A stretch of DNA of 64,000 nucleotides from an uncultured Poribacteria bacterium (GTDB taxonomy: Bacteria > Poribacteria > WGA-4E > WGA-3G), in assembly GCA_951828515.1 (NCBI GenBank), contig OX639992.1:2644217-2708216 (forward strand). The letters run 5' to 3'. Below, in pieces: positions 1 to 64,000 of this stretch. The translations under genes and the position numbers were made by a program. The notes beneath the pieces were generated by a model. The model was not told where the DNA came from. It saw only the letters and a list, made by a program, of their open reading frames with translations, and made no database searches. Numbering within the stretch: position 1 is the stretch's first letter; each line of letters begins with the position of its first letter.

Positions 1-45
1 ATTTTTTCCATCGGTTTTGTGGCACAGCGAAACGTGCCTATTACG

Positions 46-1149
46 TTACCAATCGACAACAGAGCCGTCATCGGGATGGTATGTCACGGGATTCTCCCAA
101 TCGTGGTCAATTTTATCTTCGAGCGCATCTTCGTCGAGTTCGATGCCGAGTCCCGGACCGGTGGGAAGTTCAACGAATCCATCTTTGAAGACGAAGGGGT
201 TCTTGAGATAGCCTTCACCGAGTGTTGTATGCTCCTGCATCAAGAAGTTCGGGATGGACGCATCTAACTGAATACACGCCGCTAAAGAGATGGGACCGAG
301 AGGGTTGTGCGGAGCAATACCGCCGTAGTAGGCTTCTGCCATACCAGCGATGATACGCACCTCGTTGATGCCCCCGGCGTGACAGAGATCCGGTTGGAGA
401 ATAGATGCTGCCTGTTTCTCTAAAATCTCACGGAAACCCCACTTTGTGAACACCCGTTCACCTGTCGCAATCGGAATGTGCGTACTCCGTGCTATTTCGG
501 CGAGGGTGTCCACATTTTGGCACTGGATAGGTTCTTCAATGAACATCGGTTGGTAGGGTTCTAACGCTTTAATCAGAACCTTCGCTGTCTGTGGGCTGAC
601 TGCACCGTGAAAGTCAATCGCGAGGTCAACTTCTGTGCCTGCCGCTTCACGTAACGCTGCGAAGTGATCCACGGCTCTGTCGATAAAGGCTTTGTTTTCG
701 ATGATGCGTGCGGGTCTTCCGCCTGCAGGACCCGTTTTGAATGCGGTAAAGCCTTTATCAATCCACTCTTTGATTCCATCTGGATCGCCACCACCTTTAT
801 AAAGCCTGATGCGGTCGCGCGTCGGTCCACCGAAGAGTTGATAGACGGGAACACCGAGTGACTTCCCCGCCAGATCCCAGAGTGCCTGCTCTACGCCGCT
901 CAATGCGCTTGTGAGGATGGGACCACCACGGTAAAATGCGTGGCGATACATCGCTTGCCAGTGGTGGACAACACGTCTCGGATCTTGACCGATGAGGTAT
1001 GGGGCAAGTTCGTCTACGGCTTGCGCACACGTTTTCGCACGTCCCTCTAAAATTGGTTCGCCAAGACCGACTAACCCTTCATCCGTATGGATTTTAAGAA
1101 AGAGCCAGCGCGGTTGCACCAGAAAAGTTTCCAATTTTGTTATCTTCAT
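46..1149 (-). CDS. Enolase-superfamily sugar-acid dehydratase (D-galactonate dehydratase-like)
   Basis: The 367-residue protein matches the mandelate racemase/muconate lactonizing branch of the enolase superfamily and most resembles D-galactonate dehydratase, which removes water from an aldonic acid using Mg2+. Visible active-site landmarks are AFKTGP near residue 135, AIDFHG near 177 and FIEEPIQ near 203 (metal ligands), ATGERVFTKWGF near 228, DLCHAGGI, and APHNPLGPISLAAC near 280 with the catalytic His. Length is normal. The start ATG directly follows a dispersed repeat end that supplies AAGGA about 12 nt upstream. Substrate specificity within the sugar acids cannot be read with certainty. 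The gene lies alone at the window edge. Confidence 0.85.
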   Translation of the reverse strand: MKITKLETFLVQPRWLFLKIHTDEGLVGLGEPILEGRAKTCAQAVDELAPYLIGQDPRRVVHHWQAMYRHAFYRGGPILTSALSGVEQALWDLAGKSLGVPVYQLFGGPTRDRIRLYKGGGDPDGIKEWIDKGFTAFKTGPAGGRPARIIENKAFIDRAVDHFAALREAAGTEVDLAIDFHGAVSPQTAKVLIKALEPYQPMFIEEPIQCQNVDTLAEIARSTHIPIATGERVFTKWGFREILEKQAASILQPDLCHAGGINEVRIIAGMAEAYYGGIAPHNPLGPISLAACIQLDASIPNFLMQEHTTLGEGYLKNPFVFKDGFVELPTGPGLGIELDEDALEDKIDHDWENPVTYHPDDGSVVDW

Positions 1150-1340
1150 GTTTTAATTGTTCCTTGCGGTTCGGTCAGGGGAGTTAGGACTTTATACTGC
1201 CTTCCCGTAGACCTGGGGAAACGCCCAAGCAAAAACCCCTCCGCTCCGCTTACGGGCTACGCGCTTAGGTCTAACAAAACCTCTTTACCGACTGCTGGTT
1301 GCTGATTGCCAATCCTTTCCTTGCGGTTAGATGACGCGGG
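1150..1340 (-). repeat. Dispersed SD-carrying repeat, two partial copies
   Basis: Read on the minus strand, the sequence next to the dehydratase start codon is GAACCGCAAGGAACAATTAA, the terminal motif of the dispersed family in this window. Further out are the family's internal segment CCCAAGCAAAAACCCC (about 1228) and the Ser/Thr-neutral GC-rich stretch seen in other copies. A second CCTTGCGGTT end occurs near 1318. No gene is seen between 1150 and 2064. Confidence 0.75.
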
Positions 1341-1686
1341 TTTGGACGTTAGCGTTCCTTTCTCGAATCTGATCTCCATTTCATTACGAACTACGGTTTT
1401 CTATTTTACGGACACCTTGAAAGTTAATAGGTGCTTGCAAGCGACAATTCCCCAGTTAAAACGGATCGCTTTGTGGATTTTGATGTTACGTTACCATTTT
1501 CCGTAAATTTTGTCAATAATCGGATTTGTTAGCGTCTGCACGGTGGGAATATTTTAGTTTTCACGGAGGTTTTTATGGTCGTAGGTGGGCCGTGGGTTTC
1601 CAAGATACAATATATTGTCTCTTCGTGAAAAAACGAATGTGAAATTATATTTAACTTATAGTATAGATGTTTTTATTTTTTGCAGA

Positions 1687-1718
1687 ATTATGCACCAGTT
1701 TTACATCCAATAAGCGTC
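1687..1718 (+). promoter_or_regulatory. Putative ECF-type promoter motif of the lectin cluster
   Basis: ATTATGCACC (1687-1696), 19 nt, then GTCATTATA. The same motif with the same spacing precedes both sigma-factor genes and the gene at 60831. CGTC is the classic ECF -10 core. Here about 55 bp, including an orphan GGAGGTGAT, match the promoter of the sigma gene at 7574, so this is either a working promoter for the genes from 2065 or a relic of a lost sigma gene. Confidence 0.55.
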
Positions 1719-1793
1719 ATTATAGGACAATCGGAGGTGATTGTAGGAATTAAGTCGTAAACTGGTATCTTAAGTTTATCGTTTAAAATTATT

Positions 1794-1913
1794 AGGACTT
1801 ACGCACTTGACCCGTTTTCGTGTGGTCTTTGGTTCGTAGTAGCGCAATTTATTGCGCCTTCTTGGGGAATATCCGCTCAATTTTGGCATGAAAGCCAAAA
1901 TTGCGTAAGTCCT
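1794..1913. mobile_element. 120-bp MITE-like element
   Basis: Perfect 12-bp terminal inverted repeats AGGACTTACGCA (1794-1805) and TGCGTAAGTCCT (1902-1913) bound a non-coding 120-bp segment with internal small palindromes such as GCGCAATTTATTGCGC. A lone similar end (TAGGACTTACGCAATTTT) occurs near 13540. It lies between the promoter motif at 1687 and the gene at 2065. The target-site duplication is unclear. Confidence 0.65.
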
Positions 1914-2064
1914 GATTATATTAGGCACTCCACCTAAGTATCCACAAGATTGACACATGCCCTCAGACGTGTTATTATTTTTACAGTACCTTGGTTCCGT
2001 GCGTTCCCCACACATTCACCTTCTTGAGCAAAACCCTTGAAATCCACAAAAGGAGACTTGCACA

Positions 2065-3315
2065 ATGAACCGTTCTTATGTCCTTTCCCTAACTGTTATC
2101 GCCAGTATCGCGCTTTTGTTTTCGATGTCTTTTGAGAGTTTAGCAACAACATTTTCCGGTCGCGTTGTTGATGAGGCAGGAAAGCCCGTTTCTGATGTCG
2201 AATTAGCTCTGCCTGGATTCAGAGTGACCACACCTCAGGACCAAGATGAGCCTGTGTTTCTCCCCTCTCAACAAGCTGAAACGAATCATGTTGGTGAGTT
2301 CCTGATTGGTGAGATTACTTCACCTTCGGTTCAATTGGTGTTACTTCCCTTTCGCGCTGCGGCGTATGAAATTCACGCTGCCAAAATTGAGGGTATGTCT
2401 TTCTATATTGATGAAAGTCGGGGGCGTTATGGTGGTCTCACGTTTGCTATTACACCGGGAGCGGATGTCAAAGATGTGGAGATAATTGTTCGTCCGAGAA
2501 TGCGGATTCGTGGACGGGTTCTTTCTGCAGACGGCACTCCGCTTCGTAATGAACGAGTTGGCATTAGGATAGAACGCCGCAAAATAGAAGGTAGGGGCGG
2601 TGGTGGTGGTGGCGGCACGAGAGACCTTGATGCCGATGGTTATTTTGTGGAGTACGTGGAAAGACCTGCCTATTATACCGTCTCTGTGGAATATCAAGGA
2701 CAGTCGGCAACTTCCGAGGAAATATTGCTTGAAGACGGGGAACGTCATGATAAACTCGTCTTAACGCTCGACGATAAGCCGCCTCTGAAGCCCGACCGAG
2801 CGGTCGCTCGCGCCCCCGACAGAGAACGCTTTCAAGCCGCGTGGAACCGCGATCGCCAAGGTATGTGGGCGGTCAATCCTGAAAACCGACATACCTACAA
2901 AAGAATGTATTGCGAAAGTCGTGAGGAGGCGCACACCCGCGCTGTTGAACAAGGGGCGCATCTCGTCGCTATCAACGATGCCGCAGAACAGGAATGGCTC
3001 CTTGAAGTCTTTGGACGAGAAAACTTTTGGATTGGATTGACTGACGTTTCAAAAGCGGAGAACCCACATTGGGATAACGGCGAACCTGTCACGTATACCA
3101 ACTGGAGTCAACCGGATAAGACTACTGGCGGTGGAGGGGCTGATCAAACCGATGATGCAGACCAGAATTACACCGTTCTCATCGGATTGACGGGGAAATG
3201 GCAAGAAACGCGTCAAGGCAACCCTCTCTCGCGCCTGACTGAACGTGCGATTCTGGAAAAAGCGCATTTCACCGTTGGAACACCTGAGTCAAACGGCGAT
3301 ATTGAAAAGCGTTGA
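2065..3315 (+). CDS. Exported carboxypeptidase-regulatory-like / C-type-lectin protein 1
   Basis: 416 residues. A signal peptide (about 1-28) precedes a carboxypeptidase-regulatory-like beta domain (FSGRVVDEAGKPVSDVEL, 30-250) with a second repeat-like segment RIRGRVLSADGTPL near 150 and a poly-Gly run near 175. Residues about 275-400 look like a C-type-lectin fold: GAHLVAINDAAEQEWL, FWIGLTDV, NGEPVTYTNW and a terminal GKW segment. ATG follows AAGGAGA by 8 nt. It is the first of six tandem paralogues running to 11044, all with the same two-domain order. A role in binding surface glycans or other ligands is inference; no catalytic residues are seen. Confidence 0.8.
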   Translation: MNRSYVLSLTVIASIALLFSMSFESLATTFSGRVVDEAGKPVSDVELALPGFRVTTPQDQDEPVFLPSQQAETNHVGEFLIGEITSPSVQLVLLPFRAAAYEIHAAKIEGMSFYIDESRGRYGGLTFAITPGADVKDVEIIVRPRMRIRGRVLSADGTPLRNERVGIRIERRKIEGRGGGGGGGTRDLDADGYFVEYVERPAYYTVSVEYQGQSATSEEILLEDGERHDKLVLTLDDKPPLKPDRAVARAPDRERFQAAWNRDRQGMWAVNPENRHTYKRMYCESREEAHTRAVEQGAHLVAINDAAEQEWLLEVFGRENFWIGLTDVSKAENPHWDNGEPVTYTNWSQPDKTTGGGGADQTDDADQNYTVLIGLTGKWQETRQGNPLSRLTERAILEKAHFTVGTPESNGDIEKR

Positions 3316-3389
3316 AGTATATCTGCGGAAGTACGCCATCGCGATAATCGTGATCGCGGGAGTTCCGAAAGACACGAGGAGATGTTGAC

Positions 3390-4712
3390 ATGAACCGGAC
3401 CTATATTACACCAAAGTTAATGGTACTTGCATTGATACTTTTGCTTGTCGTGATAGGCGTTGAAGTAGCGGCAGAAGAGCTTAGTGGGATTTCTGGGAAA
3501 GTCGTCGATTTAGAGGGTAACGCTGTCGCTGGCTTCACATTTGGCATTCAACCTGTCCAACTACACGACGGTTTTCTGGAACCGGAGCGAGGTGATCCAT
3601 TCTCTTTACCCAAGGGAGAAACGGATTCGGCGGGTGCTTTCACTGTCAGCGATATCCAGCCCGGGCTTGTTCAATTAATCGCAATTCCAGCCCCCTTGCT
3701 GGATGCGTTTGAAATGTTTGACCCGGAGAAGTTTCCGCCAGAGGGGGAAATTCCGCCAGAATTGATGAGCCGTGGCGGACTTCATCCAGATAAAAAGATT
3801 TTCTCTATTCAAGTCGGAACCGTCACCTTCTTCAATATCGGAGAGCATCACTTTTCTGAAGGACTCACCTTTGCACTCGAACCCGGTGTGATTATTGAAG
3901 ATGTCAAAGTTACCGTTAAGTCGCGACTTCGGATTCGTGGACGCGTTGTTTACGCCAATGGCACGCCTCTTGCCAACACCGAAGCGGATCTCACTATGGA
4001 ACAAAGTCATGAGTTCCGCCCAAATCACGGCGGCACCCATGGGACCAACTTTTTTACGGATGCCAGGGGTTACTTTACGGAATATGTGGAGGAACCTGGG
4101 TTCTATACGCTCTCTGTAGAATATAACGACCTTTCTGCGGGCGCGGGTCCCTTTCTGCTCAAGGACGGCGTACAGCCTGAGGAGATTATCTTAACGCTCG
4201 AAGGTAAGCCGGCTCCTGTTGAACCCTCTACTGATAACATTCCAGCCCCCGGTAACGTTAAGTTTCGCCAGCCACCTGCACCGCCGATAGTTAAAAGCGT
4301 GTGGATAATTAATCCCACGAATGGACACGCCTACAAAAAGATTCTTTGTGAAGACTGGCAGGATGCCCAACGCAAGGCTGTTGCAGAAGACGCGCACCTC
4401 GTCTCTATCAATGACGAAGCCGAACAGCACTGGCTTGAGGTAATCTTTACGCACAAACCCTTTTGGATCGGACTCACCGATGTGGAAAAAGAGGGGGAAT
4501 GGCGGTGGGATAGCGGTGAACCTGTCACCTACACCAACTGGGCAACCCATCCAAGTTTTCCTGATAGACTTCCAGACACTGAAAAAGACTATGTTGTGGT
4601 TACCTTTAGACAAGGCGGGTGGCAATCCGCCGGTCCTGAAAGTCCGCTCTGGCGTATGGCACGCTGGGCAGTTATCGAAAAAGACGGCTTGGTTTCTACG
4701 ATAGGTGAATAG
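3390..4712 (+). CDS. Exported carboxypeptidase-regulatory-like / C-type-lectin protein 2
   Basis: 440 residues with a signal peptide (1-28), a regulatory-like beta domain (ISGKVVDLEGNAVAGFTF; RIRGRVVYANGTPL near 190) and a C-terminal lectin-like domain (DAHLVSINDEAEQHWL, FWIGLTDVEKEGEWRW, GEPVTYTNW). The start follows GAGGAG. It is 74 nt downstream of gene 1 with no terminator seen, so co-transcription is likely. The extra segment of about 30 residues near 105-135 (rich in Pro and Glu) is absent from gene 1. Function is not known; domain calls are from fold-level sequence patterns. Confidence 0.8.
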   Translation: MNRTYITPKLMVLALILLLVVIGVEVAAEELSGISGKVVDLEGNAVAGFTFGIQPVQLHDGFLEPERGDPFSLPKGETDSAGAFTVSDIQPGLVQLIAIPAPLLDAFEMFDPEKFPPEGEIPPELMSRGGLHPDKKIFSIQVGTVTFFNIGEHHFSEGLTFALEPGVIIEDVKVTVKSRLRIRGRVVYANGTPLANTEADLTMEQSHEFRPNHGGTHGTNFFTDARGYFTEYVEEPGFYTLSVEYNDLSAGAGPFLLKDGVQPEEIILTLEGKPAPVEPSTDNIPAPGNVKFRQPPAPPIVKSVWIINPTNGHAYKKILCEDWQDAQRKAVAEDAHLVSINDEAEQHWLEVIFTHKPFWIGLTDVEKEGEWRWDSGEPVTYTNWATHPSFPDRLPDTEKDYVVVTFRQGGWQSAGPESPLWRMARWAVIEKDGLVSTIGE

Positions 4713-4807
4713 GTCGTCTTTATATGTTTTGCTTGTTTTGCTGTTGAAGATGGAAATTCCGAATTGGAAGCGTCCATAGCAAAGTCAAACCAAAGGAGGT
4801 AAGGGCG

Positions 4808-6037
4808 ATGGCACATTTGTGTTTCAGAAGGAGAGTCTTTACAGTTTTCATTGGGATTGTAGCACTTTTGCTCGTGGGTGTGTGGGAGAGCGGTGCGCAG
4901 GACAATGCGTTAACCGCATTCTCTGGTCGCGTTGTTGATGGAGTAGGACATCCGATTGCTGGACTTACGGTGGTCCTCGTTCCCGTTGCGGACGGACATG
5001 GGGCGTGGTTTCCGATTGAATTAAACGAGCGTGAGTGGCCCGATGATCCGATGGCGTTTCAAGCGGAAACCGATGCAGAGGGGCGTTTCGCCATTACCGA
5101 TGCCATTGTCGGTCCCGTGTTGTTAGGATTGTTTCCGTATCATAAGCCAGAGGCACATATCCTAAAGGTCCAAATCGGCGATATATTTCTCTATGCACCT
5201 GAAGAATCGTGGGGACGTGGCATCGTATTTTCTGTGGAACCGGGGGAGTCCATTGAAGATGTTAAAGTTACGGTGCAGCGTTTTCTACAACTCCGAGGGA
5301 AAGTTCTGAAGATGGACGGAAGTCCGCTCGTCAATGCACAACGTGTCAAGTTCAGAGTAAGGCAACTCAGTTTAGATGGAGAATACGATGGTAGGACATC
5401 ATGGACCACAGAAACGAATGCCGAGGGGAACTTCGTGCAGTACATTCCCCCTTATGTAGATGGGCCTATGTTTTATTTCATGTCTGTTACATGTCGGGAC
5501 GGAAGCGCACAATTGGATCCGATTGTGGTTAGACCCTCAGATTTAATGCACGAGGCGATCTTCACCTTCGAGACCCCGCTAATTCCTGATGTGCCCGGGA
5601 ACGCTGTCCCTCGTTTCCATGGTGGGCTTGACGCGACAGGTGTATGGATTGTCAATCCCGAAAATGGGCACGCCTACAAAAAGGTCCGTTTTAGCGGCGT
5701 AGAAGATGCCATCGCACAAGCAGCGAAAGAAGATGCTCATCTCGTCGCTATTAACGATGCGGCGGAACAGCACTGGTTGGAGCGCGCCTTTTCGCCGATG
5801 CGAACCTTGATTGGACTCAGCGATATTGAGGAAGAGGGACAATGGCAGTGGCACAGCGGGGAACCTCTCACATATACCAACTGGGCACAGTATGAACCGC
5901 AGGATACTGATAACGGAGATGAAGATTACGTCATTATGATGGGTGATAAATGGATAGACATGGGGCCTGGAGACATCCGATGGCGTTTTATTCAGACAGT
6001 GCTTTTTGAGAAGGAAAAACCTCCTGTGAGGAAGTGA
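4808..6037 (+). CDS. Exported carboxypeptidase-regulatory-like / C-type-lectin protein 3
   Basis: 409 residues. A strong AAAGGAGGT precedes the ATG. After a signal peptide ending near ESGAQ come the regulatory-like domain (FSGRVVDGVGHPIAGLTV) and the lectin-like domain (EDAHLVAINDAAEQHWLE, IGLSDIEEEGQWQWHSGEP, YTNW, DEDYVIMMGDKW). The exported part closely resembles the exported part of the sigma-factor fusion at 7574: both have an N-terminal VVDG.GHPI/ILDEAGKPV block, a WFPI(E/R) motif and a shortened second block. This pair therefore probably arose by duplication, with one copy joined to a sigma factor. Confidence 0.8.
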   Translation: MAHLCFRRRVFTVFIGIVALLLVGVWESGAQDNALTAFSGRVVDGVGHPIAGLTVVLVPVADGHGAWFPIELNEREWPDDPMAFQAETDAEGRFAITDAIVGPVLLGLFPYHKPEAHILKVQIGDIFLYAPEESWGRGIVFSVEPGESIEDVKVTVQRFLQLRGKVLKMDGSPLVNAQRVKFRVRQLSLDGEYDGRTSWTTETNAEGNFVQYIPPYVDGPMFYFMSVTCRDGSAQLDPIVVRPSDLMHEAIFTFETPLIPDVPGNAVPRFHGGLDATGVWIVNPENGHAYKKVRFSGVEDAIAQAAKEDAHLVAINDAAEQHWLERAFSPMRTLIGLSDIEEEGQWQWHSGEPLTYTNWAQYEPQDTDNGDEDYVIMMGDKWIDMGPGDIRWRFIQTVLFEKEKPPVRK

Positions 6038-6077
6038 GAATTGTGCGTTCACAACGGATGTTTTGTGGAGAGAAACT

Positions 6078-7484
6078 ATGAAATGCACAAATTCCAAAAG
6101 AAAAATTCTGATCTGCCGAATGATGGTGGCTACGTTTCTCATCAGTTTTGTTGCGGTGAGTGTTGCTCAGGAAGATACGGGGACTGTTACCGGGCGCGTT
6201 GTTGATCCGGATGGGAAGCCAGTTACCGGGTTGCCGATATTTATTGCACCTCTTGATGATGATGGCGATGGATACATGTCGCCAGTGTTTTTGCCTAATG
6301 AGCACGCCCAGTTGCGCCGGGCACACACAGATTTAGAAGGGCTATTTTCCATAACGGATGTCCCCTCGGGGCCAGTACACATCGGTGCCCTTCCTTACGA
6401 CATAGATACACGCCTACCCAAGGACTTTGAAGAGATTGTAGAGGCGTTCACGTCCAGAGATTGGAGGGAGCTTACGCAAGACGATGTAGATGCGTTCGTT
6501 TCCAGTAACTTCGGTATGGATCCAGAGGACTTTGAGCCGGATGTTGAAGTTTTGTCCGTCCGTATTCGAGGGATAACCTTATACCCGCGCAACGATTATG
6601 ATGAAATCGCGTTCGGTCTCCAGTCGGGTGCACTTATGAAGAACGTGGAGGTCACCGTGCAACCTCGGATGCGGGTTCGGGGACGTATCGTTTTCAGGGA
6701 CGGAACACCGCTTGCCAATACCCGCGTCCGCGTCCACACGCATCATCGTACTGTACATGGCGGCACTGGCAGTGGCGGCGGAGCCTTATGGACAAACGCT
6801 GAGGGATACTTTACCCGCTATATAAATGAAAAAAATGATGCTGCGTTCTACACGTTTTCTTTTGAATATCAAGATCTTTCTGTGGAGGCTGACCCGATTC
6901 GCCTCGACCCCGGGGACCGATTCGACGGACTGACGTTGACGTTTGACAGCGAACCGATTCCCGCCAAACGATCCGTTCAAAAAACGGAAACTGACGAGCC
7001 TGCACCATCCCCTCCCGCATCAGAATCACCGTCGAGACCAACGTCTAATGGTGTATGGGTCGTCAATCCCGAAAATGGGCACGGCTATAAACGGGTTCAC
7101 TGTGAGACTCGCGACGATGCCATTGCCCAAGCTACCGAGGAGAAAGCACATCTTGTCGTGATTAATAACGCGGAGGAGCAGGCGTGGTTAGAGGCAGTTT
7201 TCGGTCATAAATTCTATTGGATAGGGCTCAAGCGTGTCCCCACGACAGGTGCCCTTTCTAAACGGACAAAAGAATGGTGGCAATGGGATAACGGCGACCC
7301 TATCACCTATGCAAACTGGTTACCTAATGATTTCTTTTCTGAGTCCGTGGATGCCAGTGAAAGGGACTATGTAGTTATGACTCTCACTAATGGAAAATGG
7401 TATGCGGTGAGTCCTAATAGTGTTATCTGGCGTATGACGAAAATGGCAATCCTTGAAAAACCGGATAAGCTTGATGGGCAATAA
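6078..7484 (+). CDS. Exported carboxypeptidase-regulatory-like / C-type-lectin protein 4
   Basis: 468 residues from the ATG at 6078, chosen over an in-frame TTG at 6063 because GGAG sits 7 nt before it. Signal peptide about 1-32, regulatory-like domain (VTGRVVDPDGKPVTGLPI), an Asp/Glu-rich insert (about 115-165) shared with the gene at 9653, a second block RVRGRIVFRDGTPL, then the lectin-like domain (KAHLVVINNAEEQAWLEAVF, YWIGLKRV, WQWDNGDPITYANW). Genes 6078 and 9653 form a closer sub-pair. It is 41 nt after gene 3 and 90 nt before the sigma gene, which has its own promoter motif. Confidence 0.8.
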   Translation: MKCTNSKRKILICRMMVATFLISFVAVSVAQEDTGTVTGRVVDPDGKPVTGLPIFIAPLDDDGDGYMSPVFLPNEHAQLRRAHTDLEGLFSITDVPSGPVHIGALPYDIDTRLPKDFEEIVEAFTSRDWRELTQDDVDAFVSSNFGMDPEDFEPDVEVLSVRIRGITLYPRNDYDEIAFGLQSGALMKNVEVTVQPRMRVRGRIVFRDGTPLANTRVRVHTHHRTVHGGTGSGGGALWTNAEGYFTRYINEKNDAAFYTFSFEYQDLSVEADPIRLDPGDRFDGLTLTFDSEPIPAKRSVQKTETDEPAPSPPASESPSRPTSNGVWVVNPENGHGYKRVHCETRDDAIAQATEEKAHLVVINNAEEQAWLEAVFGHKFYWIGLKRVPTTGALSKRTKEWWQWDNGDPITYANWLPNDFFSESVDASERDYVVMTLTNGKWYAVSPNSVIWRMTKMAILEKPDKLDGQ

Positions 7485-7516
7485 TATTTGTCAGTCTGTG
7501 ATTTATCTCCAGCAAA

Positions 7517-7548
7517 ATTATGCACCAGTTTTACACCTAAGAAGCGTC
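7517..7548 (+). promoter_or_regulatory. Putative ECF-type promoter of the sigma/lectin fusion gene
   Basis: ATTATGCACC (7517-7526), 19 nt, GTCACTATA from 7546. Position fits a short leader: the -10-like core is about 26 nt before the ATG at 7574, with a strong GGAGGTGAT between them. The same motif precedes the other sigma fusion, so autoregulation is likely but unproven. Confidence 0.6.
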
Positions 7549-7573
7549 ACTATAGGGCAATCGGAGGTGATGC

Positions 7574-9622
7574 ATGAAAAATATCGATGTTGAGCTCATT
7601 CACCGTGTTCTTGATGGCGACGATACTGCCTTCACTGAACTTGTGAAAAAATACCAAAAACCGGTTCACGCGCTGGTGTGGCGTAAGATTGGGGATTTCC
7701 ACATCGCCGAGGAAATTACGCAGGATACATTCTTAAAAGCCTATCAGGGACTGGCAACGCTGAAGAAACCACAGAGTTTTGCGAGTTGGCTTTATGTGAT
7801 TGCTGCGAACCACTGCAGTACATGGCTGCGTAAAAAACGTTTGCAGATGCAGTCGCTTGAGGAAACGAGTCGTGCTCGGTTAGAAAAGGCGACATATTCC
7901 GGATATGTCATTGCAGAAAATGAGCGGACAGCGGTGGAAGCACAACGCGAAGTCGTGAAAAAGTTGCTCGCGAAGCTCCAAGAGAGTGAACGCACGGTGA
8001 TCACACTGCACTACTTCGGTGGAATGTCCAGTGCAGAGATCGGCACGTTTTTAGGGGTGTCAGCAAATACTGTTAGGAGTCGTCTCCGTCGGGCGCAGCA
8101 GCGTTTAAGGAAGGAAGAACCGATGATTCGAGAGGCTTTGAACAATTTTCAAATCGCGCCGCACCTCACTGGAAATATTATGCGTGAAATTGCGCGTATG
8201 AAACCCACTGTGCCTGCTGGCGGTAAACCGATAGTGCCGTGGGCAATTACGATTTCTACAGTGGTAGTGGTGCTTTTGATGTTGGGTGTTGGAAGCCAGC
8301 AATACTTATCACGTTTTCAGAAACCGTATAGTTTCGATGCCAGGTCAGAGATGACAGTTGAACTCATTGAAGCCCCTATTGTGCTGAATCTTGAGTCCGA
8401 ACCGGATATTCGGAATCAATTTGGCAACGAAGATGCAATCGGTAGAGACGATGGGACACATCAGAACCCGGATGCAACACTATTCTCCTCCGCCTCCGGT
8501 CACATCCTTGATGAAGCTGGGAAACCGGTTTCTGGAATCAAGATAGCCGTTACACCTGTGATAGATGGCAATGGGGCTTGGTTTCCAATTCGTGAACACG
8601 AAGGTGTTCTCGAAAATGCGGCGGCACTTCACGTGGAGAGTGATGCAGAAGGACGTTTTACGATCACCGAGTCCATCTCCGGTCCCGTACTGTTGTCGCT
8701 TTTTCCACTCCGTGACTCGTCAGTCCGGATTTTAAGGGTTCAAATCGGTGAATTGTTGTTCTATGCAAGCGGAATAATGGATCGTGGAATTGTCTTTACT
8801 CCAACCCCGGGTGAGTCCATTGAGAATATTGAAGTTACGGTGCAAGGTCCGCACATCCGAGCGAAAGTGCAACGCATGGATGGGAGACCGATCACCAATG
8901 CGAGAATCAGACGCCGTTTACGAAGGGTGAGTCTGCACGGTAATTCTTCTGGATCTGGAAGTGAACATACAGACGCTGAAGGGTACTTCACGCACTATGT
9001 CGATAGGGATCTAAAAGAACCAATCTTTTACATGTTTTCGGTGACATATCAGGGACAGACTGTGGACGCAGACCCGATTTTACTTAAACCCGGGGATCCG
9101 ACACACAACATTGTTTTCACCTTTGCCGGTTTGCCGGAAGAACCGTTGCAGGCACGGCGTAGAAATTTCGCGAGCGCGTCCGCCTCAACGAATTCTATCG
9201 CACAGGATATATGGGTGATACAACCGGACTTTTCTCTACAGACTGAGGGACACGCTTATAAGAAGATTGAGTGTGAAAATTGGGAAGCCGCGCGAACCCA
9301 AGCCGCCGCGGAGGGGGCATATCTCGTTGCAATTAACGATGCAGCCGAACAGAAATGGTTGCAGACTGTCTTTGGGAATCAACCGAGTTGGATTGGACTG
9401 AATGATACTGCGCAAGAAGGAGAATGGCGGTGGGACAACGGCGAACCGCTTACCTATACCAACTGGGGATTTCAGGAACCGCATGATGCCAACAATGAAG
9501 ATGAAGATTGGGTCATCATGGGTCCTTCGGGAAAATGGGAAGATATTAACCCTTGGGACGGTCAGTGGCGCTGGATCCAAACAGCAATTATTGAAAAAAA
9601 AGTGTCACCTATGAAGAAATAA
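7574..9622 (+). CDS. Membrane-tethered ECF sigma factor fused to a lectin-type exported domain
   Basis: 682 residues. Region 2 of an ECF sigma-70 factor spans about 10-76 (IAEEITQDTFLKAY) and region 4 about 125-177 (SAEIGTFLGVSANTVRSRLR). A linker leads to one membrane helix (about 221-241). The exported part repeats the architecture of its neighbours: carboxypeptidase-regulatory-like (310-525; SGHILDEAGKPVSGIKI) and C-type-lectin-like (565-675; GAYLVAINDAAEQKWL, GEPLTYTNW). No separate anti-sigma gene is seen. The likely topology is sigma in the cytoplasm and lectin outside, so the protein could act as its own receptor and regulator; release of the sigma domain would need proteolysis, which is inference. 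ATG follows GGAGGTGATGC. Confidence 0.85.
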   Translation: MKNIDVELIHRVLDGDDTAFTELVKKYQKPVHALVWRKIGDFHIAEEITQDTFLKAYQGLATLKKPQSFASWLYVIAANHCSTWLRKKRLQMQSLEETSRARLEKATYSGYVIAENERTAVEAQREVVKKLLAKLQESERTVITLHYFGGMSSAEIGTFLGVSANTVRSRLRRAQQRLRKEEPMIREALNNFQIAPHLTGNIMREIARMKPTVPAGGKPIVPWAITISTVVVVLLMLGVGSQQYLSRFQKPYSFDARSEMTVELIEAPIVLNLESEPDIRNQFGNEDAIGRDDGTHQNPDATLFSSASGHILDEAGKPVSGIKIAVTPVIDGNGAWFPIREHEGVLENAAALHVESDAEGRFTITESISGPVLLSLFPLRDSSVRILRVQIGELLFYASGIMDRGIVFTPTPGESIENIEVTVQGPHIRAKVQRMDGRPITNARIRRRLRRVSLHGNSSGSGSEHTDAEGYFTHYVDRDLKEPIFYMFSVTYQGQTVDADPILLKPGDPTHNIVFTFAGLPEEPLQARRRNFASASASTNSIAQDIWVIQPDFSLQTEGHAYKKIECENWEAARTQAAAEGAYLVAINDAAEQKWLQTVFGNQPSWIGLNDTAQEGEWRWDNGEPLTYTNWGFQEPHDANNEDEDWVIMGPSGKWEDINPWDGQWRWIQTAIIEKKVSPMKK

Positions 9623-9652
9623 GTCTTGTGTTTCACCGGAAGGAGAAAAATT

Positions 9653-11044
9653 GTGAAACGTTCAGAAACCCGCAACAAGATTTTGGCATTCCTGATGGTA
9701 GTTGGTTCGCTTTTCATCGAATCCGCTTCGCATAGCATTGCTGACGAGGAAACCGGAACCTTCTCCGGACGTGTTGTGGATGTAGAAGGAAATCCTGTTC
9801 CGAAATTGCCGGTTATGATTGGACCTGCTATGGCTATAGGACCGCAGATTCGATCCGCCTTTTTTCCAATGCAATATCCTATTGTGCGACGCACACTTAC
9901 AGATACGGATGGACGGTTTTCCATTACGGGTATTGCTCCGGGACTGTCCTACTTCGGTGCACTCCCTTACGATATAGATGCACGCCTGCCAGATGACTTT
10001 ACGGCGAAGATTACAAAGGCTATGGAAGAGGAAGATATAGCTACCCTCCACGCGAGCGGAATTATGGAGATGCAGGATGATGATTTTGAGCCCGATGTTG
10101 AGGTTTTATCTCTCCATATCCGAGGAATAACCTTCTATTCACGTACCGACCATGAACAGATTGGGTTTAGTGCCAGGGCCGGAACGCATATTGAGAACGT
10201 AGAAGTCACAGTGCAACCTCGGATGCGGATTCGAGGACGCATCGTTTTCAAAGATGGGACACCCCTTGCAAGCGCACGGGTCCACCTCCGCTTCCGTTCT
10301 CGGACTGTCGATGGGACAGGTAGCGGAGAGTCGGGAGGGAGACCGCAAACGGATGCTGCGGGGTATTTCGTCCATTATCTCGATGAGAAAGATGATGCGG
10401 CGTTCTACACGTTTTCGGTGAAATACCAAGATATTTCCGCAGAGGCTGGTCCCATTCGCCTTGATCCAGGGGAACGTCTTGACGGATTGACCTTGACGTT
10501 TGATAGTGAGCCAGTGCCCCCACGACCATCGCCTCATGAGATAGCATTTGATCCATCTACGACACCTCCACCGAAAAGACGGTCTATGCCGTCATCTGAG
10601 GAGGTCTGGGTCGTCAATCCCGCGAATTTGCATGCCTACAAACGAATTTATTGTGAAACTCGCGACCATGCAGTCGAACAAGCGAAGGCAGAAAACGCGC
10701 ATCTTGTCACTATTAACGATGCAGCAGAGCAAACATGGTTAGCGGGGGTTTTTGGGCATAAGCTCTATTGGATCGGACTCAGCCGCGTCCCACCGTCAGG
10801 CACAACTCCTAACGGAACACAATGGCGATGGGAGAGTGGTGAACCTATCACTTACGCCAACTGGTTACCCGATTATATCTTTGCTGAATCCTTGGATGTT
10901 AACGGGAGGATCTATGCTGTTATGACGTTCACCGATGGACAATGGTATGCCGTTGGTCCTGACAGTCTCCTCTGGCGTATGGCGGAGATGGCGATCCTCG
11001 AAAAAGCAGATGCCTTTGATGGTTCTTCGACCAAGGAAAAATGA
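9653..11044 (+). CDS. Exported carboxypeptidase-regulatory-like / C-type-lectin protein 6
   Basis: 463 residues from a GTG at 9653, preferred over an in-frame TTG at 9626 because AAGGAGA lies 6 nt before it. Signal peptide about 1-30; regulatory-like block FSGRVVDVEGNPVPKLPV; Asp/Glu-rich insert; second block RIRGRIVFKDGTPLASARV; lectin-like domain with NAHLVTINDAAEQTWL, YWIGLSRV and WRWESGEPITYANW. It starts 30 nt after the sigma fusion, so both are probably on one transcript. It is closest to the gene at 6078. Ends the cluster; pyrB converges from the other strand. Confidence 0.8.
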   Translation: MKRSETRNKILAFLMVVGSLFIESASHSIADEETGTFSGRVVDVEGNPVPKLPVMIGPAMAIGPQIRSAFFPMQYPIVRRTLTDTDGRFSITGIAPGLSYFGALPYDIDARLPDDFTAKITKAMEEEDIATLHASGIMEMQDDDFEPDVEVLSLHIRGITFYSRTDHEQIGFSARAGTHIENVEVTVQPRMRIRGRIVFKDGTPLASARVHLRFRSRTVDGTGSGESGGRPQTDAAGYFVHYLDEKDDAAFYTFSVKYQDISAEAGPIRLDPGERLDGLTLTFDSEPVPPRPSPHEIAFDPSTTPPPKRRSMPSSEEVWVVNPANLHAYKRIYCETRDHAVEQAKAENAHLVTINDAAEQTWLAGVFGHKLYWIGLSRVPPSGTTPNGTQWRWESGEPITYANWLPDYIFAESLDVNGRIYAVMTFTDGQWYAVGPDSLLWRMAEMAILEKADAFDGSSTKEK

Positions 11045-11088
11045 AGTGGTCAGAACACCAAAAAACGTGTAAATTGCGTGTGGGTGCC

Positions 11089-12168
11089 TTACGAGAGTAG
11101 GTTTCCACAATACGCACAAGCCTGCAGTTTGACATCACCCTTAAACGTTTCACGTTCAGAAGTTAGGTAGGTCTCGTAATTAGTGACGCAGTTTGTGTTT
11201 TCACACGTCTGTGTAGAAAGGGCAATGTCTCGCTCTGGGGGTTGTGTCAAGATAAGTTGCTCGAGTCCAACAAGGCTCGCTATCAGTGCCATCCGAACCG
11301 GTACTGCGTTCGCGGATTGCTCGAAATACGCCGCACGCGGGTCGTCATCTAATTCATAGGCGAGTTCATTGACACGCGGGAGCGGGTGCATAATCATCGC
11401 ATCAGGTTTGGCATTTTCCATGACTGATGCATTCAACAGATAACTTCCACGCACGGCAGCTGCATCCATACTCGGCGGAAGCCGTTCCTCTTGAAGTCGG
11501 TTGACGTAAATGACATCCAACCTGTCAATTACTTCTGTAATACTTTCTACCTCAAGAGGTATCTGTCCATGGCACTGTTCGAGTTGTGCGAGCACCCAAG
11601 GTGGCATTTGTAGCGGTTTCGGCGCGATGTGAATCAGATTCCCACCAAATCGCGCCACTGCAAGCGCAAAGGAGTGTGCCGCCCGTCCAAACTGAAGATC
11701 GCCACAGATGCCGACAGTTAACCCTTCTATCTTGGATTTTCGCTGTATAATCGTATAAAGGTCTGCCAGTGCCTGGGTCGGATGCGTGTGACTCCCATCG
11801 CCGCCGTTGATAACTGGGATATGTGTGTGCTGTGCAATGACGCGCGCTGCACCTGCCCAGTTATGCCGCACGACAATGAGATCGGCGTAGTTCGTCACCA
11901 TCCGTGCGGTGTCAGCGAGGGTTTCCCCTTTCGTAGCAGAGGTTGCTTGTGGATCGGCGAAGCCGAGTGTGCCACCGTTAAGCCGTTCCATCGCACTTTC
12001 AAACGAAAGTCGTGTCCGCGTGCTCGGTTCATAAAAGAGAGTTGCCAGCAATTTACTGCGACAGATCCCTGCCCATGTTTCCAAGTGCGACTGCATACCT
12101 GCTGCGAGTCGAAAGATCTGCTCAATCTCAAAATTCGACAAATCGTCGAGTGTTACCAGATGCCTCAT
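11089..12168 (-). CDS. pyrB: Aspartate carbamoyltransferase with fused PyrI-type zinc tail
   Basis: Joins carbamoyl phosphate and aspartate in pyrimidine synthesis. Landmarks: FYEPSTRTRLSFE (carbamoyl-phosphate loop, near 47), GGDGSHTHPTQALADLYT (near 123) and HPLPRV (near 253). The last 45 residues hold CENTNC and, 26 residues later, CAYC, the four-Cys zinc pattern of the regulatory chain PyrI, with no PyrI allosteric domain. I start the gene at 12168 (MRHLVTLDD); a longer frame to 12216 only translates the dispersed repeat. pyrD lies 294 bp upstream on the same strand. Confidence 0.92.
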   Translation of the reverse strand: MRHLVTLDDLSNFEIEQIFRLAAGMQSHLETWAGICRSKLLATLFYEPSTRTRLSFESAMERLNGGTLGFADPQATSATKGETLADTARMVTNYADLIVVRHNWAGAARVIAQHTHIPVINGGDGSHTHPTQALADLYTIIQRKSKIEGLTVGICGDLQFGRAAHSFALAVARFGGNLIHIAPKPLQMPPWVLAQLEQCHGQIPLEVESITEVIDRLDVIYVNRLQEERLPPSMDAAAVRGSYLLNASVMENAKPDAMIMHPLPRVNELAYELDDDPRAAYFEQSANAVPVRMALIASLVGLEQLILTQPPERDIALSTQTCENTNCVTNYETYLTSERETFKGDVKLQACAYCGNLLS

Positions 12169-12300
12169 TTTCCTTTTTTTAATTTTCCTTGCGGTTCGGT
12201 CAGGCGGGTTTGGCATTTGACGTGCCTATTCGTATATCTGAAGAAACACCCAAGCAAAAACCCTTCCATTTCATTACGTAAACGCCCAAGCAAAAACACT
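12169..12300 (-). repeat. Dispersed SD-carrying repeat before pyrB
   Basis: On the minus strand the pyrB start is preceded by CCGCAAGGAAAATTAAAAAA and further out by GAACCGCAAGG context, GGTGTTTC and GGGTTTTTGCTTGGGTG (twice, near 12250 and 12288). Same family as 1150. It gives the pyrB leader its Shine-Dalgarno-like AAGGA. Confidence 0.75.
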
Positions 12301-12462
12301 TAGTTTTTTGACCTCAGAAGATGGTATCATGGATTCCAACCAGTACAGGAGAGCAAAAAACCGGATTAAGTCTGGGGATAGACGAAATCCGTTCCTTGTA
12401 TTACATTGCAAAAACCCTCGGATGCCTCTCTTATCCTATAAATCCTAAGTTTAGACAATTGT

Positions 12463-13392
12463 TCACGAATCGACTTGCAAACTACCAACTAATTCCTTAA
12501 TTGACTCCATATCTGCTTCTTTGAGGTAGGCGTGGATGCCTTTCACCACCTCTATTGATGCTTGCGGATTGACAAAGTTCGCTGTTCCGACTGCCACAGC
12601 CGCCGCACCAGCGATAAAGAATTCGACAGCATCTGTTGCAGTCATAATGCCTCCCATCCCAATGATCGGGATAGAGACGTTTTTGTAGACCTCCCAGACC
12701 AATCTTAATGCTACTGGCTTTATCGCGGGACCTGAGAGACCTCCTGTCACGTTTGCGAGTTCCGGTCGCCGCGTTTCCGCGTTAATCGCCATGCCGAGAA
12801 GTGTGTTGATGGCGGAGAGTGCGTTTGCACCGGCATCTTCAACAGCACGAGCAATCACTGTAATATCTGTAACGTTTGGGGAAAGTTTGACCAATAGGGG
12901 TAGGTCGGTTTTCGCCCGAACCTCTTTGACGAGTTGGTGTGCCAATGTCGCATCAACACCGAAACTCATACCACCACAGTCTAAGTTCGGACAGGAAATA
13001 TTGAGTTCTATACCCGCAATACCATCTGCGCTATTCAGTTTCTCTGTTACTATAAGGTATTCTTCGACTGTTTTGCCACAGACGTTGACAATCACCGGCA
13101 CATCGAAATCACGCAGATAGGGGAGTTTCTCCGAGATGAAGCCGTCTACGCCGACATTTTGGAGTCCGATAGCATTCAGCATGCCGGACGGGGTTTCCAT
13201 AATGCGTTGCATCGGATTGCCGGGCCACGGCACGCTTGTAACGCCTTTAACAACAACCGCACCGAGTCGGTTCAGATCCACAAAATTGACGTATTCACTA
13301 CCGTAACCGAAGGTGCCAGATGCCGTCATGACAGGGTTCCACATCTGGATTCCGCCGATATTCACGCTGAGTGACAAATCTGTTGTACCCAT
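12463..13392 (-). CDS. pyrD: Dihydroorotate dehydrogenase, class 1B type
   Basis: 309 residues, the usual length of class 1B catalytic subunits. It oxidises dihydroorotate to orotate using FMN. Landmarks: NPVMTASGTFGYG near 19, KGVTSVPWPGNP with the FMN-binding Lys, NAIGLQNVG, ELNISCPN near 129 (Cys is the class 1 catalytic base), VKLSPNVTDI, GGLSGPAIKP, and IGMGGIMTATDAVEFFIAGA (phosphate loop). Class 1B enzymes work with PyrK; no pyrK is present in the window. Shares the pyrimidine pathway and strand with pyrB just downstream. Confidence 0.92.
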   Translation of the reverse strand: MGTTDLSLSVNIGGIQMWNPVMTASGTFGYGSEYVNFVDLNRLGAVVVKGVTSVPWPGNPMQRIMETPSGMLNAIGLQNVGVDGFISEKLPYLRDFDVPVIVNVCGKTVEEYLIVTEKLNSADGIAGIELNISCPNLDCGGMSFGVDATLAHQLVKEVRAKTDLPLLVKLSPNVTDITVIARAVEDAGANALSAINTLLGMAINAETRRPELANVTGGLSGPAIKPVALRLVWEVYKNVSIPIIGMGGIMTATDAVEFFIAGAAAVAVGTANFVNPQASIEVVKGIHAYLKEADMESIKELVGSLQVDS

Positions 13393-14024
13393 TTTGAATA
13401 ATAATAACAGGTTTGCGCGGAAATTTCAAGGTTAGATTTTATTCGGATTTCTTCTTTTTCTTAGAAAAGTTTCCAATTTCGACTTTCTGGGTAAGTAATA
13501 TAGGTAGGTTAACGTGAACTCAATAATAAAATCTATAGGACTTACGCAATTTTCTAAGGATCACCCACGGACTGCACGCCGCTGGAGAGAAATCCGAAGG
13601 AACATCGTTTTGCTTGGGTGTTTCTTAAGCATAAGCACCAAGCAAGAACAGCTCGCCAGCAAGAGATTGCTTATGAACACTCATAGATTCTACACAATCA
13701 ATTGTGTATCGCGCCTACATTATCCGACAGCACCTGAGTCCCTACAAAAAATCCACGTGGTTTTCATTTTTCTCAAATTATCCCATTTCCCAACCCAAAA
13801 TATGAGTTTTCATCCCCGACTTTCGGACGGATAAACAGAAATTTCTCGTTTTTTCACGTGATGTAACATTTTGCTTAAAAATTGTGTCTTTATAATATAG
13901 AATATAGTAAAGTCGAAAAATATGTAGACAGTTGCTCAGCGAAATAACCCGCCCCGCCGCTGGCGAGGGTGTTTTTGCTGTGGAAATTCTATATCCGTTT
14001 GCTTATCGGAAAAAGGAGTTTAAT
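13393..14024. other. Intergenic region, MITE end and weak promoter motif
   Basis: No gene is supported. There is one lone MITE-like end (TAGGACTTACGCAATTTT, about 13537). ATGTAAC (13861-13867), 18 nt, then GTCTTTATAAT resembles the ECF-type motif found at 1687, 7517, 51223 and 60667 but with one nucleotide less spacing; it shares AAAATTGTGTCTTTA with the site at 60667. It could drive the gene at 14025. Confidence 0.4.
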
Positions 14025-17000
14025 ATGAAAAAGATACAATCTATTATTTTTACACTACTATTGGTTTCTATCTGCTTACTGCCCACACGAGTCGCAACCG
14101 CTCAACTCAAAGCGACACTCGAAGGACATACAGATAATGTCTGGAGCGTAGCATTTAGTCCAAACGGTAATATGCTCGCGAGTGCGAGTTGGGACCAAAC
14201 CGTCCGCCTCTGGAATGTTAACACTGGACGACTCCTGCACACCCTTACTGAACATACGAATGAAGTCCTGAGCGTAGCCTTCAGTCCAGATGGTAACACG
14301 CTTGCAAGTGCCGATTGGGACGGAACAATCCACTTGTGGAATCCACGCAATGGAAACCTGAAAAGAACCCTCACTGGACACGCAGGAGGTGTCACATCCG
14401 TAGCCTTCAGTCCAGATGGCAACACGCTTGCAAGTGGAAGTGCAGATCAGACGGTTGGGTTGTGGAATCCAAATAACGGAAAACTCAAAAGAACCCTTAC
14501 CGGGCATACCGATATCGTTGATGCTGTAGTGTTTTCTCCGGATGGTAACACGCTTGCCAGTGGGAGCCGCGACACAACCATCCGCTTGTGGAATCCAAAT
14601 AACGGGCGACATAAAAGGACGCTGACCGAACATACAGCTCCTGTGAGCACTGTCGCCTTCAATCCGGATGGTAACACGCTTGCCAGTGGCGGTCGGGATG
14701 GAACCATTCGCCTGTGGAATCCAAACAACGGACGAGAAAAGGAAACACTCACGGGTCAGACAGATGGGGTAAATCCGGTGGCCTTCAGTCCAGATGGTGC
14801 GACGCTTCTCATCGGCGGACATGGAATTTCCATTTGGGATACACAGACGGTTGAAAACAAAAAGCCTCTTGCTGAAGGTATAGGGGGTGCGTTATCTGTT
14901 GTTTTCAGTCCGGATGGAGAGATGGTTGCGAGTGGAAGTGCGGACAACAAGGTTCGGTTGTGGGAATTCAATGCTTCCGACTACGAGATTCCCTCTATCA
15001 CTACAAACGGAATGGTTCGAGTGATCTACTTCCTTCCTAATGACCGACCCGCCCGACCAGAAAGAGTAGCAGCACTCCGTCAGTTGATTAAAGATACCCA
15101 GCAGTTTTTCGCTGACGAGATGCAAAGTCACGGGTTCGGTAGAAAAACCTTCTCTGTTGAAACCGATAAAGACGGTGAACCGGTGGTGTATCACATTGAC
15201 GGTAAGTTCCCCGAAGAACACTATTACAAAGAGGGCACCGGTCATAAAGTCTGGGAAGAAGTTCGCGATCACTTTGACGATAGCGATCTTCAGCACATCC
15301 CTTTCGTTGCAATAGATTTGAGTAGCAGAGACATTCATGGTGGGAAATCAGGCGGGGAAGCCACGATTAATTTCTACTCTCAAGACGAGCAGAGAGTTAT
15401 CTGGCAGCAAGCGCACTTCACGGAAAAGGAAGAAGTATTGGGTGGCTTTGGCGTTATCTCGGTATCAGGCAACCTGTCCGAGAAGCTTGGCTTGACCGCC
15501 CATGAATTAGGACATGCTTGGGGCTTGCTCCACGATTTTCGGGAAGGTCAAGAAGACACTATTATGGGCGGAACAAGACACCGATTATCTAAGTGTTCCG
15601 CTGAATGGTTATCTGCCAGCCGCTTCTTTAATACCAAGCCTATATCTCCTAACATACCAGGAGATATCCAACTTCTCTCTATACGGGCTTATGGTAGCGA
15701 CACAATAAGCCTCCGTTTTAAGGTGACAGACCCCGATGGGCTTCATCATGCTCAGTTGCTACTACCGGAACTCTATCCTGATGGTGTCTCGATCCCACAA
15801 GCTATGTTTGACTGTAAAGAACTCAAAGGCAAAACAAGTACATTTGAATCCGCTCTTAGAACGGCAGAACTCATTGATAGAGCTACGCTTCAGATTATGG
15901 ATGTGAACGGAAACATCACATGGGCGACCTTACCTATCCAGTTAGGCGCGGTAGTATCTGCCCAAAATGCCTTAGATGTAAACAATGATGGTATAGTAAA
16001 CACCTCAGATTTGACACCCGTTGCTTTACGTCTCGGACGACGTGATAAAAATCCAGCAGACATCAATGAAGATGGGGTTGTCAATACTGTCGATCTGCTC
16101 TTAGTTGCAGCAAACTTGTCTTCTGTCTCCCGACAAGCAGCTGAGACGTTCGCTGCCGCAGATGTTCAGAAATGGCTCAACGATGCCAAGCAGCTTGAAG
16201 TTGAAGATACAATTCTGAGGAAAGGAATTGTATTTCTCGAATATCTCTTGACTGAGATAGCCCTAACGTCAAAGCCCACAAAGGCAGCATCAAGTCCTTC
16301 CAAAGCAATCTTTGAGGGACACACGGATTTTGTTTCATCTGTAGCGTTCAGTCCAGATGGACAGACGTTGGCAAGTGCAAGTTGGGATAGGACTATACGT
16401 CTGTGGGATCCACACACGGCAGAACTCAAAACCCTCCTTATAGGACATAAAAATATCGTCAATGGCATTGTGTTCAGTCCTGATGGACAAACACTCGCCA
16501 GCGCAAGTCCAGATGCAACATTACGATTATGGGATCCAGGCAATGGGCAACACAAAACGACGCTCAGAGCACATACCGGATTCTCGTATGCCAGTTACAA
16601 CGCCGTTGTGCTCTCTCCTGATGGACAGACCCTCGTCACTGGCGGTGATTACAGCGATCCCTCGATTCGGTTGTGGAATCTACAAGATGGAGAAAATATA
16701 AGGACGCTCACAGGACATACAGAGCGAATCATGTCAGTGGCTTTCAGTCCGAACGGAACAACACTTGCCAGCGGGAGTTGGGACAATACCATCAAGTTAT
16801 GGAATCCAAACAACGGAAATCTCAAAAGCACCCTTACGGAACATACGGATGCTGTTATGTCAATTGCCTTCAGTCCAGATGGTAAAATGCTTGCCAGTGG
16901 CAGTCGGGATCGGACGATTCGCTTGTGGAATCCACAAACTGGAAAACTTAAAACAACGCTCACGGGTTATACAGATTGGATGAATCCTGTTGCGTTCAGT

Positions 17001-17840
17001 CCCGATGGAGAGTATCTCGCTTGTGGGAGGTATAACACGATCCGCCTGTGGAACACACAGACTGGTGAATACAAAAACATATCTGAAAGGCATACGGGTC
17101 ATATTCTCTCTCTTGCGTTTAGCCCTGATGGAACAACACTTGCCAGTGGCGCTGAAGATAATACGGTTCTGTTATGGGATGTGCAAACGCTGCTTGAGGA
17201 GCAGCCCAGTCTGGAAAGCGATCCAGTAGTGTCCGAAGATGTCAACAGCGACGGTATAGTGAACATCTTGGACTTGGTATCGGTATCCGTAAACTTCGGA
17301 AAGACAGGAGAAAACATCGCTGATGTTAACGGTGATGGGATTGTCAATATCGTTGACCTCGTCAAAGTCGCTGGTGCGATGGGTGCGGGTGCTGCAGCGC
17401 CTTCAGCATTGCCACAGACACTGGAGATACTCACCGCCGCTGACGTGCAACACTGGCTCACACAAGCACAACACTTCGGTCTAACTGATGCGACTTCTCA
17501 ACGCGGTATCCTCATGCTTCAGCAGCTCCTCGCCGCATTGATTCCCAAAGAAACGTCGCTACTGACGAACTACCCAAACCCGTTCAACCCTGAAACGTGG
17601 ATCCCCTATCAACTCGCAAAACCCACAAATGTTACGCTCACAATTTATGCCGTAGACGGCAGAGTGATTCGGACTTTGGCGTTAGGACATCAACCCGCGG
17701 GAATGTATCACAGCAAGAATCGCGCAGTGTATTGGGATGGCAGAAATAAGGTAGGGGAACCCGTGGCAAGTGGTCTGTATTTCTACACCCTCACAGCAGG
17801 CGAGTTCACTGCAACTCGGAAGATGCTGATTCGGAAATAG
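14025..17840 (+). CDS. Giant secreted WD40 / metzincin-like / dockerin / FlgD-like protein A
   Basis: 1271 residues from the ATG after AAAAAGGAG. Signal peptide about 1-27 (ends VATAQ). WD40 propeller about 30-320 with repeats such as VAFSPDGNTLASGS and IRLWNPNNG. A zincin region about 325-600 carries HELGHAWGLLHDF near 496, matching HExxHxxGxxH. A dockerin-like pair (DVNNDGIVNTSDL and DINEDGVVNTVDL, about 650-700) follows, then a second WD40 propeller (about 760-1060), a second dockerin-like pair (DVNSDGIVNILD, DVNGDGIVNIVD, about 1070-1125) and a FlgD-like C-terminus (YPNPFNPETWIPYQL). The Ca-binding pairs and C-terminus suggest export and surface attachment. Substrate is unknown. Its tandem paralogue is 69 nt downstream. 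Confidence 0.85.
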   Translation: MKKIQSIIFTLLLVSICLLPTRVATAQLKATLEGHTDNVWSVAFSPNGNMLASASWDQTVRLWNVNTGRLLHTLTEHTNEVLSVAFSPDGNTLASADWDGTIHLWNPRNGNLKRTLTGHAGGVTSVAFSPDGNTLASGSADQTVGLWNPNNGKLKRTLTGHTDIVDAVVFSPDGNTLASGSRDTTIRLWNPNNGRHKRTLTEHTAPVSTVAFNPDGNTLASGGRDGTIRLWNPNNGREKETLTGQTDGVNPVAFSPDGATLLIGGHGISIWDTQTVENKKPLAEGIGGALSVVFSPDGEMVASGSADNKVRLWEFNASDYEIPSITTNGMVRVIYFLPNDRPARPERVAALRQLIKDTQQFFADEMQSHGFGRKTFSVETDKDGEPVVYHIDGKFPEEHYYKEGTGHKVWEEVRDHFDDSDLQHIPFVAIDLSSRDIHGGKSGGEATINFYSQDEQRVIWQQAHFTEKEEVLGGFGVISVSGNLSEKLGLTAHELGHAWGLLHDFREGQEDTIMGGTRHRLSKCSAEWLSASRFFNTKPISPNIPGDIQLLSIRAYGSDTISLRFKVTDPDGLHHAQLLLPELYPDGVSIPQAMFDCKELKGKTSTFESALRTAELIDRATLQIMDVNGNITWATLPIQLGAVVSAQNALDVNNDGIVNTSDLTPVALRLGRRDKNPADINEDGVVNTVDLLLVAANLSSVSRQAAETFAAADVQKWLNDAKQLEVEDTILRKGIVFLEYLLTEIALTSKPTKAASSPSKAIFEGHTDFVSSVAFSPDGQTLASASWDRTIRLWDPHTAELKTLLIGHKNIVNGIVFSPDGQTLASASPDATLRLWDPGNGQHKTTLRAHTGFSYASYNAVVLSPDGQTLVTGGDYSDPSIRLWNLQDGENIRTLTGHTERIMSVAFSPNGTTLASGSWDNTIKLWNPNNGNLKSTLTEHTDAVMSIAFSPDGKMLASGSRDRTIRLWNPQTGKLKTTLTGYTDWMNPVAFSPDGEYLACGRYNTIRLWNTQTGEYKNISERHTGHILSLAFSPDGTTLASGAEDNTVLLWDVQTLLEEQPSLESDPVVSEDVNSDGIVNILDLVSVSVNFGKTGENIADVNGDGIVNIVDLVKVAGAMGAGAAAPSALPQTLEILTAADVQHWLTQAQHFGLTDATSQRGILMLQQLLAALIPKETSLLTNYPNPFNPETWIPYQLAKPTNVTLTIYAVDGRVIRTLALGHQPAGMYHSKNRAVYWDGRNKVGEPVASGLYFYTLTAGEFTATRKMLIRK

Positions 17841-17909
17841 TAGATACAGATTTTCTGGACGCAATATTGTGGACACTGTTATTAACTCTTGTAATAAGGA
17901 AACGATTCT

Positions 17910-20900
17910 ATGCAATTTAAACACTTATTTCTTACCATAACTTTCTTGTCAAATCTTTTACTCGCCGGTTTCGCACAGGAGCCGATTCTACTTGAACATG
18001 ACGGGGGTGTGCGAACGGTCGAATTCTCTCCAGTAGATGCCTCGCTTGTCGCGAGTGCCGGTGAGAGCAATACTATCAAACTCTGGAATTTACGGAATGA
18101 GACTGCCAGAACGCTGAAAGGTCATACGGATGTCATCAATTCTATTGCCTTCTCTCCGAATGGCAGATTACTCGCGAGTGTCAGCGACGACAGAACCATC
18201 AAACTCTGGAACGTCCGCAATCAACAAAACATAGCGACCCTTCGAGAGGGAACAGTGTTTCGCTCCGTTGCCTTTTCTCCAGATGGGAAGCTTCTTGCCA
18301 CAGCAGGCTGGATGCATGTAAAACTATGGGACGTAGGGCGTCGGGTAGTGGTAGCAACCCTTCTGCACGACCAGCAGGTGCAAACAGTAGCCTTCTCAGC
18401 AGATGGAGAGTTTCTCGCTGTTGGAGATGGTCAGGGGGACGCTCCCGGCACTGTAAAAGTCTGGAGTGTTCAGAATCAGCAGATTATCGCTACACTGGAG
18501 GACGATCTGGTGTTTGTCCGGTCTGTCACATTTTCGTCAGACGACCGATACTTAGCAAGTTCCCATTACAATGGCGAAGTCAAGGTGTGGGATGTCGCTG
18601 ATTGGGAACTTCTGCGCACAATTCCAAGGGCAGGGGACTATGATATTGCATTCTCTCCCGATGGGAAAATGATCGTTGGCACAGGTAACGGAAACGTAAA
18701 TCTCTGGTGGGTTGAAGACGGAACAAACGTTGCCCAACTGACAGGACCCGATGGTTGGCAGCATCCTGTTGATTTTTCGCATGATGGGACCTCTCTTGCT
18801 GTTGGTGCTGAAGATGGCTTTGTTCGTCTTTATAATATTGAAGATATCGAGAAAGATATCGAGAGTCGTTTGCAAGCGTTACAGCAACCAGGGATGGTGC
18901 GTCTCATCTACTTTTTGCCGAGTGACCGTCCTGCCCAGCCAGGCAGAATAACAGCACTCCGTCAATTGATTAAAGACACACAGGAGTTTTTCGCGGATCA
19001 GATGGAACACCACGGATTCGGCAGAAAAACCTTTCGTGTTGAAACTGATGAAGCGGGTGAGGTCTTGGTGCACCGTATTGTTAGCGAGTTCAAGGATCAA
19101 TATTATCATAAACAACCTTCTCCCGAAGACTGGAATAAAATCGTCTGGGATAAAATCCGTGAACAATTTGACACACCACAGCACGTCTATCTTGTTGCAA
19201 TAGATGTCAATCACCAACTTATTGAATGGTGTGGGGGAGGTGACCCCGTTTGGATAGATGGTGGACTGGAGATAATCATGCCTGCGTCGGGGCACTGCTT
19301 TAATGTTGGTCTTGTTGCTCACGAACTTGGACATAGTTTTGGATTAGCGCATGACTTTCGGGATGATGCCCACGTCATGTCTTATGGGGCACTCCGAAAC
19401 GAATTATCGTCTTGCGCCGCTGAGTGGTTGGATGTTAACCCCTTCTTCAACACCGACCAAGACCCTTTCAATATGCCTTTCCAAGTTGACAAAGACATAA
19501 CGGTTAAGATGCTACCGCCGATCGAAATTCCACCAAATGGGGTTCGTCTCCGTTTTGAGGTCAACGATTCAGATGGTTTGCATCAAGCACAATTATATAT
19601 CCCAACAACTGCTAAAGATCCTGTAGAAGGATCGGGTTTTAAATTACATAGTTGTAGGTCTTTAAGTGGCGAAGTCAGTACATTGGAAGTTATTACAACC
19701 GAGTTACCAAAAGAAGATGCCTTCGCGCGACTCCGAGTTATGGATGTAAAAGGAAACTTCAAATGGTGGGATCACTATTTTCCGATTCAAGCGACTGACA
19801 TCTTACTAAAGTCTGCCAACCGTGTCGGAGCGGTTGATACAGCAGGGGGGACATCAGAGGCCTTGCAGAAGGTTTCTGGAGATGATCAACGCGGGAATCC
19901 AAACAAGCGTCTTGCACATCCACTTGTGGTGACAGTCCGAGATGCTGACAACGAACCCGTTGCAGGGGTTCAGGTGACATTCCGGATAACTGTGGGTGAA
20001 GGAAGCCTTTCTGTCGCAAATCCTTGGACGGATTCTAATGGACATGCTCAAACTTTTCTAACTCTCGATGATTCCTTGGTGAATCATGTTGAGGCAAGTG
20101 TCTCTGGGATTTCAGATAAGGTGATTTTCGTTACTGGTTCGCAATCTCCAGAAGCATCTCTCGAAAAGATTACTGGACCTTGGCTCTGGATGATTGCCCC
20201 AACAACACCCGGGCAAGGCGGCGCAAATTCTACGAATGTGGATTCACTCGCCGAAGCCACCAATGGGGCTGTCACTGAGGTAGATATCGCTACAAAGGGC
20301 GCAGTTGAAGGCGATTCGGTCGGGAACTTGGTATGGACACTCGGTGAAATCTCTCCTACTGGGGGGAACAATGTTACAGATCTTATCAATAAGATAGGGT
20401 TAGGCAGAGGTGATGTCGATGACCATTCATCTTATGCACTCATCACACTTGAATCCGCCACGACGCAGTCTGATGTTACAATGGCTGCTGGCAGTGATGA
20501 TGCCATCAAGATCTGGCTCAACGGTGAAGTCGTCCATAACAATCCTGTCGACCGAGAGGCAGTTGATTTTCAGGATACGTTTAGCGTCGACCTGAACAAA
20601 GGCGATAACCTATTGCTTGTGAAAGTTAGTGAGCGTGCAGGGGGTTGGAGCATGTTCGTCGGTATTGATGCCGACGTTAACGCCGCCTATAAACGGCCAC
20701 CCGATCCAATAGCGTCTGAAGATGTCAATGGCGATGGTATCGTAAACATCTTGGATCTGGTATCCGTATCCGCAAACTTTGGAAAGACAGGAGAAAATAT
20801 CGCTGATGTCAATGGCGATGGCATGGTCAATATCGTAGATCTCGTGAAAGTCGCTGGCGCAATGGGTGCGGGTGCTGCAGCGCCTTCAGCATTGCCACAG

Positions 20901-21323
20901 ACACTGGAGATACTCACCGCCGCTGACGTGCAACACTGGCTCACACAAGCACAGCACTTAGACTTAACAGATGCAACATCGCAACGCGGTATCCTCATGC
21001 TGCAGCAGCTTCTCACCGCACTCGTTCCAAAAGAAACGTCGCTACTGCCCAATTATCCCAACCCGTTCAACCCGGAAACGTGGATTCCCTATCAGTTGTC
21101 TGAAACCGCAGAGGTGACGCTGCACATCTATGCCGTAGACGGCAGATTGGTTCGGAGATTGATGTTAGGACATCAGCCTGCGGGAATGTATCAAACCAAG
21201 AACCGTGCAGCCTATTGGGATGGGAAAAATGAGGTAGGAGAGCCCGTGGCGAGTGGAGTCTATTTCTATACACTCACAACAGGTGAGTTCACTGCAACAC
21301 GACGGATGTTAATTCTAAAGTGA
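17910..21323 (+). CDS. Giant secreted WD40 / metzincin-like / Ig-like / dockerin / FlgD-like protein B
   Basis: 1137 residues. Signal peptide about 1-22; WD40 propeller about 25-320; zincin region with HELGHSFGLAHDF near 472 (HExxHxxGxxH); a Big-1-like Ig domain about 665-745 (VTVRDADNEPVAGVQVTF); a beta-sandwich of unknown type about 750-925; a dockerin-like pair (DVNGDGIVNILD, DVNGDGMVNIVD); and a FlgD-like C-terminus. Compared with protein A it lacks the second propeller and has the Ig-like part instead. The dockerin-to-FlgD linker DNA is nearly identical in A and B. AAGGA precedes the ATG. A secreted protease or adhesin is likely; the target is unknown. Confidence 0.85.
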   Translation: MQFKHLFLTITFLSNLLLAGFAQEPILLEHDGGVRTVEFSPVDASLVASAGESNTIKLWNLRNETARTLKGHTDVINSIAFSPNGRLLASVSDDRTIKLWNVRNQQNIATLREGTVFRSVAFSPDGKLLATAGWMHVKLWDVGRRVVVATLLHDQQVQTVAFSADGEFLAVGDGQGDAPGTVKVWSVQNQQIIATLEDDLVFVRSVTFSSDDRYLASSHYNGEVKVWDVADWELLRTIPRAGDYDIAFSPDGKMIVGTGNGNVNLWWVEDGTNVAQLTGPDGWQHPVDFSHDGTSLAVGAEDGFVRLYNIEDIEKDIESRLQALQQPGMVRLIYFLPSDRPAQPGRITALRQLIKDTQEFFADQMEHHGFGRKTFRVETDEAGEVLVHRIVSEFKDQYYHKQPSPEDWNKIVWDKIREQFDTPQHVYLVAIDVNHQLIEWCGGGDPVWIDGGLEIIMPASGHCFNVGLVAHELGHSFGLAHDFRDDAHVMSYGALRNELSSCAAEWLDVNPFFNTDQDPFNMPFQVDKDITVKMLPPIEIPPNGVRLRFEVNDSDGLHQAQLYIPTTAKDPVEGSGFKLHSCRSLSGEVSTLEVITTELPKEDAFARLRVMDVKGNFKWWDHYFPIQATDILLKSANRVGAVDTAGGTSEALQKVSGDDQRGNPNKRLAHPLVVTVRDADNEPVAGVQVTFRITVGEGSLSVANPWTDSNGHAQTFLTLDDSLVNHVEASVSGISDKVIFVTGSQSPEASLEKITGPWLWMIAPTTPGQGGANSTNVDSLAEATNGAVTEVDIATKGAVEGDSVGNLVWTLGEISPTGGNNVTDLINKIGLGRGDVDDHSSYALITLESATTQSDVTMAAGSDDAIKIWLNGEVVHNNPVDREAVDFQDTFSVDLNKGDNLLLVKVSERAGGWSMFVGIDADVNAAYKRPPDPIASEDVNGDGIVNILDLVSVSANFGKTGENIADVNGDGMVNIVDLVKVAGAMGAGAAAPSALPQTLEILTAADVQHWLTQAQHLDLTDATSQRGILMLQQLLTALVPKETSLLPNYPNPFNPETWIPYQLSETAEVTLHIYAVDGRLVRRLMLGHQPAGMYQTKNRAAYWDGKNEVGEPVASGVYFYTLTTGEFTATRRMLILK

Positions 21324-21359
21324 TCTTCTTCTGAGTGAGTTTGCCGAACTCTTTCCTAT

Positions 21360-21386
21360 AGGGGCTGGTAAAATACCCCAGCCCCT
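21360..21386 (+). terminator. Hairpin after the WD40 pair
   Basis: AGGGGCTGG and CCAGCCCCT form a 9-bp GC-rich stem with a 9-nt loop, 37 nt after the stop codon. There is no clear T-run, so factor-independent termination is uncertain. Confidence 0.45.
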
Positions 21387-21422
21387 TAGTAGACCTTCAA
21401 GTTTGACTTTGAGGCAAGGTTC

Positions 21423-21483
21423 GTAGTAGTGCGATTCATCGCACGTCTATAGGTCAAGAACGGGCAATGAATTGCCCTACTAC
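21423..21483. repeat. REP-like double palindrome
   Basis: Outer arms GTAGTAG and CTACTAC enclose two hairpins, TGCGATTCATCGCA and GGGCAATGAATTGCCC. A related GTAGTAGCGCAATTTATTGC lies inside the MITE at 1794. Such elements sit between genes; the convergent genes ending at 21323 and 21584 flank this one. Confidence 0.55.
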
Positions 21484-21583
21484 AAACGAAAGAAGCAACT
21501 CATAAACTCAACTTTGAAGGACTATTAGTTGTATTGTCAGCGGGTAGATTTTTGTATTCGTTGTTTTCCGTCTGCTGAAGGCA

Positions 21584-23554
21584 TTACCAGCTCAGATAGA
21601 CGACACGGAAATCGAAGATAAGTCCCAAAATGCTAATAATAGAAGCAACGATTACGTCTCCAATAACCAAGCCGATAAAAAAGGGGATAGAGCGTCTATA
21701 CAACCGAACACCACCCGTTGAGAGAAGAATCCGTTTCACAATCCAGCTGATTAAGAGTGGAAACCAGAGTCCAGTAAAGGTCCACCAACTTGAAACGACG
21801 TAACCGACGGGGTGTAGGGGCCACTGAACGAATCGCCATCGCAAGAGCAAAAGGCTGACGGCGAAAGCAAATCCACCGGTGGTATAGAGCATGCCGCTGA
21901 CGCTCGTTTCCGTCGGATTGTAGAGCCATCCCGCGAGCCTGTTGAAAGCAGCGCGGGCATACCACGAGCGTGCTTGTTCTAAGCCGACTTGGTAGGAGAG
22001 GTGTAGATGTCCCCAAGCCGCGGAGAGTGCGCCTACAAAAATGGCGATCGCTAATACCCACAGCAGTTGCGTCGGGTTGAAACGGGTTTGATGTGCCAGT
22101 TTTAATCCCTCCAATTGGTGCGGCATCGGGTGCGCGCGATAGGAGAGGTGGTTCAGCCAAAAAAAGAGCGACATCACCGAGAGGTTCCGGTTCCCGATGC
22201 GCCGTGTGCCGAACGCATCGGTCAAAAGTAAGTCTGGACCGGCGTTGTAGAGATCGTGCGCGGGTGGACCGAGTTCGGCGCGAATGCGGGTGATCGTTAT
22301 GGACATCGCGAAATAGAGCGCGAAAAATAGACCCGCAAACCAGAGCGACATCCCTGCCTTGAGACAGAACGCCATAATCAAAATAAATCCGACAAGCACC
22401 CCGATTCCCGCTGTTCTGTAGCGTAACGCCTCACCTTCATCATGTAGAGGGTTTTTGCTTGGGTGTTTCCGCAGGGTTACCCCACCCCTACTGAAAATCG
22501 TCTGCAACACGACCTTGACGTGCGCGCGTCCCATCCATAATGTCCAGAGGAACAGTGCTATCCATACACCTCGGATTTGCGCCATTTCCCTCGGAAATCC
22601 GATAGCCCCTCGCCAACCGAACATCTCACCAACAATCCGTTGGAAGTGCCAAAACAGGTGAAAGAACCAGCAGGAGAACCCTAAATCCAACGGAATCAGG
22701 AAACCTACGCCAATCGCAAACGGGAAGAAACTGATACGGAAACCCGGATTGTTCATCGCGCTCCACGGCTTATCGGGGAGTCGGAATCCACGATACAGCG
22801 GAATTGTGGGGAAAACAGGATCGATTTGGTGTAAACTATAGAGTAGGTTCAGGACAGCAGCGATGCATAAGCCGACAACCATCATCCGTTTATTAAAAAA
22901 TAGATGAGATGTCGTTCGCACGGAATTTCCTACGTTTGAAGCTGCGCGTGTGATTTCGTAAGGGAGTTGTGCGATCGGATAGGTGAGTCGTTCATGTTCC
23001 TGCCACTGCTTGCGTAAAAGCACGTTGAGACAGAGCATTGTCACCCCGATGACGAGGCAGAAGCCCACCCATATCAGTGTCGGCAGCAGCCATGCCTGCA
23101 TGTTTGTCTGAAGATAGAATGTGGATTCGCCTTTGTAGAAGCCTTGCAGTACCTCCTGTTTTCCGACGACAAGCCATTCGGGGAGATGTTGATGGAAAAG
23201 TTGTGCCCATTCGTTTTCGGTTGTTGCGTACCAAAAACCGTTACCCATCAACGGCACCAAGACTTGTAGCATATCGCGACCTGCGAAAACGGAGGCTTGG
23301 CACAGCATCGCATAGATGGTTAACAATTCGCTCTGTGTAAACGCCAGTGTGGGGCGTAAACGGCGCAGGACCGCGCTGAATCCGATCAGGACGAGCAACG
23401 TGAATAGAACATTAAACAGTAATGCCAAACTCGTAGGTCGGTTGGAATCCCAGATATAACTCAGATGTAGAACCCAGTAACTATTAAAGGGGATGAGTAG
23501 GATACCGATCAGCGTTGCGCGTAGCGTAATAGGACTTTTTGATGGGTGTCTCAT
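21584..23554 (-). CDS. Large polytopic membrane protein, DUF6785/DUF6784-like
   Basis: 656 residues with roughly 12 hydrophobic membrane segments, no signal for a nucleotide-binding domain and no known catalytic motif. The overall pattern (N-terminal TLRATLIG..LIPFNSYW, LRPTLAFTQSELLTIYAM, a long helix-rich middle and a C-terminal YVVSSWWTFTGLWFPLLISW) resembles the DUF6785/DUF6784 family common in planctomycete-like and poribacterial genomes; transport substrate unknown. A stretch near residues 362-378 (KHPSKNP) is translated repeat DNA. No good ribosome-binding site is seen at the chosen ATG, so the N-terminus may differ. Confidence 0.65.
   Translation of the reverse strand: MRHPSKSPITLRATLIGILLIPFNSYWVLHLSYIWDSNRPTSLALLFNVLFTLLVLIGFSAVLRRLRPTLAFTQSELLTIYAMLCQASVFAGRDMLQVLVPLMGNGFWYATTENEWAQLFHQHLPEWLVVGKQEVLQGFYKGESTFYLQTNMQAWLLPTLIWVGFCLVIGVTMLCLNVLLRKQWQEHERLTYPIAQLPYEITRAASNVGNSVRTTSHLFFNKRMMVVGLCIAAVLNLLYSLHQIDPVFPTIPLYRGFRLPDKPWSAMNNPGFRISFFPFAIGVGFLIPLDLGFSCWFFHLFWHFQRIVGEMFGWRGAIGFPREMAQIRGVWIALFLWTLWMGRAHVKVVLQTIFSRGGVTLRKHPSKNPLHDEGEALRYRTAGIGVLVGFILIMAFCLKAGMSLWFAGLFFALYFAMSITITRIRAELGPPAHDLYNAGPDLLLTDAFGTRRIGNRNLSVMSLFFWLNHLSYRAHPMPHQLEGLKLAHQTRFNPTQLLWVLAIAIFVGALSAAWGHLHLSYQVGLEQARSWYARAAFNRLAGWLYNPTETSVSGMLYTTGGFAFAVSLLLLRWRFVQWPLHPVGYVVSSWWTFTGLWFPLLISWIVKRILLSTGGVRLYRRSIPFFIGLVIGDVIVASIISILGLIFDFRVVYLSW
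22449..22469 (-). repeat. Repeat segment inside a coding region
   Basis: GGTTTTTGCTTGGGTGTTTC matches the internal segment of the dispersed repeat found at 1220, 12250 and 55488. Here it is read in frame as KHPSKNP within a cytoplasmic loop of the membrane protein. Confidence 0.7.
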
Positions 23555-23566
23555 GTTTTTTTGGCT

Positions 23567-23594
23567 ATCAGCAATCAGTTATCAGCAATCAGTT
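23567..23594. repeat. Tandem ATCAGCAATCAGTT
   Basis: Two exact 14-bp copies side by side. The same TCAG(C/T)(A/G)(A/G)TCAG-type string recurs near 1290, 23680, 45025, 57385, 57485 and 63752, a second short-repeat family that often accompanies the SD-carrying repeat. Confidence 0.6.
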
Positions 23595-23721
23595 AAAAGG
23601 GGCTTTGTTAATGGCTGTCGGAAACCATCGGGAACCATCAGCTATCAGGCATAAGAGGTTTCTTGCCGACGGCTGACCGCTGATTGCTAATTCTTTGGCT
23701 GATGGGAGGAGATCGCAAGAA

Positions 23722-23943
23722 ATGGTAATGATGGTGGTATTCGCTTTTGTTGTTGTAGTTATGGTATGTGGTGGTCTGTTGCTCGCACGGCTGGCAACGA
23801 TTGCCAAATCGAAAAAATCGTGGATATGGGGATTTCTCATTCTCATAGTGCTTATCTGCGTGCCACTTTTTCTGTTAGGTCTCTGTGTCTGGTTTCTTTT
23901 CGTCGGTGAAATGTCATCGGTACGTTTTAATCCGTTCGGTTAA
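23722..23943 (+). CDS. Small two-helix membrane protein, unknown
   Basis: 73 residues. I use the ATG at 23722 because GGGAGGAGA lies 8-9 nt before it; an in-frame TTG at 23695 is less likely. Two long hydrophobic helices are visible (about 2-24 and 34-60) separated by a short basic loop (KSKKS). I do not recognise a family. It sits alone between a repeat region and the convergent M50-like gene. Confidence 0.5.
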   Translation: MVMMVVFAFVVVVMVCGGLLLARLATIAKSKKSWIWGFLILIVLICVPLFLLGLCVWFLFVGEMSSVRFNPFG

Positions 23944-23985
23944 TATGGGTTCCTAAACCGACGTACATATCGGCCATCCGGGTCC

Positions 23986-24693
23986 CTATAAATTAGAGAT
24001 TTCCTCGGGATTTTCTTCAGTCGGTGTTTGTTGGGCAGTTGAGGTCTTGCCGGAGAGGTAGAGAAACCATAGAGTGAGTCCAATTGCAATGAGAATCCAC
24101 AGGATACCCCAAATCTCAGTCGGAATGCCTGTTACCTCCGAGAGCATTCGGGCATCCGAACGGAGGTTGGACCTGTCCAAGACATCGCTTTTAATGTCAA
24201 GAATCGCGTAGAGACAACTCGTCACGCCGATAATACGGAGAACCCAGTCGTTGATTGCCTCTGGGAGGTAGAAACCGATGGCGACCAGCGCAACGCCAAA
24301 GCCGATGCCGAACAGATACGTAAATGTACTCTCGCCGTAGCCGATGGAGATAGCCACCATGCCGATGCCGATAAGAATACTAATCGCTTTATCGAAGTGA
24401 GTTCTCGCCGCCAAGAGTAGGATGAGTCCACCCCAGAGCAGACTGCCAAGATAACCCGCGGTCAACGTCAAAAATCGGGAGCCGCCTTGTGTCAGTGCGT
24501 GCCCTCCCTGATGTGGGTTAATCTGAATCTCTACAATCTGACCTCCAGTTGCGATCGCCGCAAGCCCGTGGCTCACCTCATGCATAAAGACGACAAAGAT
24601 TTTGAGAGGATACACAAACGGCGTATTCCACAAAAAACCGATGCCGATGAAAATCAGGAGCAGCGCAATGTATCGTTTAAAAATTGACAGCAT
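23986..24693 (-). CDS. M50-like integral membrane metalloprotease family protein
   Basis: 235 residues with about 6 membrane segments. HEVSHG at about 39-44 fits the HExxH zinc motif inside the first helices, followed by ATGGQIVEIQINPHQGGHAL, typical of the M50 (site-2-protease-like) group in which many members are not proven proteases. A second conserved Asp motif is not evident, so activity is uncertain. The C-terminal 20 residues are polar. The start codon directly follows a dispersed repeat end. An intramembrane protease would be a candidate for releasing the tethered sigma factors, but nothing here links them. Confidence 0.65.
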   Translation of the reverse strand: MLSIFKRYIALLLIFIGIGFLWNTPFVYPLKIFVVFMHEVSHGLAAIATGGQIVEIQINPHQGGHALTQGGSRFLTLTAGYLGSLLWGGLILLLAARTHFDKAISILIGIGMVAISIGYGESTFTYLFGIGFGVALVAIGFYLPEAINDWVLRIIGVTSCLYAILDIKSDVLDRSNLRSDARMLSEVTGIPTEIWGILWILIAIGLTLWFLYLSGKTSTAQQTPTEENPEEISNL

Positions 24694-24716
24694 ATTTTAA
24701 TTTTACCTTGCCGTTA
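24694..24716 (-). repeat. SD-carrying repeat end before the M50-like gene
   Basis: Minus strand GGCAAGGTAAAATTAAAAT ends at the start codon. AAGG is about 12 nt from the ATG. This copy has GGC in place of CGC. TCCATTTCATTACGGAC, another family segment, lies near 24762. Confidence 0.7.
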
Positions 24717-24960
24717 AAGGACGGGAAATTGAACTTTGGTGCCCTTTTCACATATCCGTCCTCCATTTCATTACGGACTATCCATCCGACAACATACTCA
24801 AAAACCTGCCTGTAATGGAGGCAGGGCAGAAACCTTATGGTTAAAAATCCTTTAAATTGCTTGCTTTTTGCGATGAAATTTGATACAGTATACCATAAGA
24901 TACCCAAAATATACAATTCTAAAAGTAAGGCGCACGCTTCCCAAGCGCGCCTATAAAAAA

Positions 24961-26046
24961 ATGAATACGTTCGGTCACCTTTTTCGGATTACGACCTGGG
25001 GCGAATCGCACGGCGGGGCTGTCGGCGTTGTAGTTGACGGTTGTCCACCGCAGATCGCCCTGGATATATCCACAATACAGTTTGAGCTGGATCGGCGGAG
25101 ACCGGGTCAGAGTCATCTCACGACCCCGCGTCAGGAGAGCGATGTCGTTGAAATACTTTCTGGGGTTTTTGAGGGTAAGACGCTCGGAACGCCTATCTCC
25201 ATGCTGGTGTGGAATAAGGACGCACGTCCCGCAGCCTATGAACACCTTAAGCAACTCTATCGTCCCTCACACGCCGATTTTACATATCAAGAGAAGTACG
25301 GTATCCGAAACTGGCAAGGCGGCGGTAGAGCGAGTGCACGGGAAACCATCGGACGTGTCGCGGCGGGGGCGATTGCGAAGCAGGTCTTGCGTGAAATGTC
25401 TGGAACTGAAACGCTCGCTTATGTCAAACAGATTCATACGCTGGAAGCCGAGGTGGATGCAGACACGGTGACGCTTGAAGATATAGAAGCGAGTCCTGTC
25501 CGGTGTCCTGACCCTATTGTTGCTCCGAAAATGGCGGAACGCATTGATCAGGCGCGGCGTGACCTTGATTCTCTCGGGGGTGTCATCGAATCGGTTGCGC
25601 GTAATGTACCTGTAGGTCTCGGCGAACCGGTATTTGACAAGCTCAAGGCGGATTTGGCGAAAGCAATGATGTCTCTCCCCGCAACGATGGGTTTCCAGAT
25701 CGGCTCCGGCTTTGGGGGTGTGACGATGACCGGATCTGAACATAACGATCCTTTTTATCTCGAAAAGGGCGACCAGACAGAGCGCATTCGGACACGTACG
25801 AATAATTCCGGCGGCACACAAGGTGGTATTTCAAACGGCGAAAATATTCTGTTCCAAATCGCTTTCAAGCCGACAGCGACAATCGGTAAACCGCAACAGA
25901 CTGTTGATATGCAGGGGAATGAGGTGACGTTAGAAGCAAGCGGACGACACGATCCCTGTGTTTTAGTGCGAGCCCCCGCTATTGTCGAAGCGATGGCAGC
26001 ACTCGTCCTCACGGATCATCTACTCCGCCAGCGCGCAAAATTCTGA
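24961..26046 (+). CDS. aroC: Chorismate synthase
   Basis: 361 residues, normal for the family. It converts EPSP to chorismate with reduced FMN, the last shared step of aromatic amino-acid synthesis. Signatures: [23 protein letters not shown] at the N-terminus (first conserved His in GESHG), [25 protein letters not shown] near 125 and GRHDPC near 333. The start is MNTFGHL at 24961; a longer frame to 24880 has no family match. Its TGA overlaps the next ATG (TGATG), so the downstream gene is probably translationally coupled. Confidence 0.95.
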
Positions 26047-26405
26047 TGCAGGGCCAAGCAATCATAACCACACACGATGTCGATGAACTGTTTATTTTTA
26101 CGGTTATTCGACTGATCCAGCGGCGCGCCTTTCCGAACCTTCGGAATATTGTCGCCAAAACCCACTCAGCTGACATCGCTCGCTGGTTTCCGCACCTCCG
26201 TGCTGAAGCGAAGGCAAGCCTCTTTGAGGTTTTGATTGAGGAAAAATGGGTGTTCTTTGATCGGGTTCGCATTGATCCGGCTGTTGCGACGGGACCGTTT
26301 GTTACGACTGCTATTGATGTGGTCGGCATTTTCGCCTATTTTTTCTGCCGAAAATGTTACTCTTCTAACGAGGAGCAGGACAATGGCTACAAAGTTGGTG
26401 GTTGA
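26046..26405 (+). CDS. Small MgtE N-domain-like protein, unknown
   Basis: 119 residues. The middle (THSADIARWFPHLRAEAKASLFEVL) resembles the helical repeat of the MgtE intracellular N domain (DIAxxLxxLxxExxxxLFxxL), but no CBS or membrane domain follows. It overlaps the aroC stop by one base and the CHAD gene start by 23 bp, so the three look like one operon. Function unknown; the domain call is tentative. Confidence 0.45.
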   Translation: MQGQAIITTHDVDELFIFTVIRLIQRRAFPNLRNIVAKTHSADIARWFPHLRAEAKASLFEVLIEEKWVFFDRVRIDPAVATGPFVTTAIDVVGIFAYFFCRKCYSSNEEQDNGYKVGG

Positions 26406-26847
26406 AGGCATCTCGCCTGACGAAACCTTGGAAACCTGTGCTCGGCAGATAATCGTGAACTACTTTCACGAAATGATGTCTTACAAAGAGGGTGCCAAGG
26501 CGGGAATTGATATTGAGTTTGTCCACGATATGCGAGTTACCTCGCGTCGCTTACGAGCCGCAATGGACAATTTCGCTGACTGCTTTCCAAAAAAGCCGTT
26601 TAAAAAACATTACAAAAAGATAAAGGCAATCACCCGAACGATGGGAGCCGTGCGGGATCTGGATGTCCTAATCGTTCGTTTTCAGAACGAATTAACGAAT
26701 CTGACTGGAGTAGAACGGGCTGACATCCGAGGGTTGATCGAGCACCTACAGCAGAAACACACGGAAGCACGGCAACCGATGCTGATGCTCTTTGAGGAAC
26801 TCGAAGAAACCGGTTTTGAGACCGAATTTTTGGAATTCTTTTTTTAA
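26383..26847 (+). CDS. CHAD domain protein, N-terminal half
   Basis: 154 residues from the ATG with GAGGAG upstream. CHAD domains are helical bundles with conserved His/Arg that bind polyphosphate. This half has the first repeat signature VHDMRVTSRRLRAAMDNF near 44 and GAVRDLDVLIVRF near 87, then ends right after GFETEFLEFFF. The stop TAA is made by the repeat element that begins at 26841. The C-terminal half continues at 27244. Together the two halves give one normal CHAD domain. Confidence 0.8.
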   Translation: MATKLVVEGISPDETLETCARQIIVNYFHEMMSYKEGAKAGIDIEFVHDMRVTSRRLRAAMDNFADCFPKKPFKKHYKKIKAITRTMGAVRDLDVLIVRFQNELTNLTGVERADIRGLIEHLQQKHTEARQPMLMLFEELEETGFETEFLEFFF

Positions 26848-27243
26848 TTTTACCTTGCGGAGTATTGTCCCGCAGGTTTCCTCTATAGGAGACCTGCGCA
26901 AAGGGTGTTTGAACTGTTGTGTGGGTTCCATCTATCTGAAGAAATACGCAGAAACACCGAAGCAAATACCTCAAACAAAACGCCTCCACTTCGTTATGGA
27001 CTACGGTTACAAAACGGCAGCTTGCAACACCGGCGCAAGCGGATATACGTAAAGACATGTTATATATGGAATATATGGAACTTACCTCATCGAACCGCAA
27101 AAGATGGCAAAAGCGCAGAAAGTCAGCTTCGTTATGGACTACGGTTACAGAACAGCAGCTTGCAACACCGGCGCAAGCGGATATACGTAAAGGCATGTTA
27201 TATATGGAACTTACCTCATCGAACCGCAAGGTATAATTAAAAA
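26841..27243. mobile_element. 403-bp repeat element with 20-bp inverted ends, inside the CHAD gene
   Basis: Left end TTTTTAATTTTACCTTGCGG (26841-26860); right end CCGCAAGGTATAATTAAAAA (27224-27243). The reverse complement of the right end differs from the left end at one position. Inside are a hairpin GCAGGTTTCC/GGAGACCTGC (26872-26897), the CACCGAAGCAAATACC segment, and two GCTTGCAACACCGGCGCAAGC hairpin units. No coding frame is supported inside. It stops the first CHAD half and supplies AAGG 9 nt before the second half's ATG. Confidence 0.75.
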
Positions 27244-27266
27244 ATGGCAAAAGCGCAGAAAGTCAG
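26989..27266 (+). repeat. 138/140-bp tandem duplication
   Basis: Unit 1 (26989-27126) and unit 2 (27127-27266) both run from CTTCGTTATGGACTACGG to GCAAAAGCGCAGAAAGTCAG. The first unit therefore contains a copy of the first codons of the second CHAD half (ATGGCAAAAGCG near 27104), which runs out of frame into unit 2. A duplication after insertion explains this. Confidence 0.8.
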
Positions 27267-27738
27267 CGGCGTTGCACCGCTACGGAGTTATCAGGAAAAC
27301 GCATGTGTCATCCTCCCACAAAGGCTTGAGGAGGTATACACATGGGAACCGTTTATTCGGGACGAGACGAGGCGCGAAGAACTCCACAACATGCGAATTT
27401 CCATTAAACGCCTCCGATATGCGATGGAACTTTTTCGCGTAGTTTATGGATTGCCGACTGTGAAAAGCCAGTACACTGAGTTTCTCGCGGTGATCGTTGA
27501 TTTGCAAGAGATACTCGGCGATATTCATGATGCTGATGTCGTTTTGGAGGTTTTAGTTGATTATACATCTCGATCCGGAAACCGAGGAAGACAGATTGAT
27601 GTTCCATCGGGTATTACTACGCTCATCGCTCGGACGCGGGAAACCCGCAAAGCGGATTATGGAACGTTTTTGGAAAAGTGGGACCAACTCTCCGCCGCAG
27701 GTTTCAAACAGGAATTGTTATCATTTTTACTATCATAG
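27244..27738 (+). CDS. CHAD domain protein, C-terminal half
   Basis: 164 residues. It begins MAKAQKVSGVAPLRS, corresponding to the variable linker of CHAD, then the second repeat signature ELHNMRISIKRLRYAMELF near 55 and DLQEILGDIHDADVVLEVL near 84. The initiator ATG lies directly after the repeat end with AAGG 9 nt upstream. Deleting 26839-27243 would rejoin the two halves in frame. Whether the two peptides assemble is unknown. Confidence 0.8.
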   Translation: MAKAQKVSGVAPLRSYQENACVILPQRLEEVYTWEPFIRDETRREELHNMRISIKRLRYAMELFRVVYGLPTVKSQYTEFLAVIVDLQEILGDIHDADVVLEVLVDYTSRSGNRGRQIDVPSGITTLIARTRETRKADYGTFLEKWDQLSAAGFKQELLSFLLS

Positions 27739-27749
27739 AAAAACCAAGC

Positions 27750-27843
27750 ACGCAAGCCCGTAACGTAGTGGAGGGCGGATCTACGCAAGGGCACATCATG
27801 TACCAAACCCGCCTCAACGAACCGCAAGGAAAGTTAAAAATTA
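27750..27843 (+). repeat. SD-carrying repeat before the ROK gene
   Basis: Contains the GCAAGCCCGTAACG...GGCGGATCTACG segment and ends GAACCGCAAGGAAAGTTAAA, 3 nt or so before ATG at 27844. AAGGA is about 16 nt upstream of the start, at the far limit of SD spacing. Confidence 0.7.
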
Positions 27844-28814
27844 TGAGTGCTAATGTTATCGGTGTGGATATGGGCGGCACCAAGATTCTATCCGCCGTTA
27901 TCGGGCCAGAGGGTAATATCTTAGGAACAGCTAAAGTCCCAACCAAGGCAGACAGAGGTCCATCCGTTGTAATCGATCGGATCGCTGACAGTATCCGAAA
28001 GGCTATTGACAAGTCAGGTGTTGCCCCTACATCAATTGAGGCTGTCGGAATTGGAGCACCAGGACCGCTTGATCCGGCGACTGGGGTTGTCATTTTCGCT
28101 CCCAATCTCCGTTGGAAGGATGTTCGACTGAAGGATGAGTTGGAGGCGCGCGTCGGCTTTCCGACCTTTGTTGACAATGATGTGAACGTGGGGACGCTTG
28201 GTGAGCACGTGTTCGGTGCGGGACAAGGTTTCCAGAACGTCGTTGGGATTTTTGTTGGGACTGGCATTGGGGGTGGTATCATTCTACAGGGTGAATTGTT
28301 CCACGGTGCGAGTAAGACAGCCGGTGAGATCGGACATATCATTGTCAAAGCGGGTGGTCCTCGCTGTGGTTGCGGTACACGGGGTTGCTTGGAAGCGATT
28401 GCTAGCCGTACCGCAATGACCAAACAGTTTCGAAAGGCTATAAAAAAGGGACAGAAAAGTGTGCTCTCCGAACTCACAGGCGGCGACCTGACCGCTATTC
28501 GGAGTGGTGTTTTGGCGAAAGCGATCCGTTTAAACGATAAGTTAACACTGAAAGTTATCAAAAAGACGACGAAGTACCTCGGAGTCGGCATCGGTTCTAT
28601 TGTGAATTTCTTGAATCCGGAGATGATTGTACTCGGTGGCGGTGTCGTTGAAGCACTCGACGACACATTCTTGGACGATATTCGCGCCGCCGCGGAGAAA
28701 TACGCGCTACCTAATACGCTAAGTGGAGTCCAGATTGTGCCGGCGAAACTCGGGGACAATGCAGGTATCCTTGGTGCGGCAGCCTTAGCGCGGCAAAGGA
28801 TTTTTAATGATTGA
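27844..28814 (+). CDS. ROK-family sugar kinase (glucokinase-like)
   Basis: 323 residues. GVDMGGTKILSAVIGPEG near 6 is the ATP phosphate-1 motif; GAPGPLD near 63; FVDNDVNVGTLGE near 107 (sugar and catalytic Asp); GTGIGGGIILQGELFHGA near 135; GEIGHI and the zinc-binding CGCGTRGCLEA near 173. These fit a glucose or N-acetyl-hexosamine kinase of the ROK type. I start at 27844; a longer frame to 27678 translates the repeat. Specific sugar is not assigned. Confidence 0.88.
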
Positions 28815-28829
28815 GTTTTCGCGCTGCCC

Positions 28830-28990
28830 TCCGCTACGCTTACGGGCAAGTTTTCGGTAATGTCGGTGCCGGATTTGAGAATTTGTACAATTTGGGAGAT
28901 GACGTAGCCTGCAACATCGGCGCAGGCGGCTCGGAAGCGAAGATCGTCACAGTTCAAATTCACGTCACTTATCCGCAAGGAAAAATTAAA
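28830..28990 (+). repeat. SD-carrying repeat before the VTC-like gene
   Basis: TCCGCTACGCTTACGGGC, then GTAGCCTGCAACATCGGCGC hairpin unit and a terminal TCCGCAAGGAAAAATTAAA directly before ATG at 28991 (AAGGA 9-10 nt upstream). An open frame through it to 28811 is just translated repeat. Confidence 0.75.
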
Positions 28991-30670
28991 ATGTTAGTTG
29001 ATGATAACAGAGAAGAACATCGGATGATGATTTTCAGCAACGATAGCCGTCTCGTTCAAGAACGGCTAATCGTCGAAGAAGACACAAAGCAAGACGGAAT
29101 CTTGGCACAGAAGGTTCACGTGGATTCCTATACCGTCACGCTGTATGTGTTGTTGAAGGATTACGGTCTCACGCCGGTCTTTCGTATTAAGCCACGCATC
29201 CGCTTCCATCGCTCTAACTACGATAACCTCTCTTCGAGTGCACCCCTACAGTATCGTCTTGATGACATCATCCATTTCGCTGAATTAAAACGCGGCATCG
29301 ACTTAACGGAAAAGGTTGACCATGTCAAACTCGCGGAAATCCTCGGCGATGCTCCCGCACTCAAGGATGTAACAGATGATGCGGCGTTACATCTCGTCTC
29401 ACAACGCGATGTATCCCTCGGGAACCCGCCTTTTAAAACCAAAACCAAGATTTTTGGAAAAAATGAAGATGAGGGTATAGAAGAGGGGGGGATTCAGATT
29501 GGAACGTTCCTTGACGCGCTCAATCGACCGAAACAGACTGAGCAAATTTTCAAACGTTTTGCTCGAGGAAAAGAGTTTGCCCACGATTTACGAGAGGCTT
29601 TAGGACCCTACGAAGATTTTGAATTTCAGTTTGGACTCTATTCTCGGTATGAACGACGAGATTGCGTATTGGCGCATGGAGATTCCGAAACCAGTGGAAA
29701 CTACCGTGCGACATTCGACCCGTGGACGGCACTCGGCTATATCCGAACTGCCGGCGACGCACAGCAGTTCCAAATTTTAATGCATGAACGCGGCACACGG
29801 TGGGAGCACAAAGTTATGTTGGAGCAATTGGATGCCCCAACACTTGGACGACTTGCCACGGAAATCCCCGGACTCCGCCGCGAGTATCTGATCGGACGAG
29901 TTTTGTCGAAAAGCCAGACGGCTTTGACTCGCTTAGCTGAACTTCGGCAATCCCAGCTGAATCTCACAACCGATTTGCATACCGGATATACACTCCAGTT
30001 AGAGATACCCGTCGCTAAAAAACGGTTTTCTGTCATGGAACATCGCCGAAAATTGCGGCGTGTCTTTAACGGGGGTGGTGCGTATCGTCTACATCCACTG
30101 AATGGGGAATTTGTTGAAAGGCATCATAACATGGCGAAGGGCATCCGAGATGGCATTGTCTGGACTTTGGATTCCGTTGATTTGTTTACAGGGCAACCGC
30201 CATTAGAGGAGCACAGTGAAGAGTTTCGTATCATCAAAACGCCGCATGAGAACAAATTCGTAGTTCGCTCCGCTGAAGAACTTCGCGAACGTCTCCCTAA
30301 AAACGGGTTTGAGAAGTGTTGGAATGAAGCAGTCGATGTGGGAGGTTATACGATTCTCAACCGAATGAGTGGCAGGGTCTATCTCGTGAGTTACGGACGC
30401 AGGAATACCGGCAGCATCCATGAAGGCGACCTTACCCAGGACGAGGTCGCGCATTATCTCTCAATTGAATACTTGGGACTGGATCCTGACCGTGTTGGAA
30501 ATTCACGTTTTGGGGTGCCGCCCGATGTCCAACAAGGTTTCTTTGAAAGAATCTTCCGCAGGCGACCTGTTCCACCCATCTTTAACCAGTTGATACGAAC
30601 CGAGGCACAAGTCATCGCGGATATGAAAATCCTCGCTCGGCATTGCAAAGAAAAGCTGGAGATTCCGTAA
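28991..30670 (+). CDS. Possible VTC/CYTH-like protein, function unassigned
   Basis: 559 residues with no signal peptide or membrane helix. The middle (about 210-310) has SRYERRDCVLAHGD, an RATFDPW strand and a WEHKVMLEQL strand, a spacing that resembles the tunnel-fold of VTC/CYTH polyphosphate or triphosphate enzymes, but the match is weak and the Arg/Lys/Glu set is not complete by eye. The rest (20-200 and 330-559) is unrecognised. The CHAD (polyphosphate-binding) gene lies 1.2 kb upstream, which is the main contextual support. The AAA gene starts 45 nt downstream. Confidence 0.45.
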   Translation: MLVDDNREEHRMMIFSNDSRLVQERLIVEEDTKQDGILAQKVHVDSYTVTLYVLLKDYGLTPVFRIKPRIRFHRSNYDNLSSSAPLQYRLDDIIHFAELKRGIDLTEKVDHVKLAEILGDAPALKDVTDDAALHLVSQRDVSLGNPPFKTKTKIFGKNEDEGIEEGGIQIGTFLDALNRPKQTEQIFKRFARGKEFAHDLREALGPYEDFEFQFGLYSRYERRDCVLAHGDSETSGNYRATFDPWTALGYIRTAGDAQQFQILMHERGTRWEHKVMLEQLDAPTLGRLATEIPGLRREYLIGRVLSKSQTALTRLAELRQSQLNLTTDLHTGYTLQLEIPVAKKRFSVMEHRRKLRRVFNGGGAYRLHPLNGEFVERHHNMAKGIRDGIVWTLDSVDLFTGQPPLEEHSEEFRIIKTPHENKFVVRSAEELRERLPKNGFEKCWNEAVDVGGYTILNRMSGRVYLVSYGRRNTGSIHEGDLTQDEVAHYLSIEYLGLDPDRVGNSRFGVPPDVQQGFFERIFRRRPVPPIFNQLIRTEAQVIADMKILARHCKEKLEIP

Positions 30671-30715
30671 GCATTCAGATGTTACATTGAGAACTATCTC
30701 TGTGAGGTAAAACAG

Positions 30716-31873
30716 GTGATACGATATCTTAAAGTTAAAGGACTCAATAAGCGGTTCGATGGCGAATTTGAGTTCAATGAAGACTTGAACATTTTTACCG
30801 GAGCAAACGGCTCGGGTAAGACGACGATCCTTAAGCTGCTGTGGTATCTCGTCAGTGGACATCTTGAGCAAATTCTTGCTGAAATTCCGTTTCATTCTAT
30901 TGCAATTCAAACTGATCTGTTCGATTTCAGCATGGAACGCGTTGGACTCGACCAAGTTACGTTTGGTTACAATTTTGGTGAAAAAGCGGGGTGCGAATTT
31001 ATTATCATAGATGCAGAAACCGGAAGGATAAATCGGAAGGATGTGGATATCGTGAATGTACTTGAAAAGCGGATCGCGCGAACGACCAAACGAAGTCTAT
31101 TCTTCCCAACCTTTAGAAGAATTGAGGGCGGCTTTTCGAGAGTTAAAACGGACACTGACGATTCAGCGATGATATTTCTCGCTTCTACGCCAGAAATGCT
31201 TCAAACTTCAATGTTGAGATTTTCCGAGGAAGTGTCAATCAATGGGCACAAGTTCATCGCTTCAATCTCAACGGAGGATCTCGGTGAACTGCTCACACAG
31301 AAATACGCTGATATTTATCAAGAAATCACCACACGCCAGTCGCAGGTGTTAGAAGATATTTCAAGAGAGATGCAAAACAGTCCAGATAAAAACAAAGTTT
31401 CTGAGATTCCTCAAGATGCTTCGATCGTTCTGGACGCTATTCAGAAAGTTAATAAGGAACGAGAACAATTGAGTAAGCCGTTTTCTGTGTTGTCTGAATT
31501 GTCTCGGAAGATTCTACGGTATAACGCAATTCATATTACCGGACGGGTTGTTGGTGGAGAAACTACCGACGGGATTACTTTGGGAGAAGAAGACGATGGA
31601 GTTACTGTTGGAGAAGCAAAAGATGCTATTTCCTCTGACAAACTCTCTTCTGGTGAAAAGCAGATGCTTAGTTTTCTTTGTTACAACGCATTTCACAATA
31701 ATATGCCTATTTTTATTGACGAACCAGAGTTAAGCCTGCACATTGATTGGCAAAGACTACTTCTACCAACTCTCCTCGATCAAAGCACTGGAAATCAGTT
31801 TTTCATTGCAACGCACTCACCTTTCATCTTTTCTGGGTACCAGCACAAAGAGATTCCACTGAAAAGTGATTGA
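30716..31873 (+). CDS. AAA15/ABC-type ATPase, AriA-like (PARIS)
   Basis: 385 residues from GTG with TGAGGT upstream. Walker A GANGSGKTT near 31, LFFPTFRRIEGGF near 128, ABC signature LSSGEKQ near 314, Walker B MPIFIDEPELSLH near 334 and an H-loop ATHSPFI near 362. This organisation fits the SMC/RecF-like ATPases paired with DUF4435 proteins, such as AriA of the PARIS anti-phage system. Residues 280-310 hold three loose repeats of (G)E..DG.T.GE just before the signature motif. The DUF4435 gene follows after 24 nt. Confidence 0.75.
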   Translation: MIRYLKVKGLNKRFDGEFEFNEDLNIFTGANGSGKTTILKLLWYLVSGHLEQILAEIPFHSIAIQTDLFDFSMERVGLDQVTFGYNFGEKAGCEFIIIDAETGRINRKDVDIVNVLEKRIARTTKRSLFFPTFRRIEGGFSRVKTDTDDSAMIFLASTPEMLQTSMLRFSEEVSINGHKFIASISTEDLGELLTQKYADIYQEITTRQSQVLEDISREMQNSPDKNKVSEIPQDASIVLDAIQKVNKEREQLSKPFSVLSELSRKILRYNAIHITGRVVGGETTDGITLGEEDDGVTVGEAKDAISSDKLSSGEKQMLSFLCYNAFHNNMPIFIDEPELSLHIDWQRLLLPTLLDQSTGNQFFIATHSPFIFSGYQHKEIPLKSD

Positions 31874-31897
31874 ACGGACAGAGGAGAAGATACCTGA

Positions 31898-32725
31898 ATG
31901 TCATTGCCCGATTCTACTTTGGAGAATTTAGTTATTGCCCTGCGTCTCTCTAACAAACCAAACATTATTGTTGAAGGTAAAGATGATGAAATCATCTATG
32001 GGACCTTGGTGGAGCGTTTAGGGAGATTTGATGTAGGTTTTTTCAGCGCGGGTTCCAAAGACACTCTACTTCGTCTTTATGAGGAGCTTTATGACTATGA
32101 AAATGCGGGTGACTTTAGACATGCCCCTATTGCTTTTATCGCCGACCGTGATATGTGGTTGTTCAGGGGTATTCCGTCTCGCTATGATGATATTATTTGG
32201 ACAGATGGGTATAGCATTGAGAACGACCTGTACTCACATGCCAAGTTAAGTGATCGCATAGGAAATAAAGCAGAATATGATCAAACTTTAGACGCAATTA
32301 GTATGTGGTTTGCATATAAAGTAGAAGAATATTTAGAGAAGAACCCACCAGAGAAAACCTTTGAATCTATCCGAGATGAGGAACATGTGGATGTGGCGTA
32401 TCATTTAAATCGAGTTGTTCCACCTGAAAAGACTACTCTGGCACCTGATTTGGGGTTTCTTCCTTCAGACCATGAAAGGGTTAAAGCGGTCAGGCGCGCA
32501 TATCATCTTCGACTTCGAGGAAAACTTCTTTTTGAGTTACTCGTCCGTTTTTTGAATAAACCTAAGCAGGGATTTACCAATGCCACTGTTAGTTATCATG
32601 GCTTGTACAATGATGCAATTACGGTCCCCGAGTCAAATCAATTATTTTCTCGTCTGGAAAAGGTAGTCGAAGAAAAACTGGATAAACAAAATGAAAAGAT
32701 AGCATTACAAACATCAACTTCCTGA
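31898..32725 (+). CDS. DUF4435 TOPRIM-type protein, AriB-like (PARIS)
   Basis: 275 residues. N-terminal IIVEGKDDEIIYGTLVER carries the TOPRIM-like Glu at residue 26; IAFIADRDMW near 78 gives the acidic DxD-like pair; TDGYSIENDLY near 107. These are the DUF4435 marks. In PARIS this protein is the toxic effector nuclease held in check by the ATPase. ATG follows GAGGAGAAG. The pair is not next to other recognised defence genes or prophage here. Confidence 0.75.
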   Translation: MSLPDSTLENLVIALRLSNKPNIIVEGKDDEIIYGTLVERLGRFDVGFFSAGSKDTLLRLYEELYDYENAGDFRHAPIAFIADRDMWLFRGIPSRYDDIIWTDGYSIENDLYSHAKLSDRIGNKAEYDQTLDAISMWFAYKVEEYLEKNPPEKTFESIRDEEHVDVAYHLNRVVPPEKTTLAPDLGFLPSDHERVKAVRRAYHLRLRGKLLFELLVRFLNKPKQGFTNATVSYHGLYNDAITVPESNQLFSRLEKVVEEKLDKQNEKIALQTSTS

Positions 32726-32763
32726 TAACTCCGCCAAAATAACAACAGGAGGATACACTCAAA

Positions 32764-33591
32764 ATGGAAAACCGTAGAAAAATTCTTATCACCGGTGCAT
32801 CCGGCTATATCGCTGGACGAATGCTCCCCGAATTTCGCCAACGCTACGACCTTGTCCTTTTAGACGTGAAAACCACGAATCGGCAGGGAGAAGAGGTCGA
32901 AGGCATTCAAATCGCTGAACTGACCGACCCGAATCGAGACGCATATCGTCATCATTTTGAAGGCGTTGATGCAGTCCTCCATTGTGCTTTTAAGGGCGGT
33001 AGTTTTGAGAATGAACTTGCCAACGTCCAGATGGCATACAATCTCTACCAGACCTGTATTGAAACCGATGTCCGGCGCGTCGTCGTCTGTAGTTCCAACC
33101 ACGCTGCCGACTATTATGAACGGCTCATCTGGGCAGATAAATGGGATGTAGTGACACCGGAGATGCGTCCGCTCTCCGATAACTTCTACGGATGGGCAAA
33201 AGAAGCGTATGAGCATCTCGGCTTTGTCTTTGCGACTGGGCATGTTGACGGTAAGAAATTACAGAACGTCCAATTGCGTATCGGTGGACCGCGTGAGACG
33301 GATATGGCGAATTCTTCAGCAGACGATTTGAAGGCGATGCACCGAGGACTTGGCGCGTATTTGAGCGTCCGGGATCAGGTCCAACTCTTCGTCAAGAGCA
33401 TTGAAACGGAGAACATAGCGGACGAAAACGGAGTCCCCTTCCAGATATTCTACGGCATCAGCGACAATTCGCATAAGTTCTGGAGTATCGCCAATGCGCG
33501 GAAGGTAATAGACTATGCCCCAGAGGATGACAGCCAACTCCGTTTCGCTGACCGCTTGGCAGAATTGTTACAGCAGGCGAAAGACAAGTAG
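32764..33591 (+). CDS. NAD-dependent epimerase/dehydratase family (SDR), uronate dehydrogenase-like
   Basis: 275 residues. Rossmann glycine motif GASGYIAGR near 11, acidic LLDVK at the end of the second strand (prefers NAD), CSSNHAADYY near 108 and the catalytic YGWAK near 140. The size and SSNH motif resemble uronate dehydrogenases. AGGAGG precedes the ATG. The next gene (Ldh-type) starts 25 nt downstream, so both may act on one sugar-acid route; substrates are inferred. Confidence 0.8.
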   Translation: MENRRKILITGASGYIAGRMLPEFRQRYDLVLLDVKTTNRQGEEVEGIQIAELTDPNRDAYRHHFEGVDAVLHCAFKGGSFENELANVQMAYNLYQTCIETDVRRVVVCSSNHAADYYERLIWADKWDVVTPEMRPLSDNFYGWAKEAYEHLGFVFATGHVDGKKLQNVQLRIGGPRETDMANSSADDLKAMHRGLGAYLSVRDQVQLFVKSIETENIADENGVPFQIFYGISDNSHKFWSIANARKVIDYAPEDDSQLRFADRLAELLQQAKDK

Positions 33592-33615
33592 TTCCACCCC
33601 TTAAGGATTCCCACA

Positions 33616-34638
33616 ATGCTGACCTTTACAGCAGAAGAACTCACCGAAATTTGCCTAAGCGTCTTCCAAAAATTAAATATCCCGACAGCCGAAGCGGAAG
33701 TCGTAACCAAGTCTATGGTGGATGCCAACCGCGTCGGACACGATTCACACGGTGTGATCCATCTTACGAAGTATGTGCGTGAATTGGAAGACGGGTTAAT
33801 CCAGCCCGGTGCACCAACGGAAACTTTACACGAATCCGCCTCCATCGCCGTCTTAGATGGCAATTGGGGTTTCGGTCCCGTCATTGCGACGCGTGCCGTT
33901 GAGATGGCAATCCAGAAAGCAAAACAGACAGATATAAGCTCGGTTGCTGTTTCACGATGCAATGAGGTAGGCAGGTTAGGCGGATATGCGTGCCTCGCAG
34001 CAGATGCGGAAATGATTGGGTTACTCATGGCGAACGACCATGGCGGTGGCGCGTGTGTCGCACCGCACGGCGGTGTTGAAGGTAGACTTTCAACCAATCC
34101 GATGGCGTGTGCAGTCCCGATCGAGAGGCAAGATCCGATTGTATTGGATATGTCTACGAGTGTTGTTGCATCGGGGAAGATTCGGGTCAAACAGCATCAT
34201 AACGAAGCACTCCCGCACGGATGGCTCATTGACGCAGAAGGCAAGTCAACAACAAATCCAGACGATTTCTATGGTGTCCCCCCTGCTGCATTATTGCCGT
34301 TCGGTGGATCAGTTTCTGAACACAAAGGGTTCGGACTCAGCGTTATCGTTGACATTCTGTCAGGCGCGCTCACAGGCGCGGGGTGCAGTAAGGGTGAAGA
34401 TGCCCGCGTCGGCAACGGGTTGTTTGTGCTGGTGATTAACGTTGTGAGTTTTAGGGGGTTTCCGGGATTCAGCGCGGAAATACAACGCTTTGTAGACTAT
34501 CTCAAATCGGCAAAACGCGCCGCTGAGGTCAATGCAATTCGGGTGCCGGGTGAACGCGGTTGGGAGGAACAGCGGAGACGCGAGCGGGAAGGCATTCCGA
34601 TAGACATCGAGACATGGGCGCAAATTCAGGCACTGTGA
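33616..34638 (+). CDS. Ldh-family (malate/L-lactate/ureidoglycolate) dehydrogenase
   Basis: 340 residues. DSHGVIHL near 43 (catalytic His in the Ldh_2 family), GYACLAADAEMIGLLMANDHGG near 123 and GGVEGRLSTNPMACAVP near 147 are the NAD-binding and family marks; SEHKGFGLSVIVDILSGALTG near 236 follows. These enzymes reduce 2-oxoacids or oxidise 2-hydroxyacids. Pairs with the SDR gene in a short operon. The terminal 15 residues are basic/acidic and unremarkable. Confidence 0.85.
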   Translation: MLTFTAEELTEICLSVFQKLNIPTAEAEVVTKSMVDANRVGHDSHGVIHLTKYVRELEDGLIQPGAPTETLHESASIAVLDGNWGFGPVIATRAVEMAIQKAKQTDISSVAVSRCNEVGRLGGYACLAADAEMIGLLMANDHGGGACVAPHGGVEGRLSTNPMACAVPIERQDPIVLDMSTSVVASGKIRVKQHHNEALPHGWLIDAEGKSTTNPDDFYGVPPAALLPFGGSVSEHKGFGLSVIVDILSGALTGAGCSKGEDARVGNGLFVLVINVVSFRGFPGFSAEIQRFVDYLKSAKRAAEVNAIRVPGERGWEEQRRREREGIPIDIETWAQIQAL

Positions 34639-34680
34639 ACATCGTGCCACAATTCTTTTTTTTTATTGCCCTCATTAAAC

Positions 34681-34770
34681 CAAAACGGTAGCCTGCAACA
34701 ACGGCGCGGCGGGTATTTGAAACGCATGTAAGTGTCTGAACGCACGTGATTCCCCCGCAAGAAAAGTTAA
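34681..34770 (+). repeat. SD-carrying repeat at the 3' end of the ABC gene
   Basis: GGTAGCCTGCAACAACGGCG hairpin unit and terminal CCCGCAAGAAAAGTTAAAA. The TTA of this end is read on the minus strand as the TAA stop codon of the ABC gene ending at 34767, the same stop-supplying effect seen in the CHAD gene. Confidence 0.65.
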
Positions 34771-35861
34771 AAAACTGTCAAGGATTCGCCTGTCTCTGGA
34801 TGGAATAGGTGCGCTTTGTCCATATTGAAATTGACTGTCACCAAAGCGTTATGTTGCGGCATGTCGATAAGGTCGGACTGTGCAACGAAACTGCTCTTCT
34901 CCGTCCGAAGATATAAAAGCGCGTGATTCCCAAGCGGCTCAACCAGTTCTACCTGCGTTTCAACTTGGTTGTTCCCGTTTTCACCGACGTGAATGTCCTC
35001 TGGACGGATACCGAGTGTCACCGAATCCCCTGAAAGTTTGTCGAGTGCTGACTGGAGTTGGGCATTCAGTTCCACTTTGAAATTTTCAAATCTGAGTATC
35101 GGATCACCGCCATTATTCACGATGTCCGTTTCTATGAAGTTCATCGGTGGTGTGCCGATGAAGCCTCCGACGAATTGGTTCTCAGGTTTATGGTAGAGCG
35201 TTCCGGGATCAGCAATCTGCTGGATTTTTCCCTCATTGAGCACCACAATCTGGTCTCCCATCGTCATCGCTTCAACCTGATCATGCGTAACGTAAACGAT
35301 GGTAGCGTTGAGACGGTCGTGTAGACGACTGATCTCCATCCGCATTTGCACGCGTAGTTTCGCATCGAGGTTGCTCAACGGTTCATCGAATAGGAATACT
35401 TTGGGGTGCCGAACGATCGCCCTACCGACAGCGACGCGTTGGCGTTCGCCACCGGAGAGATGCTTCGGTTTACGGTTCAGGAGGTGCGAGATACTCAGGA
35501 TTTCCGCTGCCTCTTTGACACGCTCGTCGATCTCCGTTTTCGGATATTTCCGCAGTTTCAACCCAAATGCCATGTTTTTATACACCGTCATGTGCGGGTA
35601 CAGCGCGTAGTTTTGGAAGACCATGGCGATGTCCCGATCTTTGGGCGGAATATCGTTAATCCGTTCATCGTTGATATAGATATCGCCTTCCGTTATCTCT
35701 TCCAAACCAGCGATCATTCGCAAGAGTGTCGATTTGCCGCATCCCGATGGACCGACAAGCACAGTAAACGACTCATCGGGAATCTGAAAATCTGCTTGTT
35801 CCACCGCGAGAACATCACCGTCATAAATTTTGGTGACATCTTTCAAACTAACTTCTGCCAT
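34767..35861 (-). CDS. ABC transporter ATP-binding protein, UgpC/MalK type
   Basis: 364 residues. Walker A GPSGCGKST near 38, Q-loop FQNYALYPHMTVYKNM near 82, signature LSGGERQR near 135, Walker B VFLFDEPLSNLDAK near 155 and H-loop THDQ near 192, then a C-terminal OB/TOBE-like domain from about 240. This is the ATPase of the CUT1 sugar/polyol import family. No permease or binding-protein gene is close, so it may serve several transporters, as MsmK-like proteins do. The TAA stop overlaps a repeat end. Confidence 0.92.
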   Translation of the reverse strand: MAEVSLKDVTKIYDGDVLAVEQADFQIPDESFTVLVGPSGCGKSTLLRMIAGLEEITEGDIYINDERINDIPPKDRDIAMVFQNYALYPHMTVYKNMAFGLKLRKYPKTEIDERVKEAAEILSISHLLNRKPKHLSGGERQRVAVGRAIVRHPKVFLFDEPLSNLDAKLRVQMRMEISRLHDRLNATIVYVTHDQVEAMTMGDQIVVLNEGKIQQIADPGTLYHKPENQFVGGFIGTPPMNFIETDIVNNGGDPILRFENFKVELNAQLQSALDKLSGDSVTLGIRPEDIHVGENGNNQVETQVELVEPLGNHALLYLRTEKSSFVAQSDLIDMPQHNALVTVNFNMDKAHLFHPETGESLTVF

Positions 35862-35880
35862 CGCTTCTCCTTACAGCCTC

Positions 35881-36918
35881 TTATTGAGGGGCTACATCCT
35901 CTTTTTTTGCTGCCAGTTTCGCGAGATTTTCCTGTACCAATTCCGCGACGGCATGTTCAAGCGCGTGCCCGCGAAGGTTCGTTTTACGGATAATACCCTC
36001 ACCGTCAATCAGGAAAGTTGACGGGATTCCTCGCACCTTATACATAGTGCTAACCTTACGGCTTTTATCCCAATAATGGAGCCATTCGAGTTCCTTCTTT
36101 TTAACATAATCCTCAAGGGGTTCCGTTGACCTGTCCAGACTGATACCGATAATCTGGAACTTCTGATCTTTATACTTTTCGTAAGTCTTTTTGACTTTCG
36201 GTATCTCCGCAATACAGGGTCCACACCATGTTGCCCAGAAGTCGAGAAGCACAACCTGTCCTCTGTATTTTTCCAACGAGAGTGCTTCACCTTTCAAATC
36301 CGTCACCTGAAAATCCAGTGCCGGCTTACCGATCCACTCCCTTGGGTTCATGCTCATCCCAGGCGGTTTCGGCAACTCCCCCTTTCGCTCATCTCTGTTC
36401 TGTTCGAGAACTTTCTTCGCAAGTTTCGCCTGCGATCGCGAACCGTACTTTGGGTGATCTATCAATTTCTGGTAAGCACCGTCTGCCGCGTCGTGATTGC
36501 CGAGTTTGTCGTATGCCAGTCCCAAGTCTAACAGACAACGTTCAACATAACGAGCCTTCGGATACTCCTTGATGACGATTTCAAAAGATTTTATGCCCTC
36601 TTCAACGCGCTCCAACTGAACCAAGGCGTTGCCGAGAAGATAATAAACCTCATCCACGCGTCTGTATTCCGGGTGTGCCGCAACAAAATCGGCAGATTTC
36701 TCAACTAATTTCTCTAAATTTGCCTGTTCACTCCGCTGCTTGAGACTCTTGGAAATTGCCTTAATTTCCTGATATTTGTAAGCCGCTTTCACTGAGGCGG
36801 CATCCGTGAGGTTCGCACAAAAACCTATTAACACAAAGCTACTGAGCACGCCAATGAAATGCGCATAGAGGTTTCTATTTCTACCTTTTTGTGAAGTTAT
36901 TTCATTTTCGGAGAACAT
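35881..36918 (-). CDS. TPR plus TlpA-like thioredoxin protein 1
   Basis: 345 residues from the ATG at 36918 with GAGGAGGTAA upstream. A signal anchor (about 20-42) is followed by tetratricopeptide-like helices (50-165; YYLLGNALVQLERVEEGIKSFE) and a thioredoxin-like domain (about 190-335) with the WCGPC active site near 236, GISLDR and GIPSTFLIDGEG (cis-Pro). It should act in the periplasm in disulfide reduction or cytochrome maturation. A tandem paralogue lies 87 nt upstream. Confidence 0.85.
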   Translation of the reverse strand: MFSENEITSQKGRNRNLYAHFIGVLSSFVLIGFCANLTDAASVKAAYKYQEIKAISKSLKQRSEQANLEKLVEKSADFVAAHPEYRRVDEVYYLLGNALVQLERVEEGIKSFEIVIKEYPKARYVERCLLDLGLAYDKLGNHDAADGAYQKLIDHPKYGSRSQAKLAKKVLEQNRDERKGELPKPPGMSMNPREWIGKPALDFQVTDLKGEALSLEKYRGQVVLLDFWATWCGPCIAEIPKVKKTYEKYKDQKFQIIGISLDRSTEPLEDYVKKKELEWLHYWDKSRKVSTMYKVRGIPSTFLIDGEGIIRKTNLRGHALEHAVAELVQENLAKLAAKKEDVAPQ

Positions 36919-37005
36919 TGTTACCTCCTCTGCTATAAAGGTAGTAGGCACACTCCGTGTGCCGTAACCCTTCACTCAGTATATCCCACAGCGAAGTCAA
37001 GGTGA

Positions 37006-38013
37006 TTAATTCGTTGAATTCTCCCGCACGAGTTCTGCGACGGCACTCTCAAGCGCGTAACCACGGAGATTCACTCTACGAACAATACCCGCCCCGTCAA
37101 TCAGAAACGTAGACGGGATCGCACGCACATTGTACAAACCGCTAATCTTGCCGGTGCTGTCCAGATACTGCCGCCACTCGATCCCCTCTCCCTGAATGTA
37201 TGCATCAAGCGGTGCCATGGATCTGTCTAAGCTAATGCCGATGATGTGGAACTTTCGATTTTTGTGCGTTTCATAAGTCTGCTTAACGTTCGGCATCTCC
37301 GCGATACAGGGACCGCACCACGTTGCCCAGAAATCGAGCAACACAACCTGCCCGCGATACTGTTCGAGTGAAAGTTCCTCACCCCTTGTGTCCATCACTC
37401 GGAAATCTGGCGCGGGTTTATTTACAAATGGGTTCTGACTCGGACGTGGGTTCGCTACAGGTGCGCTTGATATTTCACCTGTTCGCTGCGTTTTATCCTG
37501 TTCAAGAAGTTGCTGCGCTGTTGCAGCATATCTGCCGCTACGGTATTTTGGATGATTTGCCAGTTTTTCGTAAAGTGCATCCGCTTTATAATACTCACTG
37601 ATTTTGTCGTAGGCTAATCCTAATGTTAACAGACTCGGCTCGACGTATGTAGCAAACGGGTAGTCTTGAATAAGTTCTTCAAGGACCTCAATGCCTTCTT
37701 CGGTGCGTTGTAGTTCAACTAAGATAGAACCCAGAAAATAGTAAGCTTCATCTACCTGTCTGTATTTTGGATAGGTCTTGATGAAAGCCCTTAATTTCTC
37801 AATCAACGCATCATAATCAGCCGGTTCACCACCCTTTGAAAGTTCATTGAAATCTGTTTTAATTTCGCTATACGCGCGGTTGGCTGAAACCGAATCCGAA
37901 ATCGTTGCGGTAAGCGTTGAATTCACACAGGAAGCCATCAATAGCAATCCCGTGAGCACGATAATAAGGTGCTGCCAACCATTTCTTCTAATACGCGCGT
38001 TTCTCGGAAACAT
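37006..38013 (-). CDS. TPR plus TlpA-like thioredoxin lipoprotein 2
   Basis: 335 residues. N-terminal LLLMASC near 23-29 could be a lipobox, so a lipoprotein is likely. Tetratricopeptide-like helices (60-165) precede a thioredoxin fold with WCGPC near 235 and AIPSTFLIDGAG. Same layout and about half-identical by eye to the gene downstream, so the pair arose by tandem duplication. ATG follows GGAGACAG. Confidence 0.83.
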   Translation of the reverse strand: MFPRNARIRRNGWQHLIIVLTGLLLMASCVNSTLTATISDSVSANRAYSEIKTDFNELSKGGEPADYDALIEKLRAFIKTYPKYRQVDEAYYFLGSILVELQRTEEGIEVLEELIQDYPFATYVEPSLLTLGLAYDKISEYYKADALYEKLANHPKYRSGRYAATAQQLLEQDKTQRTGEISSAPVANPRPSQNPFVNKPAPDFRVMDTRGEELSLEQYRGQVVLLDFWATWCGPCIAEMPNVKQTYETHKNRKFHIIGISLDRSMAPLDAYIQGEGIEWRQYLDSTGKISGLYNVRAIPSTFLIDGAGIVRRVNLRGYALESAVAELVRENSTN

Positions 38014-38044
38014 TGTCTGTCTCCTTCAGGTGAATTGGCGTGTG

Positions 38045-38635
38045 TTAGACGGCGTTACGGTAGGAGTACGCCAGTAACAGTTTGATCTCTTCCGCCTGTA
38101 CCTGTTGCAAGAAACGGGTTATATCCGAATCGGAGTCGCCTTCGGCGGCTTGGCACCAATCAATAAACTGGTAAGAATCCCAATTCTCCTGCGCCGCGAG
38201 AGCCTGCCCGATGTCTGTGAGCGCGTCCGATGGGTTTGCTGTTTCTTTGAGAAGTTCGAGTGCGCGTTCACGCAGTGCTGGGAAAATCGGATGTGTCCCG
38301 ACTCTGCCGAACCAATACTTGGAATTCGGGTAATCCGGTTCACGGCGATGCATGATACCGTGCCAGTAACTACCCGTCTGATCTGCTAATCCCTGTGAGA
38401 TGGTATGCGATTCATCCAGTGCGTCGTTCCACAGGAGTAAGCCACTTTTAATGGCTTCACCAAACGTCGTATTTTTCAGCGATTCTCCGTCGAATAGTTT
38501 ATCGAGGGAGGTCGCTTCCAAAGTATCCGTCAGTTCACTGTTCCACGCTTTCTGTGGCACGAGTGTCGGGAGTGGGTTACCCGTTTCTAACTTTTCGATA
38601 ACTTCAGCGATTGCTGATGTGTATGTTATATTCAT
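38045..38635 (-). CDS. Conserved unknown protein (YWHGIMHRREPDYPN motif)
   Basis: 196 residues from the ATG at 38635 with AAGGAGTT upstream. The distinctive line YWHGIMHRREPDYPNSKYWF near 110 and the following RVGTHPIFPALRERA recur in a conserved bacterial family I know only as unknown. It is soluble, mostly helical and Trp/His rich. It lies 31 bp downstream of the TlpA genes on the same strand. No function is assigned. Confidence 0.6.
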   Translation of the reverse strand: MNITYTSAIAEVIEKLETGNPLPTLVPQKAWNSELTDTLEATSLDKLFDGESLKNTTFGEAIKSGLLLWNDALDESHTISQGLADQTGSYWHGIMHRREPDYPNSKYWFGRVGTHPIFPALRERALELLKETANPSDALTDIGQALAAQENWDSYQFIDWCQAAEGDSDSDITRFLQQVQAEEIKLLLAYSYRNAV

Positions 38636-38741
38636 GAGAAACTCCTTAGCGTCCAAATGCGTCTAATTTGAAAGTAATTTACCATCTTTTGCGAAATAAA
38701 TCAAGCGGTTTCAGATTTTCTGTTAGAGCCTTTCATTTGCG

Positions 38742-38770
38742 TTGACTTTTTGCTTCATATATGATATACT
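38742..38770 (+). promoter_or_regulatory. Sigma-70-type promoter
   Basis: TTGACT (38742-38747), 17-nt spacer, TATACT (38765-38770). It points to the gene at 38998 across a leader of about 220 nt. Confidence 0.6.
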
Positions 38771-38951
38771 TGAAATATGTTATATTTTCCGAGAAACTAA
38801 AATCTCTTTACGATTTGAGACGAAAATCTATTAACCTTTAGCAAAATGTTACACTTTCCGCCAAATTATTTTTTTTCAAAACGGAAACTTATAAGAAAAC
38901 GTCTATGAACCCCTACGGTTACAGGGCTTTATGGCGATAACCGCTACACAT

Positions 38952-38977
38952 AAAATGTTACACTATTGTAACATTTT
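38952..38977. promoter_or_regulatory. Perfect inverted repeat, possible operator
   Basis: AAAATGTTACA CTAT TGTAACATTTT: 11-bp perfect arms with a 4-nt centre. A single arm AAAATGTTACA also occurs at 38843-38853. It is just before the SD of the gene at 38998. Could be a repressor site or an mRNA hairpin. Confidence 0.5.
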
Positions 38978-38997
38978 TGAGGAGAATCTTCCCGAAA

Positions 38998-39354
38998 ATG
39001 GGAACTGCCTTTAAAAAAGCATTCATCGTTTTCATCGGTTTTGTTGTTGTTTTGGGAGGCGTTTTGATCGTTGTCATCCAACACTTCTCCAAATATGGAT
39101 CACTTCCAGAAACGATACAGATGTTAGACTTCTCAGGGATGTTGGTGGCGGTTTTGGGGGCGAGCATTCTGAGTTTGGTGAGTGTTGCATTAACTTTCTG
39201 GTTGGCGCGGGCATGGACAAGCGAACAACCAGAACTTGGTGAACGGATTATCCGTCTCGCCCTCGCAGTCAGCATCAGTTTTATTGTTGTTTTCGGCGGG
39301 TTGGCAGGTGGGTTGATTGTTTTGCGGACTTTATGGACAATTGGCTTTTTTTAA
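38998..39354 (+). CDS. Small three-helix membrane protein, unknown
   Basis: 118 residues from the ATG at 38998; the GAGGAG is 13 nt upstream. Three hydrophobic helices (about 8-30, 47-72, 90-115) and a short polar loop (SEQPELGER). I do not recognise a family. It is the last gene before the infC operon promoter. Confidence 0.5.
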   Translation: MGTAFKKAFIVFIGFVVVLGGVLIVVIQHFSKYGSLPETIQMLDFSGMLVAVLGASILSLVSVALTFWLARAWTSEQPELGERIIRLALAVSISFIVVFGGLAGGLIVLRTLWTIGFF

Positions 39355-39355
39355 C

Positions 39356-39384
39356 TTGCATTTCTGTTACCGATATGGTATAAT
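39356..39384 (+). promoter_or_regulatory. Sigma-70-type promoter of the infC operon
   Basis: TTGCAT, 17-nt spacer, TATAAT (39379-39384). Transcription would begin near 39391, giving a leader of about 310 nt before infC. Confidence 0.7.
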
Positions 39385-39390
39385 TAATTA

Positions 39391-39703
39391 ATCCATTCGG
39401 ACAAACATTGCGAATCGCGCATGTGGCGTGCTTTGCAACGTTCGAGTCGGTGGGCATTTAGTTCTCCTGTAGGAAGGATCTCGAAATCCCGATCTATCCT
39501 ACAGAATTGACAGAAAATCAAAACTAAGTGTACCTACGAATGGATATAGGACGTTTTGTAGGTAAAGTTATTTTGTATATCGGAGCAGAACAAATCAGTT
39601 GTTCGCTTTCATTTTTGTATAGGCTTGTAAGCGGTGCCTTATGGCGAATTTATACCGACTTGCAAGCGGCGCACAGCAGCGCCTTGACTTGGGGGTGTGA
39701 AAA
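39391..39703 (+). promoter_or_regulatory. Long infC leader
   Basis: No gene is supported. A hairpin with CTGTAGGA (39467-39474) and TCCTACAG (39497-39504) lies in the leader. A GGGGGTG stretch (39691-39697) sits 7 nt before the proposed AUA start. Long leaders here are typical for operons controlled by IF-3 or ribosomal protein L20, but I cannot assign the fold. Confidence 0.45.
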
Positions 39704-40249
39704 ATACACTACAAAGGCAGACGTACTCAGAGGACGAAGGAAAGACAGAGTCGTTCCAATTATCAGATTCGAGCCAAAGAGATTTTATTGATAGATCACG
39801 AGAATAAGCATCTGGGTGTCATGATGCCCCGTGACGCAATGAAACTTGCTGAGGAAGTTGGATTGGATTTGGTAGAGGTTTCACCAAATGCTAAGCCTCC
39901 CGTTTGTAAAATCATGGACTACGGGAAGTATCAGTATGAGAAAAACAAACGCGCACGCGAGGCTCGGAAAAAGCAGTCGAAGGTTGTTCTGAAAGGAATG
40001 CAGTTCCGTCCAGATACCGCCGAACATGACTACCAATTCAAAAAACGACATGTCGAAGATTTTTTGAAAAATGGGTGGAAAGTCCGCGCAACCGTACGGT
40101 TCCGAGGACGTGAGATGCTCCATACCGAACTTGGTAGAAGCTTACTTTCACGGCTCAGAGACGACTTGGAAGAAATAGCCGATGTGGAACAACCACCACG
40201 GATGGAAACCCGTATCATGTCGATGATCCTCTCACCAAAATCTGTGTAA
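39704..40249 (+). CDS. infC: Translation initiation factor IF-3, likely AUA start
   Basis: Family sequence YQIRAKEILLIDHENKHLGVM begins at about residue 20. In its frame the nearest upstream stop is at 39698, and no ATG, GTG or TTG exists between it and this motif; the first is a TTG at 39788, inside the conserved part. The best start is AUA at 39704, with GGGGG upstream, giving 181 residues (normal). Bacterial IF-3 is known to use AUU or other weak starts, allowing it to repress its own translation. The C-terminal domain contains FRPDTAEHDYQFKKRHVEDFL. First gene of infC-rpmI-rplT. Confidence 0.88.
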   Translation: MHYKGRRTQRTKERQSRSNYQIRAKEILLIDHENKHLGVMMPRDAMKLAEEVGLDLVEVSPNAKPPVCKIMDYGKYQYEKNKRAREARKKQSKVVLKGMQFRPDTAEHDYQFKKRHVEDFLKNGWKVRATVRFRGREMLHTELGRSLLSRLRDDLEEIADVEQPPRMETRIMSMILSPKSV

Positions 40250-40420
40250 TGTTTTGGTGTCGCACACGTGTTTCCTCTTGTAATTTTTTGTGGAGTGATC
40301 TCCCTGTCACAACATTTTCTTTTTGTAGGAGCGACCTTAAATTAACGCCGGATCCGGTCCTTATATTACATTTGCGCGTATCGCATTCGTCGGGTCGCGA
40401 TACTTTTCGAGGATATTTTG

Positions 40421-40615
40421 ATGCCAAAAATTAAAACACATAAAGGTGCGGCAAAACGTTTCAAGTTCACGTCGAAAGGCAAAATTCGTCGCAATCGCGC
40501 CTACGCAGGACACTTATTCATTTCAAAGTCTTCAAAGCGGAAACGCAGACTGCGACAGTCAACCCTTGTCCATCCGAGCAACGCGAAACGCTTGAAACGC
40601 CTCATTCATCAATAA
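40421..40615 (+). CDS. rpmI: 50S ribosomal protein L35
   Basis: 64 residues, full length. MPKIKTHKGAAKRFK and KRKRRLRQ are the family marks. I use the ATG at 40421 (a TTG directly before it is ignored). It lies 171 bp after infC; that gap contains a GTAGGAGCGACC repeat fragment seen also after rplT. Confidence 0.95.
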   Translation: MPKIKTHKGAAKRFKFTSKGKIRRNRAYAGHLFISKSSKRKRRLRQSTLVHPSNAKRLKRLIHQ

Positions 40616-40713
40616 ACGTAATCCCCGGCACATACGATAACAACGATATATCCGGGGCGAAATAGTGGACGCTATCACGAATAGCATTGTCAATCGCAAT
40701 AGGAGTTTTTTAA

Positions 40714-41061
40714 ATGGCACGAGTAAAGACGGGGTCTGTGCGACGCAAACGCCGGAGCCGGATGCTTAAGCACTCCAAAGGTTACCGTGGCGGACGAAAT
40801 AACCTCAAACGCACCGCTACAGAAGCCGTGGAGAAGGGATGGAACCACGCCTACGCACACCGACGCGCACGGAAACGCGATTTTCGGCGACTTTGGATCG
40901 CAAGAATTAACGCCGCCGCCAGATTGCACGGACTCACCTACAGTCGATTCATACACGGGCTCAAAGTCGCTGGTATTGAACTTGACCGGAAATCCCTCGC
41001 TGACATCGCCGTGAAGGACGAAGCCGGTTTCGGGCAGCTCGTCACCCTCGCGAAAGGTTAG
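40714..41061 (+). CDS. rplT: 50S ribosomal protein L20
   Basis: 115 residues with [19 protein letters not shown] at the start and [21 protein letters not shown] in the middle, as in the family. L20 binds 23S rRNA early in assembly and in several bacteria represses its own operon by binding the leader. AGGAG precedes the ATG. Third in the conserved infC-rpmI-rplT order. Confidence 0.96.
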
Positions 41062-41091
41062 TTACAAACTCGCTTCCATCTTCTTGTAGAA

Positions 41092-41174
41092 GCGACCTCT
41101 GGTCGCGGTATGCTTTGGTTACTCGCTTTCTGTTAGGAGTGACCTCAAGGGCGTGACTCCGGGTCGCTTTTTTT
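41092..41174 (+). terminator. Hairpins with T-run after rplT
   Basis: GCGACC TCT GGTCGC hairpin (41092-41106), then a second GGAGT...ACTCC structure and GGGTCGC followed by TTTTTTT (41168-41174). It may terminate or attenuate before pheS, which has its own repeat-derived start region. Confidence 0.45.
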
Positions 41175-41292
41175 GTAGGTTCGCGCTGTGTGGTACCGCG
41201 GAAGTTGATGCCTGTCGCTTTCGTCCCCAGAAGGCAATTAACCTTTGTGGGCGAAGTGAGAGGCATTTTTTGTTGATAGATATCTTCCTAAT

Positions 41293-41314
41293 CTCCGCAA
41301 GGTAAAATTAAAAA
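41293..41314 (+). repeat. SD-carrying repeat end before pheS
   Basis: TCCGCAAGGTAAAATTAAAA directly upstream of ATG at 41315, with AAGG 12 nt before the start. It supplies the only SD-like sequence of this essential gene. Confidence 0.75.
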
Positions 41315-42331
41315 ATGAAAGCAGAATTACAAGCGATTCAAGCCGAGGCACTTGACGCTTTAAAAGCAGTGAAAACACCAGACGCGCTTGAGTCGCTGCG
41401 AATCACGTATTTTGGACGCAGAGGAAAATTGACGGATGTCATGAAGGGCATGGGTAAGCTTTCCAAAGAGGAGCGTCCGATAATAGGCAAACTCGCAAAC
41501 GAGGTGCGTGCCACGCTTACAGAGGCGTTTGAAACCGCGACACAGGCACTGCATCGCCAGAAACAGGAACAGCAGCTTGAAGCAGAAGCCGTTGACATCA
41601 CGCTTCCCGGACGAAAGCCCGCCTACGGGAAAGCACACCCCGTGATGCAAACTTTAGAGCGGATTGAAGCAATTTTCGGTCAAATGGGGTTTGAGGTGGT
41701 AACGGGACCCGACGTTGAGACCGAGTATTACAACTTTGATGCACTGAACACGCCTGCCGATCATCCCGCTCGCGACTTACACGATACCTTTTACCTAACA
41801 GACGGGCATCTTTTACGCACTCATACCTCACCCGTTCAGATTCGCACAATGGAAAATCAGAAACCGCCGATCCGAATTATCGTGCCGGGGAAATGCTATC
41901 GGGTGGACTACGATGTCTCACACACACCAATGTTTTATCAGGTAGAAGGCTTGCTCGTTGATACGCACGCTACTTTTAGCGAACTCAAGGGGATTCTGAC
42001 CTCCTTTGCCCGGCAGATGTTCGGTGACCAGACGCAGATGCGTTTCCGTCCGCACTTCTTCCCTTTCACGGAACCGAGTGCAGAAATGGATATTTCCTGT
42101 AGCGTCTGTCAAGGAAAAGGATGTCGGAGTTGTGGGGGCACAGGCTGGGTCGAGATCATGGGGGCTGGGTCTGTTGATCCAGCAGTATTTGAAGCCGTGA
42201 ACTACGATCCGGATCAAGTTACCGGATTCGCCTTCGGTATGGGGGTAGAACGACTCGCGAATCTCCAGTTCCGCATCCCGGACATGCGTACCCTCTACGA
42301 AAACGATCTCCGTTTTCTGCGCCAATTCTAA
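41315..42331 (+). CDS. pheS: Phenylalanyl-tRNA synthetase alpha chain
   Basis: 338 residues, normal. N-terminal coiled coil (1-90), then class II motif-2-like CYRVDYDVSHTPMFYQVEG near 194, and motif 3 GFAFGMGVERLANL near 303. The Cys-rich stretch CSVCQGKGCRSCGGTGWVE near 262 is a zinc-like variant of the usual CSFC insertion. Charges tRNA-Phe together with PheT; no pheT lies in the next 6 kb, which breaks the common pheST order. Confidence 0.95.
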   Translation: MKAELQAIQAEALDALKAVKTPDALESLRITYFGRRGKLTDVMKGMGKLSKEERPIIGKLANEVRATLTEAFETATQALHRQKQEQQLEAEAVDITLPGRKPAYGKAHPVMQTLERIEAIFGQMGFEVVTGPDVETEYYNFDALNTPADHPARDLHDTFYLTDGHLLRTHTSPVQIRTMENQKPPIRIIVPGKCYRVDYDVSHTPMFYQVEGLLVDTHATFSELKGILTSFARQMFGDQTQMRFRPHFFPFTEPSAEMDISCSVCQGKGCRSCGGTGWVEIMGAGSVDPAVFEAVNYDPDQVTGFAFGMGVERLANLQFRIPDMRTLYENDLRFLRQF

Positions 42332-42414
42332 TGCATCGGAATGGTAATAGGATGCACTTCCTTGGTAAGTGCGGTTTCCTAACTGTCCCGGCTCTTAGAC
42401 AAAGGACGAAATAG

Positions 42415-43296
42415 ATGAAACGCGCCTGTTTTACAATTGCCGTACTCATCCTTATTCTCCACAGCAATTTCGCTGTTGCCGAAGTTAGCAGTGCCGCCCA
42501 GCAGGTCCTCGCCACTATAGAATGGATCTCGATTCCCGAAGGCACTTTTCTGATGGGATCGACCCCTGAAGAAGCAAAATCCGCCTACGAGGACGCGAAA
42601 TTGCGGAGTTCCATGCTCGATCAACACACCTTCGATGCTGAACTGCCACGACACCAAGTCTACCTAAGCACTTACGAAATATCGCGGTATGAAATCACCA
42701 ATGCCCAATACCGCGCCTTCATTGAGGCAACGACCCGTCCCGCACCGCGCGGACACAACGGCGAGGAGACGTGGGCAGATGAGACACTCAACGGTGACAC
42801 GCAACCCGTCGTCGGTGTGACATGGTTTGATGCGCAAGCGTTTGCAGAATGGATCGGCGGAAGCCTACCGACCGAGGCACAGTGGGAACGGGCGGCACGT
42901 GGTGCAGACGGACGAACATATCCATGGGGAAATACACCGCCGAAAGCACGTCAGCACGCCAACTTCGCACGCCGCTACAATCGTCCGATGCCGGTAGGTC
43001 AGTTCCCGAAAGGTGAATCTCCGAACGGTATTGCGGACCTTGCCGGAAATGTCTGGGAATGGTGCCTCGATGAATACAATCCAACTTTCTATCTGCAACG
43101 CAGAGGTGAAACCTCCGAAAATCCACTCAATCTCCGATTCCGAGATGTTCTACGCGCAAGGGTCATTCGAGGCGGCGCGTGGGACGCGGGGAGAGCGTTT
43201 CTCCGTTCAAGTCTCCGATTTAAATTTTATCCTTTGGATTCAACACATACAATCGGATTTCGGGTCGTCCGTCCGCGTCCAGCACTAAAAGAATAG
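42415..43296 (+). CDS. SUMF1/formylglycine-generating-enzyme-fold protein, probably not an FGE
   Basis: 293 residues with a signal peptide (1-22). IPEGTFLMGST near 42, EISRYEITNAQYRAFI near 82, LPTEAQWERAARG near 148, DLAGNVWEWCLDEY near 201 and RVIRGGAWDAGRAFLRSS near 246 are the fold's marks. The Cys pair of sulfatase-activating enzymes is not seen in the last block, so a binding or other role is more likely. Seven nt separate it from the CRTAC1-like gene, so both are probably one operon. Confidence 0.8.
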   Translation: MKRACFTIAVLILILHSNFAVAEVSSAAQQVLATIEWISIPEGTFLMGSTPEEAKSAYEDAKLRSSMLDQHTFDAELPRHQVYLSTYEISRYEITNAQYRAFIEATTRPAPRGHNGEETWADETLNGDTQPVVGVTWFDAQAFAEWIGGSLPTEAQWERAARGADGRTYPWGNTPPKARQHANFARRYNRPMPVGQFPKGESPNGIADLAGNVWEWCLDEYNPTFYLQRRGETSENPLNLRFRDVLRARVIRGGAWDAGRAFLRSSLRFKFYPLDSTHTIGFRVVRPRPALKE

Positions 43297-43303
43297 CCTC
43301 CGT

Positions 43304-44980
43304 ATGACTATGTTCCAACCGAAACACGACCTGTCTCGCCTCCTGTTCCTCATACTACAGACCTTTCTCCTTTTCATGCTTCCGCTACTTGGGAGTGCTG
43401 CCCCCTATTTTCGAGATGTGACCGATGCTATGGGACTTGACTTTCAGCACATCAATGGCTTCTCTGTGGAACGCCGACTCGTTGAAACAATGGGTAGCGG
43501 TGGCGCACTCTTTGACTTCGACAACGACGGCGATTTGGATCTCTATCTTGTTCAAGGCAATTCGCTCTCACCATCAGCACAATCCCCTCCTGCAAACCGG
43601 CTCTATCGAAACGATGCGGGGGTTTTCGTTGACATCACAACATCCGCAAATGTCGGTGATACCGGTTATGGTCTCGGTGCTGTCGCTGCCGATTACGATT
43701 CTGATGGGTACCGCGATCTGTACGTGACAAACTTAGGCGAAAATGTCCTCTACCGAAACAACGGAGACGGCACGTTTACCGATGTAACCGACGGCGCACA
43801 GGTGGGCTGTCCTCTGTTAAGTGCAAGTGCCGCATTTGCTGATATTGATCGGGATGGCGACTTGGATCTCTACGTGTGTAACTACGTCGAATACGCCTTG
43901 GAGACCGATATCCCGTGCTATTACAAAAACACTCTGCGTATCTACTGCGGTCCGAACGAATATCACGGTATCGCCGATGTGCTCTACCGAAATAACGGAG
44001 ACGGCACGTTCACAGACATAACGCAAGCCGCGGGTGTCTATGAGCCGACGACGCGTGGTCTCGGTGTTGTCTTTACAGACGTAGACAATGACGGGTGGGT
44101 GGACATCTATGTCGCGAACGATATGTCTCCGAATACGCTTTTCATCAATCAGAGTGATGGCACTTTTCGAGAGGAGGGTGTGCCTCGCGGCGTTGCTTAC
44201 AACGGCGACGGCATAGCAAACGGTTCAATGGGCATAGACGCTGGCGACTATGACAACGATGGTGATATCGATCTCTGGGTATCCAATTTCGCATTGGAGG
44301 CGAATTGCCTCATGCAAAACGATGGCGACGGCTATTTCGAGGATATGACGTTTGACACAAATCTCGCCGATCCCTCTTTCTACGCACTCGGTTTCGGCAC
44401 CCGTTTCATCGACTTCGATAACGATGGTTGGTTAGACCTGATCGTCGGGAACGGACACATCTGGGACAACGTGGAACAGATTGACGCGAAACAGAGTTAC
44501 GCGCAACCCGTGCAACTGTTTCGCAATCAGGGGGGCACCCTACAAAATCACACTGGCTTCACCGAGATTACCGCTGAAGCGGGATTGGATAAAACACCTT
44601 ACGTCGTCCGCGGGATGCTCTTTGGGGACATAGATACCGATGGTGATGTGGATGTTGTGCTTTGTCAATCGAACCGTTCCGCGGTCATTCTCAGCAATGA
44701 AATCGGCAGTGAGAACGCATGGTTAACGGTGAAATTGGTAGGGTCAGATGGCAATACGGATGCAATCGGCGCGCAGGTTCAACTCAAAGCGAACGGGACA
44801 ACGCTCTTACGGGAGATTATCTGTGGGGCAAGCTACCTGTCAGGCAACGATCTTCGTCTCACCTTTGGATTGGGAAATGCCTCGCGGATAGAGAACCTCC
44901 AGGTCCGATGGCACAACGGTGACGTTCAGCAATTCAGTAAAGTGCCGATCCGTCAAATTGTCACATTTTCTCAGGATTGA
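43304..44980 (+). CDS. CRTAC1-like FG-GAP/VCBS propeller with ASPIC/UnbV tail
   Basis: 558 residues. Signal peptide about 1-34, then a beta-propeller of FG-GAP repeats with Ca-binding loops such as DFDNDGDLDLYL, DIDRDGDLDLYV, DVDNDGWVDIYV and DYDNDGDIDLWV, and an ASPIC/UnbV tail from about 470 (NAWLTVKLVG, VRWHNGDVQ). Secreted or surface protein of unknown role; such proteins are common in planctomycete-like bacteria. Start could also be a second ATG two codons downstream. Confidence 0.85.
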   Translation: MTMFQPKHDLSRLLFLILQTFLLFMLPLLGSAAPYFRDVTDAMGLDFQHINGFSVERRLVETMGSGGALFDFDNDGDLDLYLVQGNSLSPSAQSPPANRLYRNDAGVFVDITTSANVGDTGYGLGAVAADYDSDGYRDLYVTNLGENVLYRNNGDGTFTDVTDGAQVGCPLLSASAAFADIDRDGDLDLYVCNYVEYALETDIPCYYKNTLRIYCGPNEYHGIADVLYRNNGDGTFTDITQAAGVYEPTTRGLGVVFTDVDNDGWVDIYVANDMSPNTLFINQSDGTFREEGVPRGVAYNGDGIANGSMGIDAGDYDNDGDIDLWVSNFALEANCLMQNDGDGYFEDMTFDTNLADPSFYALGFGTRFIDFDNDGWLDLIVGNGHIWDNVEQIDAKQSYAQPVQLFRNQGGTLQNHTGFTEITAEAGLDKTPYVVRGMLFGDIDTDGDVDVVLCQSNRSAVILSNEIGSENAWLTVKLVGSDGNTDAIGAQVQLKANGTTLLREIICGASYLSGNDLRLTFGLGNASRIENLQVRWHNGDVQQFSKVPIRQIVTFSQD

Positions 44981-45064
44981 CACTTTTCGCCGTTAATACT
45001 ACAATGAATGGGGTGGAATTAGCGGTCAGCAATTAGGAGTCAGTTAAGAGGTGCCCCGTGAACC

Positions 45065-45180
45065 CGAAACGGTAGCCTGCAACATCGGCGCAGGCGGATG
45101 GAAAGAACACACGCAAAAGTTCTAACGCCCATTGTTCTCCCGCAAGGTAAAATTAAAAATCCGCAAGGTAAAATTAAAAC
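45065..45180 (+). repeat. SD-carrying repeat with doubled end
   Basis: GGTAGCCTGCAACATCGGCG unit, then CCCGCAAGGTAAAATTAAAA followed at once by TCCGCAAGGTAAAATTAAAA before ATG at 45181. The terminal motif is present twice in tandem (21-bp step). A partial TCAGCAATTAGGAGTCAG lies at 45027. Confidence 0.75.
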
Positions 45181-45537
45181 ATGAGAATCGTTGAAGAAAG
45201 AGAAGCGTGGATTCACACGCACTTCATCCTTGATAGTTTCTTTGTCACCGAGCAAGAACGCCGGCAGATCTCTATCAGCGTTGAACCAGAACTGATGCAT
45301 CTCGGACTCCAGTACGGGCTGACGTATGACATCGCGCCTTCAAAACATCGCGCTATTATCGTCCTTGAATGTATACCCTTCGACCCGGTCAAAGCGGAAA
45401 TTAAAAAACTGATTAACGATGTCATCGAAGATTTTCCGGTCCGACTCCCTGAACAACGGAACGTTGTTACCAATATTACTGTCACGGATCAGGAGACGGA
45501 AACAACGGATGCTAATGCCCAAGCCCTATTGCAGTAA
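45181..45537 (+). CDS. Unknown 118-residue protein
   Basis: A soluble protein with an acidic, Thr-rich tail (TDQETETTDANAQ) and no recognised domain. It begins at the first codon after a doubled repeat end. Its last 26 bp overlap the end of the convergent enolase-superfamily gene. I see no membrane or signal features. Kept because the frame is clean, starts at the repeat-supplied SD and reads as ordinary coding sequence. Confidence 0.5.
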   Translation: MRIVEEREAWIHTHFILDSFFVTEQERRQISISVEPELMHLGLQYGLTYDIAPSKHRAIIVLECIPFDPVKAEIKKLINDVIEDFPVRLPEQRNVVTNITVTDQETETTDANAQALLQ

Positions 45538-46864
45538 GGACCTGCGTGCCGACGGTACCATCGGTGATATTGAAAATTGACGGATATTTGTCCCGCCAAC
45601 TATCATTGGCACTTGGGCAAAATTGACGGGCGTTGCCTTCAATAGCCGTTACACCCGGAATCCGTGCGGCGAGCCCGGCGGAGTGTAAAAATGAGGCACC
45701 CGGACACGTCAGATCCTGCACAGCGAGGAACATATCGTATCCCGCGGCGGCGGCACCCATTAGCAATGCTTGAGACTGTCCTTTACACGCCTTGAGCGCA
45801 ACACCGGAATATCCTTGCTCGCGTGCCAACAGGAAGGTCTCAAAATCGGTGAGCGACTCGTCGATGACCACCGGTTTTATCTTTGCGGCTTTGTGCATCT
45901 TATTTTCGGGATGCGATTTCAGATCCCGATCCGTCGGTTGCTCAATATAGGCAAGTCGTTGGAAAGCGTTAATCTCCGCTTCTTGGATCTGGCTGAGAAA
46001 TTCCAATAGATATTCAACATCCTGACAGGTTTCGTTGAAGTCAGCGGAGTAGTGCCACGTATCAACACCGCGTTTTGCTTGTGTTTCGGCGGTGACTTTG
46101 TCGATTGCAAGGACGCGTGCGACATCCCACGCCAGGTCGTCGCCGTTCAGTTTAATTTTCAGATGTGTCAACCCGTCGGCAACAATCCATTCAGGGAGCG
46201 TTTCTGGGAGACCGTCATTAAGGCGTTCTGGGATATCCGCGTCGGTGAGCGGATCCAACGCACCAACGAGATGATAGAGCGGCATATTCGGCTTCGGTTG
46301 GCGTGCTGTATATTGGTCGAGATATTCGCCGGTAAACCGTTCATTCAAAAAATGCGACAAATCCGCTTCAATAAAGTCTGCGCTTAATCCGTCGTAACTG
46401 TTGATCCCGTTCGCTTTGCCGAACGCATCATGGATTGCGGCGTCAATCGGACTCGTCGTAACGACGGCGCAGAGTTTCGGCATCGGCGACGCGAGTTGCA
46501 TAGTGTGAGACAAATCATCGGCGAGTTTTAAAAATTCTGACTCAAGCACTTCAGAAAGTTCAAGCGGGTGCGCACAGAGCGTGAAATCCCGTGTTGCCGC
46601 TACCGCCAATTCGGCAAGCTTTTTCATCGCCGCAAGACTCTGATCAAAAGGCGCATAGCGCGGTGGAAACGCCCAGACGTTACCGAGTGGCATGGAGCCT
46701 TTTCCTTCTGCCGTTTTGCCATCGCGCGTCTCGACCTGCACCCGGACGTTAAAGAGGACGCAGTGATCCGTTGGCACGCCACCGAACTTGAGTGGAGTCC
46801 GATATTGGTGTTCTTCAAAGTCGTAATGAACGTCAATGATACGGATATCTGTCGGTTTTGGCAT
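45512..46864 (-). CDS. Enolase-superfamily enzyme, muconate/mandelate type
   Basis: 450 residues, longer than usual (about 370-400) because of an insert near 150-230. Landmarks: TSPIDAAIHDAFGKANG near 136, THLKIKLNGDD near 236 (KxK), ADFNE near 275 (metal Asp), YIEQPTDR near 306 and VIDESLTDFE near 330. These are the barrel's catalytic and metal positions. Substrate is unknown; it is not the DgoD type seen at 46. GAACG-type SD is weak before the ATG. Confidence 0.8.
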   Translation of the reverse strand: MPKPTDIRIIDVHYDFEEHQYRTPLKFGGVPTDHCVLFNVRVQVETRDGKTAEGKGSMPLGNVWAFPPRYAPFDQSLAAMKKLAELAVAATRDFTLCAHPLELSEVLESEFLKLADDLSHTMQLASPMPKLCAVVTTSPIDAAIHDAFGKANGINSYDGLSADFIEADLSHFLNERFTGEYLDQYTARQPKPNMPLYHLVGALDPLTDADIPERLNDGLPETLPEWIVADGLTHLKIKLNGDDLAWDVARVLAIDKVTAETQAKRGVDTWHYSADFNETCQDVEYLLEFLSQIQEAEINAFQRLAYIEQPTDRDLKSHPENKMHKAAKIKPVVIDESLTDFETFLLAREQGYSGVALKACKGQSQALLMGAAAAGYDMFLAVQDLTCPGASFLHSAGLAARIPGVTAIEGNARQFCPSANDSWRDKYPSIFNITDGTVGTQVLTAIGLGH

Positions 46865-46983
46865 AGTTTCCTCATTACTAATGTGTGTTTTCTTGCATCG
46901 TAACCGATTTCCCGTGGTACGTCAAGCAATTTTTCTTTCAGTAGAAATGACATCACCGGACAATTAAACGGAGATTACTTTCA

Positions 46984-48222
46984 ATGACGCATAACGCAAA
47001 AGTCCAAAAACTCACTTCACTTCTCGATAAACATCAAACCTATCGGGACACCTGTCTCAACCTTATCGCTTCGGAGAACACGCCTTCGCCGTTGGTGGAA
47101 GAACTTTTCGATGAACGGTTGGCGCGGCGATATGGGAATTATTCTGGCGTTGACATTTACCAACGCAATTACAAAGGCAACCGCTACATCGCCGAAATAG
47201 AAGGGTACTCGCAAGCGTTAGCAAAGGAACTTTTCGGGGCAGCGCATGTCGATTTCCGTCCGTTGTCAGGGAACATCGCAGGGATTGCGACGACATTTGC
47301 ATTAGCAAAGCCGGGCGATACGGCGTTAGAGGTTCACAACGGACACCACTATGCCCAAAAATTGTTGTCCTCGCCACTCAAGATAGAACTACAGTCCATT
47401 CCAATTCCGTGGGACGGACGACGTTCAAACATCGACCTCGAAGCGACGCTTGAACTCATTGCGAAACACAAACCCAGTATCGTCAATATCGGCTCTGGTG
47501 TATTTCTCTTCCCGCAACCCGTCCGCGAGTTGAAAAATGCGATGCGCCGAGCGAATCCAGACGCCTACCTTATCTACGATGCCTCACACGTCATCGGACT
47601 TATCGCCGGTGGACGATTCCAATCGCCGTTTGATGAAGGCGCGGATGTTATCATTTCCAGCACGCATAAAACGCTTGCCGGACCGCAGGGCGGAATGGTT
47701 CTCACGAACGATGCATCCATTGCTGAGCGAGTTGCGACGGGCGTTTATCCGTTGTTGATGAGCAATCACCACCTGAATCGACTGCCAGCGTTGGCAGGGA
47801 CGTTTATAGAGTGGATGGAATGCGGGGCAGCGCAAGCAGATGCGATTGTTATGAATGCGAAAGCACTCGGACAAGCGTTAGCGGAACGCGGTGTCCCGAT
47901 GCTCGGTGCCGAACTCGGTTTCACGGAGTCGCATACTTTGATACTAATTGTAGATAAGTATGGGGAAGGGGGTGCGCTCGCAAACCACTTGGAAGCGTGC
48001 CATATTATTGCGGGTGCGGCCGGATTGTCGCCGGAAGTCGGAACGTCTGGATTGCGTATGGGTGTTCAAGAGGTTACCCGATGGGGCATGACCCCGACGG
48101 ACGCGCCAGACATCGCGGAATGTATTGTCGCAGCACTCTCTGGTGGGATGCCTGAACAACTCAAGCCGAAGGTCGCAGAAGTCGCGCGTCGCTTTGACAC
48201 AATCCAGTTCACTGTTGATTAA
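46984..48222 (+). CDS. Serine hydroxymethyltransferase family, divergent (archaeal-like)
   Basis: 412 residues, PLP-dependent. LNLIASENTPSPLVEE near 20, RYIAEIEGYSQALAKELFGA near 62, FRPLSGNIAGIATTFAL near 86, a YDASHVIGLIAGG block near 197 (PLP-binding Asp/His) and STHKTLAGPQGG near 223 with the Schiff-base Lys. The GHHYAQKL stretch near 117 and lack of the usual bacterial SHMT C-terminus fit the archaeal-like group. Glycine/serine-tetrahydrofolate interconversion is the likely role, but another beta-hydroxy amino-acid aldolase activity is possible. Confidence 0.75.
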   Translation: MTHNAKVQKLTSLLDKHQTYRDTCLNLIASENTPSPLVEELFDERLARRYGNYSGVDIYQRNYKGNRYIAEIEGYSQALAKELFGAAHVDFRPLSGNIAGIATTFALAKPGDTALEVHNGHHYAQKLLSSPLKIELQSIPIPWDGRRSNIDLEATLELIAKHKPSIVNIGSGVFLFPQPVRELKNAMRRANPDAYLIYDASHVIGLIAGGRFQSPFDEGADVIISSTHKTLAGPQGGMVLTNDASIAERVATGVYPLLMSNHHLNRLPALAGTFIEWMECGAAQADAIVMNAKALGQALAERGVPMLGAELGFTESHTLILIVDKYGEGGALANHLEACHIIAGAAGLSPEVGTSGLRMGVQEVTRWGMTPTDAPDIAECIVAALSGGMPEQLKPKVAEVARRFDTIQFTVD

Positions 48223-48365
48223 AAAGAGAAGCAAACAGAGTAGAACTTGAACCCACTTCACCGCTGGCGAGGATTGTATCCTCGCCTATCCACAATGTTC
48301 AAGTAATTGTATGTTTACTACAACGCACTATATAATAAGGTCCTGCGTTCCCTTCTAAAAGCATG

Positions 48366-49355
48366 CTATTTTTGCTTTAATTTCCCCCATGTTGTTGTTA
48401 ACAATTCTATGTTGGGTTGAACAGATAGTGCCGCTGGATCAAACCAGTCTGCCCCGCTATTACTTCCCTCGTGCGTGAGTTGCGTTTTTGCACGACTTCT
48501 CACATCAATCTTGAAGAGTTGTGTGGTACCTCTAACTTTCTGTTGATAGATGATTTCATCGCCTCGGGGAGACCAAGTCGGGCGGAGTGCGTCCGGTCCC
48601 TTCTCTGAAACAAGCTGTCGTAATCGATTCCCATCACGGTTGATAAGGTAGATGGTTTCTTCATCCTGCCAAGCAACTGCATCTGCAGGGTTCAGTATTG
48701 CCCTAAATTTATGTAAAACAAAAGTGATTCGTTCACCATCCGGAGACCACGCCGGATCGGACTTAACTGGATACTTATTTAGTTCACCGAGCAGAACAGT
48801 TTGTTTGAGCGTTTCAACGTTGAGAAGACGAAGTTCATAACCTTGTTTTGATTTATAGTAAATGAAGGCAATTTCCTTTCCGTCGGGTGACCAAGCAGGA
48901 TCACCGACACTTCCGAAGCCGGTCTGTGCTACGGGTTCAACTGATTTGTCATCTATCGTTGCAATGTAAAGTACCGCGTCGCTCACAGACGCAATTCGCT
49001 TCCCATCAGGAGACCATGTCGCATTAGATCTACTGTGCCAATTATCAAGCACACGCCGTATATTGCTCCCATCGGCATCCATGAGATATAGACTTTCTCC
49101 GCCTTCTCGGAAGGAGACGAATAGAATTTGTTCGCCTGTTGGGGACCAGGTTGGCTTAAAGTCGCTTGCCGCATCTCGTGTAAGATTCACAGGATCGCTG
49201 CCATCGAGGTTCATCGTCCAGATGTCCCAATTACCGTCTCGATTGGATGAAAATACGACCTTTGCAGTCGTCGGTGCTTTCGCCGATGTAGTTACACTGC
49301 TGTTGAACAGTAGGAAACTGATACAACAAAACGTGGCAAAAAGTCTGACGCTCAT
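48366..49355 (-). CDS. Secreted TolB/PD40-type propeller protein
   Basis: 329 residues from the ATG at 49355 (AAGGAG upstream). Signal peptide about 1-25, then repeated PD40-type blades: FSSNRDGNWDIWTMNLDGSD, PTWSPTGEQILFVSFREGG, ATWSPDGKRIASVSD, PAWSPDGKEIAFIYY, PTWSPRGDEIIYQQ. It is close to the exported half of the sigma fusion directly upstream on the same strand (150 bp apart). The C-terminus ends LLTTTWGKLKQK, also seen in the LamG protein. Role unknown; likely ligand binding. Confidence 0.85.
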   Translation of the reverse strand: MSVRLFATFCCISFLLFNSSVTTSAKAPTTAKVVFSSNRDGNWDIWTMNLDGSDPVNLTRDAASDFKPTWSPTGEQILFVSFREGGESLYLMDADGSNIRRVLDNWHSRSNATWSPDGKRIASVSDAVLYIATIDDKSVEPVAQTGFGSVGDPAWSPDGKEIAFIYYKSKQGYELRLLNVETLKQTVLLGELNKYPVKSDPAWSPDGERITFVLHKFRAILNPADAVAWQDEETIYLINRDGNRLRQLVSEKGPDALRPTWSPRGDEIIYQQKVRGTTQLFKIDVRSRAKTQLTHEGSNSGADWFDPAALSVQPNIELLTTTWGKLKQK

Positions 49356-49505
49356 CGGTTTTCTCCTTTCGGGTTTGGAATTTATCATTGGTTCACTCGA
49401 TTTCTTGACTCGGTGTTCATAATTAGTAAAATACATTCAGCCTTCAACTTAAATCTATTTCCAATGAAACATAAATCGTTGCGAAGGTGTGTCTAACAAC
49501 TCTAC

Positions 49506-51176
49506 TTAAGGTTCATCCGGTAATGCCGGAGGCGCAAACCAGTCTGCACCGCTATTACTTCCTTTGTGCGTAAGTTGGGTCTTCCTTCGGCTGTTCACAT
49601 TGATCTTGAAAAGTTGCCTAATGTCTCCAACCTCTGGCAAATGGATTCCCTGATGGTAAATAATTTCATCTCCGTGTGGAGACCAGGTAGGATGGAGTGC
49701 ATCGGGTCCTTTCTCTGAAACCAGTTGGCGCAAATTACTTCCATCACGGTTGATAACGTAGATCGTTTCCTCATCTTGCCAAGCAAACGCGTCTTCTTGG
49801 GTTAGCATGGGCCTAAACTTGTGTAGGACAAAAGTGATTTGCTCTCCATCCGGAGACCACGCTGGGTCAGACTTAACTGGATACGTCTCTAATTGCGCCA
49901 GAATGACCTTCTGTTTGAGCGTCTGGACATCAAGGAGGCGAAGTTCATAGCCCTGCTTCCGCCAAAGATAGATAAAGGCGATTTCCGTTCCGTCTGGAGA
50001 CCAGGCGGGATCTCCAACACTCCGCAAACCAGTCTCCGCCACAGGCACGGCTGATTTGTCATCTAACGTTATAATGTAAAGCACGCCATCGCGCACAGCA
50101 GCGATTCGTTTTCCATCGGGTGCCCATGTTGCGGAGGATCTGCTGTGCCAATTGTCAAGGACTTTTCTTATATTATTTCCGTCTGCGTCCATGAGGTAAA
50201 GGCTTGATTCCTTTCCTTCTTCTCGGAAGGAGACAAAGAGAATTTGTTCTCCTGTTGGTGACCAAGCTGGATGAAAATCGCTCGCCACATCTCGTGTAAG
50301 ATTCACAGGATCGCTGCCGTCGGGGTTCATCGTCCAGATATCCGAATTGCCGTCTCGGTTGGAGACAAACGCGACTTTCCCTGTTTTCGGTGCTTTCGTC
50401 GCGAAGTCGCCTGCGGAACTGGACGGCAGTCCGAAACGGTTTGAGTAATGATACCCGATGCCCAGTATCAATAATATCACAGCAACAGCAGAGACGCCTA
50501 TTACCCACGGCACAGACGGTTGACTCCCACCCGTGGAAGGAGTAGGTGTAACGCGAGAAATCTCACGCATGACGTTCTCCGTGAAATTCGGTGCCATCTG
50601 GAAGCCACTTAAAGCTTCTCGAACCATTGGTTCCTCTCTCTTTAAACGCTGCTGTGCACGACGGAGTCGACTCTTAATCGTACCCACCGATGTCCCTAAA
50701 AACTCACTGATCTCTTCGTGCGTCATTTCTCCAAAGTAATGGAGCGTGATGACGATACGTTCCTTCTCTCGTAATTTCGCAAGCAACTTTTGGACGACTT
50801 CGTGTTGTGCTTCTGCTATTGTTCGCTCGTTTTCCTGAATCACATATCCCGAATACGTGGCTTTCTCTAATTGCGCGTGGCTCGTATCTTCCAGGGACTG
50901 TGTCGGCAAACGTTTCTTACGCAGCCATTCGATACAACCGCGCGTCGCTATTACAGACAGCCAACGAGCAAAACGGTGCTGTTTCTTCAACGTTGCCAAC
51001 TCCTTATATGCTTTCAGGAAGGCATCCTGTGTAATCTCTTCAGCGATGTGGAAATCTCCGATCTTCCGCCACACAAGCGCGTGAACCGGCTTTTGGTATT
51101 TTCTCACGAGCATAGAGAAGGCATTTTCATCGCCTGCGAGGACACGTTGGATGAGTTCAACATCGTCGTTTTTCAT
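49506..51176 (-). CDS. Membrane-tethered ECF sigma factor fused to a TolB-type propeller
   Basis: 556 residues. ECF region 2 about 10-76 (IAEEITQDAFLKAY), region 4 about 125-177 (HEEISEFLGTSVGTIKSRLRR), one membrane helix about 221-245, then an exported TolB/PD40 propeller (about 262-550; VSNRDGNSDIWTMNPDGSD, PAWSPTGEQILFVSF). The first 250 residues are closely similar to the sigma/lectin fusion at 7574, but the exported domain is unrelated. Its own promoter has the same motif. It lies next to a stand-alone copy of its exported domain, as the first fusion does. How the sigma is released is not visible. Confidence 0.85.
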   Translation of the reverse strand: MKNDDVELIQRVLAGDENAFSMLVRKYQKPVHALVWRKIGDFHIAEEITQDAFLKAYKELATLKKQHRFARWLSVIATRGCIEWLRKKRLPTQSLEDTSHAQLEKATYSGYVIQENERTIAEAQHEVVQKLLAKLREKERIVITLHYFGEMTHEEISEFLGTSVGTIKSRLRRAQQRLKREEPMVREALSGFQMAPNFTENVMREISRVTPTPSTGGSQPSVPWVIGVSAVAVILLILGIGYHYSNRFGLPSSSAGDFATKAPKTGKVAFVSNRDGNSDIWTMNPDGSDPVNLTRDVASDFHPAWSPTGEQILFVSFREEGKESSLYLMDADGNNIRKVLDNWHSRSSATWAPDGKRIAAVRDGVLYIITLDDKSAVPVAETGLRSVGDPAWSPDGTEIAFIYLWRKQGYELRLLDVQTLKQKVILAQLETYPVKSDPAWSPDGEQITFVLHKFRPMLTQEDAFAWQDEETIYVINRDGSNLRQLVSEKGPDALHPTWSPHGDEIIYHQGIHLPEVGDIRQLFKINVNSRRKTQLTHKGSNSGADWFAPPALPDEP

Positions 51177-51222
51177 CAGCTACCTCCAGAAAGGAATAAT
51201 TTCATAATTTCGCAATCAAACG

Positions 51223-51260
51223 TATAGTGACGCGACTTGCGGATAAAATAGATGCATAAT
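51223..51260 (-). promoter_or_regulatory. Putative ECF-type promoter of the sigma/TolB fusion
   Basis: Minus strand ATTATGCATC (51251-51260), 19 nt, then GTCACTATA. Same spacing as sites at 1687, 7517 and 60667. It lies 46 nt before the ATG. Confidence 0.6.
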
Positions 51261-51330
51261 TCCGCAAAAAAGCGAAAGAAATTTATAGGAAACTAAGAAG
51301 TTAAACGTCCATACAACGATTTAATTTTAC

Positions 51331-51360
51331 TTGACACTTGATAATCTAATAGGGTATAAT
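51331..51360 (+). promoter_or_regulatory. Sigma-70-type promoter of the ankyrin gene
   Basis: TTGACA, 18-nt spacer, TATAAT (51355-51360); the start codon at 51408 follows 47 nt later. Confidence 0.65.
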
Positions 51361-51407
51361 AGTTAAACCATATTTAGCAAAAACATGTTTAGAAAAAGGA
51401 AATACAC

Positions 51408-52673
51408 ATGAAAAATAAACAACCATTTATTATAGCCGTACAGGATGGCGACATAGAGGCAGTCAGGCGTCTATTGGCAACCGATAAGACACTCGCCACT
51501 CAAATTGATGCGCCGTGGTTCAGTTTCGATGCACCTGCGATCGTGTTTGCCGCTGCCTCTGGCAACCATGAACTCGTTGAAGTTCTGCTTGATGCTGGCG
51601 CGAACATTGATGTCAAGAGCAGTTGGTGGGCAGGTGGCACCTCGGCGTTACAGCATGCCGCTGGCGCTATGCTAAACTACGACACGGAACTCGCCGAGTA
51701 TCTGATTGAGCGAGGCGCGACGGTTGACGCGCACGCCGCCGCAGGACTGGACATGTCCGAAAAACTTGCCGAGCTGATTCACGAGGATCCTGAAGTCGTC
51801 AACGCACCAGGATCCGATGGAATGTCTCCGCTCCATTTCGCCGCGACCCCTCGAATTGCTGAACTCCTTCTCACACACGGCGCAGACATAAACCTACGAG
51901 ACCGCGACCACAACGGCACGCCAGCACAATGGACGATGAGAAGACGGCCTGAGGTGTGTCGTTATCTCCTTGAGCAGGGTGCCGAGGTGGATATCGTCCT
52001 CTATTGTGTGATGGGTGACGTTGAGCGAGCAAAGGTGGAATTCCAAAAAAATCCAGAACTCCTCAAACTCCGAATTAATGTGAAATCCCCGAAAGGTTAC
52101 ATTATACCGACGTTGGAGTCAGGGAATCTTGGTGACCAGCAAACAGATGAAGTTCCCGGTGGACACGTCTATGCCTATCAGGTCGGACCGACTATGCCAC
52201 TTCTTGAGGTAGCACTTCAAAGCAAACAGTCCACAATCGTTGATCTTCTGATTGACGCAGGTTATGAAATTAACTTTCGAGATTGGTATGTGCTTGTTGG
52301 ACAGGGACCTGAGCGGTTTGATGCATTGCTGAAAGGGTTTCTTGCCAAAGGTTGGGACATCAACGCGCGTCAGAAGCATCGGCATGGCATGTGGGCACCC
52401 TTACATTGGGTGGCGCAACGCGGTCTTACCGCTGGTGTCCTGTGTCTGTTAGAAAATGGTGCGGATCCGAATATAACCGATGACAAGGGACAGACCCCGA
52501 TGCATATTATCGCCCAGAAGGGGATTGGGAAAAATCAGATGCAGTTGCTCATAGAACACGGTGGCGACATTAACGTCCGCGATGCGGACGGCAAAACACC
52601 ACTCGACTACGCGCAAATAGCGAAGAAGAAATCTGTTAAAAATTTCCTCACAGAATATGCAAATCGGGCGTAA
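51408..52673 (+). CDS. Ankyrin-repeat protein
   Basis: 421 residues, no signal peptide and no membrane segment. Ankyrin repeats occupy about 5-230 and 250-415 (for example HELVEVLLDAGANIDVKS, RIAELLLTHGADINLRD, LCLLENGADPNITDDKGQTPMH, GGDINVRDADGKTPLDYA), with a break near 220-265 rich in charged and Gly/Pro residues. AAGGAA precedes the ATG. A protein-binding role is likely; the partner is unknown. In symbionts such proteins are often discussed as host-interaction factors; nothing here shows export. Confidence 0.88.
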   Translation: MKNKQPFIIAVQDGDIEAVRRLLATDKTLATQIDAPWFSFDAPAIVFAAASGNHELVEVLLDAGANIDVKSSWWAGGTSALQHAAGAMLNYDTELAEYLIERGATVDAHAAAGLDMSEKLAELIHEDPEVVNAPGSDGMSPLHFAATPRIAELLLTHGADINLRDRDHNGTPAQWTMRRRPEVCRYLLEQGAEVDIVLYCVMGDVERAKVEFQKNPELLKLRINVKSPKGYIIPTLESGNLGDQQTDEVPGGHVYAYQVGPTMPLLEVALQSKQSTIVDLLIDAGYEINFRDWYVLVGQGPERFDALLKGFLAKGWDINARQKHRHGMWAPLHWVAQRGLTAGVLCLLENGADPNITDDKGQTPMHIIAQKGIGKNQMQLLIEHGGDINVRDADGKTPLDYAQIAKKKSVKNFLTEYANRA

Positions 52674-53175
52674 TAAATATTCAATTTCGCCAGAATATTT
52701 TGTAACATTTGTCCATTCTTTATCGTGTATATCAATGAAAAGTGTCTTTGAAAAATACGCTTTTTAAGGGGGCGAAAATTGGGGAGAAAAGCTCAAGAAA
52801 TTGCCTGTAATGTGGGGTGTCGCAACAGCGTTTAGCATGATCGGCATATACGCGGTTGATTCCAAAAACTGAATGCAACGCACGCAGTATTTTTAAAGCC
52901 CCGTAAGAGCGATATGTGTAGAAATGTGTGTAACCACCTCTTAGGAAAGTCCCGCAGGGACGACATGTATAGGACTAAGAACTGTGGCGTTTCGAGACAA
53001 AATGGCACTTGAATGCCTATGATTTTTAACGTGGTAACTTGAGTTATTCTATTTATTTTTGATTTCTTGTTGATATGTTTAATTTGGTTATGATATAATA
53101 GTTTATATTAGTTGATGAAATACGAACATTTTAAGGCTATGGCAAACAAAACGCAATCAGGAGGAACGTAAAACC
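52674..53175. other. Intergenic region, no gene seen
   Basis: About 500 bp without a supported gene. It holds a short repeat AAGTCCCGCAGGGACGAC (about 52957) and, at the end, a promoter and SD belonging to the interrupted gene start at 53176. Confidence 0.5.
53070..53099 (+). promoter_or_regulatory. Sigma-70-type promoter before an interrupted gene start
   Basis: TTGATA, 18-nt spacer, TATAAT (53094-53099). It is followed by AGGAGGAACG and ATG at 53176, then by the transposon end. Confidence 0.5.
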
Positions 53176-53235
53176 ATGAGACATCAAACACAAAACTGGG
53201 TCAAGTACCCAAGTCTAAAGACTTGGGCTTGTTAA
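53176..53235 (+). pseudogene. Orphan gene start cut by an IS200/IS605 element
   Basis: A 19-codon frame (MRHQTQNWVKYPSLKTWAC) with a very good SD. Codons from about 11 on are transposon end. The first ten codons may be the true start of the WD40 gene that now begins at 53842. Confidence 0.45.
53208..53227. repeat. IS200/IS605-type right-end hairpin
   Basis: CCCAAGTCT AA AGACTTGGG, a 9-bp perfect stem next to the tnpB 3' end, followed by a second GGCTTGTT/AACAAGCC hairpin. This is the expected location of the element's end palindrome and its guide-RNA-like region. Confidence 0.6.
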
Positions 53236-53244
53236 AAAACAAGC

Positions 53245-53850
53245 CTATCGGTCTACCGATAAATTTCTCGTTTCATAGAGGTTGGTAACCCACCGCTCTC
53301 CACGAAGGGCGCAAGCCGCCCTAAAAAGTATATTTAAGGCAGCGTTGTGGTCTCGGTCGAGAGACGTGCCACAAAACTGACACGCAAAGGTGCGTATCGC
53401 AAGAGAAAGTTTCTTTTGCGATTTCTCACCACAGGCGGAGCAAGTTTGCGAGGTATTCTTAGGATCAACTTGGTGGAAATGGAAACCGTCTCTTTCGGAA
53501 ACCATGTTCCCACACCACTCAAAGAAGGTTGCCCAAGATGCGTCGGAAATGCTCTTGCTGAGGTGTTTGTTCTTTTCACCTTGTAGGGGGCGGTGCATGC
53601 GTATCTTGACTTCGCCTAACTTTGGCACTTTCAAGCGGTTGTGTCTAAAATCGGTTTCTATTATCGGATTTTGGCGGACACGTTCACCCGTTTTGAGGGT
53701 GTGTTTTCGCAAGCACCACGTCAGAGAGCGGACACGCATTTTGAAGCGAGGATACCCTTTTTTCGCTGCACCTGCTTTACAGCGCCTACGGAACGCATCA
53801 AAAGCTTTATCAACGCGCTTGAGGATGGAGATTTGGAAATCTTGAGGCAC
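53245..53850 (-). pseudogene. tnpB: Degenerate tnpB (IS200/IS605 OrfB)
   Basis: 201 residues remain. The N-terminus is missing (it begins within FQISILKRVDKAFDAFRRR), and an internal deletion joins MHRPLQGEKNK to HLSKSISDASW, removing the RuvC-I Asp and RuvC-II Glu regions. The zinc-binding CSACG/CQFCG pairs and the RuvC-III SLDRDHNAALN are kept. A full TnpB is about 370-400 residues. It cannot be an active RNA-guided nuclease as it stands. No tnpA is present. Confidence 0.85.
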
Positions 53851-54882
53851 TTGAAAAATTTGCTTATCGCTTTTCTGTTTAACTTGTTATGCGTGCCAGT
53901 TCAAGGTGTCACGTTGGAATTTGCTTTTCAACTTGGTGAGAAGCAGCCGCCGCGACTTGACAAACTACTCCCCGACGTCGCACGACAAATGGCTTTCAGT
54001 AATGATAGCACGAAGTTGGTAGCAAAAGGAATGGGTGGCACCGTGGTGGAGTGGAATCTCCAGAGCCGACAAAAACGAGAGATAAGTCATATCCACGCAC
54101 AGCGGTGGTTTGCCTATGCCATCGGAACGAATCAATTGTTGGTCAGGGACACGGATGACAACATCAATATTCTCTCGTTAGAGAGTGGTAATGAGTTGCT
54201 ACTGACGAAGGGACAGTATGAGAGCGGGAGTCTTTCTACCGACGCTACGCTTGCAGTGCTGTCAAAAGGTGATAACGAAGTTGAAATTTGGCAACTCGCG
54301 AAGCAAGGTCCAAAAACCGTGAAAAGTGATGGATCTGCTCACACGTTGACAGTACTTCAGACAAGTTTTCCGGTCAGGAATGGTCTCACGCTTTCTGATG
54401 ACGGTCAATTCATCGCCGTAGCGGAAGGCACCTACCGAGATGGCGAAGGACATCGGACGGCTATTGAGATTTGGGACACAACCGATGAACATCCGATAAA
54501 AATTTTCAACACAAGCGAGATTTTGGGGGTCTGGAACGTGCTGTTTTCACCGGATGCGATGATGTTAGCCGTTGATACACAAAAGAACGCTCAATCTGGA
54601 ATCCGTATCTGGGAAATTGCAACCGGCAGACCACTCCTCACAAAATCTGGGTTTGAAGCGTATTGGACCCGTGCCCTTGCCTTCTCGTCAACTTCAGATT
54701 ATCTCGCTTCCGGGGATGAAGCAGGCGATCTTCGGGTGTGGGACATTTCCGAAGGCGAATCGGTGATTTGGGAAACCCATCCCACAGGCATTCAAGCGTT
54801 AGCCTTCTCGCCAAATGGTGAGTATTTGGCAGTCGCACTTTGGGATGCTACAATCCAGATTCTACACTGGAGGAATCAATAA
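53842..54882 (+). CDS. WD40-type protein, 5' end disturbed by IS200/IS605 insertion
   Basis: About 346 residues from a TTG at 53842 (LRHLKNLLIAFLFNLLCVPVQG looks like a signal peptide). The longer frame to 53641 is only antisense to tnpB. Repeats include MAFSNDSTKLVAKG, LSDDGQFIAVAEG, VLFSPDAMMLAVD, LAFSSTSDYLASGDEAGDLRVWD and LAFSPNGEYLAVALWD. No good SD is near; the promoter, SD and ATG before the transposon (53070-53205) may be its original start. The stop overlaps the next ATG (TAATG). Confidence 0.65.
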   Translation: MRHLKNLLIAFLFNLLCVPVQGVTLEFAFQLGEKQPPRLDKLLPDVARQMAFSNDSTKLVAKGMGGTVVEWNLQSRQKREISHIHAQRWFAYAIGTNQLLVRDTDDNINILSLESGNELLLTKGQYESGSLSTDATLAVLSKGDNEVEIWQLAKQGPKTVKSDGSAHTLTVLQTSFPVRNGLTLSDDGQFIAVAEGTYRDGEGHRTAIEIWDTTDEHPIKIFNTSEILGVWNVLFSPDAMMLAVDTQKNAQSGIRIWEIATGRPLLTKSGFEAYWTRALAFSSTSDYLASGDEAGDLRVWDISEGESVIWETHPTGIQALAFSPNGEYLAVALWDATIQILHWRNQ

Positions 54883-55400
54883 TGAACGATGGGAAAAATT
54901 TAGAAGAGGGATCTTACATTGATGGAAAAGGGCGGACGCGCTGGCATCAGAACGATGAAATTGCCCTAAGATTCTTGGAACTGCACACTTTTCTGATTAT
55001 TGCCGACTATCCAGATGACCACGCCTCACGCTATCCATGGTTGGCGAATTATATCTCTCGGTTTCCAGAGCCGATGTCGGATCTCATTGTCCAAGGACGG
55101 TTGATAGAGGAGATTCCGGGGGCTGGCGAAGTCGTGGCGAAAATAGTTCAGGAATTTCTGGACACGGGTACGAGTGCGAAATTAGAGGAGTTCGCTGGTG
55201 ATACGCCACGAACAGTCGTGGAGCTTGTTCCGATTCCCGGACTGGGTGCCAAGACAATTAAACGGTTATATGAAGAGGTTGGTGTGGATAGCCTTGTCTC
55301 GCTCCGAACAGCAATTGATGAAGGCAAATTAAAAGGTTTCAAAGGCATCGGGAAAAAGACGTTGGAGAAAATTGAGGCATATCTTGATGGAGTCTTATAG
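54882..55400 (+). CDS. Helix-hairpin-helix protein, PolX N-terminal-domain-like
   Basis: 172 residues. FLIIADYPDDHASRYPWLANYI, then two hairpin blocks, IEEIPGAGEVVAKIVQEFLDTG and ELVPIPGLGAKTIKRLYEEVG, and a third GFKGIGKKTLEKIEAYL. These fit the DNA-binding N-terminal part of family X polymerases, but no nucleotidyl transferase or PHP domain follows. Translationally coupled to the WD40 gene before it; TGGAGG lies before the ATG. Confidence 0.7.
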   Translation: MNDGKNLEEGSYIDGKGRTRWHQNDEIALRFLELHTFLIIADYPDDHASRYPWLANYISRFPEPMSDLIVQGRLIEEIPGAGEVVAKIVQEFLDTGTSAKLEEFAGDTPRTVVELVPIPGLGAKTIKRLYEEVGVDSLVSLRTAIDEGKLKGFKGIGKKTLEKIEAYLDGVL

Positions 55401-55482
55401 GATCATTAAGGTTTATAGGACGGATCTCCGAATTCCGATTCTAAAAGTTTATATCGCATTAACCGCAACCTTCATCCGGACC

Positions 55483-55538
55483 GGGAAACACCCAAGCAAA
55501 AACATCCATGTTGTCTAACCGCAAGGAAAATTAGAAAA
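55483..55538 (+). repeat. SD-carrying repeat before MORN gene 1
   Basis: GGGAAACACCCAAGCAAAAA segment, then AACCGCAAGGAAAATTAGAA just before ATG at 55539. AAGGA is 12 nt from the start. Confidence 0.7.
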
Positions 55539-56018
55539 ATGGCGAGATCACTCACCGATGGCGAAATGGTTAATGGAAAGAAGCACGGGTATTGGATTAC
55601 CTATTACGCCAATGGATTCAAGCGAAGTGAAGGTAACTACATTCACGGTAAGAAGGACGGACCTTGGATCAATTACCACAAAAATGGGAACAAGTCGGGC
55701 GAATCCTCCTTCCGCGATGGAAAATACGAAGGACCCTGTTTCACCTACTATGAAAATGGAAACCTCAGATCCAGCGGGGTCTTTCCGAAACATGTCGGCA
55801 AATCCTACGATGGCAGAAAGGAGGGTCCCTTTTACAATTACGAAGAGGATGGTGAGACTGTGTGGCTAATTATAACCTACAAAAGAGGCGGCAGCCGTGC
55901 GAAACCAGATGAATATCCGCTCGGTGTCTGCGACGTTTGCGGCGAAGTCAAACGTTTGGCGTGGAAGGAGACTTGTCCGAAATGTGGTGCTGAACTGGGT
56001 GATAGAACACCCTGCTAA
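55539..56018 (+). CDS. MORN-repeat protein with C-terminal zinc ribbon 1
   Basis: 159 residues, no signal. Five to six MORN-like turns (GKKHGYWITYYANGFKRSEG, GKKDGPWINYHKNGNKSGE, GKYEGPCFTYYENGNLRSSG, GRKEGPFYNYEEDG) and a four-Cys ribbon CDVCG...CPKCG at the end. MORN repeats often bind lipids or proteins; this one is of unknown role. A paralogue lies at 57530 with the same repeat-derived leader. Its last codons run into a transposon-like remnant. Confidence 0.8.
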   Translation: MARSLTDGEMVNGKKHGYWITYYANGFKRSEGNYIHGKKDGPWINYHKNGNKSGESSFRDGKYEGPCFTYYENGNLRSSGVFPKHVGKSYDGRKEGPFYNYEEDGETVWLIITYKRGGSRAKPDEYPLGVCDVCGEVKRLAWKETCPKCGAELGDRTPC

Positions 56019-56430
56019 AGCATGGGTGCTTCTGAAGAAAGTCATCAGAAGTTTCGTGCGATCAACGACCACTGCTTGCGATATGCAAGACTTCTGTAGC
56101 CTCCGGCAACAGACACTATCCTGACTGCGTGCTAAAAAGCACCTTACGAAAAGTTTTGAGTCGTCTGTTTCAAACGGGATTCAGCATGACCTGTCTTTCC
56201 CTACTAACGACTGTAAGCTACGACTTTCAGGATTTTAGATATTAGAGCTTTACACTATAGGAATCTAACCTTAGAGGTGCGTAACAACCCTCTATAGCAA
56301 CCTTACACTCTAAGAGTATTGTAGCATTTTTGACAGGATTGGTCAAGGAAAACCTCGTCTCATTCACGAAAGCGAGACTGTATCCCCGCACGAAAGCACG
56401 GGGTTTTAGTCTCGGAAGGTTTGATAATAT
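56019..56430. mobile_element. Possible IS200/IS605-derived remnant
   Basis: No gene is supported. A nested palindrome, CGAGACT...CCCCG...CGGGG...AGTCTCG (56373-56414), resembles IS200/IS605 end structures; CACCCTGCTAAAGCATGGGTG near 56010 could be the other end. No transposase remains. Confidence 0.35.
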
Positions 56431-56458
56431 TGCCCTATAAATAGATTTGCGGTATAAT
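56430..56458 (+). promoter_or_regulatory. Sigma-70-type promoter of the LamG gene
   Basis: TTGCCC, 17-nt spacer, TATAAT (56453-56458); the ATG at 56607 is about 150 nt downstream. Confidence 0.5.
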
Positions 56459-56606
56459 CTCGACAACAGAAAAAGGTAGCAAATCTGATCCAGTTGTTAT
56501 GCGAGTTAACATCTATTGGAAGATGTTCCGCACGACACAACTTGCTTTGTCTATCTTTGTGTGAATATTTTCCCAACTGAATGCATCGTATAAAAAAGGG
56601 GTAAAA

Positions 56607-57398
56607 ATGATGAGAGTTATAGGTGCTTTTATCGCGGTGACGGTTCTCTTTATTGCAGGAATATGGATTCAGGAAAGCAGGTCGGAAATTGACCCAGAAA
56701 CCCTTATGGGAATGTGGCTCTTTGATCAGGGAAAAGGTAATGCGGTTCAGGACTCCTCGGCGAACGGGAACGATGGAGAAATTGTTGATGCTAAACGGGT
56801 CGAAGGAAAGGAAGGCATGGGAATCGAATTTGATGGAGCAAGTCATGTGGTGATTCCAGCGAGTAAGACCACCGATGACTTTCTCGATGGATTTACGTAT
56901 CTGCTCTGGGCAAAACCGCTTCGTAACCCTTCGGGTCCGCACGTTCGACTCATAGAAAGGGATTGGCACAATCCAAACATTCTTATCGGTCCAACCGACT
57001 TTTATGGCAGTTTCCTCAAAGGCGGAATAGATAATAGTCAAATCCGGGGTGGCACTTGGGAGATGGATGAGTGGAGTTTTGTCGCCTTAACACACGACGG
57101 TAAGACGCTTATCCTCTATGTTGATGGCGAAGCCGTTGGGGATTTAGGGGTCGGAAAACCGGATTTCAGTCAGGACCACGATGGCGGCTCAATCTGGTTA
57201 ACCCGCTGGAAAGGTGGAGCGGGGTGGGACTTTGCGGGGGTCCTTGACGAAGTCGCTATCTTCAATACTGCTCTCAGCGAAGACGATCTCCGTGACGTTA
57301 TGGAAAAAGGACTTGAGAAAGCACTGTCCGTTTCCCCAGTTGATAGATTGACAACAACTTGGGGACACATCAAGGGGATAGCAGTCAGCGGTCAGTAG
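56607..57398 (+). CDS. Secreted LamG/concanavalin-like protein
   Basis: 263 residues. Signal-like start (1-22), then a LamG-type jelly roll (about 33-230): GMWLFDQGKGNAVQDSSANGNDG, GIEFDGASHVVIPAS, FTYLLWAKPL, WSFVALTHDGKTLILYVDG and LDEVAIFNTALSEDDLRDVM. The tail RLTTTWGHIKGIAVSGQ shares LTTTWG with the TolB-type protein at 48366; the last codons are translated short-repeat DNA. Likely sugar- or surface-binding; partner unknown. Confidence 0.8.
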   Translation: MMRVIGAFIAVTVLFIAGIWIQESRSEIDPETLMGMWLFDQGKGNAVQDSSANGNDGEIVDAKRVEGKEGMGIEFDGASHVVIPASKTTDDFLDGFTYLLWAKPLRNPSGPHVRLIERDWHNPNILIGPTDFYGSFLKGGIDNSQIRGGTWEMDEWSFVALTHDGKTLILYVDGEAVGDLGVGKPDFSQDHDGGSIWLTRWKGGAGWDFAGVLDEVAIFNTALSEDDLRDVMEKGLEKALSVSPVDRLTTTWGHIKGIAVSGQ

Positions 57399-57504
57399 TC
57401 AAAAGAATAGCGGTCAGTTGTCAGGAAGACTTTGTAGCAGGAACGGTTTTCGTTTAAGCTGTACGCCCTCTTTACTGACGGCTGATTGCTGATAACTGAT
57501 TGCT

Positions 57505-57529
57505 TTTAAAACCGCAAGGAAAAGTTAAA
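57505..57529 (+). repeat. SD-carrying repeat end before MORN gene 2
   Basis: AAACCGCAAGGAAAAGTTAA just before ATG at 57530; a TGATTGCTGATAACTGATTG short repeat lies directly upstream. Confidence 0.7.
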
Positions 57530-57997
57530 ATGGCAAAATCACTTACAGATGGTGAAATGCTCAATGGCAAGAAGCACGGCTATTGGACCACCTATTACGC
57601 GAACGGATTTAAGCGCAGTGAAGGTCGCTACATTGAAGGGAAAAAAGAGGGGCTTTGGATTCAATATCACAAGAACGGCAACAAAGCAAGCGAAGCCTCC
57701 TTCCGTGATGGCAAAAACGAAGGCGAGTATATATGCTATTACGAGAACGGAAACCGCAAATGGGGCGGTCCCTATCGAAAACATGATGGCAGCTCCGCTG
57801 ATGGTAGAAAAGAAGGGGTCTGGCTCTGTTACGAAGAGGATGGCGAGACGGTGTGGCGCATCATCACCTACAAGAAAGGTGGGAGTCGCGCGAAACCGGA
57901 TGAGTTTCCGCTGGGTGTCTGCGATGTTTGCGGTGAAGGCAGACGTTCAACGTGGAAGGGTACCTGTCCGCAATGTGGGACAGGGGTTTCTGACTAA
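57530..57997 (+). CDS. MORN-repeat protein with C-terminal zinc ribbon 2
   Basis: 155 residues, paralogue of 55539: GKKHGYWTTYYANGFKRSEG, GKKEGLWIQYHKNGNKASE, DGKNEGEYICYYENGN, GRKEGVWLCYEEDG and CDVCG...CPQCG. I start at 57530; the longer frame to 57500 is repeat sequence. The two MORN genes lie 1.5 kb apart with the LamG gene and a transposon-like remnant between them, so a duplication with later insertions is likely. Confidence 0.8.
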   Translation: MAKSLTDGEMLNGKKHGYWTTYYANGFKRSEGRYIEGKKEGLWIQYHKNGNKASEASFRDGKNEGEYICYYENGNRKWGGPYRKHDGSSADGRKEGVWLCYEEDGETVWRIITYKKGGSRAKPDEFPLGVCDVCGEGRRSTWKGTCPQCGTGVSD

Positions 57998-58079
57998 TCC
58001 TGAAAATTTTGAAGTTTTTTGTCCTGATCGGGTTTCAAGCGGTAAGTAAAAAGCCTATAGAGCACCGAGGAAAAAGTAC

Positions 58080-60530
58080 TTGGAAATCAAATCAAAGTTT
58101 TTGCGCGCTTTGGCGTTGTTGGCAGCATTTTTCGTCTTGCGACTCCCAAGTGTAGTGAAAGCTGAGACAGAGTCCGATCACAGAGTCGCGACTGCCGTCC
58201 GAATCAAAGGCGTACCACCCCAATTAGACGGTGTTTTAGATGATGACATCTGGAAGACCGCGCCCCTCCACGAAGGCTTCCGTCAACGCGATCCTGATGA
58301 AGGCAAACCCGTTTCTCAACGCACTACCTTCCAAGTCGCCTACGACGATGAAGCCGTCTATTTTGCTGTCATGTGTTATGACGAAGAACCCGAAAAAATT
58401 GTTTCCCGCCTCGTCAGACGAGATGATTTCGTTGAATCCGATAAAGTCCAGATTCTCCTTGATCCCCACTACAATCGACAGCGAGCCTTCTCTTTTACTG
58501 TCTATCCTTCTGGTTCTGTCATAGATGGCATTACCGGAGGTGGTGGTCCGGACGGCTGGAACAATGCATGGGATGGCGTGTGGGAAGCAAAGACCCGCAT
58601 CCATAAAAACGGGTGGGCAGTGGAATGTAAAATCCCGTTTTACATGTTCCGCTTCTCTCCAAAAGACAAATACACATGGGGATTACAGGTAGAACGAGAA
58701 ATCAGTCGTAGAAAAGAGCGCGCTCATTGGCGTTTGATTAAGAAGGGGGACCCGGGGTGGCTATCACATTTCGGTGACCTGATAGGAATTGAGAACATCC
58801 ATCCGTCTCGGCATTTGGAATTGATGCCGTACGCGATGGGCAGGACAACTCTCAACAGTAAGACTGATTTGTGGGGGAATGTTGGTGGTGATGTCCAGTA
58901 TGGAATTACCACTGGAACAACCCTCAACGCCACAATCAACCCTGACTTTGGACAGGTGGAGGCAGACCCTGCTACCTTGAATCTCTCTGCCTATGAGGAG
59001 TTTTTTGAGGAGCGGAGACCTTTTTTTGTTAAAGGATCATCCATTTTTAACTTCGGAGAGGGCGAAAATCAATTTTTTTACTCGCGGCGGATCGGACGGC
59101 AGCCGGGACATTTTGAGATTCCAGAGGGGGCGACTGTACTGAGGCGTCCAGAGACGACAACGATATTGGGTGCTGCCAAAATCGTTGGAAGAACCAACAG
59201 CAACACCTCTTTCGGTATCATGGAGGCTGTTACGGCACCGGAATATGTACAGATTAAGGAAAAAGGCAAGGATCGTGATCATCTCGTTGAACCGTTGACG
59301 AACTACTTTGTGGGTCGAGTGACACAAGACATTTTGGAAGGGAATTCTCGTGTTGGACTGATAACGACAGCAGTAAACCGGCGAGCCTCCAATGCCGCGT
59401 ATGTCGGTGGAGTCGACTGGGATTTGAGGTTCGCGAAGGAACGGTACAAGATAAGCGGAATGCTCGCCGCAAGCCAAGCCGGAAAACTTGAGTCGCGTAA
59501 GTCAGGGTATCTCGCACACATTGAATTTGATAAACAGGGTGGGTGGTGGCGGCTTGATACCGATTTTAATGTTCGCTCCCCAGGCTTAAACATGAATGAC
59601 ATAGGATATACACAGCGCGGCGATATGATGAGGTGGTTCTATGACCTCATGTTCAAGAAAGAGCAACCATTTAGCATTTTCCGAGAAGTGACTTTAGGCT
59701 TCTACGGTTGGCGAGAATGGAATTATGATGGTGTTAGCATTGGTCGTTACTCCGAGATATGGACAGATGGTAAACTGAAGAACTATTGGGAGTATGACCT
59801 GTGGGTTGGTCGGAATTTGGAGTCGTTTCGGGATGAGGATGTTCGGCGCGGGGGGACGTTGATTAAGAATCCTGCGGGCTGGTGGATTTTTAGCCGATTT
59901 TCTACGGATAGCCGTAAGATGGTGCATCTTGAACTCAATCCGATCTTCGCATGGGATGATGATACCAAGAGTTCTGAAAAAGAGGTCAGTCTTCGCCTGA
60001 ACATTCGTCCGCTGTCGAACATTGAGTTAAGCATTGGACCGATGTATCGTTACCGAGTTTACGACGCCCAATGGGTCGATTTAATTGAAGAAAACATCAA
60101 TGGACACATCAAAAAGCACTACGTCTATGGGGAGTTAACGGCTCAAACGCTTGACTTCACAACGCGAGCAAACATCAGTTTTACCCCGACGCTGAGTCTT
60201 CAGTTCTACGTACAACCCTTCATTACCATTGGCGACTATACCAGTTTCAAAGAATTGATTGAACCGAAGTCATATCAGTTCAAACCATATCTGCTAAAGC
60301 GAAACCCCGATTTCCACATGCGTTCACTGAGGGGTAACACCGTCCTTCGCTGGGAATTTCGCCCTGGGAGCACACTGTTTTTGGTCTGGTCCCAGTCGCG
60401 TGAGATTGCGTTGGAAGATATTGGAGAATCGGATCTTGAGTTTCGACCTGTGCATCGTTTGAGAGACAGTTTCACGGATCCTGGGAAGGACATTTTCTTG
60501 ATTAAGTGTCGGTATTGGTTTGGAATTTAA
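58080..60530 (+). CDS. DUF5916-like protein with CBM9-like N-terminal domain, outer-membrane type
   Basis: 816 residues from a TTG with GAGG 9 nt upstream. Signal peptide about 1-28. Residues 40-220 resemble the CBM9-like domain (VRIKGVPPQLDGVLDDDIW, VAYDDEAVYFAVMCYD, WAVECKIPFYMFRF). The rest is beta-rich with NPDFGQVEADPATLNLSAYE and FFEERRPFFVKGSSIF, the DUF5916 landmark, and ends in an aromatic-final CRYWFGI, typical of outer-membrane barrels. Probably an outer-membrane protein; ligand unknown. Confidence 0.82.
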   Translation: MEIKSKFLRALALLAAFFVLRLPSVVKAETESDHRVATAVRIKGVPPQLDGVLDDDIWKTAPLHEGFRQRDPDEGKPVSQRTTFQVAYDDEAVYFAVMCYDEEPEKIVSRLVRRDDFVESDKVQILLDPHYNRQRAFSFTVYPSGSVIDGITGGGGPDGWNNAWDGVWEAKTRIHKNGWAVECKIPFYMFRFSPKDKYTWGLQVEREISRRKERAHWRLIKKGDPGWLSHFGDLIGIENIHPSRHLELMPYAMGRTTLNSKTDLWGNVGGDVQYGITTGTTLNATINPDFGQVEADPATLNLSAYEEFFEERRPFFVKGSSIFNFGEGENQFFYSRRIGRQPGHFEIPEGATVLRRPETTTILGAAKIVGRTNSNTSFGIMEAVTAPEYVQIKEKGKDRDHLVEPLTNYFVGRVTQDILEGNSRVGLITTAVNRRASNAAYVGGVDWDLRFAKERYKISGMLAASQAGKLESRKSGYLAHIEFDKQGGWWRLDTDFNVRSPGLNMNDIGYTQRGDMMRWFYDLMFKKEQPFSIFREVTLGFYGWREWNYDGVSIGRYSEIWTDGKLKNYWEYDLWVGRNLESFRDEDVRRGGTLIKNPAGWWIFSRFSTDSRKMVHLELNPIFAWDDDTKSSEKEVSLRLNIRPLSNIELSIGPMYRYRVYDAQWVDLIEENINGHIKKHYVYGELTAQTLDFTTRANISFTPTLSLQFYVQPFITIGDYTSFKELIEPKSYQFKPYLLKRNPDFHMRSLRGNTVLRWEFRPGSTLFLVWSQSREIALEDIGESDLEFRPVHRLRDSFTDPGKDIFLIKCRYWFGI

Positions 60531-60666
60531 CCTTTTGGTGCACTGAAAAAATAAAACTTGACAGGTAGTGTGGAAATTGGTAATATAATGTGAGTTTGGC
60601 ATAAACATTTGGAAAATTCTCTTTGGGAAATCGTTAGTTTTATCAAATTTCTTTCACCTTTGTAAG

Positions 60667-60698
60667 ATTATGCACCTTTTCTACTCTAAAATTGTGTC
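60667..60698 (+). promoter_or_regulatory. Putative ECF-type promoter before the DUF4159-like gene
   Basis: ATTATGCACC (60667-60676), 19 nt, GTCTTTAATA. Fourth copy of the sigma-gene motif with the same spacing. It is about 165 nt before the ATG at 60831. A separate TTGACA-17-TAATAT candidate lies at 60558. Confidence 0.5.
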
Positions 60699-60830
60699 TT
60701 TAATAATCAGAAGGGTTCTTTTTTAACTTCTCTTACGTCGAATTCACGTTAAAAGGATATAAATGAGAGAAAAATCGGATATAACAACACGTTAAATCGC
60801 GAATGCTTAACTACATAGGAGGAGCGGGAC

Positions 60831-61613
60831 ATGAAATCGCGCCGAATACCTCTCGTATGGATGGTATCACTCGTCATACACGTCTGCCTCGCAGTCGTTG
60901 TAGGGTACATTGCCATCTCATCTCAAGCACAGAAAGCACAGGATACTATTGATTTAAGTTTCTTCATCGTTACACCACCACAAGCAGCGAAAAGAGATGT
61001 TATTCAGAAACCGGTCGCTGTAACAACCCCTGTTCCAGATTTGAGAGTCGTTCCACAAACTGAGACAACGCAGCGTCGGACAACAGTCGCACGTGCAGTG
61101 AGATCGTCCGCAGCTGCAGCACCTGCGGCGTCCCTAAGTGCGAGCGCACCAGCCGCACCAAGAGGACAGCAAATCAAAATTCCGAGTGCGTCTCCCGTGA
61201 TCCAGCATACTGCGCAACCGCTATCAACGGCTGTAAAACTACCGACAGCATCAGATGGATTACCCACCGCAGGCTTGCCCAGTGGCGGGGCAGTGGCGGA
61301 TGGTATAGGCACAGGTATTGGTGACGGTTTAGGTAGCGGGACCGGGCGTGGGACTTTCGGTTCAGGATCCGATCTTGGGCAAGGACGAACACAGGGTAAT
61401 GGCAGTCTGAATTCACTCGTAGCAGGGGCAGGTGCCGCAAATATTAGCGCATCCCTGTCGAATGTCGAAAAGAACATGGTTCTCGGTAATGGTGTCCCAG
61501 AGCTTCCGAAGGGAAGCCCAGGGGCAATCATTCAAGGTCGGGGAACAGAGATTATTGGTAGCCTTAACCTCGTCCGTCTCGACGACCCATTGCATCCGAA
61601 CCTCGATATATGA
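60831..61613 (+). CDS. DUF4159-like protein, part before an in-frame TGA
   Basis: 260 residues. A TonB-like N-terminal anchor (VSLVIHVCLAVVVGYIAI), a Pro/Ala/Ser-rich linker, a Gly-rich stretch (GIGTGIGDGLGSGTGRG) and the start of a DUF4159-like domain (SLNLVRLDDPLHPNLDI). The frame then meets TGA at 61611. The same frame stays open for another 264 codons, so this is best seen as the first part of one longer protein. GGAGGAG precedes the ATG. Confidence 0.65.
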   Translation: MKSRRIPLVWMVSLVIHVCLAVVVGYIAISSQAQKAQDTIDLSFFIVTPPQAAKRDVIQKPVAVTTPVPDLRVVPQTETTQRRTTVARAVRSSAAAAPAASLSASAPAAPRGQQIKIPSASPVIQHTAQPLSTAVKLPTASDGLPTAGLPSGGAVADGIGTGIGDGLGSGTGRGTFGSGSDLGQGRTQGNGSLNSLVAGAGAANISASLSNVEKNMVLGNGVPELPKGSPGAIIQGRGTEIIGSLNLVRLDDPLHPNLDI

Positions 61614-61656
61614 GGCAGCGGCATCGGACATCTCCGATTCGGGGCAGGTCTGCCCT
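61611..61656 (+). other. In-frame TGA with two downstream hairpins (possible recoding site)
   Basis: After TGA comes ATCGGA-CATC-TCCGAT (61622-61637) and then GGGCAGGTCTGCCC (61642-61655), whose loop has GGTC 33 nt after the TGA. GCAGGTCTGC is also the apical sequence of the E. coli fdhF SECIS. A plain nonsense change (for example from TGG) or a sequencing error is equally possible. Confidence 0.4.
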
Positions 61657-61700
61657 ATTTAGTCAAGTCGCTGAATGCAGAAACAGGTGTCAAAACCCAA

Positions 61701-62405
61701 ATGGTTGACGCAGTCCAAATTACGGATGCAGCCTTTTTTGAGTCACCCATTGTCTTTATGGAGCCGGTTCCCAAATCCTCAGTGCAACTCCAGAACGGAC
61801 TGATAGGTGGCAATATCTGGAATGTAAGTGGGGATCGCCCTTCCTTCGGTTATACCGATCGGGAGGCGCAGCGCATCCGCGAATATGTCATCAATCGCGG
61901 TGGGTTTATCTATATGCCGACACACGGAAACACGGAATTGGCGATGCAACCTGCGCTGCGGATCTTGCGCCAAATTCTTCCTGAATATCATCTCGTGACT
62001 ATCCCTCAAGATCATGAGATTTACAACAGTTTCTATGAGTTGAGCGGACCGCTCCGATTTCCTGTTCGGAAAATTGGGTCTACCGTTCTCCATCACGGTC
62101 CCTATCGTCAGTTGCAAGGTGTATTCATTGATGATCGGTTGGCTGTTCTTGTTGATACGGAAGCGATGATACATGTGATGGATGGTGCCGTCCAGAAACC
62201 TTTCTTCGGTCACTATCAGGATCGGAATAGAATCTTAGATGAATTCGCCCCAGCCGCCGCACGACAACTCATTAACGTCGTCGTCTATGCGGTGACACAC
62301 GGAAGCATCTCGGATTACAGCAACTATATTCCTGCGAGTGCCCTCGCCGATGGCGAGATAGATAGTGCCCCGAAAAAGTTACCTAATGCTGCCAGTCGGT
62401 TGTAG
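61701..62405 (+). CDS. DUF4159-like protein, part after the in-frame TGA
   Basis: From its first ATG the frame has 234 residues, but the in-frame codons from 61614 also read as protein (GSGIGHLRFGAGLPYLVKSL). It continues the DUF4159-like domain: SFGYTDREAQRIREYVINRGGFIYMPTHG, LPEYHLVTIPQDHEIYNSFYEL, and ends in a helix. The ATG has no good SD, so independent translation is doubtful. The domain occurs in proteins next to MoxR/aerotolerance-type operons elsewhere; no such genes are here. Confidence 0.6.
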   Translation: MVDAVQITDAAFFESPIVFMEPVPKSSVQLQNGLIGGNIWNVSGDRPSFGYTDREAQRIREYVINRGGFIYMPTHGNTELAMQPALRILRQILPEYHLVTIPQDHEIYNSFYELSGPLRFPVRKIGSTVLHHGPYRQLQGVFIDDRLAVLVDTEAMIHVMDGAVQKPFFGHYQDRNRILDEFAPAAARQLINVVVYAVTHGSISDYSNYIPASALADGEIDSAPKKLPNAASRL

Positions 62406-62440
62406 GGGTGCTAATTAGGAACAACACATAACTACCTGTA

Positions 62441-62484
62441 AACAATAAGCCGCGTCAAAAGATTGACGCGGCTTATTGTTTTTT
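62441..62484 (+). terminator. Rho-independent terminator
   Basis: An 18-bp perfect stem AACAATAAGCCGCGTCAA / TTGACGCGGCTTATTGTT with an AAGA loop, followed by TTTT. It ends the DUF4159-like transcript. Confidence 0.9.
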
Positions 62485-62651
62485 CATCCTTTGTTTCTAT
62501 CCCCACAGACGAAAGTATTGATTTTTCAGTTCTACTGGTGCGTTCGTCTACCCTCTAATAACTGAACCCATCTCAGCTTAAACCAATTTTGCTGGGAAAC
62601 TTGGCAAATCCTACAAAAATAGACGAGATGATAGCAAAATCGCGTTTCTAT

Positions 62652-62680
62652 TTGACAAATCGGGGTTAGATATGTATAAT
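62652..62680 (+). promoter_or_regulatory. Consensus sigma-70-type promoter
   Basis: TTGACA, 17 nt, TATAAT (62675-62680), 56 nt before the sulfurtransferase ATG. Both boxes are perfect consensus. Confidence 0.8.
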
Positions 62681-62735
62681 ATAAACAAGAATCGTCCTTT
62701 TAAGGCACAATTACAATGAGGAGCTTAACATAAAA

Positions 62736-63584
62736 ATGGCTGATTACGCAAATTCTGATGTTTTGGTAAGTACGGAATGGGTTGCTGAGCACGGTGGTGA
62801 TGATGGCATCCGACTGCTTGAGGTCGATGTGGATACCTCAGCTTATGCTGAGGGACATATCGCTGGTTCGGTGGGACTCAATTGGCAGACACAATTGTGC
62901 GACCAAGTTCGACGCGATATCCTCACGAGAGAACAGTTCGAGGCACTCTGCAATGACAGCGGTATCGCTAACGATACCACTGTTATTTTTTATGGAGATA
63001 ACAATAACTGGTTCGCAACGTATGCTTTGTGGCAATTCCGCTATTACGGACACGATGAAAGTCTATTGAAAGTGATGAACGGTGGTCGTCAAAAATGGAT
63101 TGATGAAGGCAGAGAGCTTGTCACTGATGTCCCAGACCATTCCAGCACAGGATATCAAGCGAAATTCCCCGACGACAATGTCCGCGCTACAGCGGGTACG
63201 GTTAGTGACACATTAGGGCAAAGCGTTGTTAACCTTGTCGATGTTCGTTCACCTGCTGAGTTCACCGGCGAAGTTATCGCACCTCCCGGTATGAGCGAAA
63301 CCGCTCAACGCGGTGGACACATCCCCGGCGCAGCAAATATCCCGTGGGCAACAGCAGTCGCTGAAGACGGCACCTTTAAGTCTCACGACGAACTGCAAGC
63401 CATCTACGGCGGTGCAGGCGTTGATGAGAGCAAGGAAACAATCGCTTATTGCCGTATTGGTGAACGCTCATCGCATACCTGGTTTGTGCTGAAGTATCTA
63501 CTCGGTTATGAGAAGGTTCGCAACTACGATGGGAGTTGGACAGAATGGGGCAACCTCGTTGGAGCACCCATTGCACGCGACTAA
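62736..63584 (+). CDS. Thiosulfate/3-mercaptopyruvate sulfurtransferase (two rhodanese domains)
   Basis: 282 residues. Inactive-type N-terminal rhodanese domain (about 8-130; EVDVDTSAYAEGHIAGSVGLNW, VIFYGDNNNWFATYALWQF) and a catalytic C-terminal one (about 150-280; VDVRSPAEFTGEV, GGHIPGAANIPW, YCRIGERSSHTWFVLKYLLG). The Cys of CRIGERS is the persulfide carrier. It transfers sulfur to thiophilic acceptors such as cyanide or thiols. It stands alone behind a consensus promoter and after a terminator. Confidence 0.93.
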   Translation: MADYANSDVLVSTEWVAEHGGDDGIRLLEVDVDTSAYAEGHIAGSVGLNWQTQLCDQVRRDILTREQFEALCNDSGIANDTTVIFYGDNNNWFATYALWQFRYYGHDESLLKVMNGGRQKWIDEGRELVTDVPDHSSTGYQAKFPDDNVRATAGTVSDTLGQSVVNLVDVRSPAEFTGEVIAPPGMSETAQRGGHIPGAANIPWATAVAEDGTFKSHDELQAIYGGAGVDESKETIAYCRIGERSSHTWFVLKYLLGYEKVRNYDGSWTEWGNLVGAPIARD

Positions 63585-63723
63585 AGGCATAGCTATCAGC
63601 CTTTGGAGACTTGCTTCGCTGGTGATGACGATGCCTGCTACGCGCCTGAACCCAAAATCGTAGTCCCAAACATCGCGCTGGGATGGATAGGCACCAAGGC
63701 GCGTTTTAACACGACCCATTTCA

Positions 63724-63744
63724 TCGAACCGCAAGGTATAATAA
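63724..63744 (+). repeat. SD-carrying repeat end
   Basis: GAACCGCAAGGTATAATAAT followed by the short GCAGTCGGTTATCAGT repeat. No start codon with a long frame follows directly. A short open frame (63603-63791) over it is not supported. Confidence 0.6.
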
Positions 63745-63794
63745 TTAGCAGTCGGTTATCAGTAAAGAGGTGTTCGTTAACTCCAAAGTGATAG

Positions 63795-64000
63795 CCTGCA
63801 ACACCGGCGCAGGCGGGTCTACGGAGAGGCACTTCATTTATCAAAACAACCTGACCGAACCGCAAGGTATAATTAAAAACCTGCAACACCGGCGCAGGCG
63901 GGTCTACGGAGAGGCACTTCATTTATCAAAACAACCTGACCGAACCGCAAGGTATAATTAAAAACCTGCAACACCGGCGCAGGCGGGTCTACGGAGAGGC
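63795..64000 (+). repeat. 85-bp tandem repeat, at least 2.4 copies to window edge
   Basis: Units start at 63795, 63880 and 63965 with the same 85-bp period and appear identical. Each has CCTGCAACACCGGCGCAGG (a 6-bp-stem hairpin), GGGTCTACGGAGAGGC, CTGACCGAACCGCAAGG and TATAATTAAAA. They are whole units of the SD-carrying family in tandem. The array runs off the window. Confidence 0.85.

Follow-up and report, generated by a model that had tools for sequence, protein, structure and literature searches.

Known bacterial selenoprotein genes of the bSECIS, SelB and tRNA-Sec type provide the closest described systems for the locus analyzed here. A 2026 inventory lists 119 prokaryotic selenoprotein families (PMC13188914, Table 1), and its bSECIS model calls for a UGA-to-loop spacing of 16-37 nt, a loop of 3-9 nt with G at its first two positions, a stem of 4-16 bp, and a minimum free energy of −7.5 kcal/mol or lower (PMC13188914). 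The present locus has in common with such genes an in-frame UGA, a bSECIS-conforming hairpin, Sec/Cys pairs among homologues, and a complete set of selA, selB, selC, and selD. It departs from the catalogued families in its domain, DUF4159 (PF13709), which has no entry among the 119 (PMC13188914, Table 1), and in lacking both a two-chalcogen motif (UxxC, CxxU, or similar) and any indication of a thioredoxin fold. DUF4159 was likewise not found in the accessible part of the deep-Sep account (PMC12013277), and no NCBIfam model matches the protein. A literature search returned no paper on DUF4159 and none that pairs a selenoprotein with Poribacteria.

The Poribacteria are uncultured and mostly sponge-associated. 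We conclude that the poribacterial gene represents a new family among a known kind of bacterial selenoproteins, with a SECIS layout that is unusual.

A DUF4159 gene with a conserved in-frame TGA

The gene lies near the end of the window, by which we mean the whole 64,000-nt stretch of DNA that was analyzed, and comprises the following features.

60831 to 62405, + strand: complete gene for the 524-residue selenoprotein (Sec at 261), from ATG at 60831 to TAG at 62403-62405
61611 to 61613, + strand: TGA assigned to Sec, residue 261; TGA in 41 homologues, a Cys codon in 3, and nothing else
62444 to 62484, + strand: intrinsic terminator, a 15-bp stem followed by GTTTTTT (−23.0 kcal/mol), which a pattern scan missed

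The original prediction, made from this sequence alone, pointed to a lone TGA at 61611 within a long open DUF4159 frame, and this proved accurate: it is the single in-frame stop of the frame 60831-62405 and is followed by 263 sense codons before the TAG. When the TGA is read as W, translation yields one continuous protein, and Pfam DUF4159 is matched at residues 338-487 (E = 1.4e-18; 67.6 bits against a curated cut-off of 25.9). The prediction was also right that TGA serves as a normal stop elsewhere in the window. Thirteen of the 39 window ORFs of at least 200 amino acids end in TGA, and after 12 of these stops the frame stays open for just 0 to 55 codons. TGA is thus an ordinary stop in this window, and the one at 61611 is an outlier. 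A reassignment of TGA (code 4 or 25) was not indicated in the window, where TGA still ends those 12 large ORFs. With its own terminator, the selenoprotein gene is a self-contained unit.

Conservation of the TGA was assessed across 85 genomes of the phylum. Exactly one TGA, at the same codon of a full-length frame, was present in 41 genes from 39 genomes (47-92% identity), of which 30 belong to the window's genus, 2 to another genus of the same family, and 7, with 9 genes, to a second family of the order. Three further genes, all from the second family, are free of the stop and have Cys at its position (TGC in G044; TGT in G041 and G045). Apart from these, no TGG or other sense codon was seen at the site in any readable subfamily member of the search, two genomes being unreadable there (G034, which has Ns, and G046, where the gene is truncated). 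The residue found in homologues, which had been singled out earlier as a point to check, is therefore the same TGA or Cys and never Trp. When patterns from the window protein were used for scanning, close relatives emerged in Poribacteria only, with all named records being Candidatus Poribacteria.

In a maximum-likelihood tree the Cys genes are nested at two places within the TGA clade; therefore, Sec would most simply be ancestral and have changed to Cys at least twice. The Cys genes still carry the SECIS sequence, either intact or partly decayed. Genome G044 holds a recent natural Sec-to-Cys pair in two adjacent paralogues (L065 3101-4711 and 7437-9041), one with Cys (TGC) and an intact SECIS and the other with TGA. 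Comparison of the window gene with seven homologues gave dN/dS values of 0.13-0.19 before the TGA and 0.08-0.15 after it, and the downstream value of about 0.1 indicates that the part after the TGA encodes a functional protein under purifying selection.

Two hairpins downstream of the TGA

Two hairpins that had been claimed just after the TGA were both recovered, with the GGTC loop of the second located 33 nt from the TGA as proposed.

61623 to 61638, + strand: hairpin 1, ATCGGA-CATC-TCCGAT, proposed to act as a spacer; codons of the stem frozen, that of the loop free to vary
61642 to 61655, + strand: hairpin 2, GGGCA-GGTC-TGCCC, proposed SelB-binding apical hairpin of the SECIS; pairs kept, GGTC invariant, 10-mer shared with fdhF

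Direct comparison further confirmed that GCAGGTCTGC is found in the Escherichia coli fdhF SECIS, in which the spacing is 18 nt. The two elements have an identical apical 10-mer, GCAGGUCUGC, with loop GGUC closed by GCA/UGC. Unlike the fdhF element, which has a bulged U in its upper stem, the window hairpin lacks this bulge, and an extra hairpin stands between the UGA and the SECIS hairpin. The fdhF-type spacing of about 18 nt is also absent, as the distance here is 33 nt and would come down to 17 nt only with hairpin 1 looped out. Considered as a 20-nt element, hairpin 2 (−9.4 kcal/mol, stem of 5-6 bp, loop GGUC) satisfies every bSECIS constraint of PMC13188914.

A hairpin on one sequence alone is weak evidence, because about 9% of the TGA triplets in the window (101/1177) are followed by one comparable to hairpin 2; the TGA at 61611 is the only one of them with the 10-mer. 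Single-sequence folding energy was unexceptional (z = −0.69), Rfam returned nothing above threshold near the gene, and a SECIS covariance model run over the genome gave no second confident site (next match, E = 5.9). It is the comparative data that put the structure far beyond chance. Across 26 distinct sequences, 98.7% of the pair cells of hairpin 1 and 100% of those of hairpin 2 (99.3% for both together) hold standard pairs, with the loop-closing pair of hairpin 1 broken in two sequences. Departures in this set were one-sided, all but two cells being G-U changes, and no pair in either helix had changed on both sides; the case for the SECIS structure thus rests on codon freezing and not on covariation.

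Among 38 TGA homologues, the synonymous-diversity minimum of the whole gene falls at residues 259-279, where diversity is 0.35-0.40 times the mean matched for amino acid (p about 5e-5 by resampling). Codons ATC, CTC, CGA, GGG, GCA, GGT, CTG, and CCC, which make up the stems and the GGUC loop, show zero synonymous change in these homologues, and codon GGA of the same region shows almost none. The GGTC loop is invariant in 38/38 TGA sequences, although GGT could vary synonymously, whereas the hairpin-1 loop codon (CAT/CAC) and the junction codon (TTC/TTT) vary synonymously at normal levels. This pattern is what would be expected of an RNA structure and not of protein constraint.

We propose that the SECIS consists of an fdhF-like apical hairpin with loop GGUC and a second hairpin between it and the UGA. 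Hairpin 1 would take 16 nt out of the path, so that 33 nt may act like about 17 nt, near the 18 nt of fdhF. A refinement of this proposal, also compatible with Sec, is that hairpin 2 alone constitutes the SECIS and that hairpin 1 is incidental or protein-driven, leaving the effective spacing unshortened. The 33-nt spacing already lies in the 16-37 nt bSECIS range, and the broken loop-closing pair of hairpin 1 in two sequences fits this version. Against it, the hairpin-1 stem codons (ATC, CTC, CGA) are frozen wherever the residue is kept, while the loop codon drifts both synonymously and in amino acid. We consider the single-hairpin version plausible but somewhat improbable.

Selenocysteine machinery and other readings of the TGA

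The original prediction had left selenocysteine as one of four options and named selA, selB, selC, and selD as genes to look for. All four are present in the genome, with scores of 594 bits for SelA (cut-off 268), 347.5 bits for SelB (cut-off 242), 78.1 bits for selC, the tRNA-Sec gene (cut-off 47), and 359 bits for SelD (cut-off 125); selC is adjacent to selB, just downstream of it. Across 60 relatives, the cut-offs were passed in 52 genomes for selC, 53 for SelB, 51 for SelA, and 54 for SelD. Together with homologues that have only TGA or Cys at the site, this machinery decides among the four in favor of selenocysteine.

SelD of the same genome (L107:1762, genome 4977761) itself has an in-frame TGA in the context CAG-U-ASK, followed by a short GCTC-CGGGT-GAGC hairpin. 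It serves as an internal positive control, and TGA-containing SelD is a known selenoprotein type that is probably mis-annotated in these genomes. Six same-genus assemblies without the DUF4159 gene (G002, G003, G010, G018, G019, and G025) keep the Sec machinery; the gene is therefore dispensable, and other selenoproteins must exist in these six genomes.

Comparison of these genes and genomes, in the form of TGA conservation, Sec/Cys exchange, codon freezing, and Sec machinery, makes it nearly certain in our judgment that UGA 261 is decoded as Sec through a SECIS just downstream. In this mechanism SelB and tRNA-Sec would decode the UGA, directed by the SECIS, and we infer from the comparison that Sec is actually inserted.

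Readthrough of the TGA, or its decoding by an ordinary tRNA such as that for Trp, would also give a longer protein, free of selenium, and would accommodate a frame that is open and conserved on both sides and continuous when TGA is read as W. We regard this as very improbable, as TGG appears in no homologue (only TGA, TGC, and TGT do), TGA ends 12 other large window ORFs in the ordinary way, the Sec machinery is complete, and codon freezing falls exactly over a hairpin of the SECIS model. Still less credible is a true stop, arising either as a nonsense mutation in a pseudogene or as the boundary of two genes, the second starting from ATG 61701, where a 234-amino-acid ORF does begin. Thirty-nine genomes have in common the TGA and the open frame after it, and dN/dS is about 0.1 both before and after the TGA. 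The codons from the TGA to 61701 are conserved as well, and each Cys homologue forms one protein with no interruption. Purifying selection on the downstream half excludes a nonsense mutation. A sequencing or assembly error at 61611, in favor of which nothing emerged, has a negligible chance and is excluded by the recurrence of the same TGA in 39 genome assemblies from many assembly projects, including further single-contig genomes such as G005, G021, G028, and G044.

Protein layout, gene neighborhood, and possible role

The Sec-containing product, decoded at UGA 261 as proposed, would consist of one N-terminal transmembrane helix and, outside the cytoplasm, a DUF4159 domain joined to it by a long flexible linker.

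60855 to 60920, + strand: N-terminal transmembrane segment, approximately residues 9-30, from hydropathy and a predicted helix at 8-31
60940 to 61480, + strand: low-complexity Pro/Ala/Gly-rich linker between the anchor and the C-terminal domain, from the translation and a pLDDT of about 25
61593 to 61652, + strand: subfamily-specific stretch HPNLDI-U-GSGIGHLRFGAGL, from alignments

Hydropathy peaks at 2.6 in the 19-residue stretch that starts at residue 6, and the linker would be extracytoplasmic. Two AlphaFold models, of the full length and of the C-terminal domain, were of low confidence (mean pLDDT 35 and 40), and the only solved relative found was Hoch_4089 (PDB 4i66; E = 4.9e-5). The C-terminal domain is shared with other DUF4159 proteins (PF13709), whose poribacterial members also have this layout of membrane anchor and linker. 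The Sec-bearing insert, on the other hand, occurs only in the window subfamily: the core around Sec in HPNLDI-U-GSGIGHLRFGAGL is missing from alignments of ordinary poribacterial DUF4159 paralogues. A further difference is a change from Cys to His at 365 and 448, positions at which ten ordinary poribacterial paralogues have an invariant Cys. These two residues and His255 are invariant in 41/41 compared. The sole Cys of the protein is residue 19, within the membrane segment, so that the domain has no conserved Cys and no resolving one. Taken together, these features suggest a membrane-anchored protein whose Sec residue lies in an insert specific to the lineage, within an extracytoplasmic domain. 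The arrangement that we infer, one Sec with His residues nearby, resembles a metal site or a peroxidase-like site, and Sec is probably the reactive residue or a metal ligand in a redox or metal-linked enzyme or sensor that acts outside the cytoplasm.

Downstream of the terminator lies a sulfurtransferase gene.

62652 to 62680, + strand: consensus promoter TTGACA-17-TATAAT for the rhodanese gene (12/12 matches)
62736 to 63584, + strand: two-domain rhodanese (sulfurtransferase) gene, a syntenic neighbor and not part of the selenoprotein, which stays where the selenoprotein gene is absent

Because the rhodanese gene has its own consensus promoter, the two genes probably do not form one operon. 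Five genomes of the same genus that lack the selenoprotein gene retain rhodanese, and in three of these (G003, G010, and G019) it stands beside the same upstream DUF5916 gene, the selenoprotein gene being cleanly absent between them. As a functional partner rhodanese was rejected, given its own perfect promoter, the terminator in between, and its retention without the selenoprotein gene. Its orthologue in L032 has weak similarity (81.9 bits, cut-off 200) to ExtH of selenite/tellurite reduction operons. On the other side of the gene, window positions 55539-57997 encode repeated MORN-like small proteins (MARSLTDGEMVNGKKHGYWITYYANG).

In the second family (f4), the membrane segment and DUF4159 domain follow an ECF sigma module in one fused protein, with a Sec form in L074 and a Cys form in L068. 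Regions 2 and 4 of the sigma factor are fused in frame in the Sec form (L074:3439-5676), in the Cys form (L068:4714-7005), and in an insert-less form (L068:1232-3394). To our knowledge, selenocysteine is not known in any membrane-spanning ECF sigma factor of this kind. The fusion resembles membrane-spanning ECF sigma factors that are extended at the C terminus, ECF52 among them (PMC5826349); the window protein differs from these in having no sigma module. Since the sigma module is necessarily cytoplasmic and one membrane segment intervenes, the Sec domain should lie outside, and the role is most likely that of an envelope sensor or regulated enzyme. More speculatively, in a reading that is on balance unlikely as a whole, Sec with His255, His365, and His448 might be the reactive center or a metal ligand in a redox or metal sensor outside the cytoplasm, the sister-family ECF fusion might be a selenium-based transmembrane transcription switch, and the SECIS might consist of two hairpins, one of them setting the spacing.

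These results extend the set of selenoprotein families to a domain for which no Sec-containing member had been listed. The proposed two-hairpin arrangement provides a clean test, set up by nature, of the idea that a hairpin acting as spacer can move a far-off SECIS into register. Genes of this type are split or truncated by automatic annotation, and other Sec proteins in such genomes may therefore be overlooked. For the family itself, the ECF sigma fusion suggests a role in sensing.
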